A stretch of 26,825 nucleotides of DNA. It comes from a virus. Under the pieces are notes generated by a model. It saw only the letters and a program-made list of their open reading frames with translations, ran no database searches and was not told where the DNA came from. The stretch is from positions 1 to 26,825 of IMG/VR virus record IMGVR_UViG_3300005833_000023. One strand, written 5' to 3'. Both the position numbers and the translations under genes were made by a program. Positions 1 through 26,825 of the stretch are shown in pieces. Within the stretch, counting starts at the first letter, position 1; the number at the start of each line of letters is the position of its first letter.

Positions 1-45
1 GCCGCAAACGCAGTGCGCCGGAATTCACGCTTTCGGGGGTCTGAC

Positions 46-537
46 ATGGCGCGTTCTGGACGGCCCCCACTCCCGACCGGCATCAAGGCACTCCAGGGAA
101 CGCTGCGGCCGAGCCGGGAGCGGGAGCGGGCGCCGCTCGTGCTCCCCGCCGGCGTCCCGGAGTGCCCGGAGCACCTCGACGGGCACGCGCGCGACGCCTG
201 GACCCTCCTCGCCGGCCAGCTCGCCGAGGTCGGAGTGCTCTCCCGGATCGACGGCGCGGCGCTGGAGTGTCTCTGCACGCTCTGGGCGCGGGCGCGCGAG
301 GCGGACGAGCTCATCGAGACGGAGGGGATGATCATCCAGACGCCATTCGGTCCGAAGAAGCACCCGGCGCTGATCATCTCGGACAAGTCGTGGGCCCAGT
401 TCCGCCAGTATGCGATCGAGTTCGGGATCACACCGGTTGCCCGGATGCGGATGCGGGGCGCGGGGAAGGAGCCGACCGACACCGCGGCCGCGGACATCTT
501 CGGGATCAAGGGCGTCGTCGAGGGCGGGAAGAAGTGA
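46..537 (+). CDS. terS: Phage terminase small subunit, P27 family
   Basis: This is probably the small terminase subunit, which recognises phage DNA and hands it to the large subunit for packaging. The 163-residue product opens with a Pro/Lys-rich N-terminus followed by IKALQGTLRPSR, the pattern usual at the start of P27-family proteins. The body is helical and contains WTLLAGQLAEVGVLSRID and the conserved-looking PALIISDKSWAQFRQYAIEFG near residues 108-128. An in-frame GTG lies upstream at 13, but the ATG at 46 gives the normal family N-terminus and has a G-rich site (CGGGGG) just before it. It overlaps the large terminase start by 4 bp (GTGA), so the two are translationally coupled. Position directly before the large subunit supports the call. 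Only 45 bases lie to its left, so what precedes it is unknown. Confidence 0.9.
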   Translation: MARSGRPPLPTGIKALQGTLRPSRERERAPLVLPAGVPECPEHLDGHARDAWTLLAGQLAEVGVLSRIDGAALECLCTLWARAREADELIETEGMIIQTPFGPKKHPALIISDKSWAQFRQYAIEFGITPVARMRMRGAGKEPTDTAAADIFGIKGVVEGGKK

Positions 538-2186
538 AGGTCACGCTCCCAGTGAAGCGGGTCCCCGGCCGGTGGGAGCGGCTCGCCGAGGAGCGTGAGG
601 AGCGGGATCGAGAGACCGCGAAGGATCGCGGGTTCGTCTTCGACGCGGAGGAGGGCGAGCGCATCGTCGCCTTCTCGGCGAAGTACCTGAAGCACACGAA
701 GGGTGAATGGGCCGGGAAGCCATTCGAACTCGCGCCGTGGCAGGCGACCAACCTCCGCCGCATCTTCGGCTGGAAGCGCGAGGACGGGTCGCGCCGGTTC
801 CGCGGCGTGTGGTGGGAGGTCCCGAGGAAGAACGGCAAGACGCACGTGGCAGGACTCGCCGGGATCTACTGCTTCGTCGGGGACCGGGAGCATGGCGCGG
901 AGGTCTACTGGACCGCGACGAAGCGGGACCAAGCCCTCTACGGCCACGAACTCTGCGAGGCGATGGTCAAGGCGTCCCCGGACCTGAAACGGTTCGTGAA
1001 GGTTGGCCGCTGGACGATGTCGTGCGCGACGCTCAACAGCAAGATGGCGCCCCTCACGGCGGACCAGGACACCGCCGACGGCCTCTCCCCCTCCTGCGAT
1101 CTCCGGGACGAGGTCCACGAGTGGAAGGATCACCGGCTCGCCGCGAAGCTGGACACCGCCGCGGGCGCGCGCCGCCAGCCGCTCCGGTTCGAGATCACCA
1201 CCGCCGGCGTCTACGACAAGGACGGCGTCGGGTGGTCGCATCACGAGTACGCCACGCGGGTGCTCGAGGGCGTGACCGCGAACGACTCGCTCTACGCCTA
1301 CATCGCGAGCGCGGACGAGGGCGATGACCCGTTCGACCCGGCGACGTGGTGGAAGGCGAACCCGAACCTGGGCGTCTCGCCGAAACTCGACTACATCGCG
1401 CAGCTCGCCGAGGACGTGAAGACGGGGAAGCTCGCGATCAACGACTTCCTCCGGTTTCACCTCAACGTCTGGACGCGGCAGGCGAAGCGGTGGCTCGACA
1501 TCCTCGCGTGGAACGAGTGCGATTCTTCGCCGGTTGTCCCCGATCCCGGCGCGCCTTGCTGGGGTGGTCTCGATCTCTCCACGTCCTCACGGGAAGGCAT
1601 CACGGCCTGGGTGCTCGTGTGGCCGCGGGATGATGGCGGGATCGACGTGCTGCCACGGTTCTGGATTCCCGAGGAGCGGCTCAAGGGACTCGTTCGCCAG
1701 GGCCAGGTTCAGTTCGCGGAATGGGTGCGGATCGGGGCACTGCGGGTCATCCCCGGCGCAATCATCGAATTCGGCTACATCCAGAAACAGATCTTGGAGG
1801 ATGCCGAAACCTACAACCTCCGAGAACTCTGCTACGACGGATGGGAAGCCTCCAAGCTCGTTCAGGATCTGGATTCCGCCGGCATGAACAGGGTGGTGAA
1901 AATCCCTCAGACGATCCAGCATCTGTCCGAACCGTCCAAGGCGCTGGAGGCGCTGATCCTTGGGCGGAAGGTTCATCACGGCGGCCACCCCGTCCTGACC
2001 GCGCATGTGGACGCGGCGGAATGCCGAATGGATGCGAACGGCAACATCGCTCCGAACAAGACGGCGCAGCGCTCATACATCGACGGCGTCGTGGCGATGA
2101 TCACGGCGCTGGCGCGGGCCCAGATCGGGGAGCAATCCGATCGTTCCTACCTCGACGGCGACGGAGCGGAGGTCCTCCTCGCATGA
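534..2186 (+). CDS. terL: Phage terminase large subunit (ATPase/nuclease)
   Basis: The packaging motor: an N-terminal ATPase drives DNA into the prohead and a C-terminal RNase H-like nuclease cuts the concatemer. The product is 550 residues, normal for the Terminase_1 (COG4626) type. An adenine-motif-like segment PFELAPWQ is near residues 63-70. The Walker A is the deviant form VPRKNGKT (about residues 96-103). The Walker B region is CDLRDEVHEW (188-197), with the catalytic Asp-Glu pair. The nuclease domain begins around GGLDLSTSSREGITAW, with Asp347 a likely metal ligand. The GTG start at 534 overlaps the small subunit stop and agrees with the coupling used throughout the window. The open frame extends further upstream, but that part is antisense-like Arg-rich sequence overlapping terS. 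The family is clear; the headful versus cos mechanism cannot be told. Confidence 0.96.
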   Translation: MKVTLPVKRVPGRWERLAEEREERDRETAKDRGFVFDAEEGERIVAFSAKYLKHTKGEWAGKPFELAPWQATNLRRIFGWKREDGSRRFRGVWWEVPRKNGKTHVAGLAGIYCFVGDREHGAEVYWTATKRDQALYGHELCEAMVKASPDLKRFVKVGRWTMSCATLNSKMAPLTADQDTADGLSPSCDLRDEVHEWKDHRLAAKLDTAAGARRQPLRFEITTAGVYDKDGVGWSHHEYATRVLEGVTANDSLYAYIASADEGDDPFDPATWWKANPNLGVSPKLDYIAQLAEDVKTGKLAINDFLRFHLNVWTRQAKRWLDILAWNECDSSPVVPDPGAPCWGGLDLSTSSREGITAWVLVWPRDDGGIDVLPRFWIPEERLKGLVRQGQVQFAEWVRIGALRVIPGAIIEFGYIQKQILEDAETYNLRELCYDGWEASKLVQDLDSAGMNRVVKIPQTIQHLSEPSKALEALILGRKVHHGGHPVLTAHVDAAECRMDANGNIAPNKTAQRSYIDGVVAMITALARAQIGEQSDRSYLDGDGAEVLLA

Positions 2187-2332
2187 GCTACGCGCGCGAC
2201 GCGCTGGCAGTGACCGGTTCCGGTTGCCTGGTGTTCGGGGTGTGGTCCATCTACCGGCCAGCGGGATGGATCGCGGCTGGCATCCTGCTCCTGGCCCTCT
2301 CCTTGGCCGGCTACGTGAGGGGGGCCAGGTGA
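2183..2332 (+). CDS. Small hydrophobic protein between TerL and portal
   Basis: A 49-residue product starting MSYARDALAV with two hydrophobic stretches, about residues 10-24 and 26-45 (WIAAGILLLALSLAGYV), so probably a small membrane protein. It starts at an ATG overlapping the TerL stop (ATGA) and stops in a GTGA overlap with the portal start. It is therefore a true member of the coupled chain rather than spacer. I do not recognise a family. Small hydrophobic ORFs occur at this spot in other HK97-type phages, but no function is established. Given its place in the head operon it could anchor assembly to the membrane, which is speculation. Confidence 0.6.
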   Translation: MSYARDALAVTGSGCLVFGVWSIYRPAGWIAAGILLLALSLAGYVRGAR

Positions 2333-3618
2333 GCGGTCTACTCGACAGGTTCCTCGCACCCACCGAGCGCAAGGTCATCACCGATGACTCGATCATGGCG
2401 CTGTTGGGCGGCACCGGAACGTCGAAGGCCGGCGTCGTCGTGGATGCGTTCACCGCGCTCCGTGTGTCCACCACGTTCGCATGCGTTCGCGCGGTGGCGG
2501 AGGACGTGGCGCAGCTACCGCTGAAGCTGCTCCGCGAGGAGAAGAGTGGTCGCAAGACTCCCGCCTACGATCACAGGTTGTACGACATCGTGTCCGTGAG
2601 GCCGAACGCCTACCAGACCTCGCACGGGTTCCGGGAGATGCTCAGCATGCACGCGAGCCTGTTGCGCGGCGGGTACGCTTGGATCAACAGGGTTACGCGT
2701 GGGGTGGAGGAGCTACTTCCCTTGGCGCCTGGTGTCGTGACTGCCCGGCAGGGCCGAGACTGGACCGTCTACTACTCGGTGTCACTCCCGAACGGAAAGT
2801 CTGTCGAGGTCGCCCCTGATGACATCCTCCGCATCGAGGGTCCGAGCTGGTACGGATACGGCGCGCTCCAGCTACTCGATCAGGCCCGCGAGGCGATGGG
2901 TCTCTCCATCGCGACCGAGGAGGCGCAGGCCAAGTTGCACGCCAACGGGGTGCAGCCTAGCGGCCTGCTCTCACGAGACGGCGAGATGAAGAAGGAGCAG
3001 AAGGAGCGCGTCCGGGACCTAATCGCCCAGGCGCACGCCGGAGCGGAGAACCGTGGGAAGCTGCTCATCCTCGACCAGGGGTTCAAGTTCCAACAGTTCA
3101 CAATGAGTGGCGTGGATGCTCAGACGCTCGAGAGCCGACGGTACCAGGTGGAGGAGATCGCCCGCATGTTCGGGGTGCCGCCGCTACGAATCGGCTACTC
3201 CGACAAGGCGAGCACCTACGCGAGCGCGGAACAGTTCGCGCTCCAGTACGTCCGCCACACGATCGGACCGTGGGTGAATCGCTGGGAGCAGGCCCTCTCC
3301 TTAGCGTTGCTCACGGAGCCGGAGCGTAGAGCCGGCTACTTCTTCCACTTCGTTCTCGATGGCCTCCTCCGGGGCGACTGGTCTGCGCGGTCCGTGTACT
3401 TCAAGGCCGCACTCGGCACCGCGTCCTCTCCCGGATGGATGTCTCCGAACGATGTGCGCCGTCTGGAGGACCTCGATCCTTCCGATCAAGAAGGCGCGGA
3501 CGACATCATCACGCCGGAGGACATGGCCGGTAAGGAACCGCCAGTCGCCCCGCCAACCGAACCACCGAGCGATCCGAATTCTGAACCTTCCAACCCGGCC
3601 GATCCGGGAGAGGACTAG
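2329..3618 (+). CDS. Portal protein, HK97 type
   Basis: Forms the dodecameric ring at the packaging vertex through which DNA enters and leaves, and to which the connector attaches. The product is 429 residues, typical of the Phage_portal family (HK97 gp3-like). Supporting segments are ALRVSTTFACVRAVAEDVAQ near residues 43-62 (the conserved N-terminal helix with the pattern V..CV..iA..va.lP). The LILDQGFKFQQFTMSGVDAQ stretch around 245-265 and EIARMFGVPPLRIG around 278-291 match the core of the family. The last 30 residues are Pro/Glu/Ser-rich and probably disordered. The start chosen is the GTG at 2329 in a 4-bp overlap with the preceding gene; an in-frame start at 2224 would run through that gene. 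The S78 protease and capsid gene follow, as in HK97-like phages. Confidence 0.95.
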   Translation: MSGLLDRFLAPTERKVITDDSIMALLGGTGTSKAGVVVDAFTALRVSTTFACVRAVAEDVAQLPLKLLREEKSGRKTPAYDHRLYDIVSVRPNAYQTSHGFREMLSMHASLLRGGYAWINRVTRGVEELLPLAPGVVTARQGRDWTVYYSVSLPNGKSVEVAPDDILRIEGPSWYGYGALQLLDQAREAMGLSIATEEAQAKLHANGVQPSGLLSRDGEMKKEQKERVRDLIAQAHAGAENRGKLLILDQGFKFQQFTMSGVDAQTLESRRYQVEEIARMFGVPPLRIGYSDKASTYASAEQFALQYVRHTIGPWVNRWEQALSLALLTEPERRAGYFFHFVLDGLLRGDWSARSVYFKAALGTASSPGWMSPNDVRRLEDLDPSDQEGADDIITPEDMAGKEPPVAPPTEPPSDPNSEPSNPADPGED

Positions 3619-3627
3619 GAGCACGGC

Positions 3628-4290
3628 ATGGAAACCACGCGCCTCTACCGGCCGTTCGAGATTCGGGCCCTCTCCGACGCAGGAAGCATCGCAGGGTACG
3701 GGTCGGTGTTCGGGGTGCAAGACCACTACGACGACGTCGTGGCTCGTGGCGCGTTCTCAGTATCCCTGACGAAGCGGATGCCGCTCATGCTCTGGCAGCA
3801 CGACACCGACCAGCCGATCGGCGTGTGGACGACCGCGAAGGAAGACGAGAAGGGGCTGTACCTCGAAGGCCAGATGGTGATGGAGACCCAGAAGGCCCGC
3901 GAGGCGCATGCCCTCATCAAGGCGAAGGCGCTCGACGGTCTCTCGATCGGATTCCGCACGGTGCGCTACGAGTACGACGAGAAGACCGACATCCGCACCC
4001 TCCTCGAGGTGGAACTCTGGGAGGTGTCTCCGGTCTCCTTCCCCGCGAACGAGGCTGCCCGAATCGAGGCAGTCAAGTCGCGTACCACCATCCCAGACCT
4101 TCGGACGCTCGAATCCGCCCTGCGAGACGCTGGGCTGACGAGGACCGAGGCGAAGGCCGTCCTCGCGGACGGCTTCGCGGCGCTGCGAGACGCTGCGCCA
4201 CCCGCCCCGCGCGACGTCGGGCGCACCGGAAACGAGCTGCAGGACCTTCTGACCATGGCGCGAGCCGCAGTGGTTCGCGCGCGAGGATAG
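3628..4290 (+). CDS. Prohead maturation protease, HK97 type (S78)
   Basis: A serine protease that removes the capsid scaffold domain during prohead maturation. The product is 220 residues. The family pattern is complete. After a beta-rich start (SIAGYGSVFG) comes LWQH with His58 as the expected catalytic histidine. GLSIGF then supplies Ser106 as the likely nucleophile. ELWEVSPVSFPAN (residues 129-141) is the typical strand after it, with Glu132 the probable third member of the triad. The C-terminal 60 residues are charged and may be an assembly tail. The gene lies 9 bases after the portal and directly before the capsid gene, whose N-terminal coiled coil is the expected substrate. Confidence 0.95.
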   Translation: METTRLYRPFEIRALSDAGSIAGYGSVFGVQDHYDDVVARGAFSVSLTKRMPLMLWQHDTDQPIGVWTTAKEDEKGLYLEGQMVMETQKAREAHALIKAKALDGLSIGFRTVRYEYDEKTDIRTLLEVELWEVSPVSFPANEAARIEAVKSRTTIPDLRTLESALRDAGLTRTEAKAVLADGFAALRDAAPPAPRDVGRTGNELQDLLTMARAAVVRARG

Positions 4291-4292
4291 AC

Positions 4293-5618
4293 ATGCCCGA
4301 CGTGACGCTGCAGGACATCAAGAAGACCATCGAGGAGATCGGTCACGCGACCGAGGAGCTCCGGAGGACGCACGAGGCGAAGATCAAGGCCCTGGAGTCG
4401 CGGGGCACCGCGGATCCGCTGTTCGACGAGAAGCTCGAGAGGATCAACGACGCCCTCTCCGACATGGAGAAGGTCCAGCGGAAGGCCGCCGAGGAGGCCC
4501 GGAACGCGGCGAAGCGCGCCGAGGCCGTCGTCGAGCAGCAGAAGGCCGAGGCGGACAACTGGATCGCGAAGGCCGAGGCCAAGCTGAATCGGAGCCTGCT
4601 CGGTCTGGGCGGCGGCGCCCTCGAGGCGGACAGCAAGGCGGCCGAGACGAAGCGCGTCTTCGATGACATGCTCCGCAAGGGCGTCGAGAACATGAAGCCG
4701 GACGAGGTCAAGGTCCTCTACGCGACCAACGACACGACCGGCGGCTATCTCGCTCCGCCCCAGTTCCTCGCCGAGGTCATCAAGGCGGAGGTGCTGTACT
4801 CCCCAATGCGGAGCCTGGTGACGGTCAGGCAGACCGGCTCGTCGGAGCTCCAGCAGCCGAAGCGGACGCAGACCGCGGCGGCCACCTGGGTCGGCGACAC
4901 CTCGACCCGGGCCGAGACCCAGAACGTGGCATGGGGCCTCGTCAAGATCCCGGTCCACGAGATGTACGCGGAGGCCCGCGTCACCTGGGCGAACCTCGAG
5001 GACGCGCAGTTCTCCCTCGACTCGCTCCTGCAGGAGGAGTTCGGCGAGCAGTTCGGCGTCTCGGAGGGCGCTGCCATCGTCTCCGGAAACGGCGTCGGCA
5101 AGCCGCTCGGGTTCCTGGATGCGAACGCAGCCGGCCCGTCCACTCCGATCGCCTACACGTTCTCGGGCCAGGCGGCGACCATCGCCTCCGCAACGGCCGG
5201 GAACGCGGGCCAGGGCAACGGTCTCGTGAACCTGTTTCACGCCGTCAAGACCGCCTACGCGCAGCGCGGGTCCTGGGTCCTGAACCGTGCCTCGCTCGGC
5301 AAGGTGAGGCTCATCCAGGACACCACCGGCCAGTACCTCTGGCAGCCCGGCCTCGCTTCCAACGCCGGCCCGACCCTGCTCGGAGCCCCATACACCGAGG
5401 TGCCGGACATGCCGGACGAGGCTTCGAACGCCTTCCCGATCGCCTTCGGCGACTGGCGCAGGGCCATCACCCTGGTGGACAGGCTCGAGGTCGCCGTGTC
5501 CCGCGATCCGTACTCGCTCACGTCGAGCGGACAGGTGAAGTTCACCGCGCGGCGCCGCCTCGGTGCCCAGGTCGTCCTGGGCGAGGCGATCCGCCTCTAC
5601 AAGTGCGCCACCAGCTAG
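4293..5618 (+). CDS. Major capsid protein, HK97 fold, with N-terminal delta domain
   Basis: The shell subunit, 441 residues. Residues 5-100 form a long charged Ala/Glu/Lys-rich coiled coil, the delta (internal scaffold) domain of HK97-type capsids. The HK97 fold proper follows from about residue 145 (ATNDTTGGYLAPPQF). TWVGDTSTRAET (198-209) and ARVTWANLEDAQF around 228-240 match the E-loop and spine helix regions of Phage_capsid proteins, and SEGAAIVSGNGVGKPLGFL is a hallmark segment (about 257-275). Cleavage by the upstream S78 protease probably falls between residues 100 and 145, but no exact site can be read. The frame is open far upstream; the ATG at 4293, two bases after the protease stop, gives the conventional N-terminus. 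Confidence 0.96.
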   Translation: MPDVTLQDIKKTIEEIGHATEELRRTHEAKIKALESRGTADPLFDEKLERINDALSDMEKVQRKAAEEARNAAKRAEAVVEQQKAEADNWIAKAEAKLNRSLLGLGGGALEADSKAAETKRVFDDMLRKGVENMKPDEVKVLYATNDTTGGYLAPPQFLAEVIKAEVLYSPMRSLVTVRQTGSSELQQPKRTQTAAATWVGDTSTRAETQNVAWGLVKIPVHEMYAEARVTWANLEDAQFSLDSLLQEEFGEQFGVSEGAAIVSGNGVGKPLGFLDANAAGPSTPIAYTFSGQAATIASATAGNAGQGNGLVNLFHAVKTAYAQRGSWVLNRASLGKVRLIQDTTGQYLWQPGLASNAGPTLLGAPYTEVPDMPDEASNAFPIAFGDWRRAITLVDRLEVAVSRDPYSLTSSGQVKFTARRRLGAQVVLGEAIRLYKCATS

Positions 5619-5637
5619 TGGCTCAGGAGACCAGACC

Positions 5638-6042
5638 ATGAACTCGACCGACATCGCAAACAACATCCAGGTCAAGAAGGCCTGGGCGGGCGCGACCATC
5701 AACACGAACACGGACACCACCTCGACCACCGTCATCGACACCCAGGGATTCGAGGGCCTCATGTTCGCGGTGGTGACCGCGACCATCACCGACGGCACCT
5801 ACGTCCTCAAGATCATCGAGTGCGACAACGCCGACGGGACGACAGGGGCCACCGAGGTGGGGGCGTACATCAAGCAGGAGTCGGTGGTCGCCACCGACGA
5901 CAACGCCACCCGCAAGGTGGGCGCGAAGCTCACCAAGCGATACTGCACGCTGCGCCTCACGTCCACCGGAACGACGACCGGCGGCGTGTTCTCGACGGCC
6001 GTCGCCATCCTCGGCGGCGCCCGCAACAACCCCGTCGCCTAG
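5638..6042 (+). CDS. Putative capsid decoration or minor structural protein
   Basis: A 134-residue, Thr/Ala/Gly-rich, probably all-beta product with a central GFEGLMFAVVTATITDGTYV segment (residues 37-56), in which strand-like stretches alternate with polar turns. It has an AGGAG site (CTCAGGAGACCAGACC) before the ATG and follows the major capsid gene by 19 bases. Beta-rich small proteins in this position often decorate or stabilise the head in HK97-like phages, but I do not recognise a named family, so decoration is an inference from position and composition. An inverted repeat capable of forming a hairpin follows it (6061-6094), which may set the level of downstream expression. Confidence 0.55.
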   Translation: MNSTDIANNIQVKKAWAGATINTNTDTTSTTVIDTQGFEGLMFAVVTATITDGTYVLKIIECDNADGTTGATEVGAYIKQESVVATDDNATRKVGAKLTKRYCTLRLTSTGTTTGGVFSTAVAILGGARNNPVA

Positions 6043-6060
6043 GCGGCGGGCATACGGAGA

Positions 6061-6094
6061 GGTCGAGCCGGGTCCTTCCCCGCTCGGCTCGACC
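6061..6094 (+). terminator. Perfect 10-bp inverted repeat, possible attenuating hairpin
   Basis: GGTCGAGCCG at 6061-6070 pairs exactly with CGGCTCGACC at 6085-6094 across a 14-base loop. It lies in the largest clear intergenic gap of the head region (6043-6114). No T-run follows (the next bases are CCCTCC), so it is not a standard intrinsic terminator. It could be a partial or Rho-assisted terminator, or an mRNA-stabilising structure that keeps the capsid message abundant. Confidence 0.4.
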
Positions 6095-6114
6095 CCCTCC
6101 AATCGAGGTGAAGC

Positions 6115-6342
6115 ATGCGGCTCAAGATGAAGACCAAGCAGAACGGTTCCGAGGATGGCGTCAGGGTCCAGGTGTTCGAGGCCGGACGCGTCTACGACAT
6201 CCATCCGTCGCTGGCGGTGGTGTTCCTCCGCGAGGGGTGGGCCGAGGAGGAAAAGCCTCCTCCGGTCGAGAAGGCACTCGAGGAGGCCCCTGCGAACAAG
6301 GCGATGCCGACGGCGCCCGAGAACAAGGGGCGGCGCAGGTAG
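6115..6342 (+). CDS. Small charged protein between capsid and connector genes
   Basis: A 75-residue product with a beta-like centre (VRVQVFEAGRVYDIHPSLAV, residues 16-35) followed by a Glu/Pro/Lys-rich tail that ends in Arg. Residues 1-45 resemble the small proteins with a G..Y.i...lA..fi..GwAe pattern often found between capsid and connector genes of siphoviruses. The likely fold is a short beta-hairpin plus helix. A good ribosome site (GAGGTGA) stands 5 bases before the ATG. The function is unknown. In related phages such proteins are sometimes proposed as head accessory factors, which I cannot confirm here. Confidence 0.55.
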   Translation: MRLKMKTKQNGSEDGVRVQVFEAGRVYDIHPSLAVVFLREGWAEEEKPPPVEKALEEAPANKAMPTAPENKGRRR

Positions 6343-6345
6343 ACC

Positions 6346-6897
6346 ATGGCGACGGGCGACCTCACCACGCTTGACCAGGTGAAAGAGTATCTCCGACTTC
6401 CGGAGTCGGACCACGACGTGCTGCTTGCGCGGCTCATCACGGCCGCCAGCGAGTGGTTCCGGTCGCAGACGGACCGTAAGATTCTCGCCTCCGCCTGCAC
6501 CGAGACGTGGTCTGGCGACGGCGGAACGGTCCGGTACCTGCCCGAGTACCCCGTCACGGCGATCGCTTCGCTCACGGTCGATGGATCGGCCATCGCGGCG
6601 AGGACGACCGGCAACGGGTACGTGCTCGACCAGGACACGGGGCGGGTCTCGCTCGTCGGGTACACGTTCACCAAGGGGAGCCTGAACTGCACGGCGACCT
6701 ACACGGGAGGATTCGCGGTGGCGCCCCCCGATGTGGTGCAGGCGGTACTCGAGATGGTCGCACTGCGGTTCAAGGATCGGGACCACATCGGCCAGAGTTC
6801 TGCCGTGCTGAACGGAGAGTCTCACGTCTTCCTCGGGGGCGGTAACCTTCCCCACATCCAGAGCGTCGTCGATTCGTACCGGAGACTCGATCAGTGA
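6346..6897 (+). CDS. Head-tail connector protein, gp6-like
   Basis: An adaptor that docks under the portal to extend the DNA channel. The 183-residue product begins TLDQVKEYLRLPESDHDVLL with a pair of helices, then LITAASEWFRSQTDRKI, the pattern of the Phage_connect_1 / HK97 gp6 family. The C-terminal half contains TYTGGFAVAPPDVVQAVLEMVALRF (about 124-148), the helix-rich end seen in longer members of the group. It ends in a GTGA overlap with the next neck gene. Order relative to capsid and tail genes is as expected. Confidence 0.8.
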   Translation: MATGDLTTLDQVKEYLRLPESDHDVLLARLITAASEWFRSQTDRKILASACTETWSGDGGTVRYLPEYPVTAIASLTVDGSAIAARTTGNGYVLDQDTGRVSLVGYTFTKGSLNCTATYTGGFAVAPPDVVQAVLEMVALRFKDRDHIGQSSAVLNGESHVFLGGGNLPHIQSVVDSYRRLDQ

Positions 6898-7451
6898 GCA
6901 TCGGCTCGTACATCGAGGAGAGCGGCCCGGTCTCGGTCGGCGGCGTCCGCATGACCGTCCGGGTCGGGGACGCGGTCCAGCAGATGCAGCGGATCGGGTC
7001 CCGGCTCCGCGCCGAGATCCGCAACACGATGGAGTACCTCGGGCGGACGACCCGGACCGAGATGGCGGCGCGCGCCCCGCACCGGGGCGGGGGCCTCGAC
7101 CTCCCGCGGCACATCGCGATCGGCATGAAGGAGAACGACAAGGGGATCCGGGTCTGGGTCCGGCCACTCGGGTCGGAGCGGGTGAAGCTCGCGGCCTACG
7201 TGCTCGAGGGCGGCATGTCCGGCCCCGTCGAGGAGTACTGGCGGCGCCCCGCTGGCAGCCGGGCCAGGAACCAGGCGGTGAGGGGCACCCGCGCGCGGTT
7301 CGCGCGGAAGGGCGGGAAGCTCATCCGGGTCGGTGCCTACAGCCGCACCCAGGCCGCGCAGCCGTTCGTGCGCCCGGTCTACGAGACCATGCGCGTCATG
7401 GCCGAGGAGGCCCTCCGGAACGCGGCCGAACGCGCAGCGAGGGGGACGTAG
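6894..7451 (+). CDS. Neck/tail completion protein, HK97 gp10-like
   Basis: A 185-residue basic protein that probably joins head and tail or completes the head after packaging. MTVRVGDAVQQMQRIGSRLR and the following helix (AEIRNTMEYLGRTTRTEMAARAPHRGG, with the conserved a..aP...G.L) fit the HK97-gp10_like family. The C-terminus carries AQPFVRPVYETMR (about 159-171), matching the family's P.PF..PA.e. motif. The middle section from about 105 to 150 is Arg-rich and longer than usual. The start is a GTG overlapping the connector stop. Confidence 0.75.
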   Translation: MSIGSYIEESGPVSVGGVRMTVRVGDAVQQMQRIGSRLRAEIRNTMEYLGRTTRTEMAARAPHRGGGLDLPRHIAIGMKENDKGIRVWVRPLGSERVKLAAYVLEGGMSGPVEEYWRRPAGSRARNQAVRGTRARFARKGGKLIRVGAYSRTQAAQPFVRPVYETMRVMAEEALRNAAERAARGT

Positions 7452-7452
7452 C

Positions 7453-7899
7453 ATGGCGTTCCCGCGCGAAGCCATCATCGTCGCCCTGCACAAGAGGCTG
7501 GAAGCGAAGCTCGTTCCTAGCAAGGTGGCGAGAGTCACCCGGACCCTGCTCGACGTCACCCGTCTCCACACTCAGCCGGCGATCGTCGTCGTTCCGGAGA
7601 ATCAGGGCGCCGAGGCCGAGCGGCCTGGACTTCCGCCGATCTGGCGGCTCCGCATCACCCTCGTTCTGTACGTCCGGGCGGAGAAGTCGGAGGGTTCGGG
7701 CGGCCCGGACACGCCGTTGAATCTGTGCATCCAGGCGATCGAATCAGCACTTGCCCCTGATACCGGGATGCATGTCCTCGACCTCGGGGGTCTCTGCGAG
7801 CGGTGCGAGATCGTCGGCGATGTCGAAATCGCATGCGGGCAAGACCAGTACGTGGCCGAGATCCCGATCGTCGTCCTCGGCACATCGGAGGGCGCATGA
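7453..7899 (+). CDS. Tail terminator-like protein
   Basis: A 148-residue alpha/beta protein in the slot where siphoviruses encode the tail terminator, a hexameric ring that caps the tube and meets the head. It begins with a helix (EAIIVALHKRLEAKL), then short strands such as IVVVPENQGA and WRLRITLVLYVRAE, and ends with a strand (YVAEIPIVVLGT). That order fits the gpU/HK97 gp10-neighbour fold. Sequence identity to a named family is not obvious, so the call rests on position and secondary-structure pattern. It overlaps the following tiny ORF by 4 bp (ATGA). Confidence 0.6.
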   Translation: MAFPREAIIVALHKRLEAKLVPSKVARVTRTLLDVTRLHTQPAIVVVPENQGAEAERPGLPPIWRLRITLVLYVRAEKSEGSGGPDTPLNLCIQAIESALAPDTGMHVLDLGGLCERCEIVGDVEIACGQDQYVAEIPIVVLGTSEGA

Positions 7900-7970
7900 C
7901 CAGCGGTAACACCACCACGACGGCGCCGGCCTGGGTCGGGTCGATCGTCTACGTCGCAAAGGAGAAGTGA
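7896..7970 (+). CDS. Tiny coupled ORF before the tail tube gene
   Basis: A possible 24-residue peptide, MTSGNTTTTAPAWVGSIVYV and four more residues. It starts in an ATGA overlap with the terminator gene and stops two bases before the best tail-tube start. Its last codons carry the AAGGAG site used by the tube gene. It may be a real peptide, or only a translated leader that carries ribosomes to the highly expressed tube gene. No family is recognisable. Confidence 0.35.
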   Translation: MTSGNTTTTAPAWVGSIVYVAKEK

Positions 7971-7972
7971 AG

Positions 7973-8716
7973 ATGGCGTACTACAACTACGGTGTGGGCA
8001 TTCTGGCGGTGACGGACTCCTCGACGCCCGGGGTCGTGACCCGGCTCGGGGTGGTGAAGGACGTGTCGCTCTCAGTCAAGGGCACGACCGTGAAGCTCAT
8101 CGGGGAGAAGTCGTTTCCCGTCGACATCGCGGTGGGGGCGAAGGAGGTGAGCGGCAAGGGCAAGTTCGCCGCCTTCAGCGCCGGCATCATGGCCGCCGCG
8201 ACCGGGAACTCGGCCGTCACCGGGATGAAGAAGCCGGTCATCGACGAGGCCGGGACGCCGACCACGAACGCCTACACCTCGACCGGCGGTTCCAACTGGT
8301 TCCTGGACCTCGGCGTGATCCGGGTCTCGACCGGGCTCCCCATGCAGCGGATGGCGGACGGGACCTCGCAAGGGTCGCTCACCGCCGGCCAGTTCGTGAT
8401 CGCGCCCTCGACCGGGGTCTACACGTTCGCGACGACCGACTCGAACCCGCCCTGCCTGTTCTCGTACTGGCAGACCGACGCGGCGAACGGCAAGACGATC
8501 ACGCAGACGAACACGCTGATGGGCGCCGGCTCGACCTTCTCGCTCAACCTCGGGAACAACTACCGGACGAAGGTCTGGGCGTGGCGGTTCCCCGCCATCG
8601 TCATCCCCTCGCTGGACTTCTCGATGAAGAGCGACGGCCACTCCGAGGCCGACTTCACGTTCGAGGCGATGGCCGACTCGAGCGGGAACGTCTACTACAA
8701 CCACTGGTCCGAGTAG
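7973..8716 (+). CDS. Major tail protein (tail tube)
   Basis: The tube subunit, 247 residues, all-beta in appearance and rich in Gly, Ser and Thr. The VKDVSLSVKGTTVKLIGEKS region and SGKGKFAAFSAGIMAAATGN resemble tail-tube proteins that build a beta-barrel ring. The last part, IPSLDFSMKSDGHSEADFTF, is a typical closing strand pair of this type. A GTG at 7967 is in frame and would overlap the preceding stop. The ATG at 7973 is preferred because AAGGAG (7959-7964) then lies 8 bases upstream, whereas it would almost touch the GTG. The chaperone pair and tape measure follow, which fixes the role. Confidence 0.8.
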   Translation: MAYYNYGVGILAVTDSSTPGVVTRLGVVKDVSLSVKGTTVKLIGEKSFPVDIAVGAKEVSGKGKFAAFSAGIMAAATGNSAVTGMKKPVIDEAGTPTTNAYTSTGGSNWFLDLGVIRVSTGLPMQRMADGTSQGSLTAGQFVIAPSTGVYTFATTDSNPPCLFSYWQTDAANGKTITQTNTLMGAGSTFSLNLGNNYRTKVWAWRFPAIVIPSLDFSMKSDGHSEADFTFEAMADSSGNVYYNHWSE

Positions 8717-8735
8717 GACCGGGAGAGAGGGGACG

Positions 8736-8999
8736 ATGCGCACCGCAGACGGCAAGGAGTACGAACTCAAGGCGGTCAAGGTCGGGGTCATCAAGAAGCT
8801 GTGGCCCCGGTTCGAGACCATGAAGCCGCAGGACCTGACGAACAGCCTCGACGTGCTCGGGGCCTTCGTCGATGCCTCGGCCGGGGTCGAGGGCCTTGCC
8901 GATGCCATGACCGCGGACGAGCTCCAGGCCGCGTTCATGGAGGCCCTCAAGCTCTCCGGCCTGGCCGCGAAGCCGCAGGGGGAAACGAGCGCCCCGTAG
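8736..8999 (+). CDS. Tail assembly chaperone, gpG-like
   Basis: An 87-residue helical acidic product between the tube and tape measure genes, the invariable place of the lambda G/T or HK97-like tail chaperones that coat the tape measure during assembly. KAVKVGVIKKLWPRFETMKP and the long helix around 50-76 (GVEGLADAMTADELQAAFMEAL) fit a small helical chaperone. The stop at 8997 is preceded by a run of five G and three A (8978-8985). A second open frame in -1 covers this end and continues to 9268, so a fraction of ribosomes probably makes an extended form. The start has a GAGAGGGG site upstream. Confidence 0.75.
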   Translation: MRTADGKEYELKAVKVGVIKKLWPRFETMKPQDLTNSLDVLGAFVDASAGVEGLADAMTADELQAAFMEALKLSGLAAKPQGETSAP

Positions 9000-9268
9000 A
9001 GTGGTCCGAGCTGTACGGGGCCCTGGTGGATCGGACGGGATGGACGTACCGGGAGGTTGACGAGCACACGCTGCCGGAGATCGCGGAACTGATGGGGTAC
9101 TGGAAGGCACATCCACCGGCGGTCGAGCGCCTCTCGGCCATGGTCTCGGCCTACTTCGACGTGAAGTGGGACGGCGGCGGGTCGCCGTCCGGGTCGGAGC
9201 CGCGCCCCGGCGGGTGGACGCTCGCGGAGATGGCCGAGGCGTTCGAGGCGAACAAGGGAGGGAAGTAG
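8736..9268 (+). CDS. Tail chaperone GT fusion by probable -1 frameshift
   Basis: Joining the upstream frame to the -1 frame at GGGGGAAAC (8978-8986) gives a product of about 177 residues: 82 from the first frame and 95 from the second. The second part contains WSELYGALVDRTGWTYREVD and LPEIAELMGYWKA, followed by a charged tail, and stops one base before the tape measure ATG. It has no convincing start of its own, and its composition is that of a real protein. This is the expected arrangement of the longer T-containing chaperone that binds tape measure and tube. The site is not a canonical in-frame heptamer: zero-frame codons are GGG GAA ACG, so only the Gly tRNA re-pairs well after slipping. 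The event itself is inferred. Confidence 0.6.
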
Positions 9269-11077
9269 ATGGCCTCGAACCCGATGGTCTCGGTAGAGTT
9301 CGAGGCGAGCGTCGGCAACCTTCAGGCCGGCCTCTCGAACGTCCAGCGCTCCGTCGCGGATGCCGCTCGCGCGATGGTCGGGAGCTGGCAGCAGGTCAAC
9401 CCCGCCGTGCGCCAGGTCGAGACCGGGTTCGGGTCGGTCTCGAAGGCGCTGATGAGCTGGCGCCGGGAGGCGACCCAGGAGGCGCGTACCGCCGCGTTCT
9501 TCGCCGCCCAGATCGGCCAGATCGGGATCATGTCGAAGGAGGCGGGCGGGGCGCTCGCTCAGCTCGCCTCCGGCTTCGCGTTCGGCGGGGCGGCCGGGAT
9601 CGGGATCGAGATCGTCAAGATGATCGCCGGGGGCCTCGTCGCCGCCAGGAACGAGGCCCGGAAGGCTGCCGAGGACCTGAAGAAGGCCGGGGCCGAGGCG
9701 TCTGGCGCATGGATCGAGTTCGCGCGGTCGGTGGACAAGGCGTCGGCCGCGCGGGCCGTCTACAACAAGGTGGCGCTCGCGAAAGAGGACGAGCGCGAGC
9801 AGGCGGCCCGGCGGCAGACGGAACTCAAGGACGAGATCGTCCGGCTCGACACCATCATCGAGCGTGAGTCGGAGCGGAAGAGGCTAGCCGCCGAGAAGAT
9901 CGCCGGTGGTAGCGCACTCAGCCCGGAGGAGGAGCGCGGGCTAGCCGCTGTCGGGCGCCTCCAGCAAAAACTCGACAAGGCGAAGGGTGACCTCGAGCGC
10001 CTGAACGAGCGCTATCCTGGTCTGGACTCCTTCGTCGAGACCCAGAAGGCCGCACTCGCCGAGGCGGAGAAGGTCGCCCAGAAGTCCAAGGTCGGGGAGA
10101 TCATCGAGAAGCAGGGCGCGGCCACGGTCGAGATGGAGCAGGCGCACAAGGTCGCGATGCTGGAGATCTCCGCGTCGCTCATGACCGAGCGCGAGAAGAT
10201 CGTCGAGGAGGGCGAGGCGAAGATCCTCGCGATCCAGAAGAAGTACATCGGCGCGGCGTCGGCGGAGCGGCAACGGGCAGTCGCGCAGGAGGTCGCGGCC
10301 GAGCGGGCGGTGACGGCCGAGCGCCTGCGGAGGTTCGACCGAGGAAAGCAGTCTTCCTTTTCCGAGACGATGGACGCTTTCTCGCAGGCAGAGATCGACG
10401 TCTTCAAACCGGAACAGCACAAGGGCGCGGAACTCAACTTCAAGTCCTCGATGAAGGACATGGAGGAGATGAAGAAGCGCATGGAGGAGATGAAGGCGGC
10501 GGCCAGGTCCATGGCTGCCACGTTCGCCGACGCCTTCATGGACATGGCGACCGGGGCCAAGAGCGTCGGCGACGTGATGAAAGAACTGCTACTCGGATTT
10601 CTCCGAACGCTTGTACAGATGGTCTTCGAGAAGATCGCACTCGGGATCGTCGAGCAGTTCGCGGAGAAAGCGAAGGGGATGGGCCTCATCGCGACCAGCG
10701 CCGGCGTGGCGGGCGCCGAAGCCGCGGCCCAGGTGGCGTCGACCCCGGCCTTCGCCTCGGCCCCGTTCGTCGGAGCAGCCATCGCCGCCGAGGTCCAGGC
10801 GATGGGCATGGGCTTCCTTGCGTCCGCGGCCGGCGGCTTCGACATCCCGGCGGGCGTGAGCCCGATCGCGCGCCTGCACGAGAAGGAGATGGTGCTCCCG
10901 GCCCCGATCGCGCAGGGGTTCCGGGAGATGATCGCGGCGGGGAGCAGCGGCGGGGACACCTACCAGGTCTCGATCTCGGCGGTGGACGCGCGGTCGGTCG
11001 AGCGCCTGTTCCGCGACAACCCGGGGGCCATCCTCCGGTCTTTGTCCCGGGCCAAGCGCGCGGGGAGGAGGGCCTAG
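9269..11077 (+). CDS. Tail tape measure protein
   Basis: Sets tail length and passes through the tube ahead of the DNA. It is 602 residues, short for the family; at the usual ratio of about 0.15 nm per residue this suggests a tail near 90 nm or less. Residues 95-126 are hydrophobic (GFAFGGAAGIGIEIVKMIAG). Residues 127-450 are strongly helical, Lys/Glu/Ala-rich coiled coil with a KKRMEEMKAAARSM heptad region. A second hydrophobic Ala/Gly block occupies about 470-521. The C-terminal GGFDIPAGVSPIARLHEKEM and following VLPAPIAQGF (522-552) is a motif I associate with tape measure or minor tail proteins. It starts directly after the chaperone stop. Confidence 0.85.
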   Translation: MASNPMVSVEFEASVGNLQAGLSNVQRSVADAARAMVGSWQQVNPAVRQVETGFGSVSKALMSWRREATQEARTAAFFAAQIGQIGIMSKEAGGALAQLASGFAFGGAAGIGIEIVKMIAGGLVAARNEARKAAEDLKKAGAEASGAWIEFARSVDKASAARAVYNKVALAKEDEREQAARRQTELKDEIVRLDTIIERESERKRLAAEKIAGGSALSPEEERGLAAVGRLQQKLDKAKGDLERLNERYPGLDSFVETQKAALAEAEKVAQKSKVGEIIEKQGAATVEMEQAHKVAMLEISASLMTEREKIVEEGEAKILAIQKKYIGAASAERQRAVAQEVAAERAVTAERLRRFDRGKQSSFSETMDAFSQAEIDVFKPEQHKGAELNFKSSMKDMEEMKKRMEEMKAAARSMAATFADAFMDMATGAKSVGDVMKELLLGFLRTLVQMVFEKIALGIVEQFAEKAKGMGLIATSAGVAGAEAAAQVASTPAFASAPFVGAAIAAEVQAMGMGFLASAAGGFDIPAGVSPIARLHEKEMVLPAPIAQGFREMIAAGSSGGDTYQVSISAVDARSVERLFRDNPGAILRSLSRAKRAGRRA

Positions 11078-11503
11078 ATGGACTTCCCCCAGTCGCTCCC
11101 CGGCATCGACATCAGCGTCACCCGGACCCCCGTCTACGCGACGGTGGTGCAGACCAGCGCGAACGGGGTGGAGCGCCGGTTCTCGAGGTGGAGCACGCCC
11201 AAGTTCCGGTTCACGGTCACGTTCAACGTGCTCCGGGACGGGTACTGGTCGAGCAACGCGGCGGCGACCCTCCTCGACGTGTTCCACACGCTCGCCGGCC
11301 AGCAAGGCGACTGCTGGTTCAACGACACGTTCGACAAGTCGAAGCGCAAGGTCCGGTTCGCGAGCGACGAGCTGGAGATGGAGCGCTTCCTCGCCGGCCG
11401 CTGGCGCACGAGCAAGATCGAACTCCTGACCACAGGCGAGTCGCAGCCGGGCAACGCGACGACCGGGCTCGGGGACCTACTCGGAGACGCCCTCGGGGCG
11501 TGA
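11078..11503 (+). CDS. Distal tail protein, DUF2460-like
   Basis: A 141-residue beta-rich protein immediately after the tape measure, where the distal tail ring is normally encoded. The start, FPQSLPGIDISVTRTPVYAT, then VVQTSANGVERRFSRWS, follows the DUF2460 pattern of an opening strand, a T.V..T.sG.E.R...W motif and LLDVFHTLAGQQGDCWFND resembling the ff...rG....F.f.D segment. It is shorter than the 200 or so residues usual for DUF2460. In gene transfer agents of the RcGTA type the DUF2460 protein forms the distal tail ring before the hub, and the same order is seen here apart from one inserted gene. ATG directly follows the tape measure stop. Confidence 0.65.
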   Translation: MDFPQSLPGIDISVTRTPVYATVVQTSANGVERRFSRWSTPKFRFTVTFNVLRDGYWSSNAAATLLDVFHTLAGQQGDCWFNDTFDKSKRKVRFASDELEMERFLAGRWRTSKIELLTTGESQPGNATTGLGDLLGDALGA

Positions 11504-11510
11504 GGACACG

Positions 11511-12839
11511 ATGGCGACCACACTCCCAGGCCGCAAGACGACTCCGGCGACGAACCCGGCTCCGGTCGGGGAGGAGGACCACTACGTCAGGCTCGCGGAC
11601 ATCAACGGCCTGCTCGACCACGTCGACGGGTGGGTCAACGTCATGTCGTATGCGAATGGAAGCACCATAGGCGACGGTTCCACCGATGCAGCCACCGCAA
11701 TTAGCGCCGCCCTGGCAGCCGGGAAGAATGTAATCTTTCCACCTGGCACTTATCTCGTGAACAGTGCCATCAGCATCCCGGCGCAAACGGTCATCCGCGG
11801 AGCCGGCCAGGTCCGAACGACGTTGAAGCGCGGCTTTACTGGCGACTTCATCACGAGTCAGGGCTCCTACTCAGTCCTCCAGGACCTGACAATCGATGGG
11901 GACACCGCGACGAGGGGGACAGGGCGGGGCATCCTCATCCCAGCCAGTTCTTTCGGTCAGGAACACCGCAACGTCGCCGTGAAGAATTTTGTCCTTGCCT
12001 GTCTGGAGTTTGGCACGGACGGCGGTAGCGAGTTCAAGTCGTTGGGGAGCACCTACTACACGACCGGAGCGGTAGGATCGGTGGCGGCCGTGAAGGGAGG
12101 CTCGACCACCCAAGCTATCCCTAGGCACTTCTTCGGGACCGCCAGTCTCGGCTGTACGCTTTTCGACTTCGGGAATTGCGATCACTGGTGGGCTTACGGT
12201 TTCTACACGAACGGTCTCATTTTCTCGTCTGCCACTGCGTTCAACATCGAACTTCGCGGGATGCGCTGCGGATCGCTCGGTGGCACCATCACCGTTCAAG
12301 GCGATTCGCACTTCATGTCCGGGGTGTCCGCGGTCGCCTGGATCATCAAGAGCACGTCGTCCATTTATCACGTCCAGTGTCCGTCCTGGGATCTCACCGA
12401 GCAGAGCCCGGCCGCAAACAACTCCATCACCATCACGAATCCGAGCGGTGGCGCGGCAGCGTGGACTCCTGTGTGGACTGCCACAACGAGCGGCACTCCG
12501 TCCTTTGGGGCCGGATCCTGGAACTATCGGTATTCCAGGAACGGAGCGTGGATCATCTTTGAGATTAGCATCACCCTGGGATCCGGGTTCGCGACGGGCA
12601 CTGGCAGTTGGGAGTTCTCGCTGCCGGCTGCTGCTGCCGGGAACCTCATTCAGAATTGTGGCTCGGCCTACATGGCGAACGCGGCGGTGTCGTCGGCTGC
12701 GGTTGGCACCGTCCAGATCGCGGCCGGGGATACCAAGTGTCGCATCAAGACCGGGACAACGGATGCTGGATCGTTCGGGCCATTTACCTGGGATTCCGGT
12801 TCCGTGCTCCGATTCTCCGGGCACTATCGCGTGACCTGA
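11511..12839 (+). CDS. Tail-spike-like protein with pectate-lyase-type beta-helix
   Basis: A 442-residue putative receptor-binding or polysaccharide-degrading spike. Residues 1-45 could be the particle-binding head. IGDGSTDAATAISAALAAGK and then NVIFPPGTYLV (53-83) is the hallmark opening of Pectate_lyase_3 right-handed beta-helices, and the next 220 residues show repeated short strands typical of the coil. From about 318 (TPVWTATTSG) to the end is a separate beta-sandwich-like C-terminal domain of the kind found on tail fibres. Catalytic residues cannot be assigned. The gene has noticeably more A/T at third positions than its neighbours and sits between two baseplate genes normally adjacent in related tails. 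It was probably acquired separately. Confidence 0.75.
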   Translation: MATTLPGRKTTPATNPAPVGEEDHYVRLADINGLLDHVDGWVNVMSYANGSTIGDGSTDAATAISAALAAGKNVIFPPGTYLVNSAISIPAQTVIRGAGQVRTTLKRGFTGDFITSQGSYSVLQDLTIDGDTATRGTGRGILIPASSFGQEHRNVAVKNFVLACLEFGTDGGSEFKSLGSTYYTTGAVGSVAAVKGGSTTQAIPRHFFGTASLGCTLFDFGNCDHWWAYGFYTNGLIFSSATAFNIELRGMRCGSLGGTITVQGDSHFMSGVSAVAWIIKSTSSIYHVQCPSWDLTEQSPAANNSITITNPSGGAAAWTPVWTATTSGTPSFGAGSWNYRYSRNGAWIIFEISITLGSGFATGTGSWEFSLPAAAAGNLIQNCGSAYMANAAVSSAAVGTVQIAAGDTKCRIKTGTTDAGSFGPFTWDSGSVLRFSGHYRVT

Positions 12840-12843
12840 CAAA

Positions 12844-13701
12844 ATGCGCTCCACCTCCCCCACCCTCCTGGCGAGCGTCGCGGGCTACCCCCCGCACCTC
12901 GTCACGCTCACGGTCGGGGGCGTGGCCTACCGCTGGACCACGGCCGACCGCGCCATCGTGAGCCGCGGGAGTACCTGGACGGTCGCGGGGACCGGCTCCT
13001 CCCCCGGCCTGGAGATGGGCAAGGCGCGGTGGGCGCTCGGGCTGGAGGTCTCGACCTACGACCTCACCCTGCTCTGCGGCGATGGCGCGATGTTGGGCGC
13101 GGACCTGCTCACGCGCGCGGCCGCGGCCGGCGCCCTGAACGAGGCCGAGGTGCTCATCGAGCGCGCCATCACGACCGAGGGGGAGCCGACGATCATGCAC
13201 TGGTTCGAGGGCATCGTGACGAGTGTGGGGCCCACCTCGAGCCGCGTCGACCTCACGGTCTCGAGCCTCCTCCATCGCCTGAACGCGAAGCTGCCCATCC
13301 GCACGTTCCAGGCCAAATGCTCCTACGCCCTCTTCGATTCGAACTGCGGCGCGACCCGGCCGGCGGCGACCGTTCGTGGCGTGTGGAACGGTGGGGCCCC
13401 GTACGAGACCACCCGCTCCAGCATCTCCTTTGGCTCCACCGACCCGGACGATCACTGGACCCGCGGCACGGTCCAGATCGGTGGCGTGGCACGGACGGTC
13501 GTCTCATCTGTCCTGGCCGCGATCCCGGAGATCCACACGGTCACGGTCGACCGTCCGTTCCCGGCTGTCCCTCCAGCCTCGACACCGATCTACCTCGTCC
13601 AGGGATGCGACAAGATCGTCACCACCTGTGACACGAGGTGGAGCCGGAAGGCGCACTTCGGCGGCCACCCGTACATCCCCAGCCCGATGGTGGCCAGATG
13701 A
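12844..13701 (+). CDS. Baseplate hub protein, DUF2163/gpL-like, likely Fe-S binding
   Basis: A 285-residue hub component, resembling DUF2163 (RcGTA gp13) and functionally lambda gpL. The N-terminal half is beta-rich (PPHLVTLTVGGVAYRWTTAD; LGLEVSTYDLTLLCGDG; WFEGIVTSVGPTSSRVDLTV). The C-terminal domain has Cys159-x8-Cys168 in FQAKCSYALFDSNCG, and Cys255-x6-Cys262 in GCDKIVTTCDTRW. The spacings x8 and x6 match the four cysteines that hold a [4Fe-4S] cluster in lambda gpL, although the gap between pairs is longer here. Cluster binding is inferred from those cysteines. It ends in an ATGA overlap with the tail-tip gene. Confidence 0.8.
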   Translation: MRSTSPTLLASVAGYPPHLVTLTVGGVAYRWTTADRAIVSRGSTWTVAGTGSSPGLEMGKARWALGLEVSTYDLTLLCGDGAMLGADLLTRAAAAGALNEAEVLIERAITTEGEPTIMHWFEGIVTSVGPTSSRVDLTVSSLLHRLNAKLPIRTFQAKCSYALFDSNCGATRPAATVRGVWNGGAPYETTRSSISFGSTDPDDHWTRGTVQIGGVARTVVSSVLAAIPEIHTVTVDRPFPAVPPASTPIYLVQGCDKIVTTCDTRWSRKAHFGGHPYIPSPMVAR

Positions 13702-15260
13702 GCCGCCGCCGAAAGGCAACGTGGTGGGAGGCGGAGGACGCCCAACGAAGCGCCCTCTCGCGCCGGCCCCAGGACTTCAAGGGGATCTACCCCACGACCT
13801 CCTGCGAGGGCCGGTGCATCCCGATGGTCTACGGGTCGGCCATCATCCCCGGGAACGTCATCCTCCTGCCACAGGAGAGTTCCACGGCCAGCGCAGGACG
13901 CATCAGCGCGACCATGATGATCGCCCTCTCGTCCACCCGTCTGTTCTCCGGTGGGCCATCGGCCATCTGGCACGACGGGATCAAGGTCTTCCCGGGCTTC
14001 GGGACCATCTACGACGCGTTCGCGGACGGGACGCAGACCACGGCATGGTCGTATCTCACGACCCCGGTGGCGAGGACGTACACGGAGCTATTCCAGGCGG
14101 CCGGCACCCCGAACGAGATCACGGTCTCCCTGCATGCCAGTTTCACGGCCAACGTCTTGGTCGAGAGGGGTTTCGGGATGGGGGAGTGGGCTACCATGTC
14201 CACACCGAGTGACTACACGGTCTCGGCTGGTGTGTACACGATCTCGTACAACTTCGGTGCGGAACCGAAGAGGGTTCGGATCACCTACACGGCGACGGCC
14301 GTGCCATTCGGCGGCTTGTACACGCTGAGTTACAACGGCACGAGCTACGCCGCATTCATCGCTCTCGACGTAGGGCAGGAGGGACAGAAGCCTTCCGTCG
14401 GCGATTGGAAGTACGAGCTCACCGGGGCCAACGTGTTCCCGGCGGCGGACGGCGGGACCTCCGCCGAGGGCGGGACCGTGCTCCTGCCGACCATCGCGAA
14501 GGACATCCTCACGGGGTACGGCTACGGGCAGTCGTGCGAGTGGCCGGAGTCCCGCATCGACTCGGCGAGCTGGTCGACGTGGCGGGACATGGCCGGGGCA
14601 CACGACCTGTTCGGCGCGCTGGCTCTCACCGAGCAGCGGGACGCGTCCGAGATCCTGGGAGAGATCCTGGCGGCGACGAACACCGACGCCCTCTGGAGCG
14701 ATGGGGTGCTGAAGTTCGTCTGCAACGATCACCGGCCCGCGTCCCAGACCGTGGATGCCATCACCTACGTCTACGCTCCGAGCAGGACGCCGGTGGCGGA
14801 CCTGACCACAGCCGACTTCCTCGTCGACGACCCGGGCGACGACCCGGTCACGATCGAGTTCCTCTCCGAGTCGGACGTCAGGAATTGCTGGCCGGTGGAG
14901 TACCTCGACCGTAACAAGTCTACCACCGAGGGCGAGTGGCCCCGCGCCACGGTCCAGGAGGAGGACGTTGCCGACGTCGAGACCCGCGGCCTGCGGCTCG
15001 CCGACACCACGACGGCGCACTTCTTCACGGCCGAGTCGCGCGCGCGGTGGTACTCCCTCGTCCTCGCCCACGACTCCATCTACCTCCGCCGCACGTTCCG
15101 GTTCCGGGTCGGGGTCGCGCACTGGTACCTCGAGCCCGGCGACATCGTGAGCCTGACCGACGACCGGCTCCTCGACGGGGTCCTCGTGGGGATCACGAGC
15201 ATGGAGGAGAGCGGGGACACCGGCGAACTCGACGTGGAGGCGGAAGATGTCATCTCTTGA
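13698..15260 (+). CDS. Tail tip / phage tail protein (gpJ-like position)
   Basis: A 520-residue, largely beta protein in the position of the tail-tip or central fibre protein. Residues 20-60 (GIYPTTSCEGRCIPMVYGSA) include a small domain with a C-x4-C pair and resemble the start of gpJ-like tip attachment proteins, where a G..ipivYG pattern is usual. The latter half (DILTGYGYGQSCEWPESRID to the end) has the helix-strand make-up of the Phage-tail_3 family, including a GDIVSLTDDRLLDGVLVGI strand pair near the C-terminus. It is much shorter than lambda gpJ (1132 residues), so fibre functions are probably supplied by the separate genes downstream. It overlaps the hub by 4 bp and the peptidase start by 14 bp. 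Confidence 0.7.
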   Translation: MSRRRKATWWEAEDAQRSALSRRPQDFKGIYPTTSCEGRCIPMVYGSAIIPGNVILLPQESSTASAGRISATMMIALSSTRLFSGGPSAIWHDGIKVFPGFGTIYDAFADGTQTTAWSYLTTPVARTYTELFQAAGTPNEITVSLHASFTANVLVERGFGMGEWATMSTPSDYTVSAGVYTISYNFGAEPKRVRITYTATAVPFGGLYTLSYNGTSYAAFIALDVGQEGQKPSVGDWKYELTGANVFPAADGGTSAEGGTVLLPTIAKDILTGYGYGQSCEWPESRIDSASWSTWRDMAGAHDLFGALALTEQRDASEILGEILAATNTDALWSDGVLKFVCNDHRPASQTVDAITYVYAPSRTPVADLTTADFLVDDPGDDPVTIEFLSESDVRNCWPVEYLDRNKSTTEGEWPRATVQEEDVADVETRGLRLADTTTAHFFTAESRARWYSLVLAHDSIYLRRTFRFRVGVAHWYLEPGDIVSLTDDRLLDGVLVGITSMEESGDTGELDVEAEDVIS

Positions 15261-15748
15261 ACCCGCCATGCTCTCGCCGCACCTCTCGGTCGCGGAGTTC
15301 ATGGTCACCCGGCACGGGACCCTCATCGAGGAGCAGCGCCGGATCTGGGACGAGACCCCGGCCATCCGCGAGGCAGCGTCGAGGCTGGCGGTCCAGGTGT
15401 TCGAACCGATCCGGCGGCTCGTCGGGCCGCTGCCATGTCTCCTCCGGCTACCGCTCCCCGTCGCTCAACGCCGCAGTCGGGGGCCACCCCAACTCCCGGC
15501 ACATGTATGGCCTCGCGGTGGACATCATCCCCCTGGAGTGCGAGATCGACAGGGCGATGGGCATCCTGGCCGCGGCCGTTCGGGCGGGCGCGATCCCGGA
15601 CGTCGACCAGGCCATCATCGAGTGCGGCAGCTGGATCCACGTGCAGGGCGCACCGGTCGGGAAGATCGCCAGGAACATGGTCCTAGCCTCAGCCGACGGC
15701 AAGGTGTTCGCGCAGTACCCGCCCACGACACCGGGCGGCGCAGCCTAA
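15247..15748 (+). pseudogene. M15A peptidase (endolysin-like), interrupted by a one-base frameshift
   Basis: Two frames together give one complete peptidase M15A of about 166 residues, a Zn-dependent D,D- or L,D-carboxypeptidase-like murein hydrolase. The first frame, from ATG 15247 (GGAGG at 15236-15240), carries LSPHLSVAEFMVTRHG and VFEPIRRLVGPLP, the normal N-terminal half. The second, from about 15437, begins VSSGYRSPSLNAAVGG and carries the metal site SRHMYGLAVD (His85, Asp92 in the joined protein) and SWIHVQ (His131). The join needs one base, for example T15436, to be skipped. If nothing corrects it, translation continues to a stop at 15768 and lacks the metal site. It may be a sequencing or assembly error, a real mutation, or recoding; no classical +1 signal is visible. 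Its place before a holin-like gene suggests endolysin. Confidence 0.8.
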
Positions 15749-15772
15749 CCCGCAGGATGGAGAGGTGAGCAC

Positions 15773-16003
15773 ATGACGAAGATCTTTGGAGCGAGCTGGA
15801 AGACGACCATCGCCGGACTCGGCATCATCCTGACCGGCCTCGGGAACGCCATCGCGCAGTTCTCGCAGGGCGGGTGGGCGGCGGTGAACCTCACGGAGCT
15901 CATCGCCGCCGCCATCGCGGGCGTGGGCCTGATCCTCGCGAAGGACTCGAACGTGTCGAACGCGCCCTCACCCGCACCCGCCGCCGCGGTGGTGAAGCCG
16001 TAG
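15773..16003 (+). CDS. Holin-like small membrane protein
   Basis: A 76-residue protein with two hydrophobic segments, about 12-29 (TIAGLGIILTGLGNAIAQ) and 42-56 (ELIAAAIAGVGLILA), separated by a Gly/Asn-containing turn. The tail is polar and Pro/Ala-rich, ending in a single Lys. The GLILAKDSNVSN end of the second helix is common in small phage proteins encoded next to lysis enzymes. This topology and position are those of a small class II-type holin that permeabilises the inner membrane. A GAGGTGAGC site precedes the ATG. Membrane location is well supported; the holin role is inferred from context. Confidence 0.6.
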   Translation: MTKIFGASWKTTIAGLGIILTGLGNAIAQFSQGGWAAVNLTELIAAAIAGVGLILAKDSNVSNAPSPAPAAAVVKP

Positions 16004-16009
16004 GGTACT

Positions 16010-16249
16010 GTGCCCGACCACGCCGACATCGTCCGCATCATCTGGACCACGGCCCAGGAGATGGGCCTCACGCGCACCTGGCAGTTCTGGGCCGTGGTCT
16101 CGGTCGTGTTCTTCCTCGTCGTGGCGGGGCGGATCTGGCCGTCGAAGCCTGGCCCGGACGGCGCACCGCCGTTCCCGCTCCAGGGCGGCGAGCCGGGCAA
16201 CGCCGGCAGCCTGCCGCTCGACCAGAAGCCCCCGGAGTCGTACCTGTGA
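16010..16249 (+). CDS. Single-pass membrane protein of the lysis region
   Basis: A 79-residue product from a GTG start, six bases after the holin-like gene. Residues 24-42 (WQFWAVVSVVFFLVVAGRIW) form one clear transmembrane segment. The preceding 22 residues are amphipathic and the following 37 are Pro/Gly-rich with no predicted structure. It could be an antiholin, a second holin subunit or a spanin-like component; nothing decides between them. I recognise no family. It ends in a GTGA overlap with a possible further ORF. Confidence 0.55.
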   Translation: MPDHADIVRIIWTTAQEMGLTRTWQFWAVVSVVFFLVVAGRIWPSKPGPDGAPPFPLQGGEPGNAGSLPLDQKPPESYL

Positions 16250-16482
16250 GCAAACACGGTCATTGTAGGAAAAATTGGAAGTCGCCGACCTATAAGGCGC
16301 GTCAGGGTATCCAGATCCAGCGCCCTGGAGGGCGCGGCGCCGCTGCCGAGCTGCTAACCCCCGGCGCTCCTGCTCGGCTTCCGGGCGCCTCTCTTGCTGG
16401 CGGCGGGGGAGGCGGGCCACGGCGTCCCCTCTCCGGCGGGCTCGCGCCCCCGCCGCCGGCATCTCGCGGAGGTTCAAGATGA
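16246..16482 (+). CDS. Doubtful small ORF, GTGA/ATGA-linked
   Basis: A possible 78-residue product starting at a GTG that overlaps the previous stop and ending in an ATGA overlap with the next gene. That is the pattern of real genes in this window. The first 25 residues (SKHGHCRKNWKSPTYKARQG) are basic and plausible. The remaining 50 are low-complexity Gly/Pro/Ala/Arg that GC-rich non-coding DNA would also give. The start of the stretch is locally AT-rich (16258-16280) and a 7-bp stem (GCGCCCT/AGGGCGC, 16320-16335) lies inside it. It may instead be a 230-base non-coding leader. Confidence 0.3.
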   Translation: MSKHGHCRKNWKSPTYKARQGIQIQRPGGRGAAAELLTPGAPARLPGASLAGGGGGGPRRPLSGGLAPPPPASRGGSR

Positions 16483-16799
16483 GCAACCGCATCGACCTCG
16501 ACCTCGGGGACGGGCACACGCTCCGGTTCTTCATGTGGGCCCCGAACCGAGACCTGAACCCGCGGTACGCCGGAATGCCAGACGTGGAGCGGGCTGGCTG
16601 CACGATCTGGCACTCGGCACCGAGCGGCGACCCGTGCGAGGGCGCCCTCACCTTCGACCTGCCCGAGACGCGACACCTGGCGCCGGATGGTCGCCGCTGG
16701 CAAGTCGAGTCCTGGGACCCGCTGACGATATCCCCAAGCGTGCTCTGCCACTGCGGCGACCACGGCTTCGTCCGCGGCGGGAAGTGGGTGCGCGCATGA
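16479..16799 (+). CDS. DUF6527-like small protein
   Basis: A 106-residue soluble protein. The first half is beta-like (IDLDLGDGHTLRFFMWAPNR). The second half carries SWDPLTISPSVLCHCGDHGF then VRGGKWV, which is the recognisable end of the DUF6527 group, with Cys90 and Cys92 and a His beside them that could bind metal. A further Cys41 and Cys53 lie in AGCTIWHSAPSGDPCEGAL. The biochemical role is unknown. It has an excellent ribosome site (GGAGG, 16468-16472) six bases before the ATG, so it need not depend on the doubtful ORF upstream. It overlaps the next gene by 4 bp. Confidence 0.6.
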   Translation: MSNRIDLDLGDGHTLRFFMWAPNRDLNPRYAGMPDVERAGCTIWHSAPSGDPCEGALTFDLPETRHLAPDGRRWQVESWDPLTISPSVLCHCGDHGFVRGGKWVRA

Positions 16800-16987
16800 T
16801 CGCCACCCCGTACGAGGCCCGGCGCCTGCTCGCCGCCGCGACCGAGGCGCTGGCCAAGCCGGCGACCGGGCCGGAGGATCCGGACTGCACCTGTCCCTAT
16901 TGCACCCGCATGCGCGGCCTCGTGGAGCACTACCGGCGGGAGGTCGCGCTGGCGGACGAGCGGCAGAACCAAGGAGCGTTCGGGTGA
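16796..16987 (+). CDS. Small Cys-containing helical protein
   Basis: A 63-residue product with a helix (PYEARRLLAAATEALAK), a loop containing DCTCPYC (Cys31, 33, 36), and a second helix (MRGLVEHYRREVALADERQN). The C-x-C-x2-C cluster could bind a metal or form disulfides, but with only three cysteines a complete zinc site would need a His, such as His45, or a partner. It is coupled to both neighbours by ATGA and GTGA overlaps. No family is recognised, and nothing shows whether it belongs to lysis or is a passenger. Confidence 0.6.
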   Translation: MIATPYEARRLLAAATEALAKPATGPEDPDCTCPYCTRMRGLVEHYRREVALADERQNQGAFG

Positions 16988-17364
16988 CCGACCCGCGTCC
17001 AGACCGGGCGGGGAACCCCGTCGCGGACCTCCTCGGTGGCCTGCTACGGGGCGGTCGGCCGGGAGACCGCGAGCTCCGGCGCGGGGCCCGGAAGGTGGGC
17101 CTCGTCGCCACCCTGATCGCCCTCCTCGCCTGGCTCCCCTGGCTCCTCGTCCGGGGCGACAACCGCATCGACAGGGTCATCGAGGCGCAGCAGCGGAACG
17201 TAGACCGCCAGGACCAGAACCTGCGCGAGGCGGTGACCGCCATCCACCGGCTTGCCGCCGCCGTGGAGGCCCAAACCACGGAGGACCGCGAGATGCGCCT
17301 CATCCTCCTCTCGACGGACACGAAGCCGGCGAGCCGGAAGTTCTCCCCGAGGCCGGTCCGATGA
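16984..17364 (+). CDS. Membrane-anchored coiled-coil protein (spanin-like or DUF-type)
   Basis: A 126-residue product from a GTG in the overlap. Residues 1-37 are polar and basic, residues 38-57 (VGLVATLIALLAWLPWLLVR) form a transmembrane helix, and residues 60-108 are a coiled coil with heptad-like I/V/L positions (RIDRVIEAQQRNVDRQDQNL). This N-in, single-helix, external coiled-coil layout is like an i-spanin, though the long N-terminal cytoplasmic part is unusual. No lipoprotein o-spanin with a lipobox is visible next to it. A tail-associated scaffold is another possibility. It ends in an ATGA overlap with another membrane/coiled-coil gene. Confidence 0.5.
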   Translation: MTDPRPDRAGNPVADLLGGLLRGGRPGDRELRRGARKVGLVATLIALLAWLPWLLVRGDNRIDRVIEAQQRNVDRQDQNLREAVTAIHRLAAAVEAQTTEDREMRLILLSTDTKPASRKFSPRPVR

Positions 17365-17735
17365 ACGCCCGCGTTTGGCACATCCTCCAGCACCCGTTGC
17401 TCCTGCCGCTGGCCCTCATCGCAGGGGTGGCCGGAGCGGACGTTGCGCGGGGCGTGTGGCTCGAGGTCCACCTCCCCATCTTCGTGGTCGGGGTGTCGGT
17501 CGTCCTCTGCGTGTACCTCATCAGCAGACGAGATCGGGTCTGGGTCCGGGTCACGAGCGATTCCTTCGATGAGGTCCGCCGCGAGCATCGCGAGAAAATC
17601 CGGAGCCTGGAGACGTTCCGCGAACTGCAACTGGAGCACAACCGAAACGAGCGGCGACGCCTGACCGAATCAACGGAACGCATAGATCAACTGGAGCAGC
17701 TCCCCATCATTCTCGCTGCTAGACGGCGAGGGTAG
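17361..17735 (+). CDS. Two-helix membrane protein with basic coiled-coil tail
   Basis: A 124-residue product with hydrophobic segments at about 12-28 (PLLLPLALIAGVAGADV) and 36-55 (VHLPIFVVGVSVVLCVYLIS), then a highly charged helix from 67 to 112 (DEVRREHREKIRSLETFREL) likely to be a cytoplasmic coiled coil. The layout resembles some two-helix antiholins or phage membrane scaffolds, but no family is recognised. It closes the coupled membrane-protein cluster; a 26-base gap with a strong AGGAGG site then precedes the fibre module. Confidence 0.5.
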   Translation: MNARVWHILQHPLLLPLALIAGVAGADVARGVWLEVHLPIFVVGVSVVLCVYLISRRDRVWVRVTSDSFDEVRREHREKIRSLETFRELQLEHNRNERRRLTESTERIDQLEQLPIILAARRRG

Positions 17736-17761
17736 AACGCACACACGCAGAGGAGGATGCC

Positions 17762-18367
17762 ATGGCAGGCAAGAGCAATTTCCTGGAAGGTCAGATGCTC
17801 GCGAGGATGTTCCGTCGGCTCTCCACGGCGGTCGGTGGCGGCAACGCCTCGACCACGAACATCCTGGTCACGAGCTCGACCGGATTCGTTCCCGGCGACC
17901 TCATCAAGGGGACGACGGCAGGCAGCTACCACCTCGTCACCACCGTGCCCGACGGCACGCACGTGACGGTCACGCCCGCCTTCGGTTCTGCGCCCACTAC
18001 CGGGAACCTCGAATGCTGGGGCTACTCCCCGGCTGCGGTGTACGTCGCGCTATTCACCGCGGCGCCGAGCGATGCGGGTGGCGGGACCGAGTGCAGCGGT
18101 GGCAGCTACGCCCGCGCCCAGGTCACGCAGGCAGACTCCAACTGGGGAGCGCCATCCGGTACGCCGAGGAGCATGTCGAACAGCAACGCGGTCAACTTCG
18201 CGACTCCGTCGGCGGGATGGGGAGCCGTCACGCACTACGCCCTGTTCGACGCTGTCTCGTCTGGGAACCTGCTCTACTGGAACACCATCAGCAACGGGCC
18301 CCAGACCATCAACACCGGGAACACCGTCTCGTTCGCCAGCAGCACGATCACGGTGCAGGAGGACTGA
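17762..18367 (+). CDS. Phage tail fibre / structural protein
   Basis: A 201-residue virion protein. The first 22 residues are a short amphipathic start (NFLEGQMLARMFRR). Residues 30-85 form a beta-rich domain. Residues 93-200 carry VYVALFTAAPSDAGGGTECS, SYARAQV, WGAVTHYALFDA and GNLLYWNT, a characteristic module shared by many siphovirus tail-fibre or minor structural proteins, usually ending as here in a strand plus TITVQ. The module is probably an interaction or tip domain; receptor binding is not shown. A strong AGGAGG precedes the ATG. It overlaps the next gene by one base (TGATG). Confidence 0.7.
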   Translation: MAGKSNFLEGQMLARMFRRLSTAVGGGNASTTNILVTSSTGFVPGDLIKGTTAGSYHLVTTVPDGTHVTVTPAFGSAPTTGNLECWGYSPAAVYVALFTAAPSDAGGGTECSGGSYARAQVTQADSNWGAPSGTPRSMSNSNAVNFATPSAGWGAVTHYALFDAVSSGNLLYWNTISNGPQTINTGNTVSFASSTITVQED

Positions 18368-20091
18368 TGCGCCGCGTGCTCTCGCTGCTCCTGCTGCTCC
18401 CGTCGCTGGCCCTCGGCCAGACCTCTGTCTCCGTCCAGACCACCGACACCATCCAGAGCGGGTGCGTGCTCAATGCTGCGAACGTCACGTGCGTGGTTCC
18501 GCTCAGGGGCAAGACCAGCGCCGGGTTCATCGTCACGGCGGTGTCTTCCCCGACCGGGATCACGCTCGTCGCGGAGACGAGCAGAGACGGCACGAACTGG
18601 GATGGGCAGCCGTTTTTCGACATGGACACGGGCGAACCGTTCAGGAACGGGATCCCGAACGCTTCGCTCGCTGTCGGGTTCGGCAAAACGATCGGGCTCG
18701 GCGGCGGCGACCGTTTCGCGCGCATCCGGGTGTCGGCATGGACGTCCGGGTCTGCCACCATCACGGTCACGGCGACGGATTCGGTTCCGCAGGTCCAGGG
18801 CGTAGCGGAGAGATCCTCTGGAGCCGTCACGTTCAACGCCGCGCAGGTTGCAGCGACGGTCAACCTCGCCGGGAGGCGCGGATGCGGGTTCCAGGTGATC
18901 ACCATTTCCAGTCCGGTCGGGTTCACGCTCGTGCCGGAACTCTCGTGGGACGGCGGAACGACCTGGACGGCCACCTCCTTTGACTCGGTCGCCACCGGCC
19001 TCAAGACGACATCGCTCGCGAACGCCGCTATCGCTGCCGGCGCAGCGTGGACCGTGGTGTCCGCAGGCGGTGCCACGCACGCTCGCGTCAGGGCCTCCGC
19101 CTACACCTCTGGGAACTTCGTGGGTCTGATGGTCGCGAGCGACGCCATCGATCCCACGCTGATGTCCTCCACCCCGACTGGCGCGACGTCAGCACCACCG
19201 ACCTACCTCGGCATCGCCGCTCAGGACAGCGTGACCTCGACGACGATGAACCCGATCCGCTCGCAGGCGCACAACACCGGAGCGGCGAGCGTAGGTCTGG
19301 AGACGCTTCCCGCCATCGCTCGGAGCGCCGTGAACACCACGACTGCGGGTCGGTCGTCTGCGCTGTCCGTGGATACCACGAGCGGCGCGCTGAACGTGCG
19401 GCTCACCGACTCGACCACCTACACCTCTCCGCAGGTGAATGCCCACAACACCGCGGCCCCGGGCGCGGGACTGGCCACCATGCCCTTCATCGCCAGGTCC
19501 GCCACGTCGGGCACCACCGCGGGGCGCTCGGCGGCGGGGGTCGTGGACACGACCACCGGCTTCCAGATCGCGAGCATCGGGGACTCCACCACCTTCACGA
19601 AGGCCGGCGTCCTCGCGAACGACACCACCGCCATCGCCAACGGCCTGTCGGTGCTACCAGCCGTAGCGCGCGCGAGCCCGACGGCGGTCACCGCGGGGCG
19701 CGGCGAGATGCTGGAGATGGACACCGCCACGGGTGGCCTCTACGTCGTGGGTGCGGCAACGACTGCGGCTGTCGGGACCTCGACCGGCGCAACCGACGTG
19801 AACACCACGACGAACATCAAGGCGAGCGCCGGGAACGTCTACGGCGTGTCGTGCGTGAACAACAACGCCTCGGCCTGCTTCCTCCAGTTCTACAACACCT
19901 CCGGCTCGCCAACCTGCGGGACGTCAGTGGTGTGGGCGCTGGCCCTGCCGACCTCTGGCACGCTCAACATCCCACCAGGCGCGGTGCCGCTCGCGAACCA
20001 TGCGACTGGGATCGGCGTCTGCATGGGTACGACGCGCACCGGGTCAACTGCCTGCTCTACCGCCAACTCCTGCACGGTATTCTACAAGTGA
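18367..20091 (+). CDS. Sec-signal-bearing fibre-like repeat protein
   Basis: A 574-residue extracellular or periplasmic-type protein. Residues 1-17 (MRRVLSLLLLLPSLALG) are a full Sec signal peptide with n, h and c regions and an Ala-Leu-Gly cleavage site, leaving Gln18 first. Two related beta-sandwich domains follow, about 20-142 and 150-262; compare ITLVAETSRDGTNWDGQPFF with FTLVPELSWDGGTTWTATSF. Three further repeats of about 58-residue period lie at 299-345, 357-405 and 415-461, each with HNT/NDT, G-L-x-x-(L/M)-P-x-(I/V)-A-R and T-T-A-G-R-like motifs. The C-terminal 110 residues hold six cysteines (496, 504, 517, 552, 563, 569) suited to disulfides. A phage virion protein assembled in cytoplasm would not normally have a signal peptide. 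Confidence 0.65.
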   Translation: MRRVLSLLLLLPSLALGQTSVSVQTTDTIQSGCVLNAANVTCVVPLRGKTSAGFIVTAVSSPTGITLVAETSRDGTNWDGQPFFDMDTGEPFRNGIPNASLAVGFGKTIGLGGGDRFARIRVSAWTSGSATITVTATDSVPQVQGVAERSSGAVTFNAAQVAATVNLAGRRGCGFQVITISSPVGFTLVPELSWDGGTTWTATSFDSVATGLKTTSLANAAIAAGAAWTVVSAGGATHARVRASAYTSGNFVGLMVASDAIDPTLMSSTPTGATSAPPTYLGIAAQDSVTSTTMNPIRSQAHNTGAASVGLETLPAIARSAVNTTTAGRSSALSVDTTSGALNVRLTDSTTYTSPQVNAHNTAAPGAGLATMPFIARSATSGTTAGRSAAGVVDTTTGFQIASIGDSTTFTKAGVLANDTTAIANGLSVLPAVARASPTAVTAGRGEMLEMDTATGGLYVVGAATTAAVGTSTGATDVNTTTNIKASAGNVYGVSCVNNNASACFLQFYNTSGSPTCGTSVVWALALPTSGTLNIPPGAVPLANHATGIGVCMGTTRTGSTACSTANSCTVFYK

Positions 20092-20831
20092 AGTTCACCC
20101 TTCCGGTCCTGCTTCTCTTCGCCTCGGCGGCCCAGGCGCAGCACAAGCCATGGGCCGCGGGGTCTCGGGGTGTTGGCGCAACCGCAGCTCCCATCACGAC
20201 GCCCACGCTGACCACGCGCGGCTCACAGGCATGCACGAACGTGGCCGCCAACGGCACCTGCACCGTGGCGAGCGTCACAACCCCTGGCGCGTCGCTCATC
20301 GTCATCGGAGCGCAGGGAGCCGGACGGACGGTTCAGGGCGCGTTCGCGGGCGTGGCAGTCAACGGCAATGCAGCCGCGCGCGCGGTGACGGTCAATTCCG
20401 GCGCGGCTTTCGGGGTATCGGAGATCTGGACATACTGGAGCCCGGCTGCCCTCTCGGCGGTGAACGTAGTGGTGACCAACTCCTCGGCTGGTGTGATCGA
20501 CGCGGGGGTCTGGGTGCTGGACGCGACGAGCAGCGGCACTCCGAGCGCGGGAGCGACGAACAGCGCATCCGCGAATAGCGGGGCCCCGTCGGTGAGCGTC
20601 ACGACCACCGTCAACTCGTCCGTCGTCGTTGCCGCGATGGCGACATTCTCCCAGGCGGCATTCAGTCCAGGTGCGAACACCGCGGAGTACTACGATTTCG
20701 TCGAGGGGCAGGCCCTCGAGCATGCCTGCGAGTACAACACCCAGACCACCACCAGCGGCAATCCATACACGGTCGCCGCGACCACCACGTCCGGATGGTG
20801 GATGGCGAGCGCGGTCGAGATCAAACCGTAA
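20088..20831 (+). CDS. Second Sec-signal-bearing beta-sandwich protein
   Basis: A 247-residue product from a GTG that overlaps the previous gene's stop (GTGA). Residues 1-17 (MKFTLPVLLLFASAAQA) are a standard Sec signal peptide with Ala-Gln-Ala before the cut, again leaving Gln18 first. The mature part is Thr/Ala/Ser/Val-rich with regular beta strands (SLIVIGAQGA, VGAIDAG-like VIDAGVWVLDAT, VNSSVVVAAMATF) and ends GWWMASAVEIKP, the usual last strand of a family of phage and bacterial surface beta-sandwich domains. Its three cysteines (two near 48-57, one near 224) could form disulfides after export. The function is unknown; exported adhesin or fibre component are both possible. Confidence 0.6.
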   Translation: MKFTLPVLLLFASAAQAQHKPWAAGSRGVGATAAPITTPTLTTRGSQACTNVAANGTCTVASVTTPGASLIVIGAQGAGRTVQGAFAGVAVNGNAAARAVTVNSGAAFGVSEIWTYWSPAALSAVNVVVTNSSAGVIDAGVWVLDATSSGTPSAGATNSASANSGAPSVSVTTTVNSSVVVAAMATFSQAAFSPGANTAEYYDFVEGQALEHACEYNTQTTTSGNPYTVAATTTSGWWMASAVEIKP

Positions 20832-20840
20832 GGAGGACTC

Positions 20841-21167
20841 ATGGCGGCACCGACCACGGGCGGCGGAGCGGAGGTCCTGGCCTTGGCCGCCGGGAGCGCC
20901 ACTCCTATCGACGCGACCAACGCGGCGAACCGGCAGCAGGTCTGCGTCTACAACAACGGTCCACAGCCGGTGACCATCCGGTGTCAGAGTGGCTCCGCGC
21001 CGACGATCACGGTCAACATCGGGACCGTCGTCTCGCCGGGCGGGTCGGAGTGGTTCTGGGCCGGGCAGGGTCTCCGGCTCTACGCCAAGGTGGGCCCCGT
21101 GCCTGTAGGCGAGACCGCCGTGGACCAGGCGACTGGAGCTGCTCTCTGGGTGCACGAGGCGGTGTAG
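20841..21167 (+). CDS. Small beta-rich structural protein of the fibre module
   Basis: A 108-residue protein with no signal peptide. It has a low-complexity start (MAAPTTGGGAEVLALAAG), then short strands (NRQQVCVYNNGPQPVTIRCQ) and a distal segment with PGGSEWFWAGQGLRLYAKVG. The pattern of an 'xxNNGPxPVxIrxxxxxxpTxxxG' strand pair plus a 'GgseWfW' turn resembles small phage proteins that add stabilising or binding units to virions. It has a GGAGG site (AAGGAGGACTC) before the ATG and is separated by a few bases from both neighbours. No named family is assigned. Confidence 0.55.
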   Translation: MAAPTTGGGAEVLALAAGSATPIDATNAANRQQVCVYNNGPQPVTIRCQSGSAPTITVNIGTVVSPGGSEWFWAGQGLRLYAKVGPVPVGETAVDQATGAALWVHEAV

Positions 21168-21170
21168 TCG

Positions 21171-22277
21171 GTGGCCCTGCGGCAACACAAGTTTTTCCTC
21201 CTCGCGGTCCTGGCGGCGGACGCTGGTGGCAGCAACGCCCTCGTCGGGAGCACGCTCTCCGGGACAGGGAGCCTCGGTAGCGCCAGCCTCTCCGTAGACA
21301 AGGCCCTCTCCGCGACCGCGGCGGCCGGGTCCGGGTCCGTCGGTTCCGCGACGCTCACGAACTCAGCGGGCGCGGTCGACCTCGTCGGCAGTACGCTTGC
21401 CGGGTCCGGGTCGGTGTCGTCGGCCGCCCTGTCACTCGGGGTCGGCCTGGCAGCTACGACGGCGGCTGGGACGGGTGCGGTCAGTTCCGCGGCGCTGTCA
21501 CTGTCTGTCGCCCTCACCGCGACAACCGTTGCCGGTGCGGGCTCCATCGGTTCGGCGACCCTCACGAACACGGCGGCCGGTGGCGTCAACCTGATCGGGT
21601 CGACGCTCTCGGGTGTAGGCACGCTCGGCTCCGCGACCATCGCCCTGGACAAGCAGATCCAGGGGACGGCGCTGGCGGGGACCGGGAGCGCGGGCAGCGC
21701 GACTCTCGCCCTCGGCGTGGGCCTGTCCGGCACCAGCCTGTCTGGTACTGGCACCCTTGGCTCCGCCACCCTGACGAACACCGCTGCCGGGTCCGTTGCT
21801 CTCATCGGCAGCACGCTCGCTGGTACCGGCACCCTCGGCACCCCAACCCTCTCGCTGACGAAGGCGCTCCAGACGAGCGCGGCATCGGGTGCCGGCGCCA
21901 TCGGTAGCGCCACTCTCACGAACTCCGGCGCGCCGGTCAACCTCATCGGCAGTACCCTGGCCGGGACAGGCTCCATCAGCTCGGCGGCACTGTCCAAGAC
22001 CGCGGCGCTCGTCGGCACCACCCTGGCGGGTGCGGGATCGACCTCCGGAACCCTCTCCCTCATCGTGCGCCTCACGGGGAGCACGCTGGCCGGGTCGGGG
22101 TCAACGTCGGCGGCAGCACTTGGGAACACCGGATCCGAACAGGTCGAGGCCGCGCCGCGAGTCTACGTCACCATCACGCGGCCCGTCCTCGTGGCGATGC
22201 TCACCCGGCCGACTCTCGCTGTGGAAGTCGTCCGGCCTACGCTGGAAGTCAAGATGGAAGGTGACCCATGGCCGTGA
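21171..22277 (+). CDS. Gly/Ser/Thr/Ala repeat fibre protein (13 tandem repeats)
   Basis: A 368-residue repeat protein from a GTG start. After a short hydrophobic start (KFFLLAVLAADAGG), residues 23-320 consist of about 13 imperfect repeats of 20-27 residues with the consensus L-x-G-(S/T)-(T/S)-L-(A/S)-G-(T/S)-G-(S/T)-x-(G/S)-S-A-(T/A)-L-(S/T). Some copies are extended by TNTAAGxVN. Alternating small and branched residues suggest a beta-solenoid or a trimeric fibre shaft. Residues 330-362 hold a different short repeat, three copies of R-P-(V/T)-L-x-V. There is no full signal peptide. It overlaps the next gene by 10 bp. Fibre function is inferred from repeat type and context. Confidence 0.65.
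   Translation: MALRQHKFFLLAVLAADAGGSNALVGSTLSGTGSLGSASLSVDKALSATAAAGSGSVGSATLTNSAGAVDLVGSTLAGSGSVSSAALSLGVGLAATTAAGTGAVSSAALSLSVALTATTVAGAGSIGSATLTNTAAGGVNLIGSTLSGVGTLGSATIALDKQIQGTALAGTGSAGSATLALGVGLSGTSLSGTGTLGSATLTNTAAGSVALIGSTLAGTGTLGTPTLSLTKALQTSAASGAGAIGSATLTNSGAPVNLIGSTLAGTGSISSAALSKTAALVGTTLAGAGSTSGTLSLIVRLTGSTLAGSGSTSAAALGNTGSEQVEAAPRVYVTITRPVLVAMLTRPTLAVEVVRPTLEVKMEGDPWP
21237..22130 (+). repeat. Tandem coding repeats of about 60-80 bp
   Basis: This DNA encodes the 13 repeats of the fibre protein. Units such as CTCATCGGCAGCACGCTCGC recur with variation, and three-unit blocks ending in the TNTAAG-type extension recur at roughly 200-bp spacing. Copy number could change by recombination or replication slippage, changing shaft length. 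Confidence 0.7.
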
Positions 22278-22603
22278 ACGCGTTTCCGACTCTCTACCTC
22301 GCCAAGGGCTACATCGGTCCGATCGCCATCGACGTGACGTGGGCAGACGGAACTGCCCGCAACATGACCGGAGTCACCGGCACGTTCACGATCTACAGCG
22401 TTCCCCCAGTGGCCGGCGTTGGCGGCACCACGCTCTTCACTCCGAAGACCTTGGCGGCGGCAGGCACGCCGCCGAACCGGGCCACCGTGGACATCGCGAC
22501 CGGGAACCTGGCCACCCCCGGGACCTACTACGCCGAGCTGTCGATGACCGAGGGCGGGGTCACGGACCGGCAGAGCGGCCAGGTCGTGATCGAGGGGCGG
22601 TAG
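22268..22603 (+). CDS. Ig-like baseplate/fibre accessory protein (BppU-N-like)
   Basis: A 111-residue beta protein and the last gene of the late operon. GYIGPIAIDVTWADGTARNM, VTGTFTIYSV, ATVDIATGNLATPGTYYAEL and VTDRQSGQVVIEGR follow the layout of an immunoglobulin-like domain as found at the N-terminus of BppU-type baseplate upper proteins and in small siphovirus structural proteins. It begins within the preceding repeat gene (10-bp overlap), so it is probably made together with the fibre, perhaps as its attachment collar. The stop at 22601-22603 abuts the opposite-strand stop at 22604-22606 with no spacer. Confidence 0.6.
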   Translation: MAVNAFPTLYLAKGYIGPIAIDVTWADGTARNMTGVTGTFTIYSVPPVAGVGGTTLFTPKTLAAAGTPPNRATVDIATGNLATPGTYYAELSMTEGGVTDRQSGQVVIEGR

Positions 22604-22612
22604 TCACCCCTC
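22592..22612. terminator. Weak hairpin at the convergent operon junction
   Basis: GAGGGG (22592-22597) pairs with CCCCTC (22607-22612) around a 9-base loop that contains both convergent stop codons. There is no T-run on either side, so this is at most a poor bidirectional terminator. I list it because it is the only structure between two operons that run into each other. Confidence 0.3.
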
Positions 22613-22627
22613 CTTCGCCGCCGCCGC
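22604..22627 (-). promoter_or_regulatory. Orphan ribosome-site module at operon end
   Basis: Read on the - strand, the last codons GCGGCGGCGAAGGAGGGG plus TGA give AAAKEG and contain AAGGAGG. Elsewhere in this operon the same module starts the next gene; here the next thing is the stop of the opposite operon. It looks like a remnant of a lost downstream gene. Confidence 0.5.
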
Positions 22628-22927
22628 GATCCGGCGCAGGAACAAGCCGCCTTTCGCGTGGTGCTCGTACATCGCCCGGCCGGCGGCGCGCGCCTCCTCC
22701 TCGCTCGGCCGGTACCACTCCCACGTCGGCTCTGGCGCATCGCGTGGCGGCCGGTAGAAGCAGGACTGCGAGATGCCCTTGCAGGTCTCGTCGGTTGGCT
22801 CGCTCCCGTGTCCCCGGCAGCGCAGGAGGAACGGCGTCACGCCCTCGTCGCGATCGATCGTCACGATGCCGACGCCGCACTCCGGGCAGAGGTAGGCGTT
22901 GATCGGCTGGCCGCTCCTGAGGCTCAC
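22604..22927 (-). CDS. Small zinc-ribbon-like phage protein
   Basis: A 107-residue protein, last gene of the - strand operon. The start, QPINAYLCPECGVGIVTIDR, gives a CPEC knuckle; later cysteines at CRGHG, CKG and CFYR could complete a metal site. DEGVTPFLLRC followed later by EPTWEWYRPSEEEA is a combination seen in a widespread small phage family of unknown function. The GTG start overlaps the previous stop (GTGA) with AAGGAGG six bases before it. The C-terminus AAAAKEG encodes another AAGGAGG, although no gene follows. It probably acts early in infection with the other small proteins of the operon; no activity can be assigned. Confidence 0.6.
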   Translation of the reverse strand: MSLRSGQPINAYLCPECGVGIVTIDRDEGVTPFLLRCRGHGSEPTDETCKGISQSCFYRPPRDAPEPTWEWYRPSEEEARAAGRAMYEHHAKGGLFLRRIAAAAKEG

Positions 22928-22946
22928 GGTCCCTCCTTCGCCGCCG
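22924..22946 (-). promoter_or_regulatory. Ribosome-site module in C-terminus, serving 22604-22927
   Basis: On the - strand GCGGCGAAGGAGGGACCGTG contains AAGGAGG encoding AAKEGP of this gene's end and stands six bases before the GTG of the next gene. The same AAKEG-coding module recurs at four other gene ends. Confidence 0.7.
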
Positions 22947-23367
22947 TCAGCGCGGCGCGGGCCCTACGCTCCCACTCGTCCAAGCCGCAGTCGCACGGCG
23001 ACCCTCGCTCCGTGCCGGTGGACTTGGATGCACACAGCATCGCGTGCTCGTGGTACCAGTAGCGATTCGATGGCCCGACGCCACACTCGTTCACCTCGTC
23101 CACTAGCGCGAGCAACTCCGTGCGCTCCCGCTCCAGTGCGGCGAGGCGGGCTGATTGCGCGGCGTAGCGCACCTGAGCGGCGTCCCATGCGTCCACGATC
23201 CGTTCGGCCCGCTCGAAATCGTGCCGCGCCTGCTCACACGCCCGGTCCTCGTAGTACCGCATCCTAGCGACCTCCCGCTCCGCCGCTTCGGCTCGGGCGC
23301 GGAGGGAGGTGTTTTCGGCCGCGCACTGACCACAACACCATCCTGGATGACCTTCTTCGTGCGCCAT
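22924..23367 (-). CDS. Cys-containing coiled-coil phage protein
   Basis: A 147-residue protein. The N-terminal HPGWCCGQCAAEN has a C-C-x2-C cluster, residues 18-85 are a charged helix likely to be a coiled coil (RARAEAAEREVARMRYYEDR), and residues 92-112 (NECGVGPSNRYWYHEHAMLC) plus SPCDCGLDEWERRARAAL form a second Cys/His-rich part. The organisation (Cys knuckle, coiled coil, Cys/His end) suggests a metal-stabilised dimer. No named family is recognised. The ATG is preceded by AAGGAGGGATAG derived from the end of the preceding gene. Confidence 0.55.
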   Translation of the reverse strand: MAHEEGHPGWCCGQCAAENTSLRARAEAAEREVARMRYYEDRACEQARHDFERAERIVDAWDAAQVRYAAQSARLAALERERTELLALVDEVNECGVGPSNRYWYHEHAMLCASKSTGTERGSPCDCGLDEWERRARAALTAAKEGP

Positions 23368-23388
23368 CTATCCCTCCTTCGCGGCAGC
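23368..23388 (-). promoter_or_regulatory. Ribosome-site module in C-terminus, serving 22924-23367
   Basis: On the - strand the last codons read GCCGCGAAGGAGGGA plus TAG, giving AAKEG at the protein end and an AAGGAGG five bases before the following ATG at 23367. Confidence 0.7.
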
Positions 23389-23580
23389 AAGAATAGCGTC
23401 TAGGTCCCTCATCGCCGCATGGGCCTTCTCGAACCTGCGACGGATGCGGACGATGTCAGCGCATCGCCCCGGGCAGTTGCAGACCAGGCAGAGCACCCGT
23501 CCGCACCACGGGCAGCGCGTCACGGCCCGCCTTGGCACCCGCTTTTCGCACACGACGCATGGCGGACCTGCGGCGCCCAT
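23368..23580 (-). CDS. Eight-cysteine zinc-finger-like small protein
   Basis: A 70-residue product. Cysteines at 8, 11, 23, 26, 31, 34, 36 and 40 fall into C-x2-C, C-x2-C, C-x2-C and C-x3-C pairs (PPCVVCEKR, TRCPWCGRVLC, LVCNCPGRC), enough for two zinc ions in a compact finger that resembles a RING or treble-clef arrangement. The rest is a basic helix (IVRIRRRFEKAHAAMRDLDA) suited to binding nucleic acid or a protein partner. The reading frame is open upstream as Arg-rich shadow; the ATG at 23580 is in a TGATG overlap with the previous gene and close behind its AAGGAGG. Function unknown. Small phage zinc fingers often target host enzymes. Confidence 0.6.
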   Translation of the reverse strand: MGAAGPPCVVCEKRVPRRAVTRCPWCGRVLCLVCNCPGRCADIVRIRRRFEKAHAAMRDLDAILAAAKEG

Positions 23581-23600
23581 CACCCCTCCTTCGCCGCCGC
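23580..23600 (-). promoter_or_regulatory. Ribosome-site module in C-terminus, serving 23368-23580
   Basis: On the - strand GCGGCGAAGGAGGGG plus TGATG gives the AAAKEG protein end, and the AAGGAGG lies four bases before the ATG of the next gene, inside the one-base overlap. Confidence 0.7.
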
Positions 23601-23810
23601 GCAGCGCGCCATACAGTCCCGGGTGTACTGGTGCAGCGTGCGCCGGCCGCACCGCTGGCAGACGGTCGCGTCGGGCCCGGCCTGCTCCTCCGGCGTGCAG
23701 GGGTTGCTCTTCCGCTCCGCCAGGAGGCGGTAGTAGTGCTCGACCACGTCGCCGGGCCGCTCGCGTGCGAGGCCATGCGCGTCGCTCCAGCACTGCTCGC
23801 AGCAGGCCAT
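23580..23810 (-). CDS. Small Cys-rich phage protein (GPDA-x-C-x2-C type)
   Basis: A 76-residue protein beginning MACCEQCWSDAHG, with a central HYYRLLAERKSNPCTPEEQA and then GPDATVCQRCGRRTLHQYTR-type sequence. The combination of CxxCWSDA, HPC/NPCTPEEQAG and GPDA..C..C.....H is a widespread small family in phages of diverse hosts, function unknown. Cysteines at 3, 4, 7, 38, 51, 54, 66 and 70 plus His60 could bind zinc. It is coupled downstream by TGATG and upstream by the AAGGAG in the preceding gene. Confidence 0.65.
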   Translation of the reverse strand: MACCEQCWSDAHGLARERPGDVVEHYYRLLAERKSNPCTPEEQAGPDATVCQRCGRRTLHQYTRDCMARCAAAKEG

Positions 23811-23812
23811 GG

Positions 23813-23834
23813 TCAGGTCTCCTTCGCCGCCGCC
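23813..23834 (-). promoter_or_regulatory. Ribosome-site module in C-terminus, serving 23580-23810
   Basis: On the - strand GCGGCGAAGGAGACCTGACC leads to ATG 23810. AAGGAG stands eight bases before the start. The encoded end is AAAKET, a variant of the AAAKEG seen in the following genes. Confidence 0.65.
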
Positions 23835-24130
23835 GAGAGCGCGACGCGGAGATCGGTCAGGGACTTCCTTCGGGCATCTGCGAATTCCGGATCGTCCAGA
23901 TCACCCCATGAATCCATGTCATCGATCCGTTGCGCCGCTTCGCGGACCCGCTCCAGCGCGGCGAGGCGGGCCTCGGCAGCCTCGGCGCGGGCGCGGAGGG
24001 CCTCGGCCTCAACCCACAACCGGACAAGTTCTCTCCCGGCCTTGCCTTGGAACAGCGTCCCATCCTCGGCTAGGAACTCATCCGGCTTGGTCTCGAACTC
24101 GGCGGTCATGGTTCGCTCGTGAATGATCAT
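23813..24130 (-). CDS. Small acidic coiled-coil protein
   Basis: A 105-residue product rich in Glu, Ala and Arg without cysteine. Residues 12-36 (FETKPDEFLAEDGTLFQGKA) are a short globular start, residues 37-68 form a coiled coil (VEAEALRARAEAAEARLAAL), and residues 70-100 a second acidic helix region (IDDMDSWGDLDDPEF). ATG 24130 (two bases after the previous stop) and ATG 24109 are both possible; neither has a strong ribosome site, so the start is uncertain. The end reads AAAKET and encodes the AAGGAG for the next gene. No family recognised. Confidence 0.5.
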   Translation of the reverse strand: MIIHERTMTAEFETKPDEFLAEDGTLFQGKAGRELVRLWVEAEALRARAEAAEARLAALERVREAAQRIDDMDSWGDLDDPEFADARRKSLTDLRVALSAAAKET

Positions 24131-24132
24131 GG

Positions 24133-24618
24133 TCAGAACTCGATCCTCTCGTCCTCGGACGGGCCCGGGGCATCGTCCGGGGGCAGGTCCGGCGGCGGGG
24201 GCGGGGCCGCCGCCTTTCCGGCCGACGCCCCGGTCGCGAGGAGCGTCACCTTCACCGGCCGTTTCCGAGGCAGCTTCAGCTCGAACGTCACGGGCCGGGG
24301 GATGTCCGGGCTCCCGACCACGCGGATTCCGGGGACCCTCTCCTTCCCGAACTGGACCTCGACCGCGGCCAGCTTCACCCGCTTCCCGACCCAGGCCTCG
24401 GTCTCGCGCCCGAACATGGCCGCGAGCGCCTCGGCGTTGGTGCGGTTCAGGACCCAGCCGCGGTCCGTCTCCTGGAAGTGGATCACGCCCCGCTCGCGGA
24501 CCCCCTTCTCGTTCTCCATCGTCACGAGCGCGAGCGACTTGACGGTCAGGATCGGCTGCTTGCCCTGGAACTCGACCGCGGCCACGTACTCGCCTTTGAA
24601 CATCTGCCGGTAGTCCAT
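24133..24618 (-). CDS. Phage recombination-associated protein next to RecE-like nuclease
   Basis: A 161-residue protein. It starts MDYRQMFKGEYVAAVEFQGK, then strands (PILTVKSLALVTMEN), IHFQETDRGWVLNRTNAEAL, and WVGKRVKLAAVEVQFGKERV. The pattern of strand, LNxTNaxxIaxmxG, WxGKRvxLxxxxVxFGxExVxxIRV is that of a widespread phage family found beside RecE/RecT-type genes. An OB-fold-like barrel is possible, but function is not known to me. The last 30 residues are Pro/Asp-rich and acidic (PPDDAPGPSEDERIEF), like the tails of single-strand DNA binding proteins that recruit partners. ATG 24618 overlaps the nuclease stop (TGATG) and follows GAGGAGG. Confidence 0.6.
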   Translation of the reverse strand: MDYRQMFKGEYVAAVEFQGKQPILTVKSLALVTMENEKGVRERGVIHFQETDRGWVLNRTNAEALAAMFGRETEAWVGKRVKLAAVEVQFGKERVPGIRVVGSPDIPRPVTFELKLPRKRPVKVTLLATGASAGKAAAPPPPPDLPPDDAPGPSEDERIEF

Positions 24619-25433
24619 CACCCCTCCTCGGTCGGCAGGTTCAAGCCCGCCAGCACTCCGCTCGCATCCTCGGCCGGGAACGCCCACCTCGGCAGGGACA
24701 GGACCCGCTCCTCGGGGTACCGCCCAGGCCAGCGGCCGCTGAACCGGCCCGCGGCCACCATCCGCAGCAGGTCCTCGACCTCTTGCTCACCCGCGTACAG
24801 GGCATCGTCGTCGAGCTGGTACACCGCCACGTCATGCGGTGGCGAGGCCTCGACCGCGATCATGTGCCAGGGCGGCGCCTCGAGCCCGTTCGCGAGTAGG
24901 CCCCGGCGGTAGAACGCGCCCTGCCCGTGATACCCCATCCTCCAGACCGTGGCCGCGAAACGGTACTGGTCCACGTCCACCGTCGTCTTGAGGTCGCAGA
25001 GGAGGCCGGGCCGGTACCAGTCGAGCCTCGCCTTGCACGCGATCCCGGTCGCCTCCTCGGTCCAGGTCAGCACCTTCTCGGCCTCGCCGGGCGGGGCGAG
25101 GAGCGGGCCGGCGACCGCGTGCGCCCGCACCGCCGCCGCGATGGCGAGGCAGGTCGCGTGTTCGTCCGCGCGCAGGATGGTCTGGCCACGGTGCTCGTAC
25201 ACGAACCTCTCCCACTCCTTCCCCGCGCGCCGGTCCCCGCCCCAGATCGCGTAGTCGAACGCGAATCGGTCCGGTTCGAACACCGCGGTATGCGCCCCGC
25301 GCCCGAGCGCGAGCCGTGGCGTGTCCTCGGTCGGGTTCTCGAGGGCGTGCCGGAGGTGGAGCGCGGAGCGGCGGCCGGCCTTCAAGCGGCTCCAGTTCAC
25401 GGCCGGGATCGAGAGGTAGTCGTCGAAGGTCAT
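24618..25433 (-). CDS. RecE-like PD-(D/E)XK exonuclease
   Basis: A 271-residue nuclease of the PDDEXK_like (RecE/DUF3799) group, expected to degrade one strand of duplex DNA for annealing-type recombination. MTFDDYLSIPAVNWSRLKAG is the typical opening. GRGAHTAVFEPDRF holds the conserved His48. The catalytic part is GIACKARLDWYRPGLLCDLK then TT, with Asp138, Asp147 and Lys149. YHGQGAFYRRGL is the expected downstream helix with a QxxxY-like pattern. A Glu near 120-127 (EKVLTWTEEATG) may be the remaining acidic ligand. No RecT-type annealase is in the window; the neighbour at 24133-24618 may cooperate. ATG 25433 overlaps the upstream stop by 4 bp; the longer open frame upstream is Arg/Gly-rich shadow. 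Confidence 0.8.
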   Translation of the reverse strand: MTFDDYLSIPAVNWSRLKAGRRSALHLRHALENPTEDTPRLALGRGAHTAVFEPDRFAFDYAIWGGDRRAGKEWERFVYEHRGQTILRADEHATCLAIAAAVRAHAVAGPLLAPPGEAEKVLTWTEEATGIACKARLDWYRPGLLCDLKTTVDVDQYRFAATVWRMGYHGQGAFYRRGLLANGLEAPPWHMIAVEASPPHDVAVYQLDDDALYAGEQEVEDLLRMVAAGRFSGRWPGRYPEERVLSLPRWAFPAEDASGVLAGLNLPTEEG

Positions 25434-25750
25434 CGGTCCTCCCCGTGCCTGCACTTGCACTTGTCCGGCCGGCAGTCCTCGAGCTCGTCCGCGTAGGCGT
25501 CCAGCGCCGCGCACCGGATGTCCTCCGCGTGCTCGGCCTGGAGCAACTCGACGATGTCCGGGCGCGGGCCGTCGAAGTCGCGCGCGGTCAGAATCTGGAC
25601 CTCGGCCTCGCCATCGCCCGGGACCCAGCCGGTGCCCGGGGCGTGCGGCTGCGGGACACCGGGGCGGACCGAGCACTCGACCTCGTAGCACTCCTCGCCC
25701 GCGTCCACCTCGCGGCTCCAGTAGATGATGACGCGGAGGAAGCGGGTCAC
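25430..25750 (-). CDS. Small phage protein with Cys-rich C-terminus
   Basis: A 106-residue protein starting at a GTG in a GTGA overlap. It opens with a strand (TRFLRVIIYWSREV) and an ECYEVECSVRPGVPQPH segment, then EAEVQILTARDFDG and an acidic helix (IVELLQAEHAEDIRCAALDA). The end DCRPDKCKCRHG has a C-x4-C-x-C arrangement. The strand-loop-helix order resembles small phage proteins with an 'evEysv.p..p' start found near recombination genes. Role unknown. It is coupled to the RecE-like nuclease by ATGA. Confidence 0.55.
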   Translation of the reverse strand: MTRFLRVIIYWSREVDAGEECYEVECSVRPGVPQPHAPGTGWVPGDGEAEVQILTARDFDGPRPDIVELLQAEHAEDIRCAALDAYADELEDCRPDKCKCRHGEDR

Positions 25751-26040
25751 GGCTTCCGCTCCAGCTCCGCTCGCGCGATCCGCTCGCTCTCCTCCCGCTC
25801 CTGCCGGACGTAGGCCCGGAGAATGCTGCAGGCGAGGTCTCGCCGAGTGAGGTCCCTGAACCCGAACAGGAGGTAGCCCAGGGCCCACTCCGCGGCGCAG
25901 GTCGTGCACTGCCACGGCCTGTCGGCGAGGTCGCTCGATGTCTGCCACGCATCGTCCGCGTCCACGGTCGCGCCGCAGTCATAGCACTCGACCAGGCGCG
26001 GGCCGTGGTGTAGGTCGGACGGGAAGGTGCGGGCGGTCAC
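25747..26040 (-). CDS. Small zinc-ribbon protein
   Basis: A 97-residue product from a GTG start. VECYDCGATVDADDAWQ and WQCTTCAAEW give a four-Cys ribbon (Cys19, 22, 45, 48). The C-terminal half is a helix containing LGYLLFGFRDLTRRDLACSI and an EEESER-like charged end. The structure is thus a zinc ribbon joined to a helical domain, as in many small phage regulators, but with nothing to name its target. It has GTGA overlaps with the genes on both sides. Confidence 0.55.
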   Translation of the reverse strand: MTARTFPSDLHHGPRLVECYDCGATVDADDAWQTSSDLADRPWQCTTCAAEWALGYLLFGFRDLTRRDLACSILRAYVRQEREESERIARAELERKP

Positions 26041-26702
26041 GGCTGCGCCTTTCGTGCTTCACGGATCCGCTTCTGGAACATCCTTTCGGCCGCGCTCCAG
26101 GCCGCGTGGCTGGCCGCGCGGCTGGCCGCGCTCTCGGCCGCGCTCCTGGCCGCGCTCTCGGCCGCGTTCCAGGCCGCGTTCCAGGCCGCGCTCCAGGCCG
26201 CGCTCTCGGCCGCGTTCCAGGCCGCGTTCCTGGCCGCGCTCTCGGCCGCGCTCCTGGCCGCGCTCCTGGCCGCCTCGGTTGCCTTGCCATCCAGCCACAG
26301 ACGGGTGACGCGGATCGCCTCCCACGACCTATTGTCCGGCTCGCGACCTGCTTTGCGTTCCCGCAAGAGCGCAGATTCTGCCACGTCGCAAGCGAACAGG
26401 CGCAGGGCCCGTGTCGCGTCCACACGCCAGAGGGCGGTGCGCTCACTGGCGGCTAGTTTGTCCTCCCCTGCGCGCAGCGAGGAGTGAGGCACGATCGTGC
26501 CCGAGAGCCGCACCCGGTACAGGATGGGTCCGGGCGCGTACTTGAGCGCGTCCACCAAGCGCCTGCTGGCGTGCAGGCCGCGCTCGCAGAGCACGATCGG
26601 GCCCTCGACCGTGAGCGTCTCCCCGATCGCGACCTTGCGGCCGTCGCCGTGCGGGAGGGTGTCGCCCTTCGCGAACCACCAGCCGAGGACGGGTTCGGTC
26701 AC
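26037..26702 (-). CDS. DUF7666-like protein with Ala tetrapeptide repeat tail
   Basis: A 221-residue protein. Residues 6-105 fit the DUF7666 pattern: GWWFAKGDTLPHGDGRKVAI, GETLTVEGPIVLCERGLHAS, DALKYAPGPILYRVRLSG, EDKLAASERTALWRVDAT. That is a conserved phage-encoded domain of unknown function. Residues 143-206 are a tandem A-A-x-x repeat (AARS, AAES, AAWN and variants) that should form a long Ala-lined helix. The end is basic (RMFQKRIREARKAQ). The start chosen is GTG 26702, in a GTGA overlap with the partial gene upstream; a GTG at 26729 would overlap it by more. Confidence 0.7.
   Translation of the reverse strand: MTEPVLGWWFAKGDTLPHGDGRKVAIGETLTVEGPIVLCERGLHASRRLVDALKYAPGPILYRVRLSGTIVPHSSLRAGEDKLAASERTALWRVDATRALRLFACDVAESALLRERKAGREPDNRSWEAIRVTRLWLDGKATEAARSAARSAAESAARNAAWNAAESAAWSAAWNAAWNAAESAARSAAESAASRAASHAAWSAAERMFQKRIREARKAQP
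26085..26273 (-). repeat. Tandem 12-bp coding repeat
   Basis: About sixteen imperfect copies of a 12-base unit, GGCCGCG(C/T)TC followed by two variable bases on the + strand, encode A-A-x-x on the - strand. Unit borders vary mostly at the bases that set the third and fourth residues. Such repeats can gain or lose units by slippage without shifting frame. Confidence 0.75.
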
Positions 26703-26825
26703 GGCCTCGCCCTCACGCACCACCACCACAGGTTCTCCATCCGGGCCTCGACCCCGCGCATGGCCGCGGTCAGGCGCTCGTACACCTCCCGTTGCTCGCG
26801 CATCCGCGCCTCGGCGGCCGCCCCC
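26699..26825 (-). CDS. Partial helical protein, cut by the window edge
   Basis: The frame is open from the right edge to a TGA at 26699-26701 and encodes at least 41 residues, ending EARMENLWWWCVRARP. The visible part (EARMREQREVYERLTAAMRG) has the heptad-like spacing of a coiled coil. It overlaps the next gene's GTG by 4 bp, as the other genes here do, which supports its reality. The N-terminus and identity lie outside the window. Confidence 0.5.
   Translation of the reverse strand, partial: GAAAEARMREQREVYERLTAAMRGVEARMENLWWWCVRARP

Follow-up and report, generated by a model that had tools for sequence, protein, structure and literature searches.

Results

Organisation of the locus

The window, i.e. 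the whole stretch of DNA analysed here, is the record of a linear 26.8-kb IMG/VR virus with 68% GC. It contains TerL, portal, prohead protease, capsid, tape measure and tail genes, and its TerL is only ∼38% identical to the TerL of phages with many different hosts. The region studied has the gene order lysis module, gp80-like gene, A, B, C and D (a repeat gene), with the following features:

15247-17735, plus strand: lysis module with an M15 endolysin split over two frames and small membrane proteins, one of them weakly spanin-like
17762-18367, plus strand: gp80-like fibre/head gene, no signal (PF23140, E 2.5e-30; PHROG 240)
18367-20091, plus strand: gene A, predicted Sec-exported fibre-like protein of 574 aa
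18367-18417, plus strand: predicted signal peptide of A, residues 1-17, SPase I site ALG/Q, rule-based score 4.47
18418-18786, plus strand: N-terminal beta-sandwich of A, XepA/YomS-like fold, 2 Cys, AlphaFold pLDDT mostly 55-89
18805-19155, plus strand: second copy of the N-terminal domain of A, 38% identical to the first when aligned
19777-20088, plus strand: C-terminal all-beta domain of A with six Cys, AlphaFold pLDDT 91-96 over residues 481-574
20088-20831, plus strand: gene B, predicted Sec-exported beta-rich protein of 247 aa, GTG start overlapping the stop of A
20088-20138, plus strand: predicted signal peptide of B, residues 1-17, site AQA/Q, rule-based score 4.7
20841-21167, plus strand: gene C, signal-less product of 108 aa, also conserved in the related loci L002 and L092 (77-89% identity)
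21171-22277, plus strand: gene D, 368-aa repeat protein, possible third signal at residues 1-18

The lysis module was assigned from matches to Pfam PF08291 (1.3e-9), the PHROG 894 endolysin (1e-13) and the PHROG 214 Rz-like spanin (0.0045). The reading frame of the M15 endolysin (15247-15745) switches at about 15430, with PF08291 found in the second frame only, and this switch is a frameshift that is either programmed or an assembly error. The gene upstream of A had been described as an ordinary fibre gene; PF23140 (Podophage GP4 fiber I, gp80) agrees with this, though PHROG 240 is labelled 'head protein'. Its stop codon (18365-18367) overlaps the ATG of gene A at 18367 (TGATG), and the GTG of gene B at 20088 overlaps the stop of A at 20089-20091 (GTGA). 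Re-reading the sequence returned the coordinates, overlaps and signal residues of A and B given in the earlier note, as well as its six cysteines within 74 residues near the C-terminus of A (residues 496, 504, 517, 552, 563 and 569). The GC3 values of 0.82-0.86 indicate that both genes are coding. Further downstream, on the minus strand (22604-24130), several small ORFs in a row have AAAKEG or a similar C-terminus. Their last codons probably coincide with the ribosome-binding site of the gene that follows.

Signal peptides of A, B and D

Signals were identified with a rule-based Sec/SPase I test and not with SignalP; the rule asks for a positive n-region, a charge-free hydrophobic core and the −3/−1 pattern. 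Gene A starts with MRRVLSLLLLLPSLALG/QTS and gene B with MKFTLPVLLLFASAAQA/QHK, and in both the test places the cut after residue 17 and thus before Gln18. Both N-termini have a positive n-region, a hydrophobic core and small residues at −3 and −1. No additional membrane segment is clear in either protein (means over 19-residue windows were ≤1.41 beyond residue 30), and neither has a lipobox with Cys at +1, the sites being ALG/Q and AQA/Q. When the residues of each protein were shuffled, the real score was reached in 49 of 20,000 shuffles for A and in 17 of 20,000 for B. The rule fired on only one of the 195 ORFs in the loci of signal-less homologues. We therefore reject a chance signal. Compared with its counterpart in L002, gene A showed a dN/dS of 0.15 (0.09/0.63) in the signal codons and 0.42 (0.38/0.89) in the rest, where 17 codons are few and the comparison is supporting only. 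Judged from sequence, export of A and B is very likely.

The earlier note named two signal genes; A and B stand, and a possible third, gene D, went unmentioned there. The N-terminus of D reads MALRQHKFFLLAVLAADA/GG with a hydrophobic core mean of 3.1, and its L092 homologue passes the signal test. Gene D is of low complexity, with GSTLSGTGSLGSA-type units in the window (21171-22277); the repeat units are unlike in each relative (L002, 10211-10981; L092, 1687-2721).

Predicted folds

No Pfam match was obtained for A or B, and the Peptidase_S74 chaperone domain is absent from both and from 14 related records. In the AlphaFold model of A the all-beta C-terminal domain is confident, the N-terminal domain moderately so, and the middle is disordered. 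Among solved structures the best match of the N-terminal domain was XepA, with Z 12.1 over 107 residues and an rmsd of 2.5 at moderate model pLDDT, followed by YomS with Z 11.2; the next matches scored 9.0 and below (VIA). The predicted domain has the C2-like beta-sandwich of these two proteins. The match is by fold only, as a search with profile A11 against PDB sequences returned nothing meaningful. The Foldseek PDB list for A was that of a generic beta-sandwich with low TM, and only the VIA re-alignment separates XepA and YomS from the rest. Matches of A in BFVD were mostly uncharacterised phage proteins. For B, which is predicted to be beta-rich, the model was of low confidence (pLDDT 46) and too poor for a fold search. 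The description of A and B as fibre-like holds in a loose sense only, i.e. for all-beta virion-type domains; one cassette gene of the L021 phage is a tail-fibre homologue.

Relatives and conservation of the signal

Locus L002 has the same order of gp80-like gene, A, B, C and D. Its A is syntenic and 62% identical, and keeps the signal (MRALALLLLLPALALG/Q); its B has the same GTGA overlap, reads into MTSILLALALAVLPTGRLATA and is 29% identical to B of the window. L092 holds a third copy of B-C-D. Conservation of the B signal is weaker than that of A because the strict rule needs K or R before the core, which B of L002 and of L092 lack, although both N-termini are hydrophobic. Single-protein scans with the B family gave nothing new.

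Scans with the C-terminal domain of A returned 12 and then 46 viral loci. Including the one in the window, 14 distinct proteins carry a predicted signal (MRKLFAALTLCAGVSLAQ, MKKLILLIGLVLALAAPASA, MKLLSLFLLALVWASASPSLA, MRKLLLLAVPLLLCAQQ and others), among them all nearest relatives of the domain. The pattern recurs: no fewer than twelve further environmental phages encode relatives that likewise carry predicted signals. In L003 and L033 the mature protein would be little more than the C-terminal domain, with no docking module. The remaining, more distant homologues have no signal; they include Caulobacter, Octadecabacter, Arthrobacter and cyanophage proteins and are ordinary cytosolic virion-type phage proteins. 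The earlier note had regarded homologues lacking the hydrophobic N-terminus as evidence against an export signal. Here the outcome is mixed yet informative: the close homologues all keep it and the distant ones are without it. We found no prophage homologues in two scans of genome contigs and no plasmid homologues. A tblastn search of INPHARED gave no match for A, B or the A protein of L018; only A of L020 matched cultured relatives, and every one of these that was inspected lacked a signal. One 8.3-kb cassette region was base-for-base identical in five IMG/VR contigs (L013-L017).

Cysteines

At least two Cys were present in 11 of 13 signal-bearing C-terminal domains compared to 1 of 32 others (Fisher p 9e-8, not corrected for phylogeny). 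The pairs fall at two different pair positions, and A of the window has six Cys. Phylogenetic pairing left the direction unchanged, with only three independent pairs and no significance. The presence of Cys pairs in signal-bearing domains fits an oxidising compartment, as the earlier note had proposed for A; the statistical association agrees with that proposal and loses significance after the phylogenetic correction.

Origin of the signal

The tree of the C-terminal domain needs about five changes of the signal label, at least three of them on well-supported branches. In L059 residue 22, which follows ...LRTFA, aligns with residue 2 of signal-less phage proteins (L047 over the whole length, E 5e-31; L073 over the N-terminal module, E 1e-4), i.e. 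the signal is fused exactly at the start point of the cytosolic homologues. A similar fusion onto an NPNGQATxANSAPV module was seen by eye in the third signal gene of L083. The tree and the L059 fusion together suggest that the signal was added. Gene A may have arisen when beta-sandwich modules, which in most phages belong to cytosolic virion-type proteins, acquired a signal peptide. The claim that these N-termini are export signals is supported by their retention across related phages, the roughly five changes on the tree, the precise fusion in L059 and the association with Cys pairs.

Genomic context

Signal genes are often grouped, two to five in a row, within head, tail or lysis modules. 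Three each were found in L077 (the L020 phage) and L078 (the L021 phage), four in L081, next to two large ORFs that resemble packaging genes by eye, and five in L083. The last signal gene of L078 is a long homologue of the signal-less tail fibres HTVC112P gp48 and P817. The last gene of the L083 run (16687-18093) lies in a phage structural module and encodes a predicted exported apiosidase-like glycoside hydrolase (PF13204, 1e-41; PF12904) with Collagen_bind_2. Such a glycosidase within a cassette fits an action on extracellular glycans. As the cassettes adjoin portal, capsid, tail or lysis genes, they lie in phage structural regions. In the window, A is one gene downstream of the lysis module; its relatives elsewhere sit in other places. 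The cassette of the 141-kb phage at L018 also contains a lipoprotein-like gene (2203-2535, LGCAQ). In the Caulobacter phage Cr30 (L024, 3818-5002) an annotated beta-1,4 xylanase gene overlaps the relative of A that lacks a signal, and this is another link of the A domain with glycan enzymes.

Comparison with known systems

The C-terminal domain of A, and often the N-terminal domain too, is found in Caulobacter phages S2B, Cr30 and KSC, cyanophage S-SRP01 and Arthrobacter phage Tweety19; unlike A, these relatives have no signal peptide and 0-1 Cys in the C-terminal domain. Phage lambda Lom is exported and encoded beside the tail-fibre gene, which resembles the situation of A and B, but there is no sign here of its outer-membrane beta-barrel. 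XepA and YomS, lytic cassette proteins of the Bacillus prophages PBSX and SPbeta, have a beta-sandwich fold like that of the N-terminal domain of A, which differs in its added repeats, its Cys-rich C-terminal domain and the lack of detectable sequence similarity. XepA lies inside the lytic cassette, whereas A and B begin one gene downstream of a lysis module. XepA is reported to undergo export in the course of phage development and to be missing from the particles; it is cytotoxic and needed both its domains for activity (PMC6834076). Llp of T5 and Cor of T1 and KanT1 are phage-encoded exported envelope proteins, as proposed for A and B, but they are small lipoproteins. In A and B the sites are of the SPase I type, a lipobox is absent and the domains are beta-sandwich or beta-rich. 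FhuA is the protein blocked by Cor, and exclusion of this type also keeps progeny from adsorbing to the remnants of lysed cells (PMC13164509). In the literature searched we found no precedent for signal-bearing fibre genes, and novelty is judged within that scope.

Discussion

The predicted signals, their conservation, the Cys-pair association and the cassette organisation are established at the level of sequence. From these we propose that A, B and perhaps D make up a late cassette whose products are exported by Sec. A and B would be made late together with the gp80-like gene, after the lysis module, and cleaved by signal peptidase; they would then fold with disulfides in the periplasm, or outside the cell in a monoderm host, and accumulate until lysis releases them together with the virions, of which they would form no part. 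By the logic of Llp and Cor, they may be free adhesins or glycan-binding proteins acting on the envelope of the dying cell and on its debris, where masking or clearing of receptors or surface glycans would spare progeny from being lost. We hold this role tentatively, at a little under an even chance. It is favoured by the retention of the signal, the signal changes on the tree, the L059 fusion, the Cys pairs, the runs of signal genes, the XepA fold and the short proteins of L003 and L033. Against it, the L059 protein still has the N-terminal module seen in its cytosolic homologues, and this module could also serve virion attachment; moreover, periplasmic delivery alone does not reach the outer surface of a diderm host. 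The Cys association falls short of significance under phylogenetic correction and XepA is matched by fold only.

The same L059 module, complete behind its signal, would be expected if the proteins were exported for disulfide folding and docked on virions after lysis as head or tail decoration. The signal-less relatives are virion-type, that of S-SRP01 lying between capsid-assembly and capsid genes; A and B of L002 are located upstream of the major head gene, and the long tail-fibre homologue of the L021 phage also bears a signal. Such assembly in two compartments nevertheless appears rather unlikely, given that the short members consist of signal and C-terminal domain only and that the closest solved fold to the N-terminal domain of A belongs to a protein absent from particles. 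Given the XepA-like fold, an exported protein outside the virion is somewhat more likely than a coating. The fold also raises the idea that A and B are membrane- or wall-active proteins aiding envelope disruption, as proposed for the cytotoxic XepA. A and B do come after the lysis module, the L018 cassette is near an endolysin and the KSC relative adjoins a SAR endolysin and spanins. Yet most cassettes have portal, capsid or tail genes as neighbours, the members include long fibres and a glycosidase, the KSC protein has no signal and both domains were required for XepA activity, and we consider a role in lysis improbable. Of masking or clearing, decoration of virions after lysis and help in lysis, we judge masking or clearing to be the likeliest.

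Two further readings are less likely still. As cleavage of A and B is itself a prediction, the hydrophobic N-terminus might be an uncleaved membrane or virion anchor; this is very unlikely, since diverse members have small −3/−1 residues in common and begin the mature protein with a polar residue, usually Gln, Cys pairs go with the signal and no cytosolic homologue has such a segment. Hardly more credible, and if anything less so, is a set of morons, i.e. captured genes for host surface proteins that have their own signals and no part in the phage cycle. The apiosidase-like member of L083 looks bacterial, but the domains of A are phage-type with the signal added to phage modules, and the genes, which are coupled to structural ones, are found again in syntenic relatives, with purifying selection seen for A.

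The cytoplasm is regarded as the place where the structural proteins of tailed phages fold and assemble. A broader possibility, which we regard as doubtful, is that some tailed phages have repeatedly added a Sec signal to virion-type modules for decoration or fibres and made secreted proteins of them, so that some surface components of the particle mature in the periplasm and join virions or envelope debris only after lysis. If true, two-compartment assembly or a secreted-adhesin strategy would be new to the literature searched, and phages of unrelated kinds would deliberately export adhesins, decoration proteins or glycosidases late in infection. The idea is directly testable with reporter fusions and with proteomics of virions and periplasm. 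It would bear on how progeny avoid rebinding to debris and on proteins of environmental phages that are as yet unassigned.
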